In this document: positions 1 to 64,000 of the stretch, one piece after another
Numbering within the stretch: position 1 is the stretch's first letter
Layout: each line of letters starts with the position of its first letter
Assembly: GCF_030758935.1 (NCBI RefSeq)
Contig: NZ_CP132333.1
Location: 2,728,992-2,792,991 of the forward strand
Source: Geothrix sp. PMB-07
GTDB taxonomy: Bacteria; Acidobacteriota; Holophagae; Holophagales; Holophagaceae
Length of the DNA stretch: 64,000 nucleotides
Direction: 5' to 3'
The notes under the pieces: model-generated
The model's input: the letters and a program-made list of their open reading frames with translations, nothing else
Database searches by the model: none
What the model was told of the DNA's origin: nothing
Translations under genes and position numbers: made by a program

Positions 1-399
1 GAATCCCGGCTTTCGTTTTGGCCCGAGAGAGACAGCCCAGTGGGCTGTCGAACCGGGACAGAAAGCCGATGGATTCGTGCGGCCGGAGCGTCATGCGCAG
101 CGTGACGCGGAGGGAATCCCCCACTCTCCGCCAGATCGAAGCCGCCGCAAGGCGGCTTCTTTCATGTGGCTCGGGGAGTGGGGGATTCGAAATCACAGAA
201 TCCCGGCTTTCGTTTTGGCCCGAGAGAGACAGCCCAGTGGGCTGTCGAACCGGGACAGAAAGCCGATGGATTCGTGCGGCCGGAGCGTCATGCGCAGCGT
301 GACGCGGAGGGAATCCCCCACTCTCCGCCAGATCGAAGCCGCCGCAAGGCGGCTTCTTTCATGTGGCTCGGGGAGTGGGGGATTCGAAGTCGCAGAATC
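1..399. repeat. 197-bp structured tandem repeat, two copies
   Basis: Bases 1-197 recur at 198-394 with period 197. The copies are identical except for two substitutions in the last eight bases, and a third copy begins as GAATC at 395 before diverging. The array may continue upstream of the window. Each unit holds several perfect hairpins: GACAGCCC/GGGCTGTC with an AGT loop (31-49); GCGTCA/TGACGC (88-108); a 9-bp GAAGCCGCC stem closed by GCAA and followed by TTTC (138-162); and a long-range inverted repeat GAATCCCCCACTC (114-126) with GAGTGGGGGATTC (176-188). Bases 114-133, GAATCCCCCACTCTCCGCCA, read like the T-arm/acceptor 3' end of a serine tRNA including CCA, but no tRNA body is attached. 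No credible ORF lies here. Function is not known. Confidence 0.9.
138..162 (+). terminator. terminator-like hairpin in repeat copy 1
   Basis: A perfect 9-bp GC-rich stem with a GCAA tetraloop is followed by a short T run (TTTC). It sits 4 nt after the tRNA-like CCA end, as a tRNA terminator would. An identical hairpin is in copy 2 at 335-359. The T tract is short, so termination efficiency is uncertain. Confidence 0.5.
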
Positions 400-533
400 A
401 CCGACAGTCCGGCGCAGGTGGACCAAAGTCACAGAATGGCCGACAAACCTTGCCCGGGAACCCATTCTGAAGCGGGGCATGGCATGCTCCACTTAAAACC
501 CCTTCGAAGCGCAGTCCCCCGTCAAGGCCGCTC
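400..533. other. non-coding stretch after the repeats
   Basis: Unique sequence between the repeat array and the first gene. I see no convincing promoter, RNA gene or ORF. AAGG about 6 nt before the ATG at 534 could serve as a weak ribosome binding site. Confidence 0.5.
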
Positions 534-941
534 ATGCCCTATGCATTCACCGATCTTGGCAGCCACTACCTGATCGTCCTCTCTGGAGTGTTCACAGACC
601 GGGATGTGCGGGACTTGGCCCTGACCGTCAAAGCGGCGGAAGAGGCGGCTCCGGTCACCCTCGACCGGTTGGTGGATGGCACCCAGATCGAGTCCTTCAA
701 GATCGGCTTTTCGATTCTTTCGATCTTCGCCGAGCGGAGAAAGGCCTTCCCGGTGAAAAACCCCATCAAGACGGCCCTTCTGGTACGGGGAAAGGTCGCC
801 TTCGGCTTGGCCCGGATGTTCCAGATGCTCAACAACGCGCCTGGGGTGGACATCCGGATCGTGGCCAGCCGGGAGGAAGCCCTGACCTGGTTTGAGGGGG
901 GCGTGCCCAGCCACACCGGCGACCCCACCCTGTTCAGGTAA
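534..941 (+). CDS. small SpoIIAA/STAS-like protein, function unknown
   Basis: A 135-residue soluble protein with no signal peptide or membrane segment. The pattern of alternating strands and amphipathic helices (YLIVLSGVFT near the N-terminus, a central R-L-V-D-G segment, a C-terminal VDIRIVASREEALTWF) resembles the SpoIIAA-like/STAS fold of small bacterial proteins often found near signalling genes. I do not see a clear phosphorylatable serine motif, so an anti-anti-sigma role is not established. It lies 123 nt upstream of a response-regulator/histidine-kinase gene on the same strand and may belong to the same signalling unit. The family assignment is tentative. Confidence 0.6.
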   Translation: MPYAFTDLGSHYLIVLSGVFTDRDVRDLALTVKAAEEAAPVTLDRLVDGTQIESFKIGFSILSIFAERRKAFPVKNPIKTALLVRGKVAFGLARMFQMLNNAPGVDIRIVASREEALTWFEGGVPSHTGDPTLFR

Positions 942-1064
942 TCCGGAGGGCAGCCCGCGACCGGGCTTGAGAAGCCGCCCGCGGCGGAACTCACACCGCA
1001 CACAGGACGGACCGAAGAGTGGATCACCTCGCCATCCACCTGCCGGAGCCTGAGGAGGGACCCT

Positions 1065-2219
1065 GTGCCAGCCCCCATGCCCAGTCCACCTGTCTTCCGA
1101 CGGCGTGACCACGGGGCCCATGTCCTCGTGGTGGAAGACAATCCCGTCACCCTGCACTTCCTCCAGACGGCCTTGGAGAGCAACCACTACCGCCTGACCC
1201 TGACCAGTCAGGCTGCCGAGGCCATGGCCGCCCTCGACCAGGGGCTTCCCGATCTGGTGATCCTCGACCTGCACCTGCCGGACATCTACGGCCTGGAAGT
1301 TTGCCGCCATCTGCGGCGCTGTTTGGGTGGAGACGACATCCCTGTGCTGGTCGTCACGGTCGAAGATGGCCCCGACGGCCATGCGGAAGCCGTGCGCGCA
1401 GGCGTGGATGATTTCCTCCGGAAGCCCATCCTGCCGGTGGAGCTCCGCACCCGGGCCCGGAGCCTCATCCGCCTCCGTCAATTGCGTCAGGAACTGCGTG
1501 CAGAGCGTGAATCCCTTCTGGACATGCACGCCCAGAAGGAGAACCTGCTCCAGTATGTGGCCCACGATTTGAAGAACCTGCTCAGCGCCGCCCAGGCCAC
1601 GCTGGAGATGATGGGCACTGAGGAGGCTCCCGCCCAGACGCTGCGCTACCAGGACCGCATGGGCGCCTCGCTGCGGGCCATGCTCGCCATGGTCACCGAC
1701 CTGCTCGATCTTTCCATCAACGACCGGGCGGAACTGGTGGCGGAGCGGGAACTGTTCGAGCTCAGCCCCTGGCTCGAACGGGTGATCCACGAATTCGAGC
1801 CCCTGGCCGCCCGCTGCAGACGGAGCATCGAGCTGGAGGTCCCTCCGGGTTTGATGGTCGATGCGGACCCCCACCTGCTGCGGCGAGTCATCTCCAACCT
1901 GCTGGAGAACGCCATCCGCTTCGCGCCCGAGGGAACCCTGATTCAGGTTTCGGCGTGCGAGAGCCAAGATTCATGCGGCCCCAGGATCATGGTGAGCGAT
2001 CTGGGCGCGGGCATTCCCGCCGAGCTCAAGGAGGAAATCTTCGAGCGCTTCGTGCGCCTGAAGAGTGCCCCTGCCACTCAATCTGGACGCGGCCTGGGCC
2101 TGGCCTTTTGCCGGCTGGTGATGAACATGCATCACGGGCGGATCTGGGTGGAAGACAACCACCCCCGCGGCAGCCGCTTCGTGCTGGAGCTTCCCAACTC
2201 TGCTGGAGCCGCCCTCTGA
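1065..2219 (+). CDS. receiver-histidine kinase hybrid
   Basis: A 384-residue cytoplasmic signalling protein. The N-terminal receiver domain (about residues 15-135) has the acidic VVEDN cluster, phospho-acceptor Asp in LVILDLHLPD (about residue 67) and the conserved Lys in FLRKP. A coiled linker leads to a HisKA domain with H-box HDLKN at about 166. The HATPase_c domain shows N box NLLENAIRF (about 278), G1 box SDLGAGIP and G2 box GRGLGLAF. The receiver-first order suggests it is phosphorylated by another kinase or self-regulates rather than sensing directly. The start is GTG, chosen because GAGGAGGG lies 5 nt upstream. It has no output domain and ends 1 nt before the convergent guaC stop. Confidence 0.88.
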   Translation: MPAPMPSPPVFRRRDHGAHVLVVEDNPVTLHFLQTALESNHYRLTLTSQAAEAMAALDQGLPDLVILDLHLPDIYGLEVCRHLRRCLGGDDIPVLVVTVEDGPDGHAEAVRAGVDDFLRKPILPVELRTRARSLIRLRQLRQELRAERESLLDMHAQKENLLQYVAHDLKNLLSAAQATLEMMGTEEAPAQTLRYQDRMGASLRAMLAMVTDLLDLSINDRAELVAERELFELSPWLERVIHEFEPLAARCRRSIELEVPPGLMVDADPHLLRRVISNLLENAIRFAPEGTLIQVSACESQDSCGPRIMVSDLGAGIPAELKEEIFERFVRLKSAPATQSGRGLGLAFCRLVMNMHHGRIWVEDNHPRGSRFVLELPNSAGAAL

Positions 2220-2220
2220 A

Positions 2221-3234
2221 TCAGCCCAACAGTTTGTGAGGCAGGCTTTCCACGCGCCCCGCCGGGGAAACCCGCACGTAGTTGAGCTTCCGCTGCAGCT
2301 CCCGGATGGTGGCGGCTCCCGCATAGGTGAGGCCCGAGCGCAGTCCCCCCACGATGTCGGCGATGATCTCGTCCTCGTCTTCCCGGTAGGGCACCTTGGT
2401 GGCAATGCCCTCGGCGGTCTTCCAGCCGGTGAGGCCGCCCAGGTGGTCATCGGCCACCTCCTTGCTGGCCATCCCCCGGTACACCTTGTGGGCCGCGCCC
2501 GTCCCCTCGTCCACGATGGGCGTCCCGGGCGTGGGCCGGGTGCCTGCCAGCATGCCACCCACCATGACGAAATCAGCGCCGAAGGCCAGGGCCTTCACGA
2601 TGTCGCCCGGGGTGCGCAGGCCGCCATCGGCCACGATGGAGCGGTCCGCCCGGGCGCACTCCTGGATGGCGCTCAGCTGGGGCACGCCGAAGCCGGTCTT
2701 GATGCGGGTGGTGCAGACACTGCCGGGGCCGATGCCCACCTTGATGATGTCGGCATGCACCGAGGCCAGGTAGTCGGCCCCCGCGTAGGTGGCCACATTG
2801 CCCGCCATGATGCACGCATTGGGCAACATCAGGCGGATGCGCTTGACCATCTTGCCCACGTACTTCGCATGGCCGTGGGCCACGTCCACACAGAAGTAGT
2901 CGGCCCCGGCATCCCGCAGGGCCTCGATGCGTTCCAGCTCCCCCTCGGCCGTGCCCACGGAAACGAAGGTGGGAAACCGGCAGCGCCGGAGCATCGCCAC
3001 GTTCTCCTCGACCGGCACGAAGCGATGGAGCACCCCCATGCCGCCGCGCTCGCCCACGAAGTTGGCCATGGCATCTTCCGTCACCGTGTCCATGTTGGCC
3101 GTGAGAATGGGCAGGCTCAGCTTGAGCTTGCCCGATTTGTCCGTCATGCCGATGTCCACCACCCGCCGAGACTCATGATGGTTGTAGGCGGGGATGAGGA
3201 GCACATCGTCGAAGGTGATGGCGGTCTCGGACAT
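2221..3234 (-). CDS. guaC: GMP reductase
   Basis: A 337-residue TIM-barrel enzyme of the IMPDH/GMPR family that converts GMP to IMP and ammonia with NADPH, in purine salvage. It opens with ITFDDVLLIPAYN. The loop GIGPGSVCTTRIKTGFGVPQ contains the catalytic Cys. It has no CBS pair between barrel halves, and its C-terminal part (DIVGGLRSGLTYAGA, then a V-R-V tail) looks like GMP reductase rather than IMP dehydrogenase. An upstream in-frame extension was rejected because MSETAITF is the family N-terminus. It follows the TauE-like permease gene by 26 nt on the same strand, so the two are probably co-transcribed. Confidence 0.87.
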   Translation of the reverse strand: MSETAITFDDVLLIPAYNHHESRRVVDIGMTDKSGKLKLSLPILTANMDTVTEDAMANFVGERGGMGVLHRFVPVEENVAMLRRCRFPTFVSVGTAEGELERIEALRDAGADYFCVDVAHGHAKYVGKMVKRIRLMLPNACIMAGNVATYAGADYLASVHADIIKVGIGPGSVCTTRIKTGFGVPQLSAIQECARADRSIVADGGLRTPGDIVKALAFGADFVMVGGMLAGTRPTPGTPIVDEGTGAAHKVYRGMASKEVADDHLGGLTGWKTAEGIATKVPYREDEDEIIADIVGGLRSGLTYAGAATIRELQRKLNYVRVSPAGRVESLPHKLLG

Positions 3235-3260
3235 GTTCCGCTCCAGGTGCGGGGCTGCGG

Positions 3261-4049
3261 TCAGGCGGCGTAGGTCTTGTAGAAGTACCAGGCGGCCAGG
3301 GTGAAGCCGATGCAGATCACCCCGACACGCACGGGGCCCCGCCCCACGCGGTGGGCCATGTGCGAGCCGAAGAGCCCGCCCAGGCCCGCGGCCACAGCCA
3401 TGGGCAGGATGAGCATCCATTTGGCGTTGCCGGGATGGCGCAGGGCTTCCATGAGCATGAACGCGAAGATGGCGATGCCGTTGATGCAGAGGGCCAGCAG
3501 GTTTTTGAGCCCATTCATCTGGTGGATGTCCGTGAGCCCCAACAGGCTCAGGGCCGCCAGCATGAGGATGCCGATGCCCGCGCCGAAGAACCCTCCATAG
3601 ACACCCACCACGAATTGGAAGCAGATGGCAGCGATCCACCATCCGGGTGTGCGCTCATGGCCGTGGATCTTCTTCAGGAGGCGGTTGACGGGATCGTTGG
3701 CCGCCAGCAGCACCGAGGCCGTGAGGATGAGCCAGGGCACCAGCTGATCGAAGAGCTTTTGGGGCGTGACGAGCATGAGCCAAGCGCCCAGGGCCCCGCC
3801 GATAAGCGAAGGGGGCATCAACCGCAGGGCGAAGGCCCTGATACCCGCGAGATCCTCGCGATGCCCCCAGAACCCGCCGATGGAGCCGGGCCAGAGTGCC
3901 AAGGTGCTGGTGACGTTGGCCTGCTGGCCCGTGAGGCCGATGCCCAGCAGCGCGGGAAAGGACACCAGGGTGCCGCCGCCTGCGATGGAGTTGATGGCCC
4001 CGGCCACGAAGGCCGCCGCCATGACGGTGAGGATGTGGATCAGGGACAT
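3261..4049 (-). CDS. TauE/SafE-family membrane permease
   Basis: A 262-residue polytopic inner-membrane protein. The N-terminal signature (AAFVAGAINSIAGGGTLVSFPALL) is the Gly-rich first repeat of the TauE/SafE (DUF81) family, and a second repeat (GVYGGFFGAGIGILMLAALSLLG) lies mid-protein, giving the usual duplicated topology of about eight helices. Family members export sulfite, sulfoacetate or related anions, but the substrate here cannot be read from sequence. It is the first gene of a likely two-gene operon with guaC. I see no sulfur gene nearby. Confidence 0.88.
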   Translation of the reverse strand: MSLIHILTVMAAAFVAGAINSIAGGGTLVSFPALLGIGLTGQQANVTSTLALWPGSIGGFWGHREDLAGIRAFALRLMPPSLIGGALGAWLMLVTPQKLFDQLVPWLILTASVLLAANDPVNRLLKKIHGHERTPGWWIAAICFQFVVGVYGGFFGAGIGILMLAALSLLGLTDIHQMNGLKNLLALCINGIAIFAFMLMEALRHPGNAKWMLILPMAVAAGLGGLFGSHMAHRVGRGPVRVGVICIGFTLAAWYFYKTYAA

Positions 4050-4144
4050 GCCCCCACGATGACAGGCCTCGGAACCCTTCAGTAGCCCCTGGCCCCACCT
4101 AGAGACGGGTCTTCGGGAAGCCTCTGCCGGGTTATTCTGAAAGG

Positions 4145-5089
4145 ATGCAGCTCTCCTGGCCTTCGCCCGCGCGCTTCGCGCTCATCCTTGCCCTGCTCTG
4201 GGCCCTGCTCTGGGTGGCCTACGTGCTGCTCTGGACGCCCGGCCCCTTTTCGCTGCGGGCGCTGGGCCTCTATCCCAAGAAACTGGGCTCCCGGGTGGTG
4301 GGCTGGGCGGCGAACCGCACCCTGCCTGCGTCCTGGCGCCTGCCCCTGCTGGGCCGATTCGCGGGCCACTACGGCATCAACCTCAGCGAAGCTGAGTTTC
4401 CCCTGGTGGACTACCCCAGCCTGCAGGCCCTGTTCACGCGCCGCCTCAAACCCGGCCTGCGGCCTCAGGACCCGGCCCTTCCCGGCTTCGTGAACAGCCC
4501 CGTGGATGGCCGCATCATTGCCTGCGGGCGCATCGAAGCGGGCATGGCCATCCAGGCCAAGGGCCTGCCCTATCGCATCGCTGAACTGCTCAAGCACGAT
4601 CCCCAGGCCGCGCGTTTCGAGGGCGGGCACTTTCTGACGCTCTACCTTTCCCCCAAGGACTACCACCGCATCCATGTGCCCATCGAAGGCCGCATCACCG
4701 CCGTGAGCCACGTGGAAGGCGAACTCTGGCCCGTGAACGATGCCAGCACCGGGAACGTGCCACGCCTCTATGAGCGCAATCGCCGGGCCTCCTGGACCGC
4801 CCTGGGCACCGGCGCCGACGCAGGGCTGGAAGTGGCCGCCGTGCTGGTGGGCGCCACCCATGTGGGCGGCGTGGTCATCGATGGTCGTTGGCTCGGCGGC
4901 CGCACCCTGCCCCAGGATGGCGGCTTTCCCGTGGACCACCTGCCCTGCGCCCCCGGCGAGGATCTGGGCACCTTCGAGTTCGGCTCCACCGTGGTGCTGC
5001 TCGTCGGCGGGCCCAAGGCCGCCCAGTGGGCACCGGACCGTACTGTGGGCGAGGTGAGGATGGGGCAGCGGCTGGGAGGGTACCGGTGA
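4145..5089 (+). CDS. psd: phosphatidylserine decarboxylase proenzyme
   Basis: A 314-residue membrane-associated enzyme that makes phosphatidylethanolamine from phosphatidylserine. It has an N-terminal hydrophobic anchor (about residues 8-30). NSPVDGRI matches the conserved P-x-D-G segment. LYLSPKDYHRIHVPIEG carries the family's His residues. FEFGSTVVLLV at about 276-286 holds the G-S-T autocleavage site that creates the pyruvoyl group on the alpha chain. Length is normal for the bacterial type. The stop overlaps the scpB start (GTGA), indicating translational coupling. A -10-like TATTCT lies 6 nt before the ATG. Confidence 0.93.
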   Translation: MQLSWPSPARFALILALLWALLWVAYVLLWTPGPFSLRALGLYPKKLGSRVVGWAANRTLPASWRLPLLGRFAGHYGINLSEAEFPLVDYPSLQALFTRRLKPGLRPQDPALPGFVNSPVDGRIIACGRIEAGMAIQAKGLPYRIAELLKHDPQAARFEGGHFLTLYLSPKDYHRIHVPIEGRITAVSHVEGELWPVNDASTGNVPRLYERNRRASWTALGTGADAGLEVAAVLVGATHVGGVVIDGRWLGGRTLPQDGGFPVDHLPCAPGEDLGTFEFGSTVVLLVGGPKAAQWAPDRTVGEVRMGQRLGGYR

Positions 5090-5871
5090 ACGACGACTCC
5101 GAGATCTTCAGTCAGAACCCCCTCTGGGACGAGGGCGGCAGCCTCACGGGGGCCCTGGAGGCCCTGTTCACGGCGGCGGGCGAAGTGCTGGATTTGGCCC
5201 GGCTCCGCGAGCTCACGGGCTTGGGTGATGGCGCCCTGCAGCAGGGCATCGAAAAACTGCAGGAGCAGCTGCAGGGCTCGCGGGGCCTGCGCCTATTGGA
5301 AGTGGGCGGCGGCTGGCGCATGGCCACCAGCCCCGTCTACAAGGAGATGGTCTCGCGCCTGGTGACCACCACCCGCAGCGGCAAGCTCACGCCCGCGCAA
5401 ATCGAGGCCCTGGCCATCATCGCCTACCGGCAGCCGGTCACCATCACGGAGTTGAACGCCATCCGCGGCGTCACCAGCAGCGCCAACCAGGTGAAGAGCC
5501 TCATGGAGCGCCAGCTCATCATTCCCGCGGGCCGCAAGCCCGTGGTGGGCCGACCCATGACCTACGCCACCACCCAGGCCTTCCTGCTGCATTTCGGACT
5601 GAAGAGCCTCCACGACCTGCCCCGGCTGGAGGATTTCGGCGAGGGGCGCCTGGAAGCGGAAGCCCTGGCCGCCCTGGAACCGCCCATGCCCGAAGATGGC
5701 CTCTTCGGCGACGGAGCCATGATCACTGAGTTAGATCCGAGTGCGGAATCCGAGCTGGATCCGGAACTGGATGTGACCAATGAACCCGAGCCCATCCCCG
5801 TGCCCAGCCTTGAGCCTGAGCCCCCTGCCACGACAGAACCTGCACCTCCCCACGAAAGCCCCGAACCATGA
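5086..5871 (+). CDS. scpB: segregation and condensation protein B
   Basis: A 261-residue kleisin partner that works with ScpA and SMC in chromosome condensation and segregation. The first 170 residues give the two winged-helix domains, with the conserved core LTPAQIEALAIIAYRQPVTI and the I-R-G-V-x-S segment. After about residue 195 comes an acidic Pro/Glu-rich tail (repeated E-P-E and E-L-D motifs) that is presumably disordered. The GTG start overlaps the psd stop codon, with GGGAGGG about 6 nt upstream; a longer frame opening at 4888 lies inside psd and is not used. scpA is not in the window. Confidence 0.9.
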   Translation: MNDDSEIFSQNPLWDEGGSLTGALEALFTAAGEVLDLARLRELTGLGDGALQQGIEKLQEQLQGSRGLRLLEVGGGWRMATSPVYKEMVSRLVTTTRSGKLTPAQIEALAIIAYRQPVTITELNAIRGVTSSANQVKSLMERQLIIPAGRKPVVGRPMTYATTQAFLLHFGLKSLHDLPRLEDFGEGRLEAEALAALEPPMPEDGLFGDGAMITELDPSAESELDPELDVTNEPEPIPVPSLEPEPPATTEPAPPHESPEP

Positions 5872-6116
5872 TCCAGACCACCCTCAGCCTTGAACAGCAA
5901 CCCACCCAACCCAAGGTAGACAAGCCTTCCGGCTTCCACCTGCAGCCCATGCAGAAAGGCGGGCTGCTGGTGGTGCTGCTGGGCGTGCTCTACCTGCGCA
6001 TCTGGCGTCGGAAACAGGCCAAGGTTTTGTACTGCAGCCACTGTGGAAAAAAGAATCCCCCGCACCAGAGCAACTGCCAGAAGTGCGCGGCGCCACTGAT
6101 GCGGGTGGATGGGTAG
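5868..6116 (+). CDS. small membrane-anchored zinc-ribbon protein
   Basis: An 82-residue protein. One hydrophobic segment (GLLVVLLGVLYLRIW, about residues 32-46) is followed by a C-terminal zinc ribbon with two CxxC pairs (CSHC at about 57 and CQKC at about 71). The ATG overlaps the scpB stop (ATGA), so it is the third gene of a coupled psd-scpB unit. Membrane-tethered zinc ribbons of this kind have no assigned function. Confidence 0.72.
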   Translation: MIQTTLSLEQQPTQPKVDKPSGFHLQPMQKGGLLVVLLGVLYLRIWRRKQAKVLYCSHCGKKNPPHQSNCQKCAAPLMRVDG

Positions 6117-6134
6117 GTCGTTTCCAGCTGGTGG

Positions 6135-6365
6135 CTAGAATTCGATCTCGATGGATTCTTCCGCCAGATCATTCTCCTGGCCCAGCACTTCGCAGGCGGC
6201 ACCGTACATCTGAAGCACGGCGGTCTTGCGGTTGCTCAGGCTGGTCAGCAGATCCTTCACGCGCTGCACTTCAGAGGCAATGGTGTTGTTGATCTGAGAC
6301 ACCTCGGAGCGGCAGCGCTCGCGGGTGGTCTCATAGAAGGCTTTCTGGTCCTGGCTCAGATCCAT
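6135..6365 (-). CDS. small hypothetical protein
   Basis: A 76-residue, mostly helical, acidic protein with a central segment rich in charged and polar heptads (QINNTIASEVQRVKDLLTSL) that may form a coiled coil. It ends in an acidic ESIEIEF tail. No family is recognised. The ATG at 6365 is preferred over an in-frame TTG 12 nt upstream because GGAG sits 6 nt before it. It lies just downstream of the Ser/Thr kinase gene on the same strand and may be co-transcribed. Confidence 0.6.
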   Translation of the reverse strand: MDLSQDQKAFYETTRERCRSEVSQINNTIASEVQRVKDLLTSLSNRKTAVLQMYGAACEVLGQENDLAEESIEIEF

Positions 6366-6420
6366 GGAAAACTCCAATAAGGATGGAAAAACTGGGTGGG
6401 AAGGTCGAGTTTATCCTGTT

Positions 6421-8382
6421 TCAGGACCATGCGGCCAGGATCAGCATGATGACCAGAATCACAGCCAGGGATAGGATCACCGGCAGCAGCCAGCGCGGCC
6501 GCTGAGGCTTGTCCGCGAGCGACAAGTCCACGGAGCCTTCGGTGACGGCCCGATCTTGGAAATACGAGGGCTCGCGATGGGTGGCCGTGTTCGCCGCCTG
6601 GTCCACGGAAGCCTGCGGGGATAAGTCCATCGGCACGCGATGAGCGCCGCTGGCCAGATTGGTGGCTGCGGGGAATTTGGTGGAGATCAGCGTTTCCAGC
6701 TGCTCCTGCGTACCCTTCAGCAGTGTGTTCATGTAATCGGCCACGTCGTGCTCGGTGATGGGCGTTCCCTGGCGCTGCAGGTAGTCACGGAGGTCCCGCT
6801 CCAGGAACCGGGCGGAAGGGTACCGGTGGTCCACACTCTTTTGCAGGGCGCGACTGACGATGGCAGCGATCTCTTTCGACACATTCGGGTTCAGGCTGGT
6901 GAGGTCTGAGATGCGGCCCAGGCGGACTTTCTCCAGTACGCCGAGCTCGGAATCCGCCTGGAAGCAACGCTCGCCGGTGAGCAGCTCGAAGAGCACAAGG
7001 CCCAGCGAATACAAGTCTGAGCGGTTGTCCAGGGGCTGGCCCGTGGCCTGCTCCGGGCTCATGTAGAGCAGCTTGCCCTTCAGCGCCCCTGCCACGGTGT
7101 GGCTGGCCTTGCTGGCGGCCTTGGCAATGCCGAAGTCCACGAGCTTGACGGCCCCCTCCGTGGAAAGGATGACATTCTGCGGGCTGATGTCGCGATGGAC
7201 CAGTTTCAGTTCCCGGTCATCGAAGCCCCTTTTGCGGTGGGCGTAATCGAGGGCCGCGGCCACCTTCATCACCACAAAGGCGGCCACCTGCTCGGGGATG
7301 GGAAGGCCGTATTCCCGCACCTTTTTCAACAGGGTTCGCAGATCGCGGCCGTTCACGTACTCCATGGCGATGTAGTAGGAGTTCCCGGCTTTCCCCAGGT
7401 CAAAAATCTGCACGATGTTCGGATGAGTGAGCTGGGCCGCCAGCTTGGCCTCGTCGATGAACATGGTGACGAAGTCTTCGTTGTCGCTGAAGTGCGGCAG
7501 GATGCGCTTGATGGCCACGATCTTCTGGAAGCCCTGCACGCCCCGCTGCTGGGCCTTGAAGAGTTCCGCCATGCCTCCCACGGCGATCTTTTCCAGCAGA
7601 AAGTAGTTGCCGTACTCCTCCATGATCTCGGGCACGCCCTTGCTATCAAGGCGGGGCACGGGTGGTGCGACGGGCGCAGGCACAGGCTCGGGCTGCGGGG
7701 AGGCCCACTCGAAGGGATCCTTCACGCCGGAGATGCCGCTGAGGGTGAACTCGGTGGGTCCCAGGGGTTCAGCCGCCACCGGAGCCTGGCTGTCGATCTT
7801 CTGGGCCGGAACCACCTTCACCGAAGGCAGGGGCAGGTTGGCCCGTTCCGGGGTAGACAGGGCGAAGAGCTCTTCCTGAGGCGGGAGATCCTGGACGGGA
7901 ACGGGGGGCAGCGCAGCCGGAGCCACGCCCGACTGGGTAAACCGTGAAAAGGAAGCAGCTGGAACGGAGGTCCCTTCCAGATCCGCCAACAGGTCGCCGA
8001 AAATATCATCCGTGGTGAGCTTGGGGGGTTCCTGCAGGAATGGGCGCAAGGCCGCAACCAGGGCCGCTTCGGACTGAGCCCGATCCAGGAAGCCCTGCAC
8101 CTCGACGCCGTGGCCCTTGGCGGGACCACCCGGGCCCGAGGCCGCAGCCAGCGCCAGCACCGGCAGCTCAGGCTTCCGGGCCCTCAGCTTGCGCACCACG
8201 GAAAACCCCCCTGCATCCGCATCCAGCAGAAGCAGATCGGGCACAGACAGGGTTTCAGGGAAGGCCGCGGCATCTGCGGACCGAACCCACTGCAGGCCCC
8301 AGCCTTCCTTCTCCAATGTCGACACCAAACCAGATGTCCTGATGGACTCGCCGTCCACGATCAGCAGGAGGGGGCGGGACAT
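6421..8382 (-). CDS. Ser/Thr protein kinase with receiver-like N-terminus and C-terminal membrane anchor
   Basis: A 653-residue protein. Residues 1-115 resemble a receiver domain ([20 protein letters not shown]) but lack the paired N-terminal acids and the conserved Lys (FLDRA in place of F-x-K-P), so it is probably a pseudo-receiver. A Pro/Ala-rich linker precedes the Hanks-type kinase domain (about 262-530): Gly-rich [15 protein letters not shown]-binding Lys in VAIKRIL, catalytic HRDISPQN (about 395), DFG in LVDFGIAKA, and YMSPEQA. A single C-terminal helix (about 630-652) anchors it with the kinase in the cytoplasm. The architecture recalls myxobacterial and acidobacterial kinases. Substrates are unknown. 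Confidence 0.86.
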
Positions 8383-8522
8383 GGGGCTCCGGGGTCAGAG
8401 CTTCCAGAGTAACGGGAGGGATTCAACCTCGCCATAACCAGGAATTCGGGATACACTTCTCGTTCGGTCCGGTGCCTGCCCTGCAGCTCGGCCGAAATCC
8501 ACGGGAAAGGAGGTGCATCCAC

Positions 8523-8729
8523 ATGCCTTTGGTCAAGGTTAAAGAAGACGAAACGTTCGAGTTCGCCCTTCGCCGCTTCAAGCGGAAGTGCGAGAAGTCC
8601 GGCATCCTCAGCGAGCTGAAGAAGCGCCAGCACTACGAGAAGCCCAGCGCCAAGCGCAAGCGGAAGATGCTTGCCGCCCGTAAGAAGACCCTGAAGCGCC
8701 TCGCGCAAGAGCGTCGCATGATCGGTTGA
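8523..8729 (+). CDS. rpsU: 30S ribosomal protein S21
   Basis: A 68-residue, very basic small-subunit protein. It begins [20 protein letters not shown], the S21 signature, and ends in a Lys/Arg-rich tail. The start is fixed by a complete Shine-Dalgarno (AAAGGAGGTG) about 9 nt upstream; a 17-codon upstream extension is spurious. It is monocistronic, followed by a strong terminator. S21 sits at the anti-SD end of 16S rRNA. Confidence 0.95.
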
Positions 8730-8756
8730 TACCGGCTCGATGCTTCGCATCGCGTT

Positions 8757-8783
8757 AAAAAGGCCCGCGCGAGCGGGCCTTTT
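8757..8783 (+). terminator. rho-independent terminator of rpsU
   Basis: A 7-bp perfect stem GGCCCGC/GCGGGCC with a GCGA loop, preceded by five A and followed by TTTT. The flanking A and T runs extend the pairing. It lies 28 nt after the rpsU stop. Confidence 0.9.
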
Positions 8784-8818
8784 GATTTACTGAAGCCTGA
8801 GGACTGAAGACCGACACC

Positions 8819-11239
8819 ATGAACCCTGAACTCGAAGCCCTGGAATTCCCTGAAGCCATGCGCCTGATCCAGTCCGGAGCGCGCACGGCATCCGGACGGG
8901 CGACCCTTGGCGCCATGCATCCCTGGGATCACCTCGCCGGGTTGCGCCGACTCCATCAACTGGAACTCCAGGAGACCTGGACCGCCACGCCAGACCGCCT
9001 GCCCATCCTGACCATGGATGAAGCCCTGGCCGAATTGCTGAATCCCGCCGGCTGGCTGCTTCCCGAACACTGGCGGCAGTTGCGGGACGGCCTCAGGGCC
9101 CTGGCCCGCCTGCTGCAAACACTGGGTGGCCTCACCTGGCCTGAAAACCGCCCAGCGCCTGCGGGTACCCATTTGGGCATCGACCCGCTGCAGGTGACTG
9201 CAGCCCTGCTGCCGGACCCTGCGCCCCTGGCGGAGCGCCTGGCGAAGAGCTTCAACGAAGACGGTCAGCTGGACCCCCTGCGCATCCCGGCCCTGGCCAG
9301 CCTGCACCGCAGCCGTCAGGATGCCTTCCAGGCCGTGCAGGCCAAGCTCCAGAAACTGCTCCGCGCCACCCCCGATGCCTTCAACGAGGCCATGGTCGTG
9401 GAACGCAATGGGCGCTTCTGCCTGCCCGTGCGCCAGGAGCGCCGCGGCCTGATGCCGGGCCTGGTGCTGGACCGCAGCGGCAGCGGCGCCACGGTTTTTG
9501 TGGAGCCCATGGAGGCCGTGCCTCTCAACAATGCCTTCGTCGAGGCGGATCGGGACTACGCCCAGGCCGTGCAGGCCTTCCTGCGGGATCTGCTGGCCGA
9601 ACTGCGCGCCCGGCGGGAGGACTTCCTCCGCTGGCGCGACCTCCAGGCCCGGGCCGACCAGGCCCTGGCGCTGCTGCGCTGGGCGGCGCTCTGCGACGGG
9701 CATCTGCCCGAATTGGCCGCCGATCCCCGGCAGGGGCGGCTCTGTCTCCTGGAGGCCCGGCATCCGATGCTGCTGCCCTCCGTGCGGGAGGCCATGGGCC
9801 TCGAGCCCCTGCCCCACCCGGTGGTGCCCCTCAACCTCGTGCTGGAGGCGGGCAAGCCGGGACTGATCATTTCGGGCTCCAACACAGGCGGCAAGACGGT
9901 GGTGCTCAAGACCGTGGGCCTGCTCTCAGCGCTGGCCTCCTGTGGCTGTGCCGTGTCCGCCAAGGAGGGGTCCGCCTTCCCCGCCCTGCCCAGCCTGCAC
10001 GCCGACATCGGCGATCACCAGACCATCACGGGAAGCCTGTCGACCTTCAGCAGCCATATCCTGCATTTGAAAGAGATCCTTAAAAACGTCCAGGACGGCG
10101 GCTTGGTGCTCCTGGACGAACTGGGCACCGGCACCGATCCCAAGGAAGGCGCGGCCCTGGGCATCGCCGTGCTGCAAACCCTGTCGCGCCGGCACTGCTG
10201 GATCCTCTGCTCCACCCACCTGGGTGAGATCAGCCAGTGGGCCCTGCGGCACACCCGCTTCCAGAACGCCTCCGTGCAGTTCGACGAGGAACGCCTGGCA
10301 CCCACCTACCGTCTGCTGGTCGGTCAGCCCGGGCAAAGCCGCGCCCTCACCATCGCCGCCCGCCTCGGCCTGCCCAGGCCCGTGCTTGACCACGCGGACA
10401 AGGTGCTGGGAAAACGCGAACAGGACTGGCGTGACTTCCTGCGGGAGTTGGAGGCCGAACGGACCCGCCTGCTGGAAGAGGCCGAATCCCTCCGGCAGCA
10501 GCAGGCCGCCGCCGAGAAGGACCAGGCCATCCTCCGCCAGCGCGAGGAAAAGCTGCGCGAGGAGCGCGAGGCGTTCCAGCGGGAATCCCAGGAAAAGGTG
10601 GCCCGGGTGCTGGATTTTCTCGATCACGAAGGCAAGCGGCTGGTGCGGGAGCTGAAGGAACGCCAGAAGGCCGCAGCCGTGAACCCGGATCGCCTGGGCA
10701 CCGAAGCCCATGAGCGGGTCAAGCAGCTCACCCGCCTCGCCGAGGCGGAGCTGAAACCGGCCCGCCCCCCCTCCCGCGGCACAAGCCCCCAGGAAGTCCG
10801 TGAAGGTGGCCATGCCCGGCACAAGGGCCTGGGAGTGGAAGGCCGGGTGAGCACCCTCAAGGGGGATCGGGCCACCTTGGAGACCCCCCAGGGCCGAAGG
10901 CTGGAATGCCGCCTGGGCGAGTTGGAGCCCATCACGGCCCGTGAGGCGGCACCCAAAGCCGGCGGGCGCGTGCGAGTGCGGACTGAGACACAGAATGTCG
11001 AGTCGGAGATCAATCTCATCGGCAGGGCCAGCGACGACGTGGACAGCGAGATCTACCGCTTCGTGGAAGAAGCCCTGGCCGCTGGCAGCAGGTATATCCG
11101 CATCGTTCACGGCCACGGCACCGGAAAATTGAAAGCCGCCGTCCGCGAGGCCTTGCGCGGGCACCCGGGCATTGCGGGTGTGGAAGACGCCCCCCAGGCC
11201 CAGGGCGGGGCCGGAGCAACGGTCATTACACTTAGGTAA
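8819..11239 (+). CDS. mutS2: endonuclease MutS2
   Basis: An 806-residue MutS-family ATPase with a C-terminal Smr domain, implicated in recombination control and ribosome-collision rescue in other bacteria. The core ATPase shows Walker A SGSNTGGKT (about 352) and Walker B VLLDELGTGTDP (about 430). A Glu/Arg-rich coiled coil (about 530-640) is the usual MutS2 insertion. The Smr domain (about 722-806) keeps the HGHGTGKLK loop, but the L-D-x-[RH]-G motif expected at its start is replaced by INLIG. That motif is tied to nuclease activity, so cleavage may be weakened. It starts 36 nt after the rpsU terminator. Confidence 0.93.
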   Translation: MNPELEALEFPEAMRLIQSGARTASGRATLGAMHPWDHLAGLRRLHQLELQETWTATPDRLPILTMDEALAELLNPAGWLLPEHWRQLRDGLRALARLLQTLGGLTWPENRPAPAGTHLGIDPLQVTAALLPDPAPLAERLAKSFNEDGQLDPLRIPALASLHRSRQDAFQAVQAKLQKLLRATPDAFNEAMVVERNGRFCLPVRQERRGLMPGLVLDRSGSGATVFVEPMEAVPLNNAFVEADRDYAQAVQAFLRDLLAELRARREDFLRWRDLQARADQALALLRWAALCDGHLPELAADPRQGRLCLLEARHPMLLPSVREAMGLEPLPHPVVPLNLVLEAGKPGLIISGSNTGGKTVVLKTVGLLSALASCGCAVSAKEGSAFPALPSLHADIGDHQTITGSLSTFSSHILHLKEILKNVQDGGLVLLDELGTGTDPKEGAALGIAVLQTLSRRHCWILCSTHLGEISQWALRHTRFQNASVQFDEERLAPTYRLLVGQPGQSRALTIAARLGLPRPVLDHADKVLGKREQDWRDFLRELEAERTRLLEEAESLRQQQAAAEKDQAILRQREEKLREEREAFQRESQEKVARVLDFLDHEGKRLVRELKERQKAAAVNPDRLGTEAHERVKQLTRLAEAELKPARPPSRGTSPQEVREGGHARHKGLGVEGRVSTLKGDRATLETPQGRRLECRLGELEPITAREAAPKAGGRVRVRTETQNVESEINLIGRASDDVDSEIYRFVEEALAAGSRYIRIVHGHGTGKLKAAVREALRGHPGIAGVEDAPQAQGGAGATVITLR

Positions 11240-11305
11240 GGCCCAAAAACTCAACTCACTGCATGATGGTCCCGATGCAGGGAAACACCTGTTCAGGGGC
11301 GAACC

Positions 11306-12856
11306 ATGGAATTCTGGAACAACCTCAACATCCGAAAGAAGCTGCTGTATTCGATCCTGGCCCTGGCGGTCGTGCTCGGATTGGCTTCCACCGTGTTCTC
11401 ACTCTGGCGGCTCAACTCGGCCCTCAACGACGGTCTGCGCCTCAAGGCGGATAGCCTCGCGGGTCTGGTGGCGGACGGCATCCAATCCGGCGTGCAGTTC
11501 GAGGACATGGGCCTGGTGGAACGCGGCCTTGACGGCATGAAGGATGACGCGGACGTCACCCAGGCGGCCCTCATTACCCAGGATCCCGGCACCAAGGCCA
11601 CCAAGGTCGTCACGAAATCCAAGGCCAAGCCCTCTCAGATCGACCTCATGCCCTTCGCCGAAGCCCTCATCAAAGAGGTCACCAAGGATCCCTCCAAGGA
11701 CCATCCCTCCTTCGAGAAGGACGGGTATCTGGTCATGAGCGCTCTGGTGAAGGTCGAGGGTGCCGCCTCCAAGTCGTACCTCATGCTCCTGGTGAACCGG
11801 GACCGCCTGCGCAAGGACCAGGGGGGCGCCCTGCTGGGCATGCTGCTGCTGGGCGCGCTGATGGTGGGCGCAGGCGTCGCGGCGGCCTTCCTGTTGGGCA
11901 ACGCCATCGTCACGCCGGTGGAGAACATCCAGCGGCGCATGCGCGACATCTCTGAAGGTGAAGGCGATCTCACCGCCCGCCTGGAAGTTCATGGCAACGA
12001 TGAAATCGCCGCCCTGGCAGGCCACTTCAACCGCTTCATCGACAACATCCACCAGATCGTGCAGCAGGTGATGGCCATTTCCACCAACATCGCCTCAGGC
12101 TCCTTGCAGATGTCCGCGGGCATGTCCGAAATGCACAGCACCGCCCAGAGCATTGCGCATTCGGCCGAAAGCCAGAAAGCCAGCGTCAGCACCACCACGG
12201 CCAGTGTCCAGGGCATCGCGGGCGCCTCCCAGGTGGTCAACTCCAATGTGGGTGATGCCCTCGGCGTTTTCGAACAGGCCCAGCAGGCCGCCGGCAAGGG
12301 CGGCACGGCCGTGGGCAGTGCCATCACAGGCATGCAGGCCATCAACCAGAACTCCAAGCAGATCGGCAACATCCTCACGGTCATCACCGAGATCGCCAAC
12401 CAGACCAACCTGCTCTCCCTCAACGCCGCCATCGAAGCCGCCAAGGCCGGTGAGCATGGCAAGGGCTTCGCGGTGGTCGCCGAGGAAGTGCGCAAGCTGG
12501 CCGAGCGCAGCGCCACCGCCGCCAAGGAGATCACGGCCCTCATCCAGACCTCCAACCGGGCCATCGGCGATGGCACCAAGATGGTGAACACCGCTGGTGA
12601 GGCGCTGACCAGCATTCAGAGCGCCATCACGGAATCTGCTGAGCGCATGAAAACCATCGGCACGCAGAGCGAAACCCAGAGCCGCGACAGCCAGTCCGTG
12701 GTGGCCGCCATGGGCAACCTCACCGCCATCGCCGAACAGAATGCCGCCGCCATGGAACAGATGGCAGCCACCATCAAGGAATCCACCCGCACCGTGGACG
12801 AACTCAGCCACCTGGCCGAACAGCTCAATTCCCTGGTGGCCCGGTTCAGGATCTGA
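11306..12856 (+). CDS. methyl-accepting chemotaxis protein
   Basis: A 516-residue transmembrane chemoreceptor. A membrane helix at about 11-35 is followed by a periplasmic sensor of about 140 residues (single-Cache-like size, unassigned ligand), a second helix (about 176-198) and a HAMP segment starting at the P in [11 protein letters not shown]. The cytoplasmic signalling domain has the hairpin tip [20 protein letters not shown] with the glutamates and glutamines used for methylation. It has no C-terminal CheR pentapeptide. AGGGG lies about 6 nt before the ATG, and a strong terminator follows, so it is likely a single-gene unit. Confidence 0.93.
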
Positions 12857-12871
12857 CCCGCCACTGCCACC

Positions 12872-12909
12872 AAGCAGAAGGGTCCCGCAACCGCGGGGCC
12901 CTTCTGCTT
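12872..12909 (+). terminator. terminator of the chemoreceptor gene
   Basis: A 17-bp stem (arm AAGCAGAAGGGTCCCGC, one T-G wobble) with an AACC loop, 15 nt after the stop codon. There is no long T run, but the stem is very stable. Confidence 0.8.
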
Positions 12910-12966
12910 GAACCCGGACAACTACGGCCAGACCGGGATGAAGCCTGGCCCGGAAGGTCTTTGTCT

Positions 12967-12996
12967 TTGCGTCAGGCGAGAGGCCCCTGCTATGCT
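12967..12996 (+). promoter_or_regulatory. orphan promoter-like pair
   Basis: TTGCGT (12967-12972) and TATGCT (12991-12996) are separated by 18 bp, which fits a housekeeping promoter reading rightwards. Nothing codable lies between it and the hairpin at 13008, so it would give only a very short transcript. Prediction by eye. Confidence 0.35.
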
Positions 12997-13007
12997 CGAG
13001 CGCTTCA

Positions 13008-13043
13008 CAAGGAAAGGCCCCGCTGACGCGGGGCCTTTCCTTG
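13008..13043. terminator. 16-bp perfect hairpin terminator
   Basis: CAAGGAAAGGCCCCGC pairs perfectly with the right arm around a TGAC loop. It sits 14 nt beyond the stop of the leftward TonB receptor and probably terminates it; it may also act rightwards. Confidence 0.8.
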
Positions 13044-13057
13044 CCTGCCGTTGAACG

Positions 13058-16000
13058 TTAGAACTTCACGCGGATGCCGAGCTGCAGTTCCCGGGTGCGG
13101 TCCTTGTTGACGCCACCCAACTGGCCGAAGGCGCCATTGGGCAATCCTGCGGACGTATTGATGGTGTAACCCGCAGGCGATGGCACGCTGAATTCCGCCT
13201 TGTTGAGGAGGTTGTAGATGTCTACGATGCCTTCCACTTCCACCTTGCCATAGACCTTGAAGTTGCGGCTCAGACGGACATCGAACTGGGTATAGCCCGG
13301 CTGGCGCAGATCCCCGCGGGTGTGGCCAGGGGCGAAGTGGTTGTTCATGCCATCGCCATTGACCAGGTCGAGGGAGTTCGCACCTGACGGTGAGAGATAG
13401 GCGGAGTAGGGCAGCCCACTCTGGTAGAGCCCGCGGACGGATCCCTCAATACCCCAGATGATGGGGAAGAAAGCCACGACGTTGGCGACCCACCGACGAT
13501 CACTGTCGCCATAACCATAGTTGGATCCGGGATCCTGGGGATTGGGCGTGAGGGAGGCGCCGAGTTCGCTGCTGAAGTTGTTGTTGGCGGAGGTGTAGGT
13601 GCCGCGCTCAAAGGAGCCGGTATCCTGCGCCTTTGAATAGGTGACATTGGCAATGATGCCGGTCTTCGCATCCCAGGTTTTCTTCGCAGAGAAACTGAGA
13701 CCGCGGTAGTGTCCCCAGCCATCCGTCTTCACGAGATAGACGTCGCTGAATCCACCCACAGGGTTCCCCGCGGCGAGGTTGCCAGGCCTGAAGTCAACCC
13801 GTCTGCCGCCGACAATGGCAAAACCAGGGCGGTTGGCCGTGGCATTGGACCAGTTGTTGTTCGCGGAAGCGTACCCATCGTTGTAATAGCCCCCGGCGAT
13901 CAGTGTTCCGCCCTCGTTCAGCTGGCCCAGATTGATATTCTCGAAGCGCTGAAGGTTTTCGTACTTCACGTAGGTGGCAGTCAGGCCCAGCACCAGGTTG
14001 TTGCCGAGGTCGTGTTCAATGCCCAGGCTCGTCTTCTTAGAGCGGCTGAGCTTGTTATTGGGATCCCAAAGCGAGGTCGAGGAGGTAACGGCAGGGAGCG
14101 CCGCCAGCTCGGCATCAGTCAGGTGACGCATCGCCGAGCCATTGATGAGGTTGTTGGCGCTGAGCAGCCCAGTATTGAACGTGTTCAAATTGGCAGTCGG
14201 CCCAGTCCGGGCAAGAGAGAGGCTGTAGTTCGTGATGATCTGGCCATTGCCCGTCATGGTGTTGGAGTGGAGCAGGAGCGGCGTCGGACTGGTGAAGGAC
14301 CCGTAGCCGCCACGGATCACCGTCTTGCCCTGGCCATCCAGGTCATAGCTGAAGGCGAAACGGGGATCCAGCGCATTGGCGCTGGTGGCCTGATCCAGCC
14401 CCTGGAAATTGGGGTTGGGGGCCGGGTTATTGGAGAAAGACTGGTTGATGCTGCGGAGCCCGCCGGTCAGAGTCAGCCGCTTGTCCAGAAGGCCCGAGTA
14501 CTGAACCTGCCCGAAGAAGCCCTCGGTCTTGGTCCACATCTGGATACGGCCCTTGTAGGGGCTGACGGCGCCACTGTAGGTGATGGCGCCACCGGGGTCA
14601 GTCGGCGAAGCCGTGGCGGCGAGGGTTCCGTTGGCCCAGGCGGCGGCCGCGCCGTAGGTGCCGAACTGGAAGCGGCCCGCGTTGTTCTGGAAGAACTGGT
14701 TGTCCACATCGACCTTCATCAGATCGAGGCCGCCCTTGATCTGGATGTCGCCATGGTTCCAGGTGGTGGCGCTGAAGAGTTGCAGGGTGTTCTCGTTGCT
14801 CTCCCGGGGCGTGGAAGTCTTCGTGCCGAAGGCCATGAAACTGGCGCTGGTGGGCACTTCGATGGAAGGCACGCCCGTCACGGAATTGTTCCGCATGGGC
14901 CGGGCTTCGCGCGCGATCTGCAGACGGCTTTCCGTGAAGAGCTCGTTGGTCCAGATGTCGTTGGCTTCCACCACCCAGCTGATGGCGTTGGTGACGGTGG
15001 GAATGTTGTTGCTCTCAGCGTTGTTCGAGTTGGCGCTGGTGTTGAGCAGCGTGTCCGTCATCGTCTGGTAGTTCATGCGCAGCACGAAACGGTGGTTTTC
15101 GTTCAGCGAATAGTCCAGGCGCCCGAAGTACACAGTGTTGGTGTTTTCCATGGGATAGGGATGGGCCGGCGTCCCCAGGCCGGGATTCCCGAACTCCTGG
15201 GCCAAGGTGAGGCCATTGGGATTCGTCAACACCTGGCCCAGGCGGGAATTCACCAGGTTGTTGAAATCGGTCTGGGTCATGCCCGCCGTAGAACTAAGTG
15301 TCGTTGGAATGGGGTTCGCCGTGATGCTCTTGTGGAAGCGCTCGACACCCACGAAATACCACAGGCTGTCCTTGATGAGGGCCCCGCCGACATTGAAGTT
15401 GACGTTGGTGGAGTCGTTGAAGCGTTGGAGGTTGGCAGGCGTGTTGAAAGTGTGGTTGGGATCGTAGGGAACAGCCTGGGGCTTGGCGCTCCAGCTGGTG
15501 CGGCGGATCTGGTATAGGGCGCTGCCACCGAACTCGTTGGTGCCGGTCTTGGTGACAGCGTTCACCGTGGCGCCCGCCTGGGCGTACTGCACGTCGAAGC
15601 CGTTGGTGACGACCTGCAGTTCCTTGATGGTGTCGGCGCCGAAGATGAAGGGCGTGTAGACGCCGCCGCGCTGCTCATTGAAGAAGGCGGAGTTATTGCT
15701 GGCGCCGTCAATCTGGATGGCGTTGAAGATCTGGCGGCCACCCTCCACCACCATGCGGTTGCCGCTGCCGGACACCACGCCTGGCGACAGCTTGGCCACA
15801 TCCGTGAAGTTGCGGGTCACCAGGGGCACGGCTTCGATGGTGGATGAGTCCACGCTGGTGATGACGTTGACCTGCTTGGCGTCCACCCCGGCGGAGGCGC
15901 CCACCACTTCGACCATGGCCGAGGCTTCGGCCCGGTCGATGTTGAAGTTCGCGATGGCGTTCTGGCCCAGCAGCACCTGGATGTTGGCATCCTTCACGGT

Positions 16001-16264
16001 CCGCATACCCGGGGCGCTGACGGTGATTTCATAGGTGCCCACGGGGAGCAGCCCCACGCGATACTCGCCGTCGGCAGCCGTGGAGGTGGTTCGGGTAAGG
16101 CCCGTTTCACGGTTGCGGAGGCCGACGGTGGCGCCGGAAACAACCTTGCCCCCCTTGTCCCGAACCACGCCGCGCACAGCGCCAGCTGTGGAAGTGGTCT
16201 GAGCTGAGGCGACCATGCAACAGGCCAGGGCCGTGAGGGTGAGGGTTGCAGTCCTTCGATTCAT
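13058..16264 (-). CDS. Oar-like TonB-dependent receptor
   Basis: A 1068-residue outer-membrane protein. The signal peptide ends near ASAQ. A carboxypeptidase-regulatory-like Ig domain follows (about 28-110: GAVRGVVRDKGGKVVSGATV, DGEYRVGLLPVGTYEITV), then a plug domain and a large beta-barrel ending in a terminal aromatic-type strand (LQLGIRVKF). This layout is the Oar/acidobacterial receptor type, thought to import large substrates such as oligosaccharides or peptides with TonB-ExbBD. The substrate is unknown. It stands alone between a terminator and a 199-nt AT-rich leader (16265-16463). Confidence 0.9.
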   Translation of the reverse strand: MNRRTATLTLTALACCMVASAQTTSTAGAVRGVVRDKGGKVVSGATVGLRNRETGLTRTTSTAADGEYRVGLLPVGTYEITVSAPGMRTVKDANIQVLLGQNAIANFNIDRAEASAMVEVVGASAGVDAKQVNVITSVDSSTIEAVPLVTRNFTDVAKLSPGVVSGSGNRMVVEGGRQIFNAIQIDGASNNSAFFNEQRGGVYTPFIFGADTIKELQVVTNGFDVQYAQAGATVNAVTKTGTNEFGGSALYQIRRTSWSAKPQAVPYDPNHTFNTPANLQRFNDSTNVNFNVGGALIKDSLWYFVGVERFHKSITANPIPTTLSSTAGMTQTDFNNLVNSRLGQVLTNPNGLTLAQEFGNPGLGTPAHPYPMENTNTVYFGRLDYSLNENHRFVLRMNYQTMTDTLLNTSANSNNAESNNIPTVTNAISWVVEANDIWTNELFTESRLQIAREARPMRNNSVTGVPSIEVPTSASFMAFGTKTSTPRESNENTLQLFSATTWNHGDIQIKGGLDLMKVDVDNQFFQNNAGRFQFGTYGAAAAWANGTLAATASPTDPGGAITYSGAVSPYKGRIQMWTKTEGFFGQVQYSGLLDKRLTLTGGLRSINQSFSNNPAPNPNFQGLDQATSANALDPRFAFSYDLDGQGKTVIRGGYGSFTSPTPLLLHSNTMTGNGQIITNYSLSLARTGPTANLNTFNTGLLSANNLINGSAMRHLTDAELAALPAVTSSTSLWDPNNKLSRSKKTSLGIEHDLGNNLVLGLTATYVKYENLQRFENINLGQLNEGGTLIAGGYYNDGYASANNNWSNATANRPGFAIVGGRRVDFRPGNLAAGNPVGGFSDVYLVKTDGWGHYRGLSFSAKKTWDAKTGIIANVTYSKAQDTGSFERGTYTSANNNFSSELGASLTPNPQDPGSNYGYGDSDRRWVANVVAFFPIIWGIEGSVRGLYQSGLPYSAYLSPSGANSLDLVNGDGMNNHFAPGHTRGDLRQPGYTQFDVRLSRNFKVYGKVEVEGIVDIYNLLNKAEFSVPSPAGYTINTSAGLPNGAFGQLGGVNKDRTRELQLGIRVKF

Positions 16265-16463
16265 GCCGTTCTCCTAGGCCGCGGGCGGCCGTGATGAAAC
16301 CACGGGGACCCGAAGCCGAGGCGGGGATCCCATGTCAGAGTGTGCCCTCAGCATCCCTGATTATCGGCGCGGAGCTCAAGTGCCTTTTTTGCTACAAAAG
16401 TTTCCAAAAAATTCATAAAACCGCTACGGGATAGCACCCGTCTCGTTGTTCAATTCAGAACCA
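16265..16463. promoter_or_regulatory. AT-rich leader of the Oar-like receptor gene
   Basis: The section 16380-16440 is clearly AT-richer than its surroundings (A and T runs such as TTTTTTGCTACAAAAG) and presumably holds the leftward promoter of the receptor gene. I could not fix a -35/-10 pair. AGGAGAACGGC precedes the ATG at 16264 with usual spacing. Confidence 0.4.
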
Positions 16464-16868
16464 TCAGGTCAGGTTGCGCGCTTTCAGGAACGTGACGAAG
16501 CCGAAATCGCCGTCGCTGATGTGGTGTTTCAGCCATCCCTCCATGAAGGTGGGCACCATCAGGGCCATCACCTGCTGGTTCTCGCGGAACTTGGTGAGCA
16601 ATTCATGGAGGCTCGTGAGCATGGTGGCGTGCTCGGACACGTGCTGGCCCAGGTCGGGATAGTTGAAACGGGCCATGTAGGCTTCTTCGGTGGCGAAATG
16701 CCGCTCGGAGCAGGCCACGAGTTCAGCCAGGAGCGCCTCCATCGCTGCACCGGAGCCGTCCTCTTGCACCACCTTGCGAAGCCTCTCCAGCAGTTGGAAT
16801 AGCTCCTGATGCTGCTCGTCGATGACCCGGATGCCGGTGTCGTAGCGTGAACTCCAGGCAACTTCCAT
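16464..16868 (-). CDS. bacteriohemerythrin
   Basis: A 134-residue four-helix di-iron oxygen-binding protein. The ligand set is visible in order: H in IDEQHQELF, HxxxE in RHFATEEAYM, HxxxH in QHVSEHATM, and HxxxxD in KHHISDGDFGF. Such proteins bind O2 for storage, delivery or sensing in microaerophiles and anaerobes. The start MEVAWSSRYDTG is the usual family N-terminus; a 19-residue extension upstream is rejected. A promoter with 17-bp spacing lies about 80 nt upstream. Confidence 0.93.
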   Translation of the reverse strand: MEVAWSSRYDTGIRVIDEQHQELFQLLERLRKVVQEDGSGAAMEALLAELVACSERHFATEEAYMARFNYPDLGQHVSEHATMLTSLHELLTKFRENQQVMALMVPTFMEGWLKHHISDGDFGFVTFLKARNLT

Positions 16869-16949
16869 AATCCAGGGGCCCCCATTCAATGGACGGAATG
16901 CAGGCGACGCTGACACAACCCACATTCCGGCAGCTCATGCCGACGGTTG

Positions 16950-16978
16950 AATGTAGATTTTCTTGACCTAGGGATCAA
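16950..16978 (-). promoter_or_regulatory. promoter of the bacteriohemerythrin gene
   Basis: On the minus strand, TTGATC (16978-16973) and TACATT (16955-16950) are separated by 17 bp, giving a leader of about 75 nt to the ATG at 16868. The -35 is inside a small inverted repeat (CTTGA/TCAAG, 16962-16979) that could be an operator. Confidence 0.55.
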
Positions 16979-17055
16979 GTGAAATTGTCGTCTCGAATGA
17001 AATCAATGCCCCGCATCGAGCCTTCCGGCGCGCCCATCGGCCGGAAGGGCGCCTC

Positions 17056-17074
17056 GGGGCCCGCTGGGGGCCCG
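17056..17074 (-). terminator. hairpin after tRNA-Leu(CAA)
   Basis: GGGCCC/GGGCCC with a 5-nt loop, just beyond the tRNA 3' end on the minus strand. It lacks a T run, so it could be a processing or termination structure. Confidence 0.45.
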
Positions 17075-17080
17075 TCGGTT

Positions 17081-17167
<87 letters not shown>

Positions 17168-17201
17168 CAGAACCCTCAGGATATCGCAGGGGCGCGGCTT
17201 T

Positions 17202-18911
17202 TCATAGGGCCGTCAGCGGGATGCGGCGGCCCGCGCCGAAGGCCTTGGGGCTCACCTTGAAGGCAAAGGGCAGTTGGCGCCGCTTGAATTCGGTGCGGCG
17301 AAGCAGGCCCAGGATGCGCGGCAGAGCGGCCCGCGCCTGCTCCAGGGCCGGACCCTCCAGCAGCAGGGCGAGGTCATCCGCCAGGCCCTCCTCGGGACGC
17401 TGGGCTTCCAGGGCCGAGCTCAAGATGGCATCCAGCTGCGCGTAGGGCAGCAGGCTGGCTTCGTCAGTCTGCCCGGGACGCAGCTCGGCCGTGGGCGGAC
17501 GCTCGATCACACCACGCGGCACGGCGGGGCCCAGATCCCGGGCCATGGCGTAGACCCGCGCCTTGAGGCAGTCGCCCAGGGGCGCGAAGGCGCCGATGCC
17601 ATCGCCATAGAGGGTGAAGTAGCCCGTGGCCGCCTCGCTCTTGTTGCCGGTGTTCAGCACCGCCACGCGATCCGTGCCGAGGCGCCGCTGGATCTCCGGC
17701 TCGGTGGTGAGCGCCATGAGCAGGCTGCCCCGGCTGCGGCTCTGGAGGTTCTCGTCCGTCAGACTGAAGGCGCGGCCTGGAAAGACCTGATCGAGGGCGG
17801 CGCCGAAACCCGCGAAGGGCGCGTCTGCATCCAGCCGCAGAAAGCCCATGCCCAGGTGCCGCGCCTGCTCCTCGGCCAGCGCCGAGCTTTCACCGCTGCT
17901 GAAGCGCGTGGGCATCGCGGCGCCCAGCACCCGATCCGGTCCCAGCGCTTCCACGGCGAGGGCCGCGGCCACGGCGCTGTCGATGCCACCGGACAGGCCC
18001 AGCACCAGGGCCTGCAGCCCCTGCTTCGCCAGATTGTCGCGGATGCCCGTCACCAGGGCCTTCCGCAGCCATGGGCCCTCCTCCACGCCGCGCCAGGGCT
18101 GGCCTGGCGCGGCGGGATCCACCATGAGCGTGCCTTCCTCGAAGGCCTCGCTGCCCTGCCAACGGCCATCGGGCAGGGCCAGCCCCGAGCCGCCATCGAA
18201 GAGCAGCCAGCTTTCCGCGCCCACCCGGCTGGCGTAGGCGATGGGCACTTTGTGTTTCTGGGCCAGGCCCGGCAGCAAGCGGCGCCTTTGCGCTTCCTTG
18301 GAGGGGATGGCCCAAGGGGCGCTCTTGCCGGTCGGCAGCCAGCTGCCCAGGGCGCTGGGACTGGCGCTGGCGTTGAGGATCAGCGTGGCGCCCGCCGCGG
18401 CCAGATCCGCGATGGGATCCACGCCGTAGCCCACGGGCACGTTGCCCAGTTGGGGATCGGCCCAGAGGTCCTCGCAGATGGACAGCCCGATGCGATGATC
18501 CCCGAAAGTCACCAGGGGCTGGGGCGAGGCATCGGGCTCGAAGTAGCGGTGCTCATCGAACACGTCGTAGCTGGGCAGCACCCGCTTGCGGGCGCAGTGG
18601 CGAAGGCTGCCTCGCTCACACCACCACAGCTCGTTCCAGAGCCGCCCCGAGGGCGCGGGATGGGCCGTGCCGAACACCAGCGGCACCCGGCCTGACAGCG
18701 CTGCCAGCCGCATGGATTCCGCCTGGATGCGGCGCCGCATGCCAGGCTCCCAGAGGCGATCCTCCAGCAGGTAGCCCGGGATGGCCAGCTCCGGAGCCAG
18801 CACCAGCTCTGCCCCTTCGGCCACGGCCCCCGCGTAGGCAGCCTCCACCTGACGGCCATTGGCCTCGGGATCGCCGAGGCGGGCGTTGAGCTGGAGGAGC
18901 GCCATTCGCAT
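17202..18911 (-). CDS. nadE: NAD+ synthetase, glutamine-hydrolysing
   Basis: A 569-residue enzyme for the last step of NAD synthesis (deamido-NAD + glutamine + ATP). The N-terminal nitrilase-type glutaminase domain has its Glu in APELAIPGY (about 41), Lys in the RKRVLPSYDVFDE region, and nucleophile Cys in LSICEDLW (about 148). The C-terminal synthetase domain carries the P-loop GLSGGIDSAVAAALA (about 305) and the NTGNKSEAATGYFTLYGDG segment. Fused glutaminase means it can use glutamine directly. It follows a sensor kinase gene by 23 nt on the same strand. Confidence 0.94.
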   Translation of the reverse strand: MRMALLQLNARLGDPEANGRQVEAAYAGAVAEGAELVLAPELAIPGYLLEDRLWEPGMRRRIQAESMRLAALSGRVPLVFGTAHPAPSGRLWNELWWCERGSLRHCARKRVLPSYDVFDEHRYFEPDASPQPLVTFGDHRIGLSICEDLWADPQLGNVPVGYGVDPIADLAAAGATLILNASASPSALGSWLPTGKSAPWAIPSKEAQRRRLLPGLAQKHKVPIAYASRVGAESWLLFDGGSGLALPDGRWQGSEAFEEGTLMVDPAAPGQPWRGVEEGPWLRKALVTGIRDNLAKQGLQALVLGLSGGIDSAVAAALAVEALGPDRVLGAAMPTRFSSGESSALAEEQARHLGMGFLRLDADAPFAGFGAALDQVFPGRAFSLTDENLQSRSRGSLLMALTTEPEIQRRLGTDRVAVLNTGNKSEAATGYFTLYGDGIGAFAPLGDCLKARVYAMARDLGPAVPRGVIERPPTAELRPGQTDEASLLPYAQLDAILSSALEAQRPEEGLADDLALLLEGPALEQARAALPRILGLLRRTEFKRRQLPFAFKVSPKAFGAGRRIPLTAL

Positions 18912-18934
18912 GGAACCAACTTACCAGCGGATCC

Positions 18935-20071
18935 CTACCAGCGGATCTCGGCGCAGGTGCCCCCTTCGGGACGGGGTGTCAGGCGCAGATCGGCGCCCTG
19001 GGCATTGAGCCATTTGAGGGCCAGCGGCAGCCCCAGCCCCGTGCCGTCGGGGCGCCCACTCTCAAAGGGGCGCAGCATGCGGATGGCCGTGTCCTCGGAC
19101 AGCCCGTGCCCTTCGTCCAGTACGTCTAGGCGGCGGTCGGCGACCTTCACCATTACCCGCCCGCCCGCGGCGGTGGCCTGGCAGGCGTTCTCCAGCAGGT
19201 TCACCAGGGCCTGGTGCAACAGCAGAGGATCGCCCGTGGCCGTGCCCCGCCCTTCGAAGGAAAGCACTCGGCCCTGGCTGGCGGGGCGGCGCTTCACGTC
19301 GTTCAGGGCCTGGGCCGTCACATCCTCCAGCCGCATGGGTTCGGAAATGGGGTCCAGAGGTTTGGCCCACTGGAGGAACCGCTGCACCAGCCGTTCCAGC
19401 CCTTCGGTTTCTTCAAGCAGCGTGTCCGCGGCGTCGTGGTGGCCCGCACGCTTCAGCAGCTGCCCCTGCCCTTTCAGCACCGCCAGGCCGTTCTTCAGCT
19501 GGTGGGCCACCCCGGCGGTCATCTCGCCCAGCTCCGCGAAGCGCTCACGCAATTGAAGCCGCCGCTCCTCCTGTTCGGCCTCGGTGACATCGTCAAACTG
19601 CACCAGGGCGCCGATGCGGTCCGGCGCCTCCATGCGCTGCAGCCGCCAGCGACGTCCTCGGGCCTCGAGGCGCCGGGCGGGCCCTGGCTCCAGATCAAGC
19701 GCCTCTCGCAACCAGGGGAAGGGCTCCAGCACGAAGGCGGCATCAAGGCCAACCACACCCGGCGTCACGCCCAGCAACTCCTGGCCACGGCGGTTCAGGG
19801 CCGCCAGGCGGTGCCGCTGATCCACCCAGACCAGCCCCATGGGCAGCGCATCCAACAGTCGCTCGTGCACCGTGCGCAACTCACCCAAGGAGGCCGCCAG
19901 TTCGCCCCGCTCCCGCAGGCTGCCCGAGACTGCGGCCAAAACCAGGGCATCGGGATCCGGCGGTGTCCGCCGCCGCAGCCGCGCCCATCGGAAGAACAGC
20001 AGCAACACGCCTCCGAGTGCGGCGCCGATGGGAATGGCGAGGGCCAGCCCCGCGAGGGCATGGGGACTCAT
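18935..20071 (-). CDS. sensor histidine kinase
   Basis: A 378-residue protein. One N-terminal membrane helix (about 5-27) is followed by a PAS-like domain (LPMGLVWVDQRHRLAALNRRG, about 75-160), a HisKA domain with H-box VAHQLKNGLAVLKG (about 185), and HATPase_c (NLLENACQATA; DEGHGLSED; GTGLGLPLALK). There is no periplasmic sensor, so the signal is membrane or cytoplasmic. No cognate response regulator is adjacent; nadE follows downstream. Confidence 0.88.
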   Translation of the reverse strand: MSPHALAGLALAIPIGAALGGVLLLFFRWARLRRRTPPDPDALVLAAVSGSLRERGELAASLGELRTVHERLLDALPMGLVWVDQRHRLAALNRRGQELLGVTPGVVGLDAAFVLEPFPWLREALDLEPGPARRLEARGRRWRLQRMEAPDRIGALVQFDDVTEAEQEERRLQLRERFAELGEMTAGVAHQLKNGLAVLKGQGQLLKRAGHHDAADTLLEETEGLERLVQRFLQWAKPLDPISEPMRLEDVTAQALNDVKRRPASQGRVLSFEGRGTATGDPLLLHQALVNLLENACQATAAGGRVMVKVADRRLDVLDEGHGLSEDTAIRMLRPFESGRPDGTGLGLPLALKWLNAQGADLRLTPRPEGGTCAEIRW

Positions 20072-20165
20072 GCGAATCCCGCCCAGCCCATCGCCGGAGG
20101 CTTCGATTCAACCAAGATGACCCTCTCCTGCTGCACGTTCATGCCCCCAGGTTATGCTGAAACCC

Positions 20166-20993
20166 ATGGACCGACAGCCCATCTACATCGTCTCCGGCGG
20201 ATCCGGCGAAACCGCCCACCGCATGGTGCAGGCGGCGCTCACGCAGTTCGCCCTGGGCGAGGGCTCGGCCCTGGTGCGCCGCTTCCAGAATGTGCGGTCC
20301 CACGAGGACCTCGACCGCGTCCTGGAGATGGCTTCGGAAAAGCGCGCGGTCATCATCCACACCACCGTCTCGCGGGAGATGCGGGACTACCTGGACAAGC
20401 GCTGCTCCGAACTGCGGCTCACTCAGGTGGATCTCTTCGGCAACCTGCTCGACACCCTGGCCCTCTACCTCCGCGAGCGGCCCGAAGAGCGACCTGGCAG
20501 CTTCCATGCCGTGGGAGACAAGTACTTCCGCCGCATCGAGGCCATCGAGTTCGCCCTGAAGTATGACGATGGCATCGACATGGGTGGCCTGGCCGAGGCC
20601 GACATCGTGCTGGTGGGCATCAGCCGCACCAGCAAGACGCCTCTCTCCATGTACCTCGCCATGGAGGGCTTCAAGGTCATGAACGTGCCGCTGGTGCCGG
20701 GTGTGCCCCTGCCGCCAGAGCTGGCCACCATCCCCCAGGGCCGCATCGTGGGGCTCACCATCCAGGCGGACCGCCTGCAGGAGATCCGCGCCTACCGCTT
20801 GAAGCGCCTGGGCGCCACCGGGAGCGCGGACAGCTACAGCGACATGGGCCGCATCCTCGACGAACTGGCCTACGCCGACGAGATCTACAAGCACCACCGT
20901 CGCTGGCCCGTGCTGGATGTCACCGGCCGCAGCATCGAGGAAACCGCCGGCCTGGTGCTGGATCGCGTCTTCGGCAAGGAGCGCGCGGTCTGA
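20166..20993 (+). CDS. PEP synthase/pyruvate-phosphate dikinase regulatory protein
   Basis: A 275-residue DUF299-family bifunctional kinase/phosphorylase. It switches PEP synthase or PPDK off by ADP-dependent phosphorylation of an active-site Thr and on by Pi-dependent dephosphorylation. The N-terminus IYIVSGGSGETAHRM and the P-loop-like GISRTSKTPLSMYLA (about 155) are diagnostic. Which enzyme is its target cannot be told, because neither ppsA nor ppdK is in the window. An in-frame ATG at 20154 is an alternative start. TATGCT lies 7 nt before the chosen ATG and no SD is visible, suggesting a leaderless message. Confidence 0.9.
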   Translation: MDRQPIYIVSGGSGETAHRMVQAALTQFALGEGSALVRRFQNVRSHEDLDRVLEMASEKRAVIIHTTVSREMRDYLDKRCSELRLTQVDLFGNLLDTLALYLRERPEERPGSFHAVGDKYFRRIEAIEFALKYDDGIDMGGLAEADIVLVGISRTSKTPLSMYLAMEGFKVMNVPLVPGVPLPPELATIPQGRIVGLTIQADRLQEIRAYRLKRLGATGSADSYSDMGRILDELAYADEIYKHHRRWPVLDVTGRSIEETAGLVLDRVFGKERAV

Positions 20994-21017
20994 GGTTTGC
21001 CGTGGTAAATCCTTACG

Positions 21018-22490
21018 TCATAACTCGTCTTCCAGCCGCTGCACGAGGGTCCGCAAAATCTTGATGCGGCCGTAGTACTTGTTCTCGCTCTCCACCAGTG
21101 TCCAGGGGGCGATCTCGGTGCTGGTGCGGTCGATCATGTCGCAGATGGCCTGCTCGTAGAGGGGCCATTTCTCGCGGTTGCGCCAGTCCTCCTCGGTGAT
21201 CTTGAAGCGCTTGAAGGGTGTGGCCTGGCGCTCCTCGAAGCGGCGCAGCTGCTCCTCCTGGCTGATGGACAGCCAGAACTTGAGGAGGATGGTGCGGCTG
21301 CGCTCGATCTGCAGTTCGAACTCGTTGATCTCGCTGTAGGCCCGCTGCCAGTCGGCCTCGGAACAGAAGCCCTCCACGCGCTCCACCAGCACCCGGCCGT
21401 ACCAGCTGCGATCGAAGATCTGCACCTTCCCCCGTCGGGGCAGGTTCCGCCAGAAGCGCCAGAGGTAGGGCTGGGCCCGCTCATCCTCAGTCGGGGCGGC
21501 CACGGGCTGGATGCGGTAGGTGCGGGCGTCCAGCGCCTGGGTGATGCGCCGGATGCTGCCGCCCTTCCCCGCTGCGTCCACCCCCTCGAAGACCAGCACC
21601 ACCGAATGCTTCTTGAAGTTGCGGTGGCGCGTCAGCAGGTTCAGGCGCCCTTGAAGCGCGAGCAATTCCTCCTCATAGTCCTTCTTCTCCATTCGCTTCG
21701 TGAGATCCAGGGCCTTGAGGATGTTGAGCCCGTCGAGGGCGGTGGGCGGTTGGGAGACCACCGGGGCAGCCTTGGGCGCGGGATTGTCGAGGCGGGCCCG
21801 CAGCTTCTCGAGCAGCACCTTGCCCACCGTGAGCTTCTGGTAGCGCGGATCCGTGGCCTCGACCACGATCCACGGCGAATCGGCAGTGCTGGTGGAGCGC
21901 AGCGCGCGCTCGGCCACCTGGCGGAAGGTGTCGTACATCTCGAAGTGCTTCCAGTCCCGGGGCGTCACCCGCCAGCGGGTCTTGGGGTCCTTCTCCAGGT
22001 GCTTCAGACGTTTCTTCTGGACCTCCTTGCTGAGGTGCATCCAAAACTTCAGCACCAGGGCCCCTTCGTGGATGAGCATCTGCTCGAAGCTGGCGATGCG
22101 GGCCATGTCCTGATCCAGATCCGACGTCTTCATGCGGCCATGGGCCCGCTCCAGGATGGGCCAGGTGTACCAGGAGCCATCGAAGATGCCGATGCGTCCC
22201 TTGGGTGGCAGCATGCGCCAGTAGCGCCACATGTGGGGCCGCTCCCGTTCCTCGTCCGAGGGCTCATCCAGGCCGTGAGTCTGGATGTGGCGCGGATCCA
22301 TCCACTCATTGAGCGCGTTCACGGTCTCGCTCTTGCCCGAGCCATCCACACCCGCCACCAAGATCACCACGGGGAATTTCGCCGAGGCCAGATCGAACTG
22401 GGCATCCAGCAGCGCCTCCCGCAGCGGGGGCAGTTCTTTGTCCCAGGTCTCCTTGCTGACCTTGTGGCCGAGTTCCGCGGACTCGAACAT
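21018..22490 (-). CDS. pap: polyphosphate:AMP phosphotransferase (two-domain PPK2)
   Basis: A 490-residue cytoplasmic enzyme that phosphorylates AMP to ADP from polyphosphate. It has two PPK2 domains in tandem. The first has Walker A GVDGSGKSETVN and lid/Walker B FDGSWYTWP. The second has GVDAAGKGGSIRRI and FDRSWYGRVLVERVEG. The tandem form is the Pap type, in contrast to single-domain PPK2s acting on ADP or GDP; the second domain keeps the fuller set of catalytic residues. The start MFESAELGHK is set by GGAGGA 5 nt upstream. It is convergent with the PEP/pyruvate regulator, so both bear on energy charge. Confidence 0.88.
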   Translation of the reverse strand: MFESAELGHKVSKETWDKELPPLREALLDAQFDLASAKFPVVILVAGVDGSGKSETVNALNEWMDPRHIQTHGLDEPSDEERERPHMWRYWRMLPPKGRIGIFDGSWYTWPILERAHGRMKTSDLDQDMARIASFEQMLIHEGALVLKFWMHLSKEVQKKRLKHLEKDPKTRWRVTPRDWKHFEMYDTFRQVAERALRSTSTADSPWIVVEATDPRYQKLTVGKVLLEKLRARLDNPAPKAAPVVSQPPTALDGLNILKALDLTKRMEKKDYEEELLALQGRLNLLTRHRNFKKHSVVLVFEGVDAAGKGGSIRRITQALDARTYRIQPVAAPTEDERAQPYLWRFWRNLPRRGKVQIFDRSWYGRVLVERVEGFCSEADWQRAYSEINEFELQIERSRTILLKFWLSISQEEQLRRFEERQATPFKRFKITEEDWRNREKWPLYEQAICDMIDRTSTEIAPWTLVESENKYYGRIKILRTLVQRLEDEL

Positions 22491-22556
22491 GGTTCCTCCG
22501 GGCTGCTGCACCTTGAATCGGCAAGGCCACGATAGCGGATTTCCCCGTGGATGAGT

Positions 22557-24200
22557 TCAGTATTCGTTGGCCAGATCCCCTGCCCGCACCTGCTTTTCAA
22601 AGGGCTGGAACACTGGCGCCCCAGCCGACTGGGCGATCCACTCGGCCACGCGGATGCCATCCACGGCTGCCGAGGTGATGCCTCCGGCGAAACCCGCGCC
22701 TTCGCCGCAGGGGTAGAGCCCTGGGTGCGACATGGACTGTCCATCCTCACCCCTGAGTAGTTGGATGGGGCTGCTGGTGCGGCTTTCGATGGCCAGCAGA
22801 ATGGCCTCTCGGCTGGCGAAGCCGTGGATCTTCTTGTCGAAAGAAGGCAGCGCTCCGGCCAGTTGTTCACGCACGAAGTTCGGCAGACAGGTGCTTAAAT
22901 CCGCCGCCACGGCGAAAGGCTTGAAGCTCGTCCCGGGCAGCTTCCCCGTGGCCCGTCCCTTCAAAAAATCCTGCACGGCCATGGCGGGTGCGCCATAGGT
23001 CTCGCCAGCAGCGCGGAAGGCGGCCTGCTCCCACTTGCGCTGGAAATACATGCCGCCCAATAGGTGGTCACTGCCAAAATCGGCGGTGTTCACCTTGGCC
23101 ACCAGGCCCGAATTGGCAAAGCCCGAATTGCGCTTCTCGTTGCTCATGCCGTTGACGACCACGCCGCCTTCCTCGCTGCTGCACTGGATCACCTCGCCGC
23201 CGGGGCACATGCAGAAGCTGTAGGCGGCCCGGTTCAGGCCGAAGTTGCAAACCAGTTTGTAGTCGGCGGCGGGCAGTGAGGGATGGCCTGCACTCGGACC
23301 GTACTGGGCGCGGTCAATGAGATCCTGCGGATGCTCCACGCGCACGCCCATGGCGAAGGGTTTCTGCCGCATGGCCACGCCGTGGCCGTGAAGCATCTCG
23401 AAGGTGTCGCGGGCGCTGTGACCCGGAGCCAACACCAGAGCCTCGCAGAGGATCTCCTCACCATCGGCCAGCACCGCAGCGCGCACCCGGCCCTGCGCGT
23501 CGAAGCGCAGATCCGCCAGCCGCGAGCGGAAGCGGTAGCGGGCGCCCCGAGCCTCGGCCTCCTTGCGGATGAGCACCGCGCAGCGGCGGATCACGTCAGT
23601 GCCCACATGGGGCTTGGCCAGGTAGAGGATCCTCGGATTCGCACCGAAGCGCACGAAGGCCTCCAGCACGTAGCGTGTGGCGGGATGGCCGATGCGCGTG
23701 GTGAGCTTGCCGTCGCTGAAGGTGCCTGCGCCGCCCTCGCCGAACTGGGCATTGGCTTCGGGGTCGAGCACCGCCTCCTTCCACAATCCGGCGATGGCCT
23801 GCACGCGCTCGCCCATGGCGGGCCCCCGTTCCAGCACGATGGGTTCGATGCCGTAATCCAGCAGGCGCAGGGCGCAGAAGGTGCCCGCGGGTCCGCTGCC
23901 CACCACCACGACGCGCGGACGGCGCGGCGGCGGCGCCACGGCGTAAGGCGCCAAGTCTGGCGCCAGGTCCAGCTTGAGTCCACCCGGCAGGGGCCCCAAT
24001 TCCAGGGCTCGATCTGTCTCAAAGCTGAGGGCTGTCAGGAAGCGGATGGCGCCCTTGTGGCGGGCATCCAGGCTGCGCCGCTCCAGGGTGACCGCCTGGT
24101 ATTCCTTCGACGAGCCACCCAGGACGTGCGCCAGAGGCTTGGCCAGATCCAGCGCCTCCTCGCCCAGGTTCAGCGGCAGGTTGGAAAGCAGGTAGCGCAT
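22557..24200 (-). CDS. NAD(P)/FAD-dependent oxidoreductase (COG2509 type)
   Basis: A 547-residue flavoprotein. After an N-terminal extension of about 95 residues comes the Rossmann FAD motif VVVVGSGPAGTFCALRLLDYG. GEGGAGTFSDGKLTTRIG and a C-terminal PCGEGAGFAGGITSAAVDG are typical of the uncharacterised FAD-dependent dehydrogenase family COG2509. The substrate is unknown. The ATG at 24200 is preceded by GAGGTG and preferred to a GTG 6 nt upstream. Confidence 0.82.
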   Translation of the reverse strand: MRYLLSNLPLNLGEEALDLAKPLAHVLGGSSKEYQAVTLERRSLDARHKGAIRFLTALSFETDRALELGPLPGGLKLDLAPDLAPYAVAPPPRRPRVVVVGSGPAGTFCALRLLDYGIEPIVLERGPAMGERVQAIAGLWKEAVLDPEANAQFGEGGAGTFSDGKLTTRIGHPATRYVLEAFVRFGANPRILYLAKPHVGTDVIRRCAVLIRKEAEARGARYRFRSRLADLRFDAQGRVRAAVLADGEEILCEALVLAPGHSARDTFEMLHGHGVAMRQKPFAMGVRVEHPQDLIDRAQYGPSAGHPSLPAADYKLVCNFGLNRAAYSFCMCPGGEVIQCSSEEGGVVVNGMSNEKRNSGFANSGLVAKVNTADFGSDHLLGGMYFQRKWEQAAFRAAGETYGAPAMAVQDFLKGRATGKLPGTSFKPFAVAADLSTCLPNFVREQLAGALPSFDKKIHGFASREAILLAIESRTSSPIQLLRGEDGQSMSHPGLYPCGEGAGFAGGITSAAVDGIRVAEWIAQSAGAPVFQPFEKQVRAGDLANEY

Positions 24201-24249
24201 GGTCACCTCGGCGCGTGGAGCCCACGGGACTCAAAGCCAGGCATCCAGA

Positions 24250-26595
24250 TTAACCGGGAGGTACCCCGGGGTGGCCTCCCCGGTTTCCGAGCAGCTGCCC
24301 GATGAGCCCCAACAGCTGATTGAGGCCGTAAGGCTTGGCGAGGATCCGCAAGCGGGCATCCCGGGCCTGGCCCTCCTCGATGCCTTCCAGCCCATGACCC
24401 GAAATGAGGATGACCGGCAGCTCGGAGTTCCCTTCCCGCAATTGGGCGAGAAGCTCCAACCCCGTCCTGCGAGGCATCTGCTGATCACAGATCACCAGAT
24501 CGAAGGTGCCCTGGAGGAACCTCTCCCATCCCTGCACGCCATCCTGGGCCGGGGTGGCCTCGGCACCACGCAGCGTGAGCATCTCCATGAGCAATTCGCG
24601 CAGGTGGATCTCGTCTTCCACCACCAGAATGCGGAGCCCCTGCAATGAAGGTGGCTGCTGCAGGGCCACCTCGGCAGCAGGCTGGTTCGCCTCGTGAACG
24701 TGCCCCTCAGGTAGGAAGACCCGAAACTCGGTGCCTTTCCCTGGCTGGCTCTGCACCTCGATGCGACCCGCATGTGCCCGGATGATGCCCGACACCATCG
24801 CAAGGCCGAGGCCATGCCCTTGTTCGGCGGCCTTGGTGCTGAAGAAGGGCTCGAAGACACGAGGCAGAACCTCTGCCGGAATGCCCAGGCCCGTGTCGGT
24901 GACGGACAGGCACACCGAACCCTCCACACCCCGACCGGTGCTGATGGTGAGGACGCCGCCCCCGGGCATGGCGTCCCGAGCATTGATGGCCAGGTTCATG
25001 ATGACCTGCTCCAATCCCACGGGATCCCCCTGGATGGGCTCGAGATCCTGCTCCAGCGCCAGTTCCAGCTGGATGCGCCCTCCTAGCAGGTGGCCAAGCA
25101 GGGTGGCCGTGCTGCGAACCAGGCCATTCAAATCCACCGGGAGGAATTCATGGCGGGTCTGATGGGTGAACTTCAGCAGAGATCGCACCATCGCCGAACA
25201 GCGGTGGGCGGTCTCCTCCGCCAGGTCCATGCGGTGGCGGGCCGGATCGCCTTCCGGCAGAGCTTGGCGGGCCAGATCCAGTTGGCCCACAATGGCCGCC
25301 AGCTGGTTGTTCACATCGTGGGCGATGCCGCCCGAGAGGGTGCCCACCACCTGCACCCGCTGGCTTCGCAGCAGCTGGCGCTGGAGCGACACCTCCTGCT
25401 GGACGGCGGCTCCGGCCCGCTCGATGGCTTGGCCGAGGGCCTGGATCTCCTGGATGCGGGTCTCCACGGGACCTGGAGTCTCCCCTTCGCCCATGGACTG
25501 GGCCACGGCCACCAAGGCTTCGAGGGGTGCGCTGAAGCGGCGGGACAGCAGCACCACCCGCCAGGTGGCCAGTCCCATGATGATCACCCCGGCCAGCAGA
25601 AGAAGCAGTGAAAGACGTCGGGCAGGCCCCTGCACATCCTGATCGGGGATGGCCAGGCTGAGCCGCCAATCCACCCCGGCTGCCACCACCAACGGCTCGG
25701 CGATGCAGGTGTAGCCCTCACCGCCGAAGCCGAGCCGGAAGGGCTGCCGCTTGTCCCTGGCCCGTAACCAATCCTTCTGAAGCCGATGGAAGAGGGGCAG
25801 GAAGTCCGGCCCCAGGGGCCGCAGGAAGGGCAGGCCCTCAACCGAGATCGCCTGCTTCGGCAAGGTTCTCGGCAGGATCAGGGCCACGCCCCGGTCATCG
25901 CTCACCAGCACCTGCGCGTGGGGCGTGGGCTGGGCCTCCCAGGCGCGCTGGCTGAGGGTCTCCAGGAAGATGTCCACGCAGATGGCGCCCTGCAGTTCGC
26001 CGCTGGCGCCTCGCAGGGGCACCATGTAGGAGAGGCCATGGGTGGGCAGATTCGCGAACCGGTAGGCCCCCACCCACTGCGCTGAGGTCGATTCCGTGGC
26101 GAGCTTCCACCAGGGGCGCTGGTACACCTTGTAGGGCGTGCGTTCCCACACCGCGAAGGGCAGGCGCTGGCCCGCCTTGCGAAGGTAGCGTTTCAGCCCC
26201 TGGGGCTGCCGCGCATCCAGATGGTACGTGGCCAACCCATCAGACAAACGGCTCATGGACACGCCCCAGCCATCCGCCGAAACGAACACCAGGTTCGCCA
26301 CCAGGGGGAATTCCTCCAGCATCGGGGCGATCTGCGCTTCAGCTCCGGGCAGATCCTTGAAGGAGATCCGGCCCTCCCGCCACCAGCGATCCACGGTGCC
26401 GCCCACCCGCTCCACCAGCGCCAGGTCGCCCTTCAGATCGCTCGAAAGACGGGCCAGGCTTTCGCGGGAGCGGGCCTGGATCTGCTGATCCATGCTCCGG
26501 CCCATGCCCACCCAGGCGAGCAGGGTCGACAGGCCTGCGAGCAAGGCGATCAAGACCAGCAACTCGCGCTGAAGGAGCCGCCGGAGCGGAACCAT
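24250..26595 (-). CDS. Cache-type hybrid histidine kinase
   Basis: A 781-residue inner-membrane sensor. A first membrane helix at about 10-32 is followed by a periplasmic double-Cache-like region (about 40-290, with a G-W-G-V-S-M segment), a second helix (about 318-345), HAMP-like linker, HisKA with GGIAHDVNNQLAAIVGQLD (about 425, NtrB-like), HATPase_c (NLAINARDAMPGGG; DTGLGIP; GHGLGLAMV), and a C-terminal receiver (VVEDE; acceptor Asp in LVICDQQMPR; about 655-775). The start is placed at MVPLRR because GGGGAG lies 5 nt upstream. It is divergent from the DUF3667 gene. Confidence 0.88.
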   Translation of the reverse strand: MVPLRRLLQRELLVLIALLAGLSTLLAWVGMGRSMDQQIQARSRESLARLSSDLKGDLALVERVGGTVDRWWREGRISFKDLPGAEAQIAPMLEEFPLVANLVFVSADGWGVSMSRLSDGLATYHLDARQPQGLKRYLRKAGQRLPFAVWERTPYKVYQRPWWKLATESTSAQWVGAYRFANLPTHGLSYMVPLRGASGELQGAICVDIFLETLSQRAWEAQPTPHAQVLVSDDRGVALILPRTLPKQAISVEGLPFLRPLGPDFLPLFHRLQKDWLRARDKRQPFRLGFGGEGYTCIAEPLVVAAGVDWRLSLAIPDQDVQGPARRLSLLLLLAGVIIMGLATWRVVLLSRRFSAPLEALVAVAQSMGEGETPGPVETRIQEIQALGQAIERAGAAVQQEVSLQRQLLRSQRVQVVGTLSGGIAHDVNNQLAAIVGQLDLARQALPEGDPARHRMDLAEETAHRCSAMVRSLLKFTHQTRHEFLPVDLNGLVRSTATLLGHLLGGRIQLELALEQDLEPIQGDPVGLEQVIMNLAINARDAMPGGGVLTISTGRGVEGSVCLSVTDTGLGIPAEVLPRVFEPFFSTKAAEQGHGLGLAMVSGIIRAHAGRIEVQSQPGKGTEFRVFLPEGHVHEANQPAAEVALQQPPSLQGLRILVVEDEIHLRELLMEMLTLRGAEATPAQDGVQGWERFLQGTFDLVICDQQMPRRTGLELLAQLREGNSELPVILISGHGLEGIEEGQARDARLRILAKPYGLNQLLGLIGQLLGNRGGHPGVPPG

Positions 26596-26659
26596 GGAAT
26601 CTCCCCAACCTATGGACCTTCCCACTATGGCGCCAAACAGCTGAAAGCGGCTGAAAGCG

Positions 26660-27436
26660 TTGCTCCACGATGTGATGCACGACCTCTGGCACCTGGACCA
26701 CAAGATCCTCGAATCGCTTTGGCTGCTGGTGCGTCGGCCAGGCTTCCTGGCTGAAGAGTACTTAGCGGGTCGCCGGATGCGGCACGTGCCCCCCTTCCGG
26801 CTCTACGTCATCGCCAGCTTCGCCTTGTTCCTGGCCTTCTCCTTTGTGAAAGTGGGCAATGCCCACAGTGGGCCCGCAGCCATCCAATTACATGCCTCTG
26901 TAGGCCCGGCACCCGGTGCCGCTGCCGAACCTGCTGCGCCGGTGCAGAGCACCGCACAGGCCAAAGCGAAGACACCCCAAAAGCCAGCCTGGGCCGAGAG
27001 CCTGAAGACGCGCGCCAAGGAGGCGCAGAAGGACCCCGAACGCTTCTACCACGCCTTCCTTTCCAACCTCTCCAAAAGCCTGTTCGTGCTCATGCCCGTC
27101 TTCGCGGGACTGCTGATGCTCCTGCACCTGCGCCGCACGCAGAGTTTCTTCGTGGATCACATGGTGGTGGCGCTGCATCACCACGTGGTCTGCTTCCTGG
27201 TCATCCTCCTGCTCATGGGCCTGGCCGCGCTGCCGGGCGAGGATTGGGGCTGTCTGCCCGGGGTCCTCCTCTTCTTGACCCCGCCCCTGCACCTGGCCGC
27301 CTCCCTGCAGCGCCTCTACCGCCGAGGCTGGCTGCGCAGCCTGGCCAAGGCAGCCCTGATCTCCGCCGTGTACGGCTGCATCGTCAGCGTGGCGTTGGTG
27401 GGTTTGCTGCTGTGGTCCCTGCCGAAGGCTGGCTGA
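26660..27436 (+). CDS. DUF3667 membrane protein, N-terminus short
   Basis: A protein of up to 258 residues with the DUF3667 core (LLVRRPGFLAEEYLAGRRMRHVPPFRLYV), an Ala/Pro-rich linker and at least three further hydrophobic segments. Relatives usually begin with a zinc ribbon (two CxxC pairs) that is missing here, and an in-frame stop at 26642 prevents extension. Start candidates are TTG 26660, GTG 26672 and ATG 26675, none with a good SD. It may be truncated at the 5' end or a natural short form. Its last 53 nt overlap the convergent M48 protease gene. Function is unknown. Confidence 0.7.
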   Translation: MLHDVMHDLWHLDHKILESLWLLVRRPGFLAEEYLAGRRMRHVPPFRLYVIASFALFLAFSFVKVGNAHSGPAAIQLHASVGPAPGAAAEPAAPVQSTAQAKAKTPQKPAWAESLKTRAKEAQKDPERFYHAFLSNLSKSLFVLMPVFAGLLMLLHLRRTQSFFVDHMVVALHHHVVCFLVILLLMGLAALPGEDWGCLPGVLLFLTPPLHLAASLQRLYRRGWLRSLAKAALISAVYGCIVSVALVGLLLWSLPKAG

Positions 27437-28772
27437 CCTGGGGCTGGCTCATCAGGGCCTGATTCTCCGCCTTCCATTGCATGACTCGGAAGATGCGGTT
27501 GCGGCCGCTGGGATGGTCGTAGAAGAGCGCTTCTTCAAGGGGCGTCGGGCTCATCTTCCGGTACTCGGCCAGGTGCAGGGCCGCCTGGGCGAAACCATCC
27601 GGCTGACGGCTGGCGTTGACGCCGTACATGTCGGCCTCGTGCTCCTGGGTGCGGATGTAGGTATTCATCACAGGCGTCAGGATGAAGAGGAAGAGGCCCG
27701 CCACCAGGGTCACCAGAGGCAGGACCGCTGGATCGTCGACGCCGCGAACGCCCCAGGCCTCTCCCCATCGCGCCAGCGCCCAGCCCAGGGACCAGCGCAG
27801 CAGTGCGAACAGAGCCACGATGACAATCAGCAGGAATTCGATCATTTTCGGGATGTGGTTCAGCACGTAGTGACCCATTTCGTGGCCCATCACCGCCTGG
27901 ATCTCCTCGGGCGAACCCCGCCGAATCAGGTTGTCGTTCAGGGTGATGCGCGTGGTGCCGGCGAAGCCGCTCACGTTGGCGCTCATGCGGGTGGTCTGCT
28001 TGGAGGCGTCGATTTCGTAGATGTCCTTCACAGGAATCCCATTGGCCCGGACCAGGCTCAGGATCGGGGTGGTGATCTTGGGATCGCTCAGCTTCTTCGG
28101 TGAGTTGAAGATCGGCTGCAGGAACACCGGCCCAATGAGGATGCTGAACACCAGGATGGCCAGGGAGGCCACCGCGCCCCAGATCCACCAAGTTCTCTGG
28201 AGGCGGCGCACGATGGCGAAGAGCAGCGCCACGGCCAATCCGCCCAGAATCACATTGAGAAGCAGCCCCTTGCCCTCATCGCCCAGCCAGGCGCCGAAGG
28301 TCTGGGTGGCCAGCCCATAGTGATGCTCCCGCAGGAACCCCTCGTACAGGTTCAGGGGAAAGCTCAGCGCGTAGGTCAACAGGACATACTGGCCCCAGTA
28401 GATCAGGGTCTGCAGGAACCGGAAGCGGGTGATCCGCTCGGCCAATTGGCGCATCCGCGATGACCAGCGGCGGTTCAACAGCAGAAGCGAGATCGCCACG
28501 CCCAACAGGAAGTTCCACAGGATGAGCCAGTAGCCACCCTCGAAATAGGCATTGGATCGGGCCAGGGCCGAGGGTGGGATCTGCGCCAGGTAGGCGTTGG
28601 TGGCCGCCTCGGCACTGAAGCCTGGGCCCGCTTGGGCCTCCTTGGGCACTGTCAGCACTGCTGGCATTTGGGCTGGCATCTGGTTGGGTGGCAGGGCCGG
28701 TTCCGCCCCGCCCAGGACTCCTGCAAGCCCCAGCGACAGACAGACGCCAAGGGCGCGAAGGTGCTTCTTCAT
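27384..28772 (-). CDS. M48-family membrane metalloprotease (Ste24-like)
   Basis: A 462-residue protein with a signal peptide or first helix (to about GGAEP), several membrane helices, and the zinc motif GHEMGHYVLNH (about 295), with the third ligand Glu in TQEHEADMYGVNAS. NVSGFAGTTRITLNDNL is typical of the CAAX-prenyl-protease-1/Ste24 branch of M48. In bacteria these act in membrane-protein quality control. The Gln/Pro-rich C-terminal tail is encoded over the last 53 nt of the DUF3667 gene. Confidence 0.9.
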   Translation of the reverse strand: MKKHLRALGVCLSLGLAGVLGGAEPALPPNQMPAQMPAVLTVPKEAQAGPGFSAEAATNAYLAQIPPSALARSNAYFEGGYWLILWNFLLGVAISLLLLNRRWSSRMRQLAERITRFRFLQTLIYWGQYVLLTYALSFPLNLYEGFLREHHYGLATQTFGAWLGDEGKGLLLNVILGGLAVALLFAIVRRLQRTWWIWGAVASLAILVFSILIGPVFLQPIFNSPKKLSDPKITTPILSLVRANGIPVKDIYEIDASKQTTRMSANVSGFAGTTRITLNDNLIRRGSPEEIQAVMGHEMGHYVLNHIPKMIEFLLIVIVALFALLRWSLGWALARWGEAWGVRGVDDPAVLPLVTLVAGLFLFILTPVMNTYIRTQEHEADMYGVNASRQPDGFAQAALHLAEYRKMSPTPLEEALFYDHPSGRNRIFRVMQWKAENQALMSQPQVSQPSAGTTAANPPTPR

Positions 28773-28943
28773 GGCGAGGCCTCGATGGTGTGCGCCGGAA
28801 GCGGCGATGGGATAGATGGATGGCTTACGCCAGGCCCGAGGCCGGGTTTAACAACTTGGGCTCCGCGAGCGCCCTGCCGCGGCCACCAGGTCTTCGGATG
28901 GAAAACCCTGTTGATTCTTCATCGATGGAATTTTGTTCAGGTA

Positions 28944-28949
28944 TATAAT
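28944..28949 (+). promoter_or_regulatory. consensus -10 box upstream of the epimerase-like gene
   Basis: A perfect TATAAT stands in an AT-rich island (28910-28955) otherwise unusual here, 20 nt before the ATG at 28969. No -35 at 16-18 bp is clear, which suggests activator dependence or an alternative sigma factor. Confidence 0.5.
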
Positions 28950-28968
28950 TAGACACGGAGCGCACCCC

Positions 28969-29883
28969 ATGGGAACCAACCTGAACAGGATCGTGGTGGC
29001 TGGCGGCACGGGCCTGGTTGGGCGGAAGCTGGTCCGAGCGCTGTTGGATCACGGGTTCCGCGTGCAAGTGCTCACCCGGAATCCCCAAACCCTGCATGTG
29101 CCGGCCGGGGCTTCTGCCTGCGGTTGGGAGGAGCTGCCGGGTCTGCTGGAAGGCGCCGGAGCGGTGATCAACCTGGCGGGGGAAGGCATCGCCGAGGGCC
29201 GCTGGACGGCCGCCCGCAAGACCGCCATCCGCAGGAGCCGACTGGAAGCCACTGCGCGGCTGGTTTCGGCCATGCAGGCCTGCACCCAACCACCCAAGGC
29301 CCTGGTGAACGCCTCGGCCATCGGCTACTACATCCCCCGCGCTGAAGCGCCCGTGGAGGAAGGCTCCGCCCCTGGCGCTGGTTTCCTGGCCGAGGTCTGC
29401 CAGGCCTGGGAACAGGAGGCCCAGAAGGCCACTGCCCTCGGAGTCCGCGTGGCCCTCATTCGCATTGGCGTGGTGCTGGCCCGCGAAGGCGGGGCTTTGC
29501 CTAAGATGGCCCTGCCCGTCCGCTGGTTCCAGGGCTGCAAGCTGGGCACGGGAAAGCAGGGCCTCAGCTGGATCCACCTCGACGACCTGGTGGCCATGCT
29601 GCTGGAGGCCGCCCGGAATTCAGCCTGGGAAGGCCCCTTCAATGGCACCGCCCCCCAGCCCCTCGACAACGAGACCTTCACCCGGCTGCTCGCCCGAGAG
29701 CTGCATCGGCCTCTGCTGCCCGTGCCGGGGTTTCTCACCACCTTCGCCACCAAATTGCTGCTCGGGGAAATGGCTGAGGCGCTGCTGCTCCAAGGGGCCA
29801 TGGTAAGGCCCGCCCGCGCCCAGGCCCTGGGCTTCCAGTTCCGCTTTCCCACGGCCGAGGCGGCCCTGAAGGATCTGTTATGA
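28969..29883 (+). CDS. TIGR01777-family NAD-dependent epimerase-like protein
   Basis: A 304-residue extended SDR. NAD-binding VVAGGTGLVGRKLVRALLDHG is at the N-terminus. INLAGEGIAEGRWT, NASAIGYY and SWIHLDDLVAMLL are hallmarks of the TIGR01777/YfcH family, whose substrate is unknown. GGAG lies 8 nt before the chosen ATG. The next gene overlaps by ATGA; TIGR01777-SRPBCC pairs are common and in several bacteria belong to light- or stress-induced photolyase clusters. No photolyase is present here. Confidence 0.87.
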   Translation: MGTNLNRIVVAGGTGLVGRKLVRALLDHGFRVQVLTRNPQTLHVPAGASACGWEELPGLLEGAGAVINLAGEGIAEGRWTAARKTAIRRSRLEATARLVSAMQACTQPPKALVNASAIGYYIPRAEAPVEEGSAPGAGFLAEVCQAWEQEAQKATALGVRVALIRIGVVLAREGGALPKMALPVRWFQGCKLGTGKQGLSWIHLDDLVAMLLEAARNSAWEGPFNGTAPQPLDNETFTRLLARELHRPLLPVPGFLTTFATKLLLGEMAEALLLQGAMVRPARAQALGFQFRFPTAEAALKDLL

Positions 29884-30341
29884 GGGAAGAGATCTTCGTC
29901 TCCATCCAGGATCTGCCGGTTCCCCGTGCGGAAGTCTTCGCCTTCTTCGCCGACCCCGCCAACCTCGAGGCCCTCACCCCGCCCTGGCTGCGCTTCGAGG
30001 TACTCACGCCCAAACCGCTGCCCCGCGGGGAGGGTGCCCTGTTCGACTACCGCATCCGAGTACGGGGGCTTCCCATTCGCTGGCGCACCCTCATCGAGAC
30101 CTACATCCCCGGCGAGCGGTTCGTGGACCGGCAAATCTCCGGCCCCTACGCCCTGTGGCACCACACCCACAGCTTCGAGGATCTGCCCGATGGCGGCACC
30201 CGCATGACCGACCGCGTGCGCTATCGCTTGGGATGGGGCGTCATCGGCTCCCTCCTCACGGCTCTGTGGGTGCGAAAAGATGTGGCGCGGATCTTCGCCT
30301 ATCGCAAGCAGGTGTTGGCGGAGCGCTTCGTCAGCCGCTAG
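29880..30341 (+). CDS. SRPBCC (START-like) ligand-binding protein
   Basis: A 153-residue helix-grip protein. The pattern of the family is plain: PRAEVFAFFADPANLEALTP at the start, a central W-R-x-x-I-E-x-Y, and LPDGGTRMTDRVRYRLGWGVIG before a C-terminal helix. It probably binds a hydrophobic ligand. The start overlaps the preceding stop (ATGA), so it is translationally coupled to the epimerase-like protein. Confidence 0.85.
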   Translation: MREEIFVSIQDLPVPRAEVFAFFADPANLEALTPPWLRFEVLTPKPLPRGEGALFDYRIRVRGLPIRWRTLIETYIPGERFVDRQISGPYALWHHTHSFEDLPDGGTRMTDRVRYRLGWGVIGSLLTALWVRKDVARIFAYRKQVLAERFVSR

Positions 30342-30410
30342 GTGGCAGGCCCGCCGCGGCGATGGCGCTTGGCGGATTTGGTATGCTCGGTCACCTCTCC
30401 AGGAGATCCC

Positions 30411-31499
30411 GTGCGCCGCTGGTTGAAGCCTGTGCTGATCGCTCTTGCGCTGCTGCTGGTGGCCGCGGGCCTGTGGATCTGGTTTGCCTTCCTGCGCGTC
30501 TTCTTCGTGAAACCGGGACATGGCGGCGCCCACCTCCACCTGACCGCCAAGGCACTGGCGGGTTCGCGGCAAGGCGAGTCAGGCTTCATCGACAGCCAAG
30601 GCCCCTTGGCCCGCCTGGACAAGCCCATCCGGTTGGCCAAGCTGGGCGCCACCACGGTGGTGTTCGCCGACATCAACAACCACGCCATTCGCAGCATGGA
30701 TCTGGAGGGCCGCGTCCACACCCTGGCCGGCGGCCCCGACAAGGCCGGCTACCAGGATGGCCCCGCGGAAACCGCCCGCTTCAAATCGCCCCACGGGGTG
30801 GCGGTGCGTGCCGATGGCGCCATCGCCGTGGCCGAGGTGGGCAACAACACCATCCGATTGCTGATGCCCCGCGGCAACGGCGGCTATGAGGTCATGACTC
30901 TGGCCGGAAGCGGCGGCCGTTCCGGCATGCAGGATGGCCCCGCCGCCACCGCTCGCTTCAGCTCGCCCCATGCCGTCCTTTGGGGCCCTGCCGGCGAACT
31001 CTTCGTCGCAGACATCGGCAATGCGCGCGTGCGCCGGATCCAGAACGGCCAAGTCAGCACCGTGGCGGGCGATGGACATCGCGGCCTGCAGGACGGATTC
31101 CCGGGCCGTCTGTCCTGGCCCATGGACCTCTGCCTCGACGATCAGGGCACCCTTTGGATCGCCGATTGCGGCACCCTCACGCTGCGCACCTGGCGCCCGG
31201 AGACGGGCCTCGGCACACCCTTTCCGGGCCTGCAGATGGCCATGCCCCATGGCATCTCCAGCCGTGGCGAGCAGGTGCTGGTGGCCGAGATGAACGGCCA
31301 GCGCATCCTCGCCTTCGATCGCCGGAACGGCCAGGTATCCACCCTCTACGGCAACGGCCAGCGGGGCTTCGGCGAGGGCGAACTGAACCGCCCCGCCGCC
31401 CTGCTGGCCGATGGCGACCGGCTGTGGGTCGCCGACCTCTACAATCACCGCATCCTCGCCTTGGCGTTGCCCACTGGCGGACTCACCAAGCGCGACTGA
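30411..31499 (+). CDS. NHL-repeat protein, membrane anchored
   Basis: A 362-residue protein with an N-terminal membrane anchor (about 5-27) and then a beta-propeller of NHL-type blades: VVFADINNHAIRSMD, VAVAEVGNNTIRLL, LFVADIGNARVRRI, LWIADCGTLTLR, LWVADLYNHRILAL. The propeller would face the periplasm. The ligand or enzymatic role is unknown. The start is GTG with AGGAG 6 nt upstream; TATGCT about 24 nt before it is a plausible -10. The 3' end overlaps the convergent PepSY gene by 17 nt. Confidence 0.85.
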   Translation: MRRWLKPVLIALALLLVAAGLWIWFAFLRVFFVKPGHGGAHLHLTAKALAGSRQGESGFIDSQGPLARLDKPIRLAKLGATTVVFADINNHAIRSMDLEGRVHTLAGGPDKAGYQDGPAETARFKSPHGVAVRADGAIAVAEVGNNTIRLLMPRGNGGYEVMTLAGSGGRSGMQDGPAATARFSSPHAVLWGPAGELFVADIGNARVRRIQNGQVSTVAGDGHRGLQDGFPGRLSWPMDLCLDDQGTLWIADCGTLTLRTWRPETGLGTPFPGLQMAMPHGISSRGEQVLVAEMNGQRILAFDRRNGQVSTLYGNGQRGFGEGELNRPAALLADGDRLWVADLYNHRILALALPTGGLTKRD

Positions 31500-32163
31500 C
31501 CACCAGAATGGCGATGGCCAGGCCGCCCACGGCGAGCCCCGCGGCCAGCAGCTTCGGACCCGCCAGCCGCGTCCACAGCAGGATGCCCGAAAGGGTGAGG
31601 AACAGCAGGGCGCCTGCGAAGGCATCGGACAACAGGATCCAGCCGATCTGGCCGCCATCGCCCTTGTGGAGGCGCTTGAGCACCTGAAGGAAGTTGGCGT
31701 CCTTCTGTTCCAGTTCCACGGTGCGGTTGCCCGGCGTATAGGTGGCCAAGGCGAAGTGGGCATGGCCGAAGAAAGCCACGGTCCACTGATCCGCCACCTT
31801 GACCTGGGCACCCCCCATGCGGCCGGGTTTTCCCGCCTTGGTCAGCCATTTCACCCGGTTCATGGGCACGTTGAACCGCGCCGCCAAGGCCTGGGCCAGG
31901 GCTTCCGGGCTGGCGGGCGCTTCGGGAAACTCCACCGTCACCTTGTGCTCGGAGATCTGGCCCGCCTCGATCTTCATGACGCCCCGGTGGTTCAACAGAA
32001 TTCCCGTGAACCCGAACAGCAGGCCGAACGCGGCGCCGCTGAGCCCCACCCAGGCGTGGAGCTTGCGCAGCACGCGGAGGAAGGCCGCCTTGCGGGGATG
32101 CCGCGGAATGCGGCGGAATCCCGTCGCGTGGCTCAGATGGGAAGGCATGCCGGAGCGGTTCAT
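31483..32163 (-). CDS. PepSY-TM-domain protein
   Basis: A 226-residue inner-membrane protein. A helix with LRKLHAWVGLSGAAFGLLFGFTG (about 30-52) is typical of PepSY-associated membrane proteins in iron-uptake loci. A soluble PepSY-like region follows, then two C-terminal helices (about 175-220). It starts 5 nt after the siderophore receptor stop, so it is the third gene of the tonB operon. Relatives are proposed to be ferric-siderophore reductases, but haem-ligand histidines are not complete here. Confidence 0.82.
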   Translation of the reverse strand: MNRSGMPSHLSHATGFRRIPRHPRKAAFLRVLRKLHAWVGLSGAAFGLLFGFTGILLNHRGVMKIEAGQISEHKVTVEFPEAPASPEALAQALAARFNVPMNRVKWLTKAGKPGRMGGAQVKVADQWTVAFFGHAHFALATYTPGNRTVELEQKDANFLQVLKRLHKGDGGQIGWILLSDAFAGALLFLTLSGILLWTRLAGPKLLAAGLAVGGLAIAILVVSRAW

Positions 32164-32168
32164 GGGCC

Positions 32169-34310
32169 TCAGAAGCAGCAGGAGAGGGTGAGCTGAGCGC
32201 GGCGCGGCGTGCCCACGGTGATGTTGTAGTCGTTGCCCGCGGTGGGGTAGTAACGGCGGTCGAAGAGGTTCTCCACATTGAGGGAAAGCCGGTTCTGCTT
32301 GCCGAAGCGGAAGTAGACCGCTGCGTCGGCGCGGGTGAAGGCGGGCAGCAGCACCGTGTTGGTGGTGCTCGCATAGGTGTCGGCCTGGTGGATGAGGCCC
32401 AGCCCCAGCGCCCACGAGTCTGACAGATCCACCTTGTTCCACCAGCTGGCGGCACGGCGGGGCACCAGCGGCACCTGCGTTCCGGCCGGCACCGCGGCGC
32501 TGGTGGCGCTGCCGCCGGTGGCCTTCACCACGCGGGCATCCAGCTGGGCGAAGCCCCCATAGACCTGCCAGCGCTCCGTGACCTGGCCCTGGAAGCCGAT
32601 CTCCACGCCATCGGTGCGCTGGAGTCCTGAGAGCACCAGCTTGGTGGGGTCGTTGGGATCCTTGCTCTTCACATCGGCGCGGTCGAGACGGAAGGCCGCC
32701 GCCGTGAGGGCGAAGCCTGCGCTGAGATCCCACTTGCCGCCCACTTCCCAGTTGGTGGCCTTCTCTGGCTTCAGATCGGCGTTGCTGGCGCTGAGGGACA
32801 GGGTTTCGCTGCTGGGCAGGAAGGCGTAGCTGTAGCTGGCGTAGTAGGAGGACGCGGCGTTGGGCTGGTAGATGAGGCCAGCCCGAGGCGAGGCGGCCTT
32901 GTCGGTGCGGGCCAGGTCGACGTTGGCAGAGCTGCGGTCATCCAGCGCCACGCTGAAACGGTCGTAGCGCAGCCCCAGCACCGCTTTCCACTGGCTGGAG
33001 AGCGTGATCTGATCCTGCAGGTAGAGCGCGGCGATGTTGGCAGTCACTTCGTTGTGGGTGTCGCTGCTGGCCGCGGCCCAGCGGGTGACCGAGGCCCGGG
33101 GGCTGGAAGCATCCACCGTGGCGGTGGTGGCCGTTCCGAAATAGCCCGTCAGGCGCGTGTTGTCGCTGTCCTGGTGGCCCAGTTCCAGACCCGCCAGCAG
33201 CAGGTGCTCCATGCCACCGATCCGGCCGCGGACTTCGAGTTCGGTCTGATTGAACACATTGGTGCGGAGGTTGGACTGGCTGTAGGCGGACACCTTCATC
33301 AAGCGCGTGGCGGGATCCACCACGCTGTTGGGCTGGACGTTCTGGCGCAAGGTGTCGTAGCGCGTGACGCGCAGCGCGTTTCGCAGGAGGACATTCGGGG
33401 CCAGGCTGGTTTCCACTTTGGCGCTGAGGCTATCCACCACCGCCGCGCTGGGGCTCTGCGAGGGATCGCCGAAGAAGGTCTCCCGCGCCCCGTCCAGGGG
33501 TCGGCCGTTGAGCGCAGGGATGCCGCGGTCCGTGGTGCGGCGGTCCTCGAAATGTTCCACCCCCACCAGGGCCAGCGTGTCCTGGCCGAGCGCGAACTCC
33601 AGCACCGGGTTGATGCCGGAACGGCGCAGTTTGAACCCTTCGCGGAAGCCCTTGGCATCCTCGGCCACGGCATTCACCCGGAAGCCTGCCTGGGTTCCGA
33701 GGCGGTCGCTCACATCCACACTGGCCCGCTTGTCCTGCCAGCTTCCCAAGCTCAATTCCGCCTGCGTGAGGGCCTGCTCCAACGGGCGCTTGGTCACGCG
33801 ATTCACCACGCCGCCCCCACCGCCGCGACCGAAGGTCATGCCGCTGGGCCCCTTGAGAATCTCGATGCGCTCGGCGTTGTAGGGGTCCCGGAAATAGAGG
33901 GCGTCATCGCGCAGGCCATCCACGAAGAAATCCGAGGTGGTGCTGATGCCGCGGAGCACCGGCTGGTCGCGCCCGCCTTCACCGGGATTCATCGAGGCCC
34001 CCGGCACGTAGCGGATGATGTCGGCCATGCTCTTCATGCCCTGATCCTTGACCAGCATTTCCGGCACCACCTGCACGGACTGAGGCACGTCGCTCAGGGG
34101 CGTGTCGGTCTTGGTGACCGTGGCGGAACGCCGAGCCCGGTAGCTCTTGACGGGGCCGTCGGCCCGCTCGCGATCCTTGGTTTTCTTGCCCTTCACCTTC
34201 ACTTCGGGCAGGGCGGCTTCCTTCGGCGGAGGAACCTGGGCGGGCTCCTGCTGGGCCGTTCCTTGCGGGGCCAGGCAGGTGAGGAGGGAGAGCAGCAGAA
34301 CGTGCGACAT
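32169..34310 (-). CDS. TonB-dependent siderophore receptor
   Basis: A 713-residue outer-membrane receptor. After a signal peptide comes a Lys/Arg-rich linker and a plug domain with TDTPLSDVPQSVQVVP, VLRGISTTSDFFVDGLRDD and ILKGPSGMTFGRGGGGGVVNRVTKRP, the pattern of the FhuA/FecA-like siderophore receptors. The barrel ends in LTLSCCF, a phenylalanine-terminated last strand with an unusual Cys-Cys. Ligand class (catecholate versus hydroxamate) cannot be assigned. It is the second gene of an operon with tonB and the PepSY protein. Confidence 0.92.
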   Translation of the reverse strand: MSHVLLLSLLTCLAPQGTAQQEPAQVPPPKEAALPEVKVKGKKTKDRERADGPVKSYRARRSATVTKTDTPLSDVPQSVQVVPEMLVKDQGMKSMADIIRYVPGASMNPGEGGRDQPVLRGISTTSDFFVDGLRDDALYFRDPYNAERIEILKGPSGMTFGRGGGGGVVNRVTKRPLEQALTQAELSLGSWQDKRASVDVSDRLGTQAGFRVNAVAEDAKGFREGFKLRRSGINPVLEFALGQDTLALVGVEHFEDRRTTDRGIPALNGRPLDGARETFFGDPSQSPSAAVVDSLSAKVETSLAPNVLLRNALRVTRYDTLRQNVQPNSVVDPATRLMKVSAYSQSNLRTNVFNQTELEVRGRIGGMEHLLLAGLELGHQDSDNTRLTGYFGTATTATVDASSPRASVTRWAAASSDTHNEVTANIAALYLQDQITLSSQWKAVLGLRYDRFSVALDDRSSANVDLARTDKAASPRAGLIYQPNAASSYYASYSYAFLPSSETLSLSASNADLKPEKATNWEVGGKWDLSAGFALTAAAFRLDRADVKSKDPNDPTKLVLSGLQRTDGVEIGFQGQVTERWQVYGGFAQLDARVVKATGGSATSAAVPAGTQVPLVPRRAASWWNKVDLSDSWALGLGLIHQADTYASTTNTVLLPAFTRADAAVYFRFGKQNRLSLNVENLFDRRYYPTAGNDYNITVGTPRRAQLTLSCCF

Positions 34311-34375
34311 GGGGGCCTTTCAGGCAGAGGAATCCCAGGCCTCGCGAGGCCGAGCTTCAGAAGCGGTTGGATGGA

Positions 34376-35203
34376 CTAGGCGTCCAGTTGGAAGGAAAGG
34401 GGAACCAGCACCCAGGCGGCCAGGCGCTCGGTCCCGCGCCGGGCGGGCGTGAAGCGCCAGCGCTTCACAGTGCCCAGGGCAGCCTGATCCAGACGTGCGT
34501 GGCCACTGCTTTGGCGGACTTCCACCTGCTCGGGCTGGCCCTCGGGGTTGACGAGCACCCGGAGAATCACCTTGCCCTCTTCACCGAAGCGCTTGGACAG
34601 GGCCGGGTAATCCGGTTCGGGGTTCTGCAGGTAGGCCGCATCGAAGCGAGGAGCCACCACCGCACTGGCCGAACCCTCCAGCGAGCCGCCCACCTGGCCG
34701 CCGAGGGTGCCACCCATCACACCACCCCCCTGCCCACCAGGGACGCCCCCCGCAGGCCCCTGGGCAGGGAGCTGGCCCGATCCCACAGCCAGCACCGGGC
34801 TGGGTTCGGCGGGCTGGGGCATGGGCTGAAGGTCTTCCGCGCGGGGCGCCGAGGTGGCAGATTGGTTGGTCGTGGCAGGGGCCAGCGATGAGACCGGCGG
34901 TGGAGGCGGGGCCGGGGCATCGAAGGTTTCCAGAGCCACCGTCACGGCGCGCAACGGAGCTGGCGCAGTCGGCGCGGCCACAGCCAGCACGAACGCCGCA
35001 CTGAAGAGGGCCCCGTACACCGCCACTGACAGGGCCATCACCCGCGAGCGGGGACCCTTGGGCAGGGTGCCAAGGATGGGAGGCTCCGCCAGCTGAATGG
35101 GCGCCTGGGCAAGCGAAGAGGGACCGATGCCTGGCGTGGCGGCTGGCAAGGGCCAGTCGCCCAACGGGGCCGAGAGGACGGAGGTGGTGAGCACGTTTCC
35201 CAT
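34376..35203 (-). CDS. tonB: TonB energy transducer
   Basis: A 275-residue protein anchored by one helix (about 57-78), with a Pro-rich region (PAPPPPP) and Gly-rich linker spanning the periplasm, and a C-terminal TonB domain (NPEPDYPALSKRFGEEGKV, ending in a W-x-F-x-P-A-R segment). It transmits proton-motive force from ExbBD to outer-membrane receptors; exbBD is not in the window. An unusually long N-terminal cytoplasmic part of about 55 residues precedes the helix. It is the first gene of the iron-uptake operon, behind a Fur-like palindrome. Confidence 0.9.
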   Translation of the reverse strand: MGNVLTTSVLSAPLGDWPLPAATPGIGPSSLAQAPIQLAEPPILGTLPKGPRSRVMALSVAVYGALFSAAFVLAVAAPTAPAPLRAVTVALETFDAPAPPPPPVSSLAPATTNQSATSAPRAEDLQPMPQPAEPSPVLAVGSGQLPAQGPAGGVPGGQGGGVMGGTLGGQVGGSLEGSASAVVAPRFDAAYLQNPEPDYPALSKRFGEEGKVILRVLVNPEGQPEQVEVRQSSGHARLDQAALGTVKRWRFTPARRGTERLAAWVLVPLSFQLDA

Positions 35204-35219
35204 GCCCCCAGTCTACACA

Positions 35220-35238
35220 ATTGAGATAGCGTCTCAAT
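35220..35238. promoter_or_regulatory. Fur-box-like operator of the tonB operon
   Basis: ATTGAGATAGCGTCTCAAT is a palindrome with 7-bp perfect arms, about 17 nt before the tonB ATG. Half-sites TTGAGA/TCTCAA match the outer parts of Fur boxes of many bacteria. On the minus strand TTGAGA followed 16 nt later by TAGACT could be the promoter, so repressor binding would cover the -35. Confidence 0.55.
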
Positions 35239-35285
35239 ACCGTTTTGACTCAAATCACGCCCGTCCCCGGAAACAGGCCTCCGTT

Positions 35286-38200
35286 TCAGGCCCGCTCCAG
35301 CCCACCGAAGCGCGCCATGATGCGCTTGTCGCCTCCCTGGTCGAAACGCACGGTGTAGGTGAGCCCGTCTCCCCGTCCCGATGCGGCAAGGATGCTGCCC
35401 AGGCCGAACCGGGCGCTGCGCACGCGGGTGCCTGCGGGGAAGGCACTGGCATCCTGCGGCTCGGTGGGTTCCAGCCTCTGGGGGGTATCCGCTGCAGCCG
35501 GTGCAGAAGGCTCCTTCACACGATCGAAAAAGCTGCGGATGCGCTGCAACTCCGTGGCCACCGAGGCGCCCCCGCCACCGCGGCTGAAGGAATTGCCGGG
35601 CCGCACGCCCTCGCCTGCCTGATAGATTACCGTACCCCAGCGGATGGGCGCGGTGAGCGCTTCGCTGGGAATCTCCCGCAGGAAGCGGCTGGGCATGCCG
35701 AGCATCTCGGTGCCCATGATGCGCCGCCGACGGGCCGCACTGAGGGTGAGGCGGCGCTGGGCGCGGGTGATGGCCACGTAGAAGAGGCGGCGCTCCTCCT
35801 CCAGCCCTTCCGGCGTCTCGCGGGCATTGCGATTGGGGAAGACATCCTCTTCCATGCCCACCACGAACACGAAGGGAAACTCCAGGCCCTTGGCGCAGTG
35901 GATGGTCATGAGGCTGAGGTGGGCGGCCTCCTCGATCTGATCCGTGTCCGCCGCCAGGGTGATGCGGTCCAGGAACTCCGAGAGGCGCAGGCCCAGGGAT
36001 TCCATTTCCGCCGCGGCGCTGAGGAATTCCTCGAGGTTGCGGATGCGGCCTTCGGCTTCGAGCGTGGCTTCATCCTCCAGGCTCTGCAGGTACCCGCTTT
36101 CCTGCAGCACCCACTTCACCAGGCCCGCCAGGCCCTGCGCCTCGCGCTCGCCCGCAGCCCGCTGGAACAGATCCAGGAACTTGCCCATCTCGCGTTGGGC
36201 CCTGCCCTTGAGTTCGCCCGAGCGAAGCAGCACCGCCAGCCCCTCCAGCGGCGTGCCGCCCTCGGGGATGGCGCCCTCGATCTTGCCCAGGGTGGTGGGG
36301 CCCACGCCACGGGTGGGGGCGTTCACGCAGCGGCGGAAGCTCACCAGGTCGAAGGGATTCGAGATGAGCCGCAGGTAGGAGATCAAATCCTTCACTTCCT
36401 GGCGCTCGTAGAACTTGACGCCGCCCACCAGCCGGTAGGCCAGGTTCTGCGCCCGCAGCGCCTCTTCCATCTGCCGGGACTGCCAGTTGGCGCGATAGAG
36501 CACGGCGATCTTCGCCTCCGGCTCCTGGTAGCGCAGTTCCTGAATGCGCTGCACCACCCATTCCGCCTCCAGGCGACCCTCGTCACTCAGCTTGAAAATG
36601 ATGGACTCGCCCTCGCCCAGATCCGTCTTGAGCGCGCCCTTCCCCTCCACACGCTGCGAATTGTTGGAGATCACCTGCGAAGCCGCATCCAGAATCTTCT
36701 CCGTGGAGCGGTAGTTCTGCAGCAGCTCGATGCGCATGGCTTCGGGAAAGTCTTGCTGGAAATCGAGGATGTTGCGGATGTCGGCGCCACGCCAGCCATA
36801 GATCGAGTTGTGGGTCAGGCAGCCATTGGCGATGAAGTTATGGACACCTTCGATGTCCAGATCGAAGACTTCGGCTTTCAAGGGCACGCGCTCCACCTTG
36901 GCCACCACCTCCAATCCGCCCTGCCCATCGAACAAGGCCATGCCCGGTTTCAGATTGCAGGCGGGCAGGAAGGGCAGGCTGCTGGATTCACGGCCAGGAC
37001 TGGCGCCCAGCCGGGCCCTAAGCTGGAGGTCGGCCTCCAGATGCTTCCGGATGCGATCTGCCATCTTGCGAATCGTCGAGAAGGAGGCCGCGCAGGTTTC
37101 GACTCTCCAACTTCGCGATCCAGCCTTTGCTGGCCGCACCGACAGGCCCAGGCCCTCAAGAATGCGGCGGTCCTCGGGACTCTGTCCCACCATGGAGAGG
37201 CGGTGCATGGGGCGCTTCCCCCGCCGGTCGCCACAAAGGGTCACCACAACCTGGCGGCGTTTCCCTGTGCTGGCCTGAGCGCGGTGGTGGGGGGCCTCTA
37301 CCGCCATGCCCAGGTCCGCCAGCAGGCGCTCGGCCCCGGCCTGAGAATCCACAGAACCGAACACCTGCCGGATGGCCTGGGCATCGTGAACCAGCCCTCG
37401 AGTGGACCCGCCCTTGCAAGGGACGAATGGCAGCGTGGGAAGCTGGTAGCGCAGCGACCAGATCTCCTCCTGAATCCGCGCCTCTTGCTCGCTCCCGTGA
37501 GTAGACAGCACCCACAGGTCATCCGCATGCTCCTGCCTCGCCCGCTGGAGGAACCCCACCACCGGCTTCACCTGTCCGCGGGTATGCGTCTGGCTGGTGC
37601 CCAGGCGCCAGCCCACGCCCTGCTTGTGCATGAGGTAGACGAAATGAAGCTGAGGTGTGGCCCCCAAGCGGTAGCCCGCGAAATGGATGTGCTCCGGCGT
37701 ACTGACGAGCACATGGCCAGACTCGGTGGTGATGCGGACTCCCAGTCCATCCCGGCTTCGCATCGAGGCCTTCAGCACTGTCGCGGGCCGGAAATCGCCA
37801 CTGCCGTGGCCTGCAAGCACCAGATCCCCAGGCGCCAGCTTCTCAATGGGCCGCTCCCTCCCATCGGCCATGCGGATCCGCGTGCCCTTGGCCAGACACT
37901 GATCTTCATCGCCCACCACACAGATGTTGTGGTGCCTGCGCGCCAGGTGCTGCACCAGCAGGTACTGGGCGCGGTTGGTGTCCTGATACTCGTCCACCAG
38001 GATGAACTTGAAGCGCTCGGCGTACTGCATCTGCACCACGGGATCGCGGAAGAGGCGTTCCGTCCACAGCAGCAGGTCGTCGAAATCGCAGGCGCGGTGG
38101 TTCTTCAGACCCTTCTGGTAGAGGTCATAGGCGTCCAGAACCTTGCGGGTCCAGGGGTCCAGAGCCTCTTCCCGGGCCTCCTCGGGCAGCAGGCAGCGGT

Positions 38201-38672
38201 TCTTGAAGTCGCTGATGAGTTCCAGCACCTTCTTGGGGTGGAACTGTTTTTCGGGCAGCTTCAGCTCCGCCAGCACCTGTTTGACGAGGCTCTTCTGATC
38301 CGAGGGATCGAAGATGACGAAGTCGCGGCCCACGGGCGTGCGGTCGCCCTCCCGGCGCAGGATGCGCGTGCAGAAGCTGTGGAAGGTGCTCACCCACATC
38401 TGCGCCGCGGGCACCGAGACCAGCCGCTGCACACGCTCACGCATCTCCTCGGCGGCCTTGTTCGTGAAGGTCATGGCCAGGATGGAACCCGGCTGGACGC
38501 CCTCCTCCTCGATCAGCCAGGCGATGCGCCTCGTGATCACCGTGGTCTTGCCCGAACCCGCGCCCGCCAGGATGAGCAGGGGGCCGCGGGCGTGGCACAC
38601 CGCCTCCCGCTGGGGGGCGTTCAGGTTCTGAAGAAGGGGATGGTCGTGCGGTTCGGGGGCGTGGCCAGGCAT
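35286..38672 (-). CDS. uvrD: UvrD/PcrA DNA helicase interrupted by an intein
   Basis: A 1128-residue precursor: a 764-residue superfamily 1A helicase plus a 364-residue intein. The N-extein has LNAPQREAV, Walker A AGAGSGKTT, and Walker B VDEYQDTN; the host sequence breaks after VVGDEDQ and resumes at SIYGWRGADIRN (motif III). The C-extein carries QNYRSTEKIL (motif IV), TIHCAKGLEF (motif V) and VAITRAQRRL (motif VI). The mature enzyme is of normal PcrA size and unwinds DNA 3'-5' in repair and replication. It follows two cytochrome c genes after a 19-nt gap. TAGCAT lies 6 nt before the ATG. Confidence 0.95.
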   Translation of the reverse strand: MPGHAPEPHDHPLLQNLNAPQREAVCHARGPLLILAGAGSGKTTVITRRIAWLIEEEGVQPGSILAMTFTNKAAEEMRERVQRLVSVPAAQMWVSTFHSFCTRILRREGDRTPVGRDFVIFDPSDQKSLVKQVLAELKLPEKQFHPKKVLELISDFKNRCLLPEEAREEALDPWTRKVLDAYDLYQKGLKNHRACDFDDLLLWTERLFRDPVVQMQYAERFKFILVDEYQDTNRAQYLLVQHLARRHHNICVVGDEDQCLAKGTRIRMADGRERPIEKLAPGDLVLAGHGSGDFRPATVLKASMRSRDGLGVRITTESGHVLVSTPEHIHFAGYRLGATPQLHFVYLMHKQGVGWRLGTSQTHTRGQVKPVVGFLQRARQEHADDLWVLSTHGSEQEARIQEEIWSLRYQLPTLPFVPCKGGSTRGLVHDAQAIRQVFGSVDSQAGAERLLADLGMAVEAPHHRAQASTGKRRQVVVTLCGDRRGKRPMHRLSMVGQSPEDRRILEGLGLSVRPAKAGSRSWRVETCAASFSTIRKMADRIRKHLEADLQLRARLGASPGRESSSLPFLPACNLKPGMALFDGQGGLEVVAKVERVPLKAEVFDLDIEGVHNFIANGCLTHNSIYGWRGADIRNILDFQQDFPEAMRIELLQNYRSTEKILDAASQVISNNSQRVEGKGALKTDLGEGESIIFKLSDEGRLEAEWVVQRIQELRYQEPEAKIAVLYRANWQSRQMEEALRAQNLAYRLVGGVKFYERQEVKDLISYLRLISNPFDLVSFRRCVNAPTRGVGPTTLGKIEGAIPEGGTPLEGLAVLLRSGELKGRAQREMGKFLDLFQRAAGEREAQGLAGLVKWVLQESGYLQSLEDEATLEAEGRIRNLEEFLSAAAEMESLGLRLSEFLDRITLAADTDQIEEAAHLSLMTIHCAKGLEFPFVFVVGMEEDVFPNRNARETPEGLEEERRLFYVAITRAQRRLTLSAARRRRIMGTEMLGMPSRFLREIPSEALTAPIRWGTVIYQAGEGVRPGNSFSRGGGGASVATELQRIRSFFDRVKEPSAPAAADTPQRLEPTEPQDASAFPAGTRVRSARFGLGSILAASGRGDGLTYTVRFDQGGDKRIMARFGGLERA
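36807..37898 (-). other. intein within the UvrD/PcrA helicase
   Basis: A 364-residue in-frame insertion (precursor residues 259-622). Splicing blocks are intact: Cys1 in CLAKGTRIRMADG (block A), TPEH in VLVSTPEHIHFA (block B, T-x-x-H), VFDLDIEGVHNFIANG (block F), and C-L-T-H-N followed by Ser+1 (block G). Between blocks B and F lie about 250 residues. The first part (near 37410-37650) has VYLMHKQGVGWRLG and, about 55 residues later, ARIQEEIWSLRY, resembling the Y/G and Glu elements of GIY-YIG nucleases. The next part (about 36990-37400) is unassigned. No clean LAGLIDADG or HNH motif is seen. GC content matches the host gene. Confidence 0.93.
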
Positions 38673-38691
38673 CCCACCATGCTACAGGCCC

Positions 38692-39054
38692 CTACCGGGC
38701 CGGTGTGATGTCCTTGCCCTTCTCGGCCTTGCGAAGCAGTTCCGAAACCATGACCTGAGCCTCGACCTCGCTGACGCGCTTCTTGAAGGGCGGCATCACC
38801 ACCCCGAAGAAGATGCCCTTGCGGATGGCCTTCACCATCCGCTCATCCGATTTCCGGGCCATGACCGTGGCATCCGTGAAATCCGGCGCGCAAAGTTTTT
38901 TCCCCTTGGGGGTTCGTCCCGAGCCATCGGGGCCATGGCAGCGGGCGCAGCTGGCCACATAGAAGGCCTTCAGCTCGTTCAGCGATTTCACGGGTGCCTG
39001 GGCCGACAGTCCCGCAACGAGCAGCAGGGCTGGCATCAGGGGCAGGCGCCGCAT
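38692..39054 (-). CDS. small periplasmic c-type cytochrome
   Basis: A 120-residue protein with a signal peptide (MRRLPLMPALLLVAGLSAQA) and one haem-binding CARCH motif. The probable axial Met is in GVVMPPF. It is a class I-like monohaem cytochrome for periplasmic electron transfer. GAGG about 7 nt upstream supports the ATG at 39054. It follows a related cytochrome gene by 26 nt and precedes the helicase gene by 19 nt, all on one strand. Confidence 0.87.
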   Translation of the reverse strand: MRRLPLMPALLLVAGLSAQAPVKSLNELKAFYVASCARCHGPDGSGRTPKGKKLCAPDFTDATVMARKSDERMVKAIRKGIFFGVVMPPFKKRVSEVEAQVMVSELLRKAEKGKDITPAR

Positions 39055-39080
39055 GGAGACCTCGTGGTGGGATGAACCCA

Positions 39081-39446
39081 CTATGGCCGGGGAAGATCCG
39101 TCTGCAAAGGCGCACCTGGCTTTTTCCCTCCGCGCCCCATGGGCCGGATGACCTCGGTGACCAGGCGCCGCGCTTCAGCCTCGTCCAGGTGCCGCCGGAA
39201 ACCTGGCATGGCGCCCCGGCCCTTGAGGATGGAGGCCGCCAGATCCTTCTCATCCTGCTTGGCGAACCAGCGGGCATCCGTGAGGTTGCGCCCCCCCAGC
39301 CGGGCGCCGCCAGGTCCCCGGCCCGTGCCCTCCGGACCGTGGCACACCGCGCAGCGTTCCTGGAAGAAGGCCTTCAGATCCCGGACCTCCCCGGCCAGGG
39401 GCGTGACGATGAACACAAGCAGCAGCGCGGCAGAACGCAGGACCAT
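39081..39446 (-). CDS. small periplasmic c-type cytochrome
   Basis: A 121-residue protein with a signal peptide (cleavage near LAGE) and CAVCHGPEGTGRGPGG. The likely Met ligand is in GRGAMPGFRRHLDE. It shares layout with the next gene (CARCHGPDGSGRTPKG), so the two look like a tandem duplication that has since diverged. Electron partners are not evident. Confidence 0.87.
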   Translation of the reverse strand: MVLRSAALLLVFIVTPLAGEVRDLKAFFQERCAVCHGPEGTGRGPGGARLGGRNLTDARWFAKQDEKDLAASILKGRGAMPGFRRHLDEAEARRLVTEVIRPMGRGGKKPGAPLQTDLPRP

Positions 39447-39510
39447 GTGTCGAACCTACCATGTGCGGCCGTCTCTCGTTAGGCTGGAACGAGCGTAAGG
39501 CCAGAACCAC

Positions 39511-39596
39511 GCGCCCGTGACGGAATGGCAGACGTTGCGGACTTAAAATCCGTTGCCCGCAAGGGCGTGCCGGTTCGAGTCCGGCCGGGCGCACCA
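39511..39596 (+). tRNA. tRNA-Leu (anticodon TAA)
   Basis: An 86-nt type II tRNA: acceptor GCGCCCG/CGGGCGC, D-arm with AATGGCAGA, anticodon loop CTTAAAA (anticodon UAA, reads UUA), a long variable arm (TGCCCGCAAGGGCGT) and T-arm GGTTCGAGTCC; CCA is encoded. Confidence 0.95.
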
Positions 39597-39609
39597 GTGG
39601 TGAGAGGGG

Positions 39610-41631
39610 CTAGGTTTTGTACCTTCCCAAGAGGCTGCTCAAACCATCGGCGGTCCTCACCAGATCCTGGGTGGTGGCGGCATTGCTGTCCACCGTGCCG
39701 GAGAGCTCGATGGCGGCGCTGGCATTCTGGATGGCCTGCTGGGCGCCCAGTTCGACCTGCTTGGCCACTTCCTCGCTGGCCTTGGCCTGTTCGGCCGAAG
39801 CGCCCTCGATCTGGGTGGACATGGCCGCCACTTCGGAGATGTGATCCCGGATCATCGCCAGGGAACTCACCACTTCCTGCACGGTGGTCTTGCCCTGGGC
39901 CACGGCCTTGTTGTTGCCCTCGATGAGTGAAGCGATCTCCCGGGCCGAGGCGTCGCTGCGCTCTGCCAGCTTCCGCACTTCTTCGGCCACCACGGCAAAG
40001 CCCTTGCCCAGGGACCCCGCTGTGGCGGCCTCGATGGCGGCGTTCAAAGACAGGAGGTTGGTCTGTCGGGCGATGTCCTGGATCACCTGGACAGCCTCCA
40101 CCATCTGGGCGGTGGACTCCTCCACCCGGTTCATGGCCTTGAGGGCCGCCTGGCCTGAGGCATCGGCCGCCTGGGCGGCCCTGGCGGCCTCGGTGGAACG
40201 CACATGGCTGGACTGCACATGATCGGCCACTTCCTTCACCGACGCCGACAGTTCGACAATGGCCGAAGCCATGCGGTCCGTGGAGAGGCGCTGCTCGTCT
40301 GCGCTCCGGGCGATCTCGCGGCTGGTGGTGGCGATCTCGTGGGAGGCCGAGGAAATGATGCCGCTGTTCATCCGCACCCGATCCGCGTCGAAATGGATGC
40401 GGTTGATGGTGTTCTTCAGGTGCGCCTGCATCCGGCGCACCGTGTAGAGCAGGCTGCTGCGGTCGCCGATGCGAATGGGAATGGGTGTCCGGAGGTTTCC
40501 ATCCGCCAGTTCCCGGGCAGCGATGAGGGCGTATTTGGGATCACCGCCCAGCTGGTAGTCGAGGATCTCGATGAGCTTGCCGAACACGAGAAAACCCGCC
40601 AGCAGGGCCAGGAGAGAGCCACCCCCGAGCACCCAGGAACCTGTGGTGGTGTGGGCCGACACCGCCGACAGCTTCCCCATCAGATCGTTGGCCTCGGAGT
40701 CACGCAATTTGATCACCTGAGCTGTGATGGCTTCGGAGGCCTTGTCGAAATCCGCCATGATGCGGTTGCCTTCCGAAACCCCCTGGCCTTGATAGGCGGC
40801 CACCATGGCCTGGCCGGTGGTGTAGAAGGCGGCGAAGGTCTTGTCCAGTTCCTCCAACTGCTTCACGTTGCCCACATCGAGTTTGGCCCGCCTCCGGAAA
40901 TCCTGGCTGGCCTTGCGAAAAGCCTCCGCAGCCTCTGCTGCCTCGTTGAGGGGCTCGGACCGCTTGGTGAGCGAGGCATCGGTGAGCGCCTGCTGCACCT
41001 GCACCGTCTGGTAGGCCAAGTCGGCCGCCAGGAGGGTGGTGGGCAGGTATTCCTCCTTGATGTCAGCCACTTCGGCTCGCGTGGCCGAAAGTCCCACGAA
41101 ATTGATGGCACCCATGAGGAAAAAGATGCCAAGCACCACGGCCGTGGCGGTCCAGACGCGGTTTTTGAAGCCCATATCCTTGAAGAGAACCCGCAGTTTC
41201 CGCTCGGGGTCCTCCATGGGTTTGCCCGCCCGGGCTGCCGCGTAGATGCGCTCGGCCTCCTCCACCTGATCGGGGGCGGGCTTGCTGCGGATGGACACAT
41301 AGCCCACGGTCTGGCCGTTTTCCACAATGGCGGTAACGCTGGCGTCCACCCAGTAGAAATCCCCGTTCTTGCACCGGTTCTTCACCATGCCCTGCCAGGG
41401 TTTCCCGGCCTTGATGGTGCGCCACAGATCCTCGAAGGCTGCCGGAGGCATGTCCGGGTGGCGCACCAGGTTCTGGGGCTGGCCGATGAGCTCCGCTTCC
41501 GTGAAGCCACTCACCCGGATGAATTCCTCATTCACAGACGTGATGACGCCCCGGAGATCCGTGGTAGAGACAATGAAAGCGCCTTCCTGGAGGTGCCGCT
41601 CGACCCGCGTAACCGGTTGATTGATGCGCAT
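39610..41631 (-). CDS. PAS-containing (Aer-like) methyl-accepting chemotaxis protein
   Basis: A 673-residue receptor. The N-terminal PAS domain (about 10-120) matches the Aer type: VRHPDMPPAAFEDLW, GKPWQGMVKNRCKNGDFYWV. Two membrane helices follow (about 160-182 and 320-345) around a four-helix-bundle-like periplasmic region, then a HAMP-like linker and a signalling domain with [20 protein letters not shown] at the tip. It probably senses redox or oxygen through a PAS-bound cofactor. GGAG lies 7 nt before the ATG; an upstream 11-residue extension is not needed. Confidence 0.92.
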   Translation of the reverse strand: MRINQPVTRVERHLQEGAFIVSTTDLRGVITSVNEEFIRVSGFTEAELIGQPQNLVRHPDMPPAAFEDLWRTIKAGKPWQGMVKNRCKNGDFYWVDASVTAIVENGQTVGYVSIRSKPAPDQVEEAERIYAAARAGKPMEDPERKLRVLFKDMGFKNRVWTATAVVLGIFFLMGAINFVGLSATRAEVADIKEEYLPTTLLAADLAYQTVQVQQALTDASLTKRSEPLNEAAEAAEAFRKASQDFRRRAKLDVGNVKQLEELDKTFAAFYTTGQAMVAAYQGQGVSEGNRIMADFDKASEAITAQVIKLRDSEANDLMGKLSAVSAHTTTGSWVLGGGSLLALLAGFLVFGKLIEILDYQLGGDPKYALIAARELADGNLRTPIPIRIGDRSSLLYTVRRMQAHLKNTINRIHFDADRVRMNSGIISSASHEIATTSREIARSADEQRLSTDRMASAIVELSASVKEVADHVQSSHVRSTEAARAAQAADASGQAALKAMNRVEESTAQMVEAVQVIQDIARQTNLLSLNAAIEAATAGSLGKGFAVVAEEVRKLAERSDASAREIASLIEGNNKAVAQGKTTVQEVVSSLAMIRDHISEVAAMSTQIEGASAEQAKASEEVAKQVELGAQQAIQNASAAIELSGTVDSNAATTQDLVRTADGLSSLLGRYKT

Positions 41632-41734
41632 GGGCAGCTCCGAAGAGGAAATCAAAACAACCACCCCTTGGATGCACCTATGGGAGTGGGAGTCTCAATT
41701 CCTGTTTCGGAGCGGGCCTGGAGGTTCTTGACTA

Positions 41735-42268
41735 TTAGGGCAGCAGTTTCAGCAGCGGAATGAGGATCCCGTTGAACCGTTTCCAGCCCGACAAGTCACC
41801 GTGAACCAGCCGCCTGACTTTCACCCAATCGCCTTCGGCGGCGGCTTTCGGCACGCCCTTGAGCATGAAGTCGTAGGCCAGGATGCGCGCGGCCACAGCC
41901 GGATCCAGCGCGAGATCCGGGTTTTCGACAAGGTCGGCCCCGACCAGCTTCCCGAATCGCGCGTACTCGGCCCGGCCCAGCAGGGGGATGAAGCCCCGAC
42001 CGCAGTATTTCACGCCGTCACCAGGCTCCACATTGCCCAGGCTGCGGTCGAACTCGTACATGCGGCGGAAATAGGCATCGCTGCCCTGTTCTTTTTCCGG
42101 CGCGAACACATAGCTCTCTGCCCCGATGGTGGCAATGGCCGCGATGTCCACGCTGGCATCCCGGATATCAAGCGCCGCGAGGGCCTGAGTGACCAGGGGC
42201 CAGTGCGCCTCCACATTGGCCAGAGGGGCATGCAGGAGGGTCGCGATGGCATCCGCCGTGAACGGCAT
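41735..42268 (-). CDS. GH19-like lysozyme/chitinase-fold protein
   Basis: A 177-residue protein. GDGVKYCGRGFIPLLGRAEYARFG and LVENPDLALDPAVAARI are the core of phage-type GH19 lysozymes. An upstream TIGAESYVFAPEKEQ occupies the place of the catalytic H-E-S segment: Glu is kept but His is Ala, and the usual Gln after GRGFI is Pro, so activity may be altered. It has no signal peptide. GGGAG precedes the ATG at 42268. No phage genes surround it. Confidence 0.8.
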   Translation of the reverse strand: MPFTADAIATLLHAPLANVEAHWPLVTQALAALDIRDASVDIAAIATIGAESYVFAPEKEQGSDAYFRRMYEFDRSLGNVEPGDGVKYCGRGFIPLLGRAEYARFGKLVGADLVENPDLALDPAVAARILAYDFMLKGVPKAAAEGDWVKVRRLVHGDLSGWKRFNGILIPLLKLLP

Positions 42269-42344
42269 GACTGGCTCCCAAGGGAAAGCGGCGTGCGTGA
42301 AGGACGGGGAGGCCAATCTACCACGGGCCGGGCATCATGTCGGA

Positions 42345-43232
42345 ATGGACATTCATCGCCTGTACCTCGACCATTCCCATTCCAGCCTCTGCGCCAGCAT
42401 TGCGGCCACGGGAGCCGAACTGCAGTCGCTGCGGTTCGGAGATGCGGATGTGCTGTGGGACGCCGGGCCACTGTGGCCCCGCCATGCGCCCATTCTCTTT
42501 CCCATCGTGGGCACCTTGAAGGGGGACGCCTTCCGCGAGGGCGATGCCACCTTCACCCTGCACCGGCACGGCTTCGCCCGGGACCGCGCCTTCTCCTGGA
42601 TCAGCCGCAGTGAATCGGCCTGCACCCTGGAGCTGCGCGATGATGCCGAAACCCGCGCCTGCTATCCCTTCCCGTTCCGGCTGCGGATCAGCTATAGCCT
42701 GGACGAGGCGGGCTTCCACATGGGGCTGGACCTGCACAACCCCGGTGACGCGGCTCTGCCCGCCAGCCTGGGCCTGCACCCCGCGTTCCGCTGGCCCCTG
42801 GCCTCCGGCGTGGCCCAAACAGCCCACCGCCTGGTCTTCGATGAACAGGAACCGGGCCCCCTGCGACGCCTCAATCACGACGGGCTGCTCACACCCGATC
42901 ACCACGCCACGCCCATTCACGACCGCGTCCTGCCCCTCCACGATGGGCTGTTCGCAGAGGACGCCCTGCTCTTCCTGGAACCGCGCAGCCAGGGACTTCG
43001 CTTCGAGGCCGAGGGTGGCCCCGCCCTCACCTTCCGCTGGGAGGGCTTCCAGCATCTGGGCATCTGGACAAAACCCGCTGCGGGGCCCAAACCGGGCTTC
43101 CTCTGCATCGAACCCTGGTCGGGGTACGCCGATCCCATGGATTGGGAGGGAGCCTTCGCCGACAAGCCAGGAAGTTTCCTCATCGCGCCAGGGGCCAGCC
43201 GTTGCTGGTCCTTCAGCGTCAGTCAGGCCTAG
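42345..43232 (+). CDS. aldose 1-epimerase family protein
   Basis: A 295-residue galactose-mutarotase-like beta-sandwich enzyme. FPIVGTLKG near the N-terminus, TLHRHGFARDRAF (catalytic-type His), LGLHPAFRWPL and a late CIEPWSGYADP are signature segments of the YihR/LacX-like branch. It likely interconverts sugar anomers; substrate unknown. No SD is seen. It overlaps the convergent miaB by 4 nt. Confidence 0.85.
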   Translation: MDIHRLYLDHSHSSLCASIAATGAELQSLRFGDADVLWDAGPLWPRHAPILFPIVGTLKGDAFREGDATFTLHRHGFARDRAFSWISRSESACTLELRDDAETRACYPFPFRLRISYSLDEAGFHMGLDLHNPGDAALPASLGLHPAFRWPLASGVAQTAHRLVFDEQEPGPLRRLNHDGLLTPDHHATPIHDRVLPLHDGLFAEDALLFLEPRSQGLRFEAEGGPALTFRWEGFQHLGIWTKPAAGPKPGFLCIEPWSGYADPMDWEGAFADKPGSFLIAPGASRCWSFSVSQA

Positions 43233-44533
43233 ACGAGCTCAGCCCCCAGGAAGTGCGGACTGGCCAGGGTGACCTTTGCCTGCACCAGCTCGCCAAAGGG
43301 CAGGACGCGCCCAGGCCCTGCCACCAGATGGATGGTTTTCCACTCGCCGCTGCGGGCCAGCCACCAGCCATGCTCGTTGGGCCCATGGGTTTCCACCCGC
43401 ACGGGAATCTCTCGACCCAGAAAGCGCTCGTTGCTGGCTCGGGTGAGTTCTGTCTGCCGCTGCTGCAGCCGCTTCAGCCGCTCGGATTTCACCGCCATGG
43501 GCAGATCGTCCTTCAAGCGCAGGGAGGGTGTGCCTGGACGCGGCGAGTAGATGAAGCTGAAGGAGCCATCGAAGGCGACCTGATCCAGCACGCTCAGCGT
43601 GGCCTCGAAGTCCTCATCGGTCTCGCCGGGGAAACCCACGATGAAATCGGTACTCAGGGACAGTTTCTCGCGGCCCTCGCCCAGGTAGCCCAGGCGCTCC
43701 AGGTACTCGCCCACGGTGTACTCCCGCAGCATGCGCTTGAGCACGCGGTCGCTGCCGCTCTGCAGGGGCAGGTGCAGGAAGGGGGCCACCTTGGGATTGC
43801 TCACCAGCACGCGGGCCAGTTCCTTCGTAAAGTTCATGGGGTGGCTGGTGGTGAAGCGGATCCACTCCAAACCTTCCACCTCAGACACCCGCTCCAGCAA
43901 CTCTGCGAAGCTGCAGCCTCCGGCATAGCTGTTCACGTTCTGGCCCAGCAGTTCCACCTCGCGGTAGCCGCGCGTGACCAGGCCACGCACTTCCGCCAGC
44001 ACATCGGCGTAAGGCCGGTGCCGCTCCACCCCTCGGGTGGTGGGCACGATGCAGTATGTACAGGCGTGGTTGCAGCCCTCGGTGATGGTCACCAGGGCCT
44101 TGGCGGTGTCGCGGCGCCGGGTGACCGCCGGGGGAAACAGGTGATTGTCCGGATACTCGCCCGTATCCATGACCCGGGCCTTGCCCGCCTGGGCCTCGGC
44201 CACGAGGCGCGGCAGCTGCTTGAGGGCCATGGTGCCCAGCACGAAGTCGATGTGCGGAGCCCGCTTGAACAGCGCCGCCTGTTCCTGCTGGGCCAGACAG
44301 CCCGTGACACCCACCAGCAGGGGCCGACGCAGCTTCTCCTCGCGCAGGCGGCCCAGCTCAGAGTAGACCTTGTGCACGGCCTTCTCGCGGATGGAGCAGG
44401 TGTTCAGCAGCACCAGGTCTGCATCCTCAGATGCTTCAACGCTCTCGAACCCCTCTTCGGCAAGCAGCCCCGACAGCTTCTCGCCGTCGTGGTCGTTCAT
44501 CTGGCAGCCCCAGGTTTGGATATGGAACTTCAT
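43229..44533 (-). CDS. miaB: tRNA-2-methylthio-N6-dimethylallyladenosine synthase
   Basis: A 434-residue radical-SAM methylthiotransferase that modifies A37 of tRNAs reading UNN codons. The N-terminal UPF0004 domain has the three cluster cysteines (TWGCQMN, LNTCSIRE, TGCLAQQ). The radical-SAM motif CxxxCxxC is in EGCNHACTYCIVPTTRG, and GQNVNSY follows. The C-terminal TRAM domain is at about 370-430. GGGAG lies 7 nt before the ATG. Both tRNA-Leu genes of this window (UUG and UUA readers) are in the A37-modified class. Confidence 0.94.
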   Translation of the reverse strand: MKFHIQTWGCQMNDHDGEKLSGLLAEEGFESVEASEDADLVLLNTCSIREKAVHKVYSELGRLREEKLRRPLLVGVTGCLAQQEQAALFKRAPHIDFVLGTMALKQLPRLVAEAQAGKARVMDTGEYPDNHLFPPAVTRRRDTAKALVTITEGCNHACTYCIVPTTRGVERHRPYADVLAEVRGLVTRGYREVELLGQNVNSYAGGCSFAELLERVSEVEGLEWIRFTTSHPMNFTKELARVLVSNPKVAPFLHLPLQSGSDRVLKRMLREYTVGEYLERLGYLGEGREKLSLSTDFIVGFPGETDEDFEATLSVLDQVAFDGSFSFIYSPRPGTPSLRLKDDLPMAVKSERLKRLQQRQTELTRASNERFLGREIPVRVETHGPNEHGWWLARSGEWKTIHLVAGPGRVLPFGELVQAKVTLASPHFLGAELV

Positions 44534-44597
44534 GGCACTCCCGAATCCTCCATTGTACCGGCGGTCGGGGGCCGTGCCACGCGCGGTTGAGCAAGCC

Positions 44598-45191
44598 CTA
44601 CCGTGGCAAGCGGGCCACCAGGCCACGAGGGGTCTCCTCCAGGGTGATGCCCATGTCCTTCCCAAGGGCCCGCAACCAGAGGATGGAGAGGTTCTTCGGG
44701 CCGTCGGCCGGAGGATCCGGTTTCAATCCCAAAGGCAAGGGCGCATCACCCAGCCAAGTCAGCACCCAGGCCTCGGGTCCCATGGATGCCTCGACCTGCA
44801 GGGGACCAGGCACGGCCCAGGGAAGAACCTGCCGAGTGAAGGCCGCGGCCCAATCCTGCAGCAGGGGTGTGGGCCAGGTGCTTCCCTCCAGGTCGATCCC
44901 ACTCAGGTGGCAGGGGCAGCGGAACAGCTCGGCCAGAGGTTCCAACCGAGACTCCAGGCCCGCCTTCCACTCGGCCCAGGGCGCCATGCCTGGATCGGGA
45001 CGGCGGCCCAAAGCCAGCGCCCGGGCCATCGCAATGAGGGTTTTTCCCTCCTCGATGGTGGTGCTGAGCCGCAGGCGGTTCCGCGCGTCCAGGGGCAGCC
45101 GGGGGTCGCTGAGATCGAGCACGCCCTGGAGGCCAGCCAGCAGGTTGTTGAAATCATGCAGCGTCGCGCGCCAGAGATCCTCGGATGCCAT
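44598..45191 (-). CDS. histidine-kinase-like fragment protein (H-box without clear ATPase)
   Basis: A 197-residue protein with an H-box-like ATLHDFNNLLAGLQGVLDL at residues 9-27, as in HisKA dimerisation domains, followed by about 130 residues with no recognisable N, G1 or G2 ATP boxes. It could be a histidine phosphotransferase of the ChpT kind, which keeps a dead ATPase fold, or a decayed kinase. It is divergent from the MshEN protein gene 86 nt away, and TATACA on the minus strand could be its -10. Confidence 0.6.
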   Translation of the reverse strand: MASEDLWRATLHDFNNLLAGLQGVLDLSDPRLPLDARNRLRLSTTIEEGKTLIAMARALALGRRPDPGMAPWAEWKAGLESRLEPLAELFRCPCHLSGIDLEGSTWPTPLLQDWAAAFTRQVLPWAVPGPLQVEASMGPEAWVLTWLGDAPLPLGLKPDPPADGPKNLSILWLRALGKDMGITLEETPRGLVARLPR

Positions 45192-45277
45192 GCTCCCACC
45201 GCCCGCACAAAAGCCTTGTATAAAGTTACCTTGGATATGACCCTCTGTGCAGCGATGTAACCATTCTGGGACTCCTT

Positions 45278-46156
45278 ATGCAGCAACCGATGAAGCGGCT
45301 TGGTGAATTGCTCGTGGAGGGCGGCCTCATCACGCCAGCCCAGCTGCAGAGCGCCATCACCCACCAGAAGATCGCGCGCGGAAGGCTCGGCAGCAACCTC
45401 GTGGCTCTGGGTTACATCTCCGAGGAAGTCCTCATGGATTTCCTCAGCCACCAGACTGGCGTGCCCCAGTTGGATGTGCGGAACATCGACGTGGCGCCGC
45501 AGGTTCTTCGGCTGGTCCCGCACCGCCTGGCCGATCAGTTCACGGTGCTGCCCATTTCCACCAAGGAGCCCAAATCGTTGGTGCTGGCCATGTCCGACCC
45601 TTCGGACCTCAACGCCATCGACAGCGCGCGGTTCGCCTCCGGCCTGAGCATCGAACCGGTCGTGGCTTCCCACAGCGCCCTGCGCAAGGCCATCACCGAC
45701 CTCTACCGCCGCCTGGATGCACCCAGCGAGGGCCTCACGGTGGACCTCGGCACAGATCCCGGACTGGACGAAGCCCTGCCCGTGTCGTTCACCCTGGCGC
45801 CCCTGCCTCTGCCCCCGCCGCCTCCGCCGCCCCCCTCGTCCTTTCCAAGGGATCCCTTCTTTGACGGCCCGGCCGCTCCCACTCAGCCTCTGAACATCGA
45901 TCCCTTCGGCCTCTTCGAGGCGACGCCTCAACGGGTGCCTCCGGTGGCCGCGCCACCGGCCAATCCTGCCCTGGTGCATAGCCGGGTTGCGCCTCAAGCG
46001 ATGCGCCGCCTGGAGAACTACCAAACCCGGACTTTGGTGTTGGGCCTCATCCGCCTGTTCCAGCGCCGCGGCATCATCGGCCAGGACGAGTTGCAGCACC
46101 TGCTCCTCAACCTCATCGAGGCTGGCGAAATCAAGGATGACGATCGAGTCGGCTAG
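45278..46156 (+). CDS. stand-alone MshEN (c-di-GMP-binding) domain protein
   Basis: A 292-residue protein whose first 145 residues match the GspE/PilB N-terminal domain, but with no ATPase domain. Two 24-residue MshEN motifs are intact: R7-L-G-E-L to Q30 and R36-L-G-S-N to Q59, separated by five residues, the arrangement known to bind cyclic di-GMP. A Pro-rich linker ([11 protein letters not shown]-type, about 170-200) and a C-terminal helical domain (about 240-290) follow. It is probably an adaptor that reads c-di-GMP for a pilus, secretion or motility system. The 3' end overlaps the convergent lepA by 4 nt. Confidence 0.82.
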
Positions 46157-47970
46157 TTCTCGACTTTCAGAATGGCCAGGAAGGCTTCCTGCGGAATCTC
46201 CACGTTGCCGATGGACTTCATCCGCTTCTTCCCTTCTTTCTGTTTGTTGAGGAGCTTCTTCTTGCGGCTGATGTCGCCGCCGTAGCATTTGGCAAGCACG
46301 TCCTTGCGACGGGCCTTCACGTTGGTGCGGGCGATGATCTTGCTGCCGATGGCGGCCTGGATGGCCACGTCGAACATCTGCTGATGGATGACTTCCTTCA
46401 TCTTCTGGCAGAGGGCCAGGCCAAGGGTCTGGCTCTTGCTGCGGTGCACCAGGATGGACAAGGCGTCCACCGCATCGCCATTCACCAGAATGTCCATCTT
46501 CACCAGATCTGATTCCACGTAGTGCTTCATGTGGTAGTCGAAGCTGGCGTAGCCCTTGGAGATGGACTTGAGCTTGTCGTAGAAGTCGAGCACCACTTCG
46601 TTGAGGGGCAGCTCGTAGACCAGCATCACGCGGTCCTGGCTCACATACTCCAGCTTCTGCTGGATGCCGCGCCGCTCTTCGCAAAGCTTGATGAGGCCGC
46701 CCACGAAGTCCGTGCGGGTGAGGATGGTGGCTTCGATGATGGGTTCGTCGATCTTGGCGACCTTCTGCAGGGGCGGCAGCTTCGACGGGTTGTCCACGGA
46801 GGTCTCGCTGCCATCCGTCAGGAACACGTGGTACCGCACGCTGGGCGCGGTGGTGATGAGGTCCAGATCGAACTCGCGCTCCAGACGTTCCTGCACGATC
46901 TCCATGTGGAGCAGCCCCAGGAAGCCGCAGCGGAAGCCGAAACCCAGCGCCGTCGACGTTTCCGGCTCATAGGTGAAGCTGCTGTCATTGAGGCGCAGCT
47001 TGTCCATGGCGTTGCGGAGGTTCTCGAAATCATCGCTGGAAGTGGGGAAGATGCCCGCGAACACCACGGGCTGGATCTCCTTGAAGCCCTTCAGCATCTC
47101 CGTGGCCGGCTTGGTGGTCATCGTCACGGCGTGGGTGACGGTGTCGCCCACTTTCACATCCACCAGCGAGCGGATGTTGGCGACCAGGTAGCCCACTTCG
47201 CCCACAGAGAGCGACTCCTGCTTGTCCATCTTGGGATCGAAGATGCCAATCTCGTCCACGCGGTGCTCACTGCCAGTGGACATGAAACGGATGGTGTCGC
47301 CAGCCTTGATGGTGCCGTTCACCACGCGGATCAGGTTCACCACACCACGGTAGGCGTCGTAGTAGCAATCGAAGACCAGGGCCTGCAGGGGCGCGTCGGC
47401 ATCACCCTGCGGCGCCGGGATGCACTTGACGATTTGTTCCAGCACCTGCTCGCAGTTCAAGCCGGTCTTGGCGCTCACATTCACGGCATGGGCCGTGTCC
47501 ACGAGGCCGATGACCGTGTCGATCTGCTCGAGCACGCGCTCGGGATCCGAGCTGGGCAGATCGGTCTTGTTCAGCACCGGAAACACTTCCAGGCCGTTTT
47601 CCAGGGCCAGGTAGGTGTTGGCCAAGGTCTGCGCCTCCACGCCCTGGGTGGAATCCACTACCAGGATGGCGCCTTCGCAGGCGGCGAGGCTGCGGCTCAC
47701 CTCGTAGGTGAAATCCACGTGGCCCGGCGTGTCGATGAGGTTGAGGGTGTAGGTCTTGCCATCCGAGGCTGGGTATTTCAACGTCACCGCATGGGCCTTG
47801 ATGGTGATGCCACGCTCGCGCTCCAGATCCATGTCATCCAGGATCTGGGCCTGCATGTCGCGTCCGGCCACGGTCTTCGTCAATTCCAGCAGGCGATCCG
47901 CCAGGGTGGATTTGCCGTGGTCGATGTGGGCGACGATGGAGAAATTGCGAATCAGGCTGGGATCGGACAC
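46153..47970 (-). CDS. lepA: elongation factor 4 (LepA)
   Basis: A 605-residue translational GTPase that back-translocates or remodels stalled ribosomes. G1 is [16 protein letters not shown]2 lies in [12 protein letters not shown]3 is DTPGHVDF, G4 is LNKTDLP. The LepA-specific C-terminal domain includes [34 protein letters not shown]. The GTG start at 47970 is set by GAGG 7 nt upstream and by the family N-terminus ([11 protein letters not shown]). Confidence 0.96.
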
Positions 47971-48107
47971 TGAGGAACCTCGAACCCGCCATTGTATCGT
48001 TGGAATCGTCCAAAGTCTGCGGGCTTTTAACAATCCAAGCCTCATCCAGCGGTTGATCGGCGGGCAGAGGGCCTTTACCCTCAAGAAGACAGAGAGCAGG
48101 AGCCAGC

Positions 48108-48917
48108 TTGTCCCACGCCACGTCCCCGATGACCATCCTGATGGTGGAGGACAACGCCCTGCAGCGCCGCCAGATTGAAGCGCAACTGCAGCCGCTGGGC
48201 CACCGGATCATCAGTGCCTCCAATGGCCAGGAGGCCTTGGACCGCCTGCGGGAGCTGAAGGACACCCTGCCCAGCCTCGTGATCATGGATGCCGTGATGC
48301 CCTCGATGGATGGCTTCAAGGCCTGCGAAATGATCAAGGCCGATCCGGTCACGGCGGAAGTTCCCATTCTGGTGCTCACGGCCCTCAGCCGTGATGCCAA
48401 GGACCGGAGCTACGCCGCCGGCGCCGACGACTTCCTACGTAAGCCCGCGAATACCCTGCTGCTGCAGGTGCGCGTGCAAACCCACCTGAAGATCCGCGCC
48501 CTGTCCCTGAAGGCTGGTAGCCTGTCTCCGGCCCGGCCCAAGGTGCTGGTGGTATCGGCCAGTTCCCTGGTGCGCTCTCAGGTGCAGAACCACTTCGGCA
48601 AGGGCCAGGCCACCTTCTATGAGGCCCAGGGCGAAGGCCAGGCCCGCGCCCAGATCGGCACCCACCGCCCTGACGTGCTGGTGCTGGACACCGAACTGCT
48701 GGAAGGCAGCGCCCAGAGCCTGGCCCTTGCCGTTCACCAGGCCCCCGAACTGAAGGACATGCCCATCCTGCTGCTCTACAACCCAGGGGAGCTGGAAACC
48801 TGGTCGCGGCTGCACGAGCCCGTCGCCGACGCCCTGGATAAGCCCCTGGTGGCCTTGGAAACCAGGCGCCGCGTGGCCATGCTCGCCAAGCTGGCCCAGT
48901 TGCAGAAGCTCGTCTAG
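48108..48917 (+). CDS. response regulator with two receiver-like domains
   Basis: A 269-residue protein. The first receiver (about 8-125) is complete: VEDN acids, Asp in [13 protein letters not shown], Thr in VLTALS, Lys in FLRKP. The second (about 145-265) keeps [10 protein letters not shown] and the fold but lacks the acid pair and has DKPLV, so it is probably a pseudo-receiver. No output domain is present. The TTG start has AGGAG 5 nt upstream; ATG at 48129 is an alternative. It is divergent from lepA. Confidence 0.85.
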
Positions 48918-48960
48918 GCGTGAGCAGGCGCGTCGGCACTTTCGCGGGACTCAACGCTGA

Positions 48961-49138
48961 AACACAGAGACCGCAGAAAACCGCAGAGGACGCAGAGAAA
49001 AAACAAGGGATGACCGGCGCAGCCGCCCCTAACCGTTGGCGCAGCTCCTTTCCGTTTTTTTTGGGCGGCCTTTGGGGCGTCACGAGACCGATGCTTCCCT
49101 CTGCGTCCTCAGTGGCGCTCTTTGCCCTCTGCGTTCCG
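48961..49138. repeat. imperfect inverted repeat of the CGCAGAG type
   Basis: The left arm (48961-49004) is built of CACAGAGACCGCAG, CCGCAGAGGACGCAGAG. The right arm (49098-49138) is its approximate reverse complement, CTCTGCGTCCTC then TTTGCCCTCTGCGTT. The arms flank about 95 nt. Purine-rich repeats with this CGCAGAG/CACAGAG wording occur dispersed in many environmental bacterial genomes. The right arm lies inside the next gene and encodes most of its signal peptide. Confidence 0.7.
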
Positions 49139-50587
49139 CTTTTCCTGCAAGCCTCTCTGCGTGCCGGAACCATCCAGGGCCGCGTCACCGATGGGCACCG
49201 AGGCCTCGCGGGCGTGCGCGTCTACCCGGATCGCCTGCCACGCATATCGCCTGCAGGCGACTTGCCCGTGGCCTTTACCGATGCCGAGGGCCGCTTCCGT
49301 CTGGAGCTTGACGACCGGGACACGGTGTTGGCCGTGGAAAAGGACGGCTGGTTCAGGGATCTGATACCGGCGGTGGAATGGCCGCGGGACCTGGTGCTGT
49401 GCCCTCAGCCGGCTTTCCGCAAAGAGGCTGTGTTCCTGGTGCGCCTCGATTTCACCGATGAGCCCTCGAAGCTGCCCGACGGCGCCCTCCGGGAACTGCT
49501 GTTCTCGCGCCGTCCTGGGGTGGCCAGTGCCGCCAACTACCTGTACGAAGTGAGCAAGGGCGCCCTCCTGCTCGAAGAGGGCCGCTTCCTCAAGCTGCGC
49601 AGCGCCGAACACCCTTCGCCACGGCGCGACGAACACAAGTCCGCCATGGCCAAGTGGGTGCTGGAACGCCTGCAGGGTGAAACCCTGGGCGACTGCGACC
49701 GCGTGGATAACCGCACCGGCGCCCGCAAACCCGACGGCAAGCCCGATCACCTGTGGATCATCACACCGGGCGCCCCGCAGTCCATCACCGCCGACGAGGC
49801 CCACCTCAAGGCCGTGAGCCTGCTCATGCCCCTGCCCTGGAACCGGAATCGGCGCTGGCCCCTGCTCTTCATGACCGAGGAAGTGCCCCTGGGCAACATC
49901 GTCCACGAAGCCTTCCACGCCATGGGCGAACACCGGGTGGATGACCTCTACCTGGAAAGCGGCAAGGCGCTCACCGCGGGCATCTGGGATCTCATGGACG
50001 GCGGCCAGTACCGCGGCTGGGACCGCTCCCATCCGGGCCAGGGCCCCTGGGTGGAGGATACGGGCTACAGTCCCTCCCATCCCATGGCCTGGGTCCGCTC
50101 TGAGCTTTGGTACCGTGGCCAGTTTCGCGGCACCATCCGCCGCCTCGCCCTGAAAGGTCGCCGCTGGGAAGGCTGGATCGCGCCCGCCTCTCGCGCCCCC
50201 GGCGCGGATCCGCAGTGGGTGACCCTCCCCGATCCCCGCAAGCAGGGCCGGTTCTTCAGCCTGGAGGTGCGCCGCCCCTGGGGCTTCGAGCGGGGCCGCA
50301 TCGGCAACCGCTTCGGCCCCGGCCACGAAGGTTTGGTGGTGGCCACCATCGATCCGAGCCTGCTGACCTACGGCGATCCCAAGGGCCCCGTGCGCGTGGT
50401 GGACGCCCACCCCCACAGCCCCGAGCCCCCCAAGCCGCGCCTCCCTCTCAAGCTATGGGAACTGGACGACGCCGCCTTCAACCTCGGCCCCGGTGAAAAC
50501 CCGAAAGGCCGCAGTGGCCCCCTCGCCTGGGAAGTGCTGGAGACCGACGCCAGCGGACGCATGAGGATCAAATTGGTCTTGAAATAG
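49091..50587 (+). CDS. secreted M6-like metalloprotease with carboxypeptidase-regulatory domain
   Basis: A 498-residue protein. A signal peptide (SSVALFALCVPLFLQASLRAG) is followed by a regulatory-like Ig domain (TIQGRVTDGHRGLAGVRVYP). The protease region has the zinc motif IVHEAFHAMGEH (HExxH, about 270), a nearby D-D-L-Y, and WDLMDGG as a Met-turn-like element, all as in M6 (immune inhibitor A-like) peptidases. A longer frame opening at GTG 48920 has no SD and crosses the repeat; the ATG at 49091 gives a proper signal peptide but its SD is also weak. Family call is by motif only. Confidence 0.7.
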   Translation: MLPSASSVALFALCVPLFLQASLRAGTIQGRVTDGHRGLAGVRVYPDRLPRISPAGDLPVAFTDAEGRFRLELDDRDTVLAVEKDGWFRDLIPAVEWPRDLVLCPQPAFRKEAVFLVRLDFTDEPSKLPDGALRELLFSRRPGVASAANYLYEVSKGALLLEEGRFLKLRSAEHPSPRRDEHKSAMAKWVLERLQGETLGDCDRVDNRTGARKPDGKPDHLWIITPGAPQSITADEAHLKAVSLLMPLPWNRNRRWPLLFMTEEVPLGNIVHEAFHAMGEHRVDDLYLESGKALTAGIWDLMDGGQYRGWDRSHPGQGPWVEDTGYSPSHPMAWVRSELWYRGQFRGTIRRLALKGRRWEGWIAPASRAPGADPQWVTLPDPRKQGRFFSLEVRRPWGFERGRIGNRFGPGHEGLVVATIDPSLLTYGDPKGPVRVVDAHPHSPEPPKPRLPLKLWELDDAAFNLGPGENPKGRSGPLAWEVLETDASGRMRIKLVLK

Positions 50588-50652
50588 CCTTTTTACGCGG
50601 ATGTCACCCGGTTGACCTCAGTTCAGGCTGAAAGCCGGACGAAAACGGAATC

Positions 50653-52536
50653 ATGGAGACGATGATGCTCGATTCCGTTCGCAGCCATGACTCGGGCCCG
50701 GCTCTGCCCGTGATTCAGGGCCTGCCCGTGTCGCCCCAGCCCACGTCTGGCGAGGAGGATCATCCGCTGCTGGGGGAACTTCGCGCCATCCTCGAGCGGC
50801 GATCCCTGTCGCCGCGCTTTCAGCCCATCTTCGATTTGAGGATCGGCGAGCTGTACGGCTTCGAGGGTCTCATCCGCGGTCCCAGCAATTCGGTGCTGCA
50901 TGCCCCCCTGAACCTGCTGGGGGTGGCGCGCTGCGGCGGGCTGCTGGCCGATTTGGAGCGTTCCTGCATCGAATCCATTCTGGGCGTCTGGTCGGGGCTG
51001 GCCAGCCACCACCGCATCTTCATAAACCTCAGCCCCAGCGCCTTGCTGGATGCCCGCAGCCGAACCTCCCTGGGCTCGGACCTGGTCAACCAGCTTGGGC
51101 TGCTGCCCCGCAACGTCGTCATCGAACTCACGGAAAGCCAGCCCACGTTCAACTACGCCCCGCTGCTGGAAGCCGCGCAGTACCTGAGATCCTTTGGCTT
51201 CACCATCGCCCTGGACGATCTGGGCGAGGGCTTCTCCAGCCTCCGCCTCTGGTCTGAGCTGCAACCGGAATTCGTGAAGGTGGACAAGCACTTCGTCCAG
51301 GGAGTGGGCTGCGATCCCGTGAAGCTCCACTTCCTCAGATCCATCCAGGAGCTCGCCAACCGCACCGGGGCCCGGGTGGTGGCCGAAGGCATCGAAACCG
51401 ATGCCGACCTGGCCGTCATCCAGGAGCTGGGCATCGACTTCGGCCAGGGCTTTCTGCTGGGCAAGCCCGCCCCCCTCCCCAACCAGCGCATCTCCCACGA
51501 ACTCATCCACCGGCTGCGTCCCATGACCCAGATCGCTGCACGTGTGACACCCTCCACCCAGCGCAGCACTGCGGAACGGCTGCTGGTCCCCATCCAGCCG
51601 GTGACGCCGGCGACCTGCAACCTGGAGGTGCAGACCCGCTTTCTGCGCCAGCCCGACCTCCAGTCCCTGCCGGTGGTGGATGACGGCATCCCCCTGGGCC
51701 TCATGAACCGCCACGCCTTCACCGACACCATGTCGCGCCCCTTCAGCCCCGAACTCTACGGCAAACGCTCCTGCACCCAGTTCATGGAGACGGGCTGCCT
51801 CATCGTGGACCGCAACATCTCCATCCACGATCTGAGTGAGCGGGTGGTGTCGTCGGATCCGCGCCACATCCTGCTGGGCTTCATCATCACCCAGAACGGC
51901 CGCTACGTCGGCATGGGCTCCGGCCACGACCTCATGCGCGAAATCACCCAGATGCAGATCGCCTCCGCCCGGTACGCCAATCCCCTCACCCAGCTGCCGG
52001 GCAACGTGCCCATCCATGAGCACCTGGAGTCGCGGCTGGAGACGAAGGTTCCCTTCATGGTCTGCTACTGCGACCTCGACCACTTCAAGCCCTACAACGA
52101 TGTCTACGGATACCGGCGGGGCGATGAGCTGATCCAATGGACCGGCGCCCTGCTGCAGGACTGCTTTTCAGACGCTTCGGATTTCCTCGGGCATGTGGGC
52201 GGCGACGACTTCATCCTGGCCCTGCCCCAGGAGGACTGGGAGGCGCGGCTGCACGGCTTCCTCGAGCGATTCGAGGCCGGGCGCCACGCCTTTTTCGATC
52301 CCCAGGACGATGCCCGTGGCGGCTACTTCTCCGAAGACCGCCAGGGCCGGACGGTGTTCCATCCGCTGGCCGCCATCTCCCTGGGCGTGGTGGAGGTCCA
52401 GCCTGGTGCCTTCCAGAATCACCACGAGGTGGCCTCCGCCGCCAGCTCCGCCAAGAAGCTCGCGAAGCAGCAGCCCGGTTGTAGCTGCTTCCTGGACCGG
52501 CGCCGGTCCCACGCCGCGCCGCGGCCACAGCGCTAG
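50653..52536 (+). CDS. EAL-CBS-GGDEF cyclic-di-GMP protein
   Basis: A 627-residue cytoplasmic protein. The EAL domain (about 42-280) has EGL in place of EAL but keeps N in INLSPS, E in IELTES, DDLGEGFSS, K in VKVDKH, E in AEGIET and GQGFLLGKP, so phosphodiesterase activity is plausible. A CBS-like pair (about 300-430) follows. The GGDEF domain (about 440-600) has CDLDHFKPYND and HVGGDDF in place of GGDEF. Relatives with this order combine synthesis and breakdown of c-di-GMP under nucleotide control. It stands alone on its strand. Confidence 0.9.
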   Translation: METMMLDSVRSHDSGPALPVIQGLPVSPQPTSGEEDHPLLGELRAILERRSLSPRFQPIFDLRIGELYGFEGLIRGPSNSVLHAPLNLLGVARCGGLLADLERSCIESILGVWSGLASHHRIFINLSPSALLDARSRTSLGSDLVNQLGLLPRNVVIELTESQPTFNYAPLLEAAQYLRSFGFTIALDDLGEGFSSLRLWSELQPEFVKVDKHFVQGVGCDPVKLHFLRSIQELANRTGARVVAEGIETDADLAVIQELGIDFGQGFLLGKPAPLPNQRISHELIHRLRPMTQIAARVTPSTQRSTAERLLVPIQPVTPATCNLEVQTRFLRQPDLQSLPVVDDGIPLGLMNRHAFTDTMSRPFSPELYGKRSCTQFMETGCLIVDRNISIHDLSERVVSSDPRHILLGFIITQNGRYVGMGSGHDLMREITQMQIASARYANPLTQLPGNVPIHEHLESRLETKVPFMVCYCDLDHFKPYNDVYGYRRGDELIQWTGALLQDCFSDASDFLGHVGGDDFILALPQEDWEARLHGFLERFEAGRHAFFDPQDDARGGYFSEDRQGRTVFHPLAAISLGVVEVQPGAFQNHHEVASAASSAKKLAKQQPGCSCFLDRRRSHAAPRPQR

Positions 52537-52544
52537 CCTGCGGA

Positions 52545-53792
52545 TCAGCCTCGAGCCGCGCTGGCGCCCCGCACCATTCGATCCACGTTCCACATCTGGG
52601 CCAAAGTGAGGGCCATGGCGGCGATCACCACCCAGCCCAGCAGGTGGTAGTTCTCGATGCGGCCGGAGCCACTCTGGATCACCAGCAGGCCGGAAACGGA
52701 TGAGGACACCGCCCCTGCAAACTGCTGCATGGAGGCGCTCACAGACATGTAGGCGCCGCGGTCGCGGGCCTCGGGAACGGCTGAAATCAGGGCCATGGTG
52801 GCGACCTGCCGACCGGAGATGGTGGCGAACAGCAGGCAGTTCCCGGCGATGGCCAGCCAGAAGGGAATGCGATCCAGCCCTGTCCACCACCACACCATGG
52901 CCATGCCACTCAGGGTGGCGAGGGTCAGCAGCCGGAACTTGCCGAAGCGATCCGCCAGGTTTCCCAGCAGGGGCCCCGCGACCATGCCCACGGCGCCGCT
53001 GGCCATGTACATCACGGGGAGGTGCTTCAGGCTCACCCCCAGGTTGTGCACCGCAAAATTGCTGGCGAAGGGCTGCAACATGAACCCCCCTGTGGCCACC
53101 AGCATCGTGGCGGTGAAGCCCACCAGGTAGCGGCGGTTCGTGGCGGTCTTGAGGAGGTGCATCAGGGGATGGCCCTCCCGGATCACCTCCATGTGAGCCG
53201 TGATGGGCTGCAGCTTCCAGGCCAGCACCAGGCCCACGACCGCGCCGAAGGCCACGATCATCCGGAAGGGGCCGTGCCAACCGAAGCGGCTGGCCAGGAA
53301 GAGCCCGATGGGGATGCCCATCACCATGCTCGCGGCGAAGGCACTCTGGATGGTTCCCATCACCCGGCCCCGCACCGCCAGGGGGAACAGATCCGCGACG
53401 ATGGCGAAGCTGATGGAGCCGATGACACCCCCGAACAGCCCGGTGACCACCCGGGCCGCCATCAAAAATGGGTAGTTCGGCGCGATGCCGCAGAGGAAGG
53501 TACCGAAGAGGAACCCGGCGTAGAACACCAGCAGCAAACGCTTGCGATCAAACTTGTCTGCGAAACCGGCGGCAAGAATGCCGGAGATGCCGGCGCTGAA
53601 CGCGTAGACGCTCACCACCAGCCCGAACTGCCGGGGCGTGATGGCCAGCTCGGGCATGAGGATGGGCCCCAGCGGCGAGAGGATCATGAAATCCAGGATG
53701 ATGGTGAACTGCAGGACGGCCAGCAGGCCCACCACCCACTTTTGATACGGAGTAAGTGCCAGCGGCGCCGCGGCGCCAGATGAAAACGACAT
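52545..53792 (-). CDS. MFS transporter
   Basis: A 415-residue inner-membrane protein with twelve predicted helices. The loop after the second helix has ADKFDRKRLLLV (GxxxDRxGR-like motif A), and NYPFLMAARVVTGLFGG is the motif-rich helix 4. The family is AraJ/drug-efflux-like. It lies 26 nt downstream of a TetR regulator gene on the same strand, so it is probably an efflux pump controlled by that regulator. Substrate unknown. Confidence 0.9.
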   Translation of the reverse strand: MSFSSGAAAPLALTPYQKWVVGLLAVLQFTIILDFMILSPLGPILMPELAITPRQFGLVVSVYAFSAGISGILAAGFADKFDRKRLLLVFYAGFLFGTFLCGIAPNYPFLMAARVVTGLFGGVIGSISFAIVADLFPLAVRGRVMGTIQSAFAASMVMGIPIGLFLASRFGWHGPFRMIVAFGAVVGLVLAWKLQPITAHMEVIREGHPLMHLLKTATNRRYLVGFTATMLVATGGFMLQPFASNFAVHNLGVSLKHLPVMYMASGAVGMVAGPLLGNLADRFGKFRLLTLATLSGMAMVWWWTGLDRIPFWLAIAGNCLLFATISGRQVATMALISAVPEARDRGAYMSVSASMQQFAGAVSSSVSGLLVIQSGSGRIENYHLLGWVVIAAMALTLAQMWNVDRMVRGASAARG

Positions 53793-53818
53793 GAATGCCT
53801 CGAGGGATGGATACGGGA

Positions 53819-54448
53819 TCAGGGTTGCAGGCTGCGCAGCACGCGCGTGAAGGTCAGGTCGAGCCGCTTGGCATCGAGCACAAAGGGCCGCTTGCGGCGG
53901 GCAGCGCCCGGTCCGTAGGCTTCCGCTTCAATGCGCAGCAGCTCGTAGAGCGGGGCGAAGGCCAGGGCCCAGAAGATTTCCACGGGGAAGTCCCCGGCCG
54001 GTCCCTGGGCCCCCAGGTTGCAGAGGTCGCCCCGGGTCATGGCGTGGCGAATAAAGTCACGCATGGCGTCATGCAGCGTCGATTCGATCTGGCCCGAGAA
54101 GGCCTTCTGATAGGGCGAGTGCATGACCTGGGATAGGAAGGCCCAGGCGCGCGGCTGCTCTCGGCAGAAGCGGATGCGGTTGCGCCACTGCACCGCCAAG
54201 CCCTCGGCGAAGGGGGCCTGGGGATCGAAGCCCTCCAGCACCACGGCAACGAAGGCTGCCATCTGTTCCTTGTAGAGCTGAAGCAGCAGATCCTCGCGAT
54301 CCTCGAAATGGATGTAGAGGGTGGCGGGCGACACGCTGGCCGCCCGGGCCAGCTTCTGCATGGAGAACCCATGGAAACCTTCGCGGGCCAGCATCTCCAG
54401 GGCCTGGGCCCGGATCTGTTCGGCTTTGAGGGGGTCCTTTGTTCGCAT
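53819..54448 (-). CDS. TetR-family transcriptional regulator
   Basis: A 209-residue repressor. The N-terminal HTH is typical: AQALEMLAREGFHGFSMQKLA, then VSPATLYIHFEDREDLLLQLY. The C-terminal ligand domain is helical. It probably represses itself and the MFS gene behind it; a palindrome of the TetR type lies 8 nt before the start codon. CATTAT lies 6 nt before the ATG and no SD is seen. Confidence 0.9.
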   Translation of the reverse strand: MRTKDPLKAEQIRAQALEMLAREGFHGFSMQKLARAASVSPATLYIHFEDREDLLLQLYKEQMAAFVAVVLEGFDPQAPFAEGLAVQWRNRIRFCREQPRAWAFLSQVMHSPYQKAFSGQIESTLHDAMRDFIRHAMTRGDLCNLGAQGPAGDFPVEIFWALAFAPLYELLRIEAEAYGPGAARRKRPFVLDAKRLDLTFTRVLRSLQP

Positions 54449-54456
54449 GAATCTAT

Positions 54457-54474
54457 AATGAACGAACGTTCATT
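54457..54474. promoter_or_regulatory. TetR-type operator palindrome
   Basis: AATGAACGAACGTTCATT is symmetric at 16 of 18 positions and matches the common TGAACG/CGTTCA operator type of TetR repressors. It covers the start-proximal promoter of the regulator gene; TATAAT at 54454-54459 on the plus strand may serve the divergent gene. Confidence 0.75.
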
Positions 54475-54553
54475 TTTACACAAGCCCTGAGATGAGGTGC
54501 GTCAGAGAACGGTCCATGGCAGCCTGAACAGGCCATCCATCTCAGGAGCTCTG

Positions 54554-55021
54554 ATGCAAACCGCCTTGCTTCTCTGCGCTGCACTGACCCTCCAGGCCCA
54601 GTCTCCGGCCGAAAAGGCCGTGGCCGCCCTGCTGGATGACTGGCACCTCGCGGCGGCCCAGGCTGATGAAGGGCGCTATTTCGGGCATCTGGCGGAGAAC
54701 GCTGTCTTCCTGGGCACGGACGCCACGGAGCGCTGGCCCAAGGCCGCCTTCCAGACCTGGGCCCATCCCATCTTCCAGCGGGGCAAGGCCTGGAGCTTCA
54801 AGGCCGTGCGCCGCGCCATCAGCTTTTCCAAGGACGGGCACACGGCCTGGTTCGACGAGGATCTCGACACGCCGAACCTGGGCCCCTCCCGGGGCAGCGG
54901 GGTGCTCACTTTGGAAAAGGACCGCTGGCGCATCCAGCAGTACAACCTCAGCGTGCCCATTCCCAACGCGCTGATGAAATCCGTGAAGGCCCAGATCGAG
55001 GCCCAGGCAAAAAAACCGTGA
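54554..55021 (+). CDS. secreted SnoaL/NTF2-like protein
   Basis: A 155-residue protein with a short signal peptide (MQTALLLCAALTLQAQ) and an NTF2-like cone fold: DDWHLAAAQADEGRYFGHL at the start, W-P-K-A-A-F in the middle and GSGVLTLEKDRWRIQQYNLS at the end, as in the SnoaL-3/DUF4440 group. No catalytic set is clear. AGGAG is 6 nt before the ATG. It precedes the M28 peptidase gene by 29 nt on the same strand and is divergent from tetR. Confidence 0.8.
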   Translation: MQTALLLCAALTLQAQSPAEKAVAALLDDWHLAAAQADEGRYFGHLAENAVFLGTDATERWPKAAFQTWAHPIFQRGKAWSFKAVRRAISFSKDGHTAWFDEDLDTPNLGPSRGSGVLTLEKDRWRIQQYNLSVPIPNALMKSVKAQIEAQAKKP

Positions 55022-55050
55022 CGCTCCCGGCCTACCCAGTAAGATGAGGC

Positions 55051-56421
55051 ATGCGCCCACATCACTGCCTTCTCGCCTGTTTCCTCGCCGCCGCCTCCCT
55101 CGGTGCCCAGTCCCCGCAGGAGGCCCTCCGCAGCGCCTCGGAGAAACTGCGGACCGAGGCCTTCCGCACCTACGGCGCCTATGAAGACCTGGCCTGGCTC
55201 TGCGACCGCATTGGACACCGGCTGTCCGGTTCGCCCCAACTGGATCAGGCCATCGCCTGGGCCCAAAGCCGCATGAAGGCAGCAGGGCTGACGAACGTCC
55301 ACACCGAGCCCGTCATGGTGCCCCACTGGGTGCGCGGCCATGAATCGGCCAACCTCATCCTGCCCGCGCCGCACCGCCTGCACATTCTGGGTCTGGGCGG
55401 CAGCGTGGGAACCCCCGAGGGCGGTCTCACGGCCGACGTGGTGGTGGTCGGCTCCTTCGAGGAACTGGACAAGCTGGGCGAAGCCGTGAAGGGCAAGATC
55501 GTGCTCTTCGATGTGCCCTACAAGGGTTACGGCCACACCGTGGCCTACCGCCACGATGGCGCCGCCAGGGCCGCGAAATACGGCGCCGCGGCCGCCCTGG
55601 TGCGCTCCGTGGGCCCCGTGAGCCTGGATACGCCCCACACCGGGGCCATGGACTACGATCCCGCCTATCCGAAAATCCCCACCGCCTGCGTCACCATCGA
55701 GGCCTCCACCCAGATGCGGCGCATGCAGCAGCGCGGTGAGCGCATCCAGATGAAGCTGGAGCTGGGCGCGAAAACGCTGCCAGACGCCCCCTCCGCCAAC
55801 GTGGTAGGCGAGATTCGCGGCACCGAAAAGCCCGAAGAGGTCATCCTCCTCAGCGGCCACCTCGACAGCTGGGATGTGGGCCAGGGCGCCCAGGATGACG
55901 GGGCTGGCACCGTCATCTCCGTGGAGGCCATTCGCCTGATCCAGACCCTGGGCCTCAAGCCCCGCCGCACCATCCGCGTGGTGCTCTGGACCAACGAGGA
56001 GAACGGTCTCAAGGGCGGCCAGGCCTACCGCGACGCGCACCGGGCCGAATTCAAGAACATCATCGCCGCCATTGAAAGCGATTCCGGCAGCGAGAAGGTG
56101 GCCGCCTTCGATCTGGACCTGCGCAAGGCCACGCCCGAAGCCAAGGCCAAGGCCCTGGAATCGCTCAAGCAGGTGGGCGCGGTGCTGGAGCCCTTCAAGG
56201 TGGCCCTGCGCCTGGGCGGATCGGGCGCCGACGTAAGCCCCATGGTGCGCGAAGGCGTGACGGGCATCGGCATGGAGCACATCGCCTCCCACTACTTCGA
56301 CATCCATCACACCGAGGCCGACACCTTCGACAAAGTGGACAAGGACGACCTGGCCCACAATGCCGCGGCCCTGGCCACCTTCGCCTATGCCCTGGCCCAG
56401 TCGGACGTCAGGTTCCAGTAG
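55051..56421 (+). CDS. secreted M28-family peptidase
   Basis: A 456-residue zinc aminopeptidase/carboxypeptidase-Q-like enzyme with a signal peptide ending near LGAQ. A PA-type insert (about 100-220) precedes the catalytic domain, with ligands in [36 protein letters not shown] and a late [13 protein letters not shown]. It probably trims peptides in the periplasm. TAAGAT lies 5 nt before the ATG, with GAGG too close to act as SD. The 3' end overlaps the convergent sensor gene by 14 nt. Confidence 0.9.
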
Positions 56422-59400
56422 ACCCCAGCCAGCGCCGCAGGGCCTGCCCCAGCGCTTCCTGCTTGATGGGCTTGGAGAGGTAATCATCCATGCCCGCGGC
56501 CAGGCACTTCTCGCGGGTGCCCTCGAGCACGTGGGCCGTGAGGGCCACCACGGGAACCCGGGAGTGCTCCCGCAGCCGCCGGGTGGTTTCAAATCCATCC
56601 ATGCCCGGCATCTCGCAATCCATGAGAACGAGGTCCACGGCTTCGGCGGCGAGGCAGTTCAAGGCCTCCCGGCCACTGGAAGCCTCCAGGGCCACCAGTC
56701 CCATTTTCTGCAGCATGGCGTGCATGACCTTGCGGTTGATGGGATGGTCATCAACCACCAGCACGCGACCCACGAAACCGCCACTGGGCCGAGTCTCGTC
56801 GGAGCGCTGTCCCCGAGCGCCCAGGATGAAATCGCGAAGGGCCTCCTGGCGCCAGGGGTTGGTGATGATCTGGAATTGCCCCGCCGCGGCCCCTGCCGCG
56901 AGCCGCGGCAGGGCGTCCATGGCGGCAAGAATCCCGACTCGGCTTTCTGCGGGAAGCCTCCCATCCATGGCGGCGGATTCTACATCCAGGGCTTCGGCAT
57001 CCAGCAGCAGGGTTGGCGATCGGCCCCCCGCATGACGGCTGAACTCGGCGGCCAGGTGCTCCGGGGAGGGCACCACGGCGGTCACCACGGCCCAGTCCCC
57101 CAGCAACCGAACCAGGGCCTCGCGGCTGCGGGAGGGTGCCATGCACACCAGTACCGGTGAGACCGGGGGCATGATCGGCGGCGGCGCCAGGGGCTCGAAG
57201 GCCAGCTCAAGGCTGAAGGTCGAGCCCTGCCCCTCCTGGCTCGAGAAGCCGATGGTGCCGCCCATCTTCTCCACCAGGCGTCGGCAGATGGCCAGCCCCA
57301 GCCCCGTGCCGCCGAACTCGCGGTTGGTGGAAGCATCCGCCTGCTGGAAGGGCTCGAAGAGCTTGCCCTGCACCTCGGCGGGAATGCCTCTGCCTGTGTC
57401 CTCGATGTCGAAACGCAGGCGCAGCGGCGATGTTTCGATGATGTCGCAGCGCAGCACCACCCGCCCTTTCGCCGTGAACTTCACGGCGTTGTTCAGGAGG
57501 TTGAGCACCACCTGGCGCAGGCGCGTGGGATCCCCTCGCAGCTGGGCCGGAAGGTTTCCCGGCAAGTCGCAGACGAACTCCACGCCCTTGCCCCGGGCCA
57601 CGGAAGCCACCGGCGAGACCACCTCCTCGATCTCCCGCACCAGATCGAAGGGCACCGCCTCCAGCTCCAGGTGATCGGCTTCGATCTTGGAGAGATCCAG
57701 CACATCGTTGATGAGCGACGACAGGTGGTGGTTCGAGATGCGGATCGCCTCCACATACTCGCGCTGCACCGGATCGAGCGGCGTGTCCTCCAGGAGATCG
57801 GACATGCCCAGGATGCCATTGAGGGGCGTCCTCACCTCGTGGCTCATGACCGCCAGGAAATCGGATTTGTGGCGGTTGGCGGTGATGGCCGCATCGCGGG
57901 CGTCTGCGAGTTCGCGGGTGCGGTTTTCCACGGCCCTTTCCAGCTCCCGGTTGTGCACGCGCAGGAGCCGCAGCCGCCAGCGGATGATGCCCAGGATGGC
58001 CCCCGCGGCCGCAAGCAATTCAAGGACGCGCGCCCACCACGTGGCCCAGGGCGCGGGCTGTACGACGAACTCCCAGGCCAGGGGCACACTGGCATTCCCC
58101 CAGCCATCCACCGCCCAGATGTGAAGTCGGTAGCGGCCCGGATCAAGGTTTGTGTAGATCCGCCTCCGCTCTGCGGTCCAGGGCCCAGGCACCTCTTCGT
58201 AGCCCTCCAGCTGGAAGCGGTATCTCACGCGGTCATTGCGCGTGAAGCCCACCAGGGCGGCCTCGAAGGACCAGTCCCGGAACAGGTGAGAAAAAGATTG
58301 ATTGGGCGCCGCAGAGACGGGTTTCCCGCCGCCATGCACCGTTTCCAGCAGCAGGCGCTTGGAGGATTGATCCCGGAGTTCCCGGGTGGCATCCAGCACC
58401 GCCAATCCGGCGGTGGTGCCAATCCACATGCGCCCCAGCGGATCCAGGCAGGCCGCGCCGGGAACGCCCTCCCCCTCGGGCAGGCCATCCTCCTCGGTGT
58501 AGGTGTCGCGCAGCCAAGTGCCATCTCCCCGGAGCTCGAGGCGGACCATGCCCCGGGTGGTCATGAGGTAACCGCGCCCCTGGCCGTCGAATTCAATCTG
58601 GTTGACCACCTGGCTGGGTAGACCGCCGATGGCCAGGCTGTCGAAACGCTCGGCCCTTCCCGAGGTGCTGTCCAGCACCTGCAATGCATCCGCGGTCTGG
58701 ATGCGGCCCGTGTTCTCATCCAGGATGGCAAGGCCGCCGGCGGTGGCGATCCAGACCTCCCGGATGCCTGCGGCTTGGCGGATGGCCACGTCCCGCACCC
58801 AGGGGTTGGGAAGCCCCTGGGCCAGCCCGAACTGGGCCTTGCCCTTGGCATCCAGTCGCACCAGGCCCAGGGCCCGCGTCCCCACCCACAAGGCCCCGGG
58901 ACGGCCGGATGACACATGCAGGCATTGGATGAAGGCCCCGGCCAGAAGCGGGCCTCCAACCGGTCGCCAGACACCGGCATCGAACCAGAACAGGCCCTTG
59001 GTGGTGCCCGCGAACACCCTGAACTGGCCCGGTTCCCATTCCACCTGGGCAAGCGCAAGGACGTCCACCGCGGGCAGCCCCTGCAAAGGCACCCGCTCCC
59101 ACCGGTCTCTGTGCCAGCGGAAAACGCCATCCACGCGGGTGCCCACCCAGATGGCCGTGCCCTCAGAATCCGCCACCGGCAGCAAGCTGTGAATGCCCTG
59201 AGCGCCCCCAGGCAAGGGATGCTCCGTCAGCCCCGAAGGCTGAAGGTGCAGCAGGCCTCCCCGCTCCGCCCCCACCCAGATGTCCGGATCTCGCCCCTTG
59301 GCAAGGGTGGCCACGATGGCCCGGATTTCATTGGAGGGCAGCCCCGAAGCGCCATCCAGGGTCTGCCAGCGGCCCAGGTCCAGACGGGCCAGGCCTCCCC

Positions 59401-60385
59401 CCCGAGTGCCTACCCAGAGGGATTCGGCGCCCGCGTTCCAGCGCGTGCTCAACAGGCTGTAGATGGGACGCTGAAACACCTCGCCCCGCCGCCCCACCGG
59501 TTGCCAGGCCTGCCCATCCCATCGCATCAACCCACTGAAGGTGCCCGCCCAGAGCGTCCATTCGCCCCGGTCCCGTCCGGCCGTGGCCACGAGCGACGTG
59601 ACCTGGCCGTCCATCAGGCCCTGGGCGCGGCCCAAGGCCGTCCAGCGGCCCTCCTCCAGTCGCCAGACGCCCTTGCCCCAGCTGCCAATCCAAAGGCGGC
59701 GTTCATTGGGCTCCACCCACAGGCTGTTGACCGACACTCCCTTCAACGCGGGTGGAAGGCTTTGCGCGTGCCAGCGCCCCTCCTCGAGGTAGACGAGGGC
59801 ACCTTCCATCCCGACCCACAAACGGGGCCGGCCTTGCCAACGCCCATGAAGCAGGGCCCAGACAATGCCGCCCCCCGCGCCTTCAGGCGTGGCCACCGGA
59901 GAGAACTGTCCTTCCTGGTAGCGCCAGAGCCCCCTCCCATGGGTGCCGATCCAGACGCCCTCCTCGCCGGCGCTGGCAAGGACCTGGTTCACCCGCTCCA
60001 CCGGCAGCCGTCCTGCCCCCAGGAACGACTCCCAGCGCTGGTTCTGGAAGCGGAACAACCCATCGCCGTTGGTGCCAGCCCACAGCGCGCCACTGCCATC
60101 GAAGGCCAGGGTCCGCACGTAGTTCGCCACCTGCCGGTTGGGCAGAGAGATCGGGTGCCACTGCTGGCCATTGAAGTGGGCCAGGCCATCCTGCGTGGCC
60201 ACCCACAGGCGCCCCGTGGCTGGCTCCACCGCCGAGGCGTGGATGGTGTTCTGGGGCAGCCCGTCCTTGATGGAATACACCTGATGGGCGGGACGCATGA
60301 GGTTCTCAAGCCCGCCGGAAAGACAGGATGGAACCAGGGCCAAGACAAGGCACCCCGTGCGGAAGAGCAGGCCCATTCGGATCAC
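56408..60385 (-). CDS. one-protein two-component system with beta-propeller sensor (Reg_prop/Y_Y_Y hybrid kinase)
   Basis: A 1325-residue inner-membrane hybrid. Signal or anchor sequence at 1-25, then about 14 propeller strands of the type LWVGT-x-x-G-x-x-R/L (two seven-bladed Reg_prop propellers, about 30-690), a Y_Y_Y domain (about 700-780: [28 protein letters not shown]) and a membrane helix (about 790-812). In the cytoplasm: HisKA with [13 protein letters not shown] (about 848), HATPase_c (about 960-1055), a degenerate receiver (about 1075-1185) and a true receiver ([23 protein letters not shown]; about 1198-1315). There is no DNA-binding output. Such proteins usually sense poly- or oligosaccharides. 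Confidence 0.9.
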
Positions 60386-60583
60386 ATCGCGTCCCTACGG
60401 GATCCTCTACGACATCCAGTGCCAGCTCTTAAGCCTGGCACCGCGACGGATCACATCGATTCCTCTCTGAGCCGGGGGGCAGCTGGTCTCAGCGAGACCA
60501 TCCGCATCCCGGGAATCAGGTGTCATTCACCGATTTAGAGATTCAAACTCATTTATTACAGTTTTCGATTCAAGGTGTTTTTT

Positions 60584-60611
60584 GCAGGGCTTAATTAGCC
60601 TTGCATATGAA
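60584..60611 (+). promoter_or_regulatory. promoter with overlapping palindrome before the TonB receptor gene
   Basis: TTGCAG (60583-60588) and TATGAA (60606-60611) are 17 bp apart. Between them lies a near-perfect palindrome, 60584-60604 (arms GCAGGGCTT and AGCCTTGC with one G-T and one T-T), suiting a repressor site. The surrounding region 60530-60660 is AT-rich. Confidence 0.45.
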
Positions 60612-60678
60612 ATTTATCGAACAATCAGCGTCCCCGAAAAGGGCTTTAACAACCCAACCACCACTAAGGGGATCGAAT

Positions 60679-62718
60679 ATGAGAAAAAGAACCCTCCCGT
60701 ACCTCACCGTTCTGTTGGCCCTTCCAACGATAGGGTGGGCCCAGGAAAAGCCGCTTTCCATCGAAGATGAATTGCTGGCCTTGCTCAACGCCAAGGTGGT
60801 CGTCGCCTCCAAGAGCGCCGAATCTGTGTCTGATGCACCAGGGCTCATCACCGCCTACCAGGCCAAGCAGCTGGACATGCTGGGCGCGTGGACCCTTGCC
60901 GACCTCGCCAACCTCACGCCGGGCTACAGCAGCTACAGGATCTACGGCGAGCAGGTGCTGGAAACCCGTGGACAGAAGGCGGGAAGCTTCAACAACAACA
61001 AGCATTTCATGATGATCGACGGCATCCCCGTGGAGCATGCGCGGGCCTACAAGGTGCCCATCGATGACCAGCTGCCCTTGTTCTTCGCCGACCGAGTCGA
61101 GTTCCTGCGGGGCCCCGCCTCGGCCCTCTACGGAGTCGGCGCCTTCTACGGCGTGATCAACATCCAGCCCAAGGCCAGCCGGGAAGGCGGCACCCGCGCG
61201 GAATCCATGTTCGCTCTGGGCGACGATGGGGCCAGCCGCCAGTTCAACTCCACCTTCACGGCCTCCCGGCCGCAAAGCGACAGCCACCTGAGCGTGAGCG
61301 CGAGCCACAAGCAGGACAGCCTCGACTACGTGGGCACGGTGAACTCGCCCAACAACCTGTTCCGCGACGGCCACACCAGCCTCTTCATGTACGCCTCGCA
61401 CAAACTGACCGCAGGCCCCCTGGAGGGGCTGGGATTGGGTGTGATCTACCAGTACAAACGCGGAGGTCTCGGCGAGTACTGGAATGAAGCGGCCTTCACC
61501 TCTCCCCTGAACGACCTCACGTGGAGCACGCTGATCCCCTACGTGAAATACGACACGGCGATCAATGACCGCCTGCACTTCTCCAGCTACCTCAAATTCA
61601 ACGAAAGCCAGGAGAAGGGCGTTGATTCGCCGTTCGGCAGCACGGACTACACCACCTACAACGGCACTGGAAGGCCCCTCAACATCTACGATGTCCGCAT
61701 CGCGGATGTGGCCGCCCTGGCCGAACTGCGCTGGAAGGCCTCAGACCGGGTCGACGTGATCGGCGGCGTCAACCGCGACACCCGCTGGCAGCGGGGCCTG
61801 CACTATTCGTCCAGTTACGATGTCAGCGCGGACCCCGGCCTGCCTTACCCCGGCGGGGATCTGCCCAAGACCGGCGACTATACGACCACCTCGGCCTACC
61901 TCCAGGGGCGCATCGGCTTCGACGTGCTCGCCGGCCTGAACATGGTGCTGGGCGTGCGGAGCGACAACGGATCCGCCCCGGGCAACACCTACCACCAGCT
62001 GTCGCCGCGGCTGGGCCTGGTCCAGAAGCTCGACGAGAACTGGGTGGTCAAGGTGCTCCACGGCTCCGCCCTGCGGGCCCCGGGCATCAAGGAAGTGGAA
62101 CTCAACAAGGAATCCTCTGCGGCGCACTCAGGCCTGAACCTGCCCAGCCTGAGCGCCGAACAGTTCGCCACCGATGAAGTGGCCGTGGCCTACCACCGCA
62201 GCGGGTGGGGAGGCACCCTGGCCTATTTCTCCAACAAGACCACCGATGCCCTGGACGGGGCCAGTGTGAGCGGTGTGAACGTGTTCCAGAACAGCAACGG
62301 CACCACCAAGGCGAAGGGCGTGGAGTTGGAACTTCAGGCCACCGCGGGTTCATGGGCCTCCTGGTTCAACTACAGCGTGGCCAAAGCGGAAACGCCCACC
62401 GGCGGCGAGGTAGAAGACGTGCCCACCCAGAAGGCCAATTTCATCCTCAACCGCCAGTTCGAGTGGGGCGTCCCCCTGCAGGCCACGCTCATGGCGCATT
62501 GGGTCAAGGACTGGACCCAGGCCGATCCCGCCAAGCCGCGGGTGGAGGGCTTCACCACGCTGGACGCCCGGTTCGGAATGCCCCACACCCAGGGCCTCAG
62601 TCTCACGCTGCAGGTTCGCAACCTCACCGACAAGCGATACAAACTCCCCAAACACGGGGTGCCCGATGTCCCCATGCCCGGTCGCACGCTGGTCGTGGAT
62701 CTCGGGATGCGTTTCTAG
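60679..62718 (+). CDS. TonB-dependent receptor
   Basis: A 679-residue outer-membrane receptor. The signal peptide ends at about GWAQ. The plug has LADLANLTPGYSSYRIYGEQVLETRG, MMIDGIPV and VEFLRGPASALYGVGAFYGVINIQPK, similar to the colicin I/vitamin B12 receptor group. The barrel ends in VDLGMRF. The start is set by AAGGGG 7 nt before the ATG; an upstream 26-residue frame is rejected. The substrate is not evident. Its leader (60386-60678) has a palindrome in the promoter but no riboswitch that I recognise. Confidence 0.9.
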   Translation: MRKRTLPYLTVLLALPTIGWAQEKPLSIEDELLALLNAKVVVASKSAESVSDAPGLITAYQAKQLDMLGAWTLADLANLTPGYSSYRIYGEQVLETRGQKAGSFNNNKHFMMIDGIPVEHARAYKVPIDDQLPLFFADRVEFLRGPASALYGVGAFYGVINIQPKASREGGTRAESMFALGDDGASRQFNSTFTASRPQSDSHLSVSASHKQDSLDYVGTVNSPNNLFRDGHTSLFMYASHKLTAGPLEGLGLGVIYQYKRGGLGEYWNEAAFTSPLNDLTWSTLIPYVKYDTAINDRLHFSSYLKFNESQEKGVDSPFGSTDYTTYNGTGRPLNIYDVRIADVAALAELRWKASDRVDVIGGVNRDTRWQRGLHYSSSYDVSADPGLPYPGGDLPKTGDYTTTSAYLQGRIGFDVLAGLNMVLGVRSDNGSAPGNTYHQLSPRLGLVQKLDENWVVKVLHGSALRAPGIKEVELNKESSAAHSGLNLPSLSAEQFATDEVAVAYHRSGWGGTLAYFSNKTTDALDGASVSGVNVFQNSNGTTKAKGVELELQATAGSWASWFNYSVAKAETPTGGEVEDVPTQKANFILNRQFEWGVPLQATLMAHWVKDWTQADPAKPRVEGFTTLDARFGMPHTQGLSLTLQVRNLTDKRYKLPKHGVPDVPMPGRTLVVDLGMRF

Positions 62719-62750
62719 CCGACACAGACACCAACTTCCGGTTCCAGAGG

Positions 62751-63431
62751 TCAGCGTTCAGCCACCCTCTGGAACCGGAAGGTCACGCGCCGCTCCAGGG
62801 CCCGGCCCTCGGGGCTGGCGCCGTCCCCTTCGGGCTGGCTGTCACCACGGGCTTCAGAAGTGAGGCGCGCCGGGCTCAGGCCGATGCCAATCAGGTAGCG
62901 CTGGGCCGCCATGGCCCGTTGGGAGCTGAGTTCCAGGGCGTCCATGCCCCGGCCCTTCTCCCCTTGGGCGGCATGGCCTTCGCACACGAGGGTGAAACCC
63001 TGGTAGCGCAGGGCCAGTTCCGACAGGCGGGTGAGCAGGACATCACTCCCCGTGGTCAGCGTGGCACTGCCTTCCTCAAAGATGAGCGAGCCCCGGAAGG
63101 AAACGATGCGCAGGCGGGAGCCCACATCGGGTCCCTCGCTCACCAGCGCCGTGCTGAGCTGCTTCTCAAGATCCTCGGCCTTGGCAGGATCGAGGCCCTG
63201 GGAGCCCGGGAGGATGCCGTCGCCCACGACCGCCATCTGACCCTTCACGCCCAGCGCCTTCTGAATGGAGGTCAGGGCCTGCTGGAGTTTGGTCTGGTCC
63301 GAGACGGAAAACGAGTAGAGCAGCGCGAAGAAGGCCATGAGCTGCACCATCAGGTCCGCGAAGGTGACCAGCCACAGCGATTCAAGATCCGCTTTGCGCC
63401 GGGCGAAACGAACAGGCGTGATGTTAACCAC
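62751..63431 (-). CDS. motB: flagellar stator protein MotB
   Basis: A 226-residue stator subunit. A single N-terminal membrane helix has the proton-carrying Asp in WLVTFADLMVQLMAFFALLYSFS (about residue 26). A C-terminal OmpA-like peptidoglycan-binding domain (about 105-220) has EEGSATLT, LVCEGHA and ELSSQRAMAAQRYLIG. Start overlaps the motA stop by 8 nt, indicating coupling. Confidence 0.9.
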   Translation of the reverse strand: MVNITPVRFARRKADLESLWLVTFADLMVQLMAFFALLYSFSVSDQTKLQQALTSIQKALGVKGQMAVVGDGILPGSQGLDPAKAEDLEKQLSTALVSEGPDVGSRLRIVSFRGSLIFEEGSATLTTGSDVLLTRLSELALRYQGFTLVCEGHAAQGEKGRGMDALELSSQRAMAAQRYLIGIGLSPARLTSEARGDSQPEGDGASPEGRALERRVTFRFQRVAER

Positions 63432-64000
63432 GGCGGCGGTCCTGGCCCCGCTCCTTGGGCGCGAGGAAGGCGTTCAGCTGGGCCTCCAGGGCCATCGGGT
63501 GCATTTCCGCCTGAATGCCCAGGATGCCCTCCATCATGATGTGCTTGAGCTGCAGTTCCTCCTTGCTGCGCAGCTCCAGTTTCCCGGCAATGGGGATGGC
63601 CAGCAGGTAGGCGATGACCGCGCCATAGAGCGTGGACAGCAGGCACAGGGCCATGGCGCCGCCCACGCTGGACGGATCCTTGAGGCTGGCGAAGAGCTGC
63701 ACCATGCCGATGAGGGTTCCCACCATGCCGAACGAGGGCGCGCTGAGCGCGATGAACCGGAAGATCTCCTGGCCCTGCAGGTGCCGCTCCTGGGTGGCCC
63801 GCAGCTCCGCCGCCAGCACGCCGTGGATGTGCTCGCGGCTTGCCTGGTCCACCACCATGCGCAGCCCCTTGGACAGGAAACCCTCCACATCCATGGCCTT
63901 CTCCATGTTCAGAAGGCCTTCACGGCGCGCCCGTTGGGACAGGCCCACGATCTGGGATACGAGGGCCTGGGTGCCCGGCGCCCGGGTGAAGAAGGCGCGG
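63424..64000 (-). CDS. motA: flagellar stator protein MotA (5' end outside window)
   Basis: At least 192 residues; the frame stays open to the window edge, beginning RAFFTRAPGTQALVSQIVG, so the N-terminal membrane helices are missing. RREGLLNMEKAMD and SAPSFGMVGTLIGMVQLF (helix 3) and LLSTLYGAVIAYLLAIPIA (helix 4) are MotA hallmarks. Forms the ion channel with MotB and drives the flagellar motor. Confidence 0.9.
   Translation of the reverse strand, partial: RAFFTRAPGTQALVSQIVGLSQRARREGLLNMEKAMDVEGFLSKGLRMVVDQASREHIHGVLAAELRATQERHLQGQEIFRFIALSAPSFGMVGTLIGMVQLFASLKDPSSVGGAMALCLLSTLYGAVIAYLLAIPIAGKLELRSKEELQLKHIMMEGILGIQAEMHPMALEAQLNAFLAPKERGQDRRRG

Follow-up and report, generated by a model that had tools for sequence, protein, structure and literature searches.

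The PcrA/UvrD-family helicase gene in a 64,000-nucleotide stretch of the Geothrix sp. PMB-07 genome (the window) is interrupted by a genuine intein at positions 36807-37898, and for the insert within this intein a homing endonuclease is the most likely identity, with nuclease activity predicted from sequence and structural models. By its motifs, Hint fold and the existence of uninterrupted alleles, the element is a class 1 intein, and it is predicted to splice. The reading that we favor, at a probability of about 0.78, is that of a class 1 intein with a GIY-YIG-like homing endonuclease in a PcrA/UvrD helicase. The features are the following:

35286..38672, minus strand: PcrA/UvrD-family helicase precursor, 1128 aa (open reading frame, TIGR01073, PF00580)
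37899..38672, minus strand: N-extein, 258 aa, C-terminal end ...VVGDEDQ (open reading frame)
36807..37898, minus strand: intein, 364 aa, Cys1 to Asn364 (reading frame, profiles, relatives, model)
37662..37898, minus strand: N-terminal Hint half, residues 1-79, Cys1 codon 37896-37898, block B T67xxH70 (C1 and H70 invariant 82/82, Hint fold)
37419..37649, minus strand: GIY-YIG-like core, residues 84-160 (AlphaFold2 model; conserved Y88, R98, G100, R119, E123, W129, E144)
37467..37469, minus strand: codon of the putative catalytic Glu144 (invariant 82/82)
37299..37418, minus strand: helical linker, residues 161-200, helices 173-181 and 185-195 (AlphaFold2 model)
36999..37298, minus strand: second domain, residues 201-300, beta-beta-alpha-beta-beta-alpha, conserved VTLCGDRRG (AlphaFold2 model, VIA-align)
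36807..36983, minus strand: C-terminal Hint half, residues 306-364, blocks F and G, end H363-N364 (intein_Cterm E 2.2e-6; H363 and N364 invariant 82/82)
35286..36806, minus strand: C-extein, 506 aa plus stop, first residues SIYGWRGADIRN (open reading frame)

The precursor frame matches the UvrD-helicase profile PF00580 in a Pfam profile search and the PcrA profile TIGR01073 (E 2.5e-223; its 743.5 bits fall short of the 911.2 cut-off), the latter in two stretches because the helicase gene is interrupted. Within the precursor, ...NICVVGDEDQ is followed by 364 in-frame residues (CLAKGT...CLTHN) and then by SIYGWRGADIRN; the insertion point lies inside conserved helicase motif III. Subtraction of the intein leaves exactly 764 residues, the length that the original prediction gave for the spliced helicase, and the boundaries that it proposed for a 364-residue intein are exact, on the minus strand. 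All 77 full-length relatives from other genomes begin with Cys, end with His-Asn and occupy the identical site, and the empty site is seen in all 30 uninterrupted loci of the genus that were read; because of this agreement, the intein assignment is beyond chance. The two strings quoted earlier from the insert, VYLMHKQGVGWRLG and EARIQEE, were both found in the sequence.

The class 1 splicing motifs of the window intein comprise Cys1, block B T67-P-E-H70, H363-N364 and Ser+1, so that the claim of intact splicing residues holds; C1, H70, H363 and N364 are invariant in all 82 rows of an alignment of 70 genome loci, 11 viral loci and the window, from which seven near-duplicates of the 77 relatives had been dropped. 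The NCBIfam profile intein_Cterm matches above its cut-off (E 2.2e-6), and intein_Nterm (E 0.0016) and the Pfam profile Intein_splicing (E 9.5e-8) each fall somewhat below their own. In Pfam and NCBIfam, the 364 residues match solely families of Hint domains, inteins or intein-containing proteins, and a phmmer search of the PDB, with a best E of 0.00039, returned chance rows besides inteins and further Hint domains. The AlphaFold2 model of the whole intein has a pLDDT of 93.5 and a pTM of 0.90, and its Hint fold aligns at Z of about 20 with the Mtu RecA and Ssp DnaB inteins as well as with Hedgehog and BIL Hint domains; the first 18 structure rows, all of these three kinds, have Z scores of 19-20 and rmsd values of 1.4-1.8 A over 124-136 residues. 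Against the viral models of BFVD, the whole-intein model matches three proteins with TM scores of 0.59-0.73 and other inteins at about 0.3, the lower values being consistent with a match to the common Hint part only.

The original prediction tentatively placed a GIY-YIG core between blocks B and F. A GIY-YIG-like core is recognizable at residues 84-160, but a second domain, at about residues 201-300, which accounts for the remainder of the insert, had not been set apart. In the AlphaFold2 model, the core is predicted with high confidence to run strand 85-92, strand 96-103, helix 115-122, strand 127-134 and helix 137-151; this beta-beta-alpha-beta-alpha succession is that of GIY-YIG, and the same order of elements was obtained when the 232-residue insert was modelled separately. 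Four residues that resemble those of an active site fall on the elements where they would be expected, with a Tyr on strand 1, Arg-x-Gly on strand 2, an Arg on helix 1 and a Glu on the helix after strand 3. Y88, R98, G100, R119 and W129 are each kept in 81 of the 82 aligned inteins, and E144 in all 82, matching the conservation of the splicing residues. Tyr88, at the GIY position, has a single Phe exception. At the position of the second tyrosine (YIG, strand 2) stands R98, directly preceded by an aromatic residue in 78 of 82 rows; the T5orf172 set has a lysine there (K16, invariant 8/8). Among four parts of the intein, dN/dS was lowest in the core in four of the six comparisons made inside the bacterial family (overall range 0.042-0.150), with dS near saturation in several of them.

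Structural searches gave weak matches. By VIA-align, the GIY-YIG nuclease CMoRE (9u75) superimposes on the core with Z 4.5 and an rmsd of 2.6 A over 69 aligned residues; it is the one row of 50 confined to the GIY-like part, 3cgi spans both domains, and the second domain fills the list. The structure prediction that had been proposed as a check returned the GIY-YIG order of elements. Foldseek with the insert found nothing in the PDB at E <= 0.001 and no GIY-YIG entry among the 50 rows listed. Of these rows, 24 are meganucleases of the LAGLIDADG kind, at TM scores of about 0.2. In BFVD, the insert alone had four matches at E <= 0.001 (two unnamed, one methyltransferase and one helicase); among the 50 rows listed, four bear the name GIY-YIG and seven more are endonucleases described as homing, intron-type or putative, each of these having E > 0.001.

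Sequence profiles did not place the insert. A Pfam search with 38 members found no GIY-YIG or other nuclease family; its six weak matches were all isolated ones, the best at E 0.059. The T5orf172, MUG113 and GIY-YIG profiles (PF10544, PF13455 and PF01541) miss the intein in the window's genome, and the same profiles recover genuine T5orf172, MUG113 and GIY-YIG domains in 8/61, 9/61 and 40/41 genomes of the family. Sequence methods have a limit here, as a genuine T5orf172 domain retrieves no GIY-YIG chain from the PDB with phmmer. With hhalign, the core scored 14.8 against T5orf172, 17.4 against UvrC, 14.2 against YhbQ and 14.3 against the pooled GIY set, scores equalled or exceeded by 9, 2, 24 and 9 of 200 column shuffles, respectively, and for some GIY sets matched or exceeded by decoys consisting of extein tiles and Hint pieces; the aligned piece in the UvrC comparison is the strand and the Glu helix (29 columns). 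The GIY-YIG test sets were drawn from the window's bacterial family and ten phage records, and are hence narrow. An hmmsearch with the insert profile against PDB sequences gave three chance rows (best E 0.53). In PHROGs, the window intein and four of six relatives fell into no family and none of the families matched was named as a nuclease, and in PADLOC two homing-endonuclease models match the last 25-32 residues only, along with one chance row. A LAGLIDADG identity was rejected, with no family of that name among the Pfam and NCBIfam matches and Hom_end_hint covering residues 1-34 only; so was an HNH identity, no HNH profile being among the same matches.

Because the profiles miss the core and the structure matches are weak, the insert is called GIY-YIG-like rather than a proven member. 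It is unlikely, in our judgement, that the insert instead represents a separate nuclease family or a LAGLIDADG-type enzyme that has diverged, still driving homing, whose likeness to GIY-YIG reflects convergence on a small alpha/beta layout. The lack of a convincing profile match, hhalign scores not decisively above shuffles, the wealth of LAGLIDADG-kind enzymes in the Foldseek PDB list and the missing second tyrosine would all fit such an origin. A LAGLIDADG half begins with a helix, followed by two strand pairs, and the element order and near-invariant Tyr, Arg-x-Gly, Arg and Glu of the core fit GIY-YIG and misfit that plan; moreover, the sole VIA-align row confined to the core is a GIY-YIG nuclease. 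The earlier GIY-YIG assignment survives in part: the predicted topology, the nearly invariant Tyr, Arg, Arg and Glu in their order along the sequence, 9u75 and the GIY-YIG and homing names among the weak viral-model matches speak for it, and the profile, hhalign and Foldseek results and the Arg in place of the second Tyr speak against it.

The second domain is putatively a DNA-recognition domain. By VIA-align it aligns with PI-PfuI (Z 3.8), an I-OnuI variant (3.7) and I-DmoI (3.5), but also with BMC shell proteins, at Z 5-6; by length and sequence, it is absent from 285-aa methylase inteins and the SPO1 intein. A bolder proposal, which we consider doubtful, is that these elements form a class of intein-borne endonuclease in which a GIY-YIG-derived core, with Arg for the second Tyr, is joined in helicase inteins to a motif-less LAGLIDADG half that serves only to read DNA, that is, a widespread chimera of two folds moving between phages and several bacterial phyla.

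The 77 further genome loci with the intein at the same helicase site belong, by record name, to at least six phyla, which bears out the original suggestion that UvrD helicases of other phyla carry inteins with a similar insert. They come from a genome scan that yielded at least 590 stretches and at least 179 relatives, of which the best 80 were kept, the phylum counts being lower bounds and biased to close relatives, and many of the records are metagenome bins; three of the 80 loci (L071, L109 and L114), in which part of the intein is missing, were excluded. In the phylum of the window, the intein was found in 10 of 396 genomes, the window's own among them. With up to 14 candidates scored per genome, the core was confined to those 10 UvrD inteins, and no free-standing source of it was found in the 396 genomes. 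A viral-contig scan with the window intein alone retrieved no relative. Relatives of the intein are present in phage helicases (SPO1 included) and methylases; in the 40 phage records with the core that were listed, of 63, the informative annotations are helicases, methylases and a ParB-like nuclease (phiD12). The host sites of the core are motif III (GDxxQ/C), VDE/C and DEAQDLN[K/A]/C near motif II, and HEP/C in a ParB-like methylase, and three viral loci hold two cores within one open frame. In relative L116, which was excluded from the insert-only alignment, most of the core is gone in frame and the splicing residues are retained, as expected for a decaying homing nuclease.

Among 47 genomes of the genus, 31 helicase alleles are uninterrupted, 11 are interrupted (one frame, 1131-1137 aa), two are split or partial and three gave no match. 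The search for empty sites proposed at the outset was fruitful: 30 of the 31 uninterrupted alleles were read at the site, and all 30 have the exact sequence VGDEDQ^SIYGWRG. On an extein tree of 40 close alleles (30 empty; 10 full, namely, six genus alleles and four named loci that group among these close alleles, the remaining full genus alleles being left out), the state changed at least seven times, with the starred branches alone forcing seven and gain not told apart from loss. Patchy presence, in 10 of 396 genomes of the phylum, and these changes suggest mobility. In hosts with helicases less than 50% identical to that of the window, intein identity exceeds helicase identity in 55 of 57 cases, part of this plateau in intein identity being possibly saturation; for close hosts the relation is reversed, in all 13 (seven of 78 rows with too little extein were omitted from these and later comparisons). 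In quick trees, as was the 40-allele tree, the intein groups mostly by phylum, with eight changes (minimum six) compared with seven for the extein, and therefore transfer between phyla is not frequent.

The grouping by phylum would also suit an insert that never was, or no longer is, a nuclease and has been retained to regulate splicing or to bind DNA to the benefit of the helicase. Such a role would also fit the position of the intein in a conserved motif of the helicase, from which conditional splicing could control repair, and the insert is known from sequence and model, its nuclease activity putative. We consider this very unlikely given the sporadic presence, with at least seven switches between full and empty in the 40 close alleles, the finding of this core in methylases and at further helicase sites, and L116, which lacks most of the core with its splicing residues intact. 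Finally, although splicing itself is predicted from motifs and fold, the notion that the 364 residues are a stable helicase insertion and not an intein can be rejected almost outright on account of the invariant splicing residues, the Hint fold at Z of about 20, the location inside a conserved motif and the empty alleles of the genus.

For the favored class 1 intein with a GIY-YIG-like homing endonuclease, sequence, conservation, predicted fold, empty sites and patchy distribution are the observations from which we infer a course of events. The Hint part (residues 1-79 and approximately 306-364) would excise the intein and join VVGDEDQ to SIYGWRG, giving the 764-residue PcrA/UvrD helicase. The GIY-YIG-like core, whose active site is likely to consist of Tyr88, Arg98, Arg119 and Glu144, would cut intein-free alleles at or near the motif III codons, probably aided in DNA recognition by the second domain, and repair off an intein-bearing allele would then copy the intein into the cut gene.

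The insert would be a type of intein endonuclease without an existing label. Among the matches listed in the literature searched, mostly papers outside subscription and available in part, no description of an intein with a GIY-YIG-like insert was found, and the available text of a 2006 survey of the GIY-YIG superfamily places members in group I introns and not in inteins (PMC1564403). Should the insert prove to cut DNA, a further nuclease fold will have been recruited by inteins, and this widely: by record name, the element is present in helicases from no fewer than six bacterial phyla, and model phages, SPO1 for example, have a close kind of it. These loci would then form a comparative set for the gain, retention and loss of a homing nuclease inside an intein and a possible source of new site-specific nucleases and inteins.

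The closest known counterparts are phage inteins. The UvrD-type helicase gp34.33 of Bacillus phage SPO1 has an intein in the same kind of host, at the site GDDDQ/C...HN/SMYSF, with a YLM...RVG...E core, and the UvrD-type helicase intein of CampHawk shares host kind, site and core, according to its record and the available passages of PMC3868849. Unlike the window intein, both lack the second domain (SPO1 annotated at 275 residues, CampHawk Cys292-N576), and neither the SPO1 record nor those CampHawk passages name an endonuclease in the intein. The UvrD/Rep intein of Justusliebigvirus coliphages (PaulScherrer and others), at the site GDEFQ/C, is about 26% identical over the 364 residues and has the core and a region aligning to the second domain, the latter strongly diverged; its record annotates the intein only. 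Solved GIY-YIG nucleases (CMoRE/PD-T4-3 and UvrC) have in common with the core the predicted element order and the placement of Tyr, Arg and Glu, but the core has Arg for the second Tyr, shows no significant profile similarity and is embedded in an intein. The T5orf172/MUG113 branch, to which phage homing-endonuclease genes described in the available part of PMC10448857 belong, is alike in the pattern Y...[K/R]-[I/V/L]-G-x-[T/S]...R...E, with a basic residue for the second Tyr; the residue there is Lys and in the core Arg, the loop before helix 1 is longer in the core, and the hhalign similarity is not significant. LAGLIDADG inteins likewise have a Hint domain that holds an endonuclease domain between its blocks B and F, and they too splice as class 1. 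At the AceL NrdHF split intein locus, as described in the accessible text of PMC7891396, an intein gene is also associated with a putative GIY-YIG homing endonuclease; the nuclease of that locus sits between the halves of the split gene, whereas in the window it lies within the intein itself.

The following two features, one nested in the other, were delineated on the minus strand:

35286-38672, minus strand: PcrA/UvrD-type helicase ORF, 1128 residues
37898 down to 36807, minus strand: intein, 364 residues in frame, starting CLAKGT and ending CLTHN

Subtraction of the 364 residues leaves an intein-free helicase of 764 residues. The helicase sequence flanking the element reads VVGDEDQ before and SIYGWRGADIRN after, a site that we take to be helicase motif III, the motif named in the original prediction. 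At E ≤1e-60, no further match to the helicase was found in the window genome; the 2 matches are both exteins of the same gene. Two small c-type cytochrome genes (Cytochrome_CBB3; 38692-39446, minus) lie directly upstream of the helicase gene, and genes for a TonB-dependent receptor and a TonB-like protein (32169-35203, minus) directly downstream. A 1203-aa open frame on the plus strand (35097-38708) runs antisense across the entire helicase gene and is most likely a by-product of codon usage at high G+C rather than a gene.

The 364-residue element is an intein. The NCBIfam intein C-terminal model matches it above the cut-off, and the NCBIfam intein N-terminal model and Pfam Intein_splicing match just under their respective cut-offs. 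An AlphaFold2 model built from an alignment of 82 inteins (pLDDT 93.5, pTM 0.90) contains a predicted Hint fold that aligns with solved intein, BIL and Hedgehog Hint domains at Z 19-20, and Cys1, His70, His363 and Asn364 are invariant in all 82 rows, bearing out the original prediction of an intein with exact coordinates and intact splicing residues. The insertion site is common to all 77 full-length genome relatives, none of which contains a stop codon; their flanks read GDxxQ upstream (ADDDQ in one) and [S/C][I/V][Y/F] downstream, where one of the 77 ends with its contig after two residues. Among 47 genomes of the genus, the helicase gene is uninterrupted in 31, interrupted in 11, unclear (split or partial) in 2 and without a match in 3. 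The empty site, which the original prediction proposed to seek in close relatives, reads VGDEDQSIYGWRG in all 30 uninterrupted loci read.

After block B, the model predicts strands at residues 85-92 and 96-103, a helix at 115-122, a strand at 127-134 and a helix at 137-151, followed by two helices, a beta-beta-alpha-beta-beta-alpha domain (216-287) and the Hint domain again. The first five predicted elements follow the GIY-YIG nuclease order. Conservation is high, even with phage methylase inteins just 25-28% identical to the window intein in the set: Y88 is Tyr in 81 of 82 inteins and Phe in one; R98, G100, R119, E123 and W129 are each kept in 81, with one gap; and E144 is present in all 82. 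In the model, these residues fall in the elements that hold the GIY-YIG first tyrosine, strand-2 motif, helix-1 arginine and catalytic glutamate, with I-TevI as the reference for these positions. The catalytic arginine and glutamate are common to CMoRE and UvrC, according to PMC12923530. At the strand-2 position, arginine replaces the canonical tyrosine. T5orf172-type domains, described as a GIY-YIG subfamily in PMC10448857, have lysine at this position (8-row alignment), so the insert pattern is most like the T5orf172 branch. The second domain (residues 201-300; window 36999-37298) carries a strongly conserved TLCGDRRG stretch.

A GIY-YIG-type nuclease identity for the insert core is not proven. 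The predicted element order and the conserved Tyr, Arg and Glu agree with the GIY-YIG-like insert originally proposed, but the strand-2 substitution and the lack of any Pfam nuclease family match do not. None of 38 family members gave a Pfam match to GIY-YIG or any other nuclease family; there were six single weak hits, the best at E 0.059. In the window's bacterial family, the T5orf172, MUG113 and GIY-YIG profiles have members in 8/61, 9/61 and 40/41 genomes, respectively; the intein was not among their matches in the window genome. Profile-profile scores against T5orf172, UvrC, YhbQ and a pooled set were reached by 9, 2, 24 and 9 of 200 column shuffles, and reversed families, extein tiles and Hint pieces scored in the same range as the insert or above. 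Sequence methods are weak tests here because a genuine T5orf172 domain of the genus, searched by phmmer against the PDB, found no GIY-YIG chain. Foldseek gave no PDB match at E ≤0.001; 24 of its 50 rows were LAGLIDADG-kind meganucleases at TM ~0.2. In VIA-align, the sole row limited to the first insert part was the CMoRE GIY-YIG nuclease 9u75 (Z 4.5, 2.6 A, 69 residues); in the remaining rows, the part aligned was the second domain, with BMC shell proteins, with eIF1-like proteins and, weakly, with LAGLIDADG enzymes, and one of these rows (3cgi) extended into the first part. Against predicted viral proteins, the whole model had three strong partners (TM 0.59-0.73), followed by a drop to ~0.3 for other inteins; the predicted architecture therefore looks distinct from those.

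A genome scan with one genome per species, for which TLCGDRRG was one of two patterns, yielded at least 179 relatives among at least 590 candidate stretches, and the best 80 of the 179 were made into loci. By NCBI name, the 70 tree loci besides the window, many of the genome loci being metagenome bins, span Acidobacteriota, Pseudomonadota, Actinomycetota, Chloroflexota, Deinococcota and two groups of Patescibacteria; 8 of the 70 are unplaced. The expectation of similar inserts in UvrD helicases of other phyla thus held, with all 77 full-length relatives at the same site. In phages, 66 records match the intein (37 of these over ≥80%) and 65 match the insert core. Among the matches listed, the hosts comprise UvrD/Rep helicases of coliphage type, UvrD helicases like that of SPO1 and methylases of Streptococcus suis phages, and further matches are to records that are environmental or lack annotation. 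Relatives also occur in a Providencia plasmid methylase and a Thermobispora plasmid helicase. Length and sequence indicate that the second domain is missing from the SPO1 intein and from the methylase inteins of 285 residues; in viral contigs, helicase inteins of 339-414 residues seem to possess this domain or a longer version of it. Further viral helicase sites lie near motif II (VDE|C and DEAQDLN[K/A]|C).

Three viral loci carry two cores in one open frame: in L033, L036 and L038, all viral contigs, two YLM...RxG cores share a single reading frame, and the second core of L038 has the WWRVG form, as in methylase inteins. In Bacillus phage SP82G (L015), the annotation divides the UvrD helicase into two genes, sp82g_190 and sp82g_191, with the break in the N-extein before the intein is reached; the second of these frames stops early as well, whereas the SPO1 helicase is one frame.

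Of 396 phylum genomes, 10 carry the intein, counting that of the window, and no core was found outside these 10 inteins in the 396 genomes, with up to 14 candidates scored per genome. A tree of 40 close exteins (36 genus sequences and 4 named loci falling among them) requires at least 7 changes between full and empty alleles, gains not being distinguishable from losses, and 7 also with starred branches alone. Compared with the window, inteins of close hosts are less similar than their helicases in 13 of 13 cases, and those of distant hosts are more similar than their helicases in 55 of 57. Over all pairs, median intein identity is 50.0% at helicase identity <40% and 53.5% at 60-70%. This pattern points to transfer between lineages; saturation may add to it. 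The intein tree groups mostly by phylum (8 changes; 7 on the extein tree). One group misfits: inteins from Roseomonas genomospecies 6 and from two strains of Azospirillum cluster with two Rubrobacteraceae (SH-aLRT 93, unstarred) and away from the inteins of two further Roseomonas and one further Azospirillum. Purifying selection on the core is strong: its dN/dS is 0.042-0.150 and, in 4 of 6 comparisons, lower than in the other three intein parts. Another locus (L116:4001-4981) encodes a 327-residue UvrD intein from which residues 89-134 (window numbering), the greater part of the GIY-like core, have been lost in frame. Its Cys1, His70 and His-Asn are intact, as are the flanking helicase sequences, and it looks like a nuclease-deleted stage.

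A homing intein is the best account of the element. The Hint domain would excise the intein from the helicase precursor; the GIY-YIG-like core would cut intein-free motif III DNA, with the linker and, putatively, the second domain reading the target; and the intein would then be copied in through repair.

Intein endonucleases are mostly LAGLIDADG, according to PMC7765530 and PMC5050341; a passage of the former places GIY-YIG among homing endonuclease gene families and names no intein example there. A 2006 survey had GIY-YIG members in no intein (PMC1564403). Among the literature matches listed, from a search mostly outside subscription journals, none reports a GIY-YIG-type domain inside an intein. 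In the split AceL NrdHF intein, a GIY-YIG gene lies between the two halves (PMC7891396), whereas in the window the GIY-YIG-like domain lies within the intein itself.
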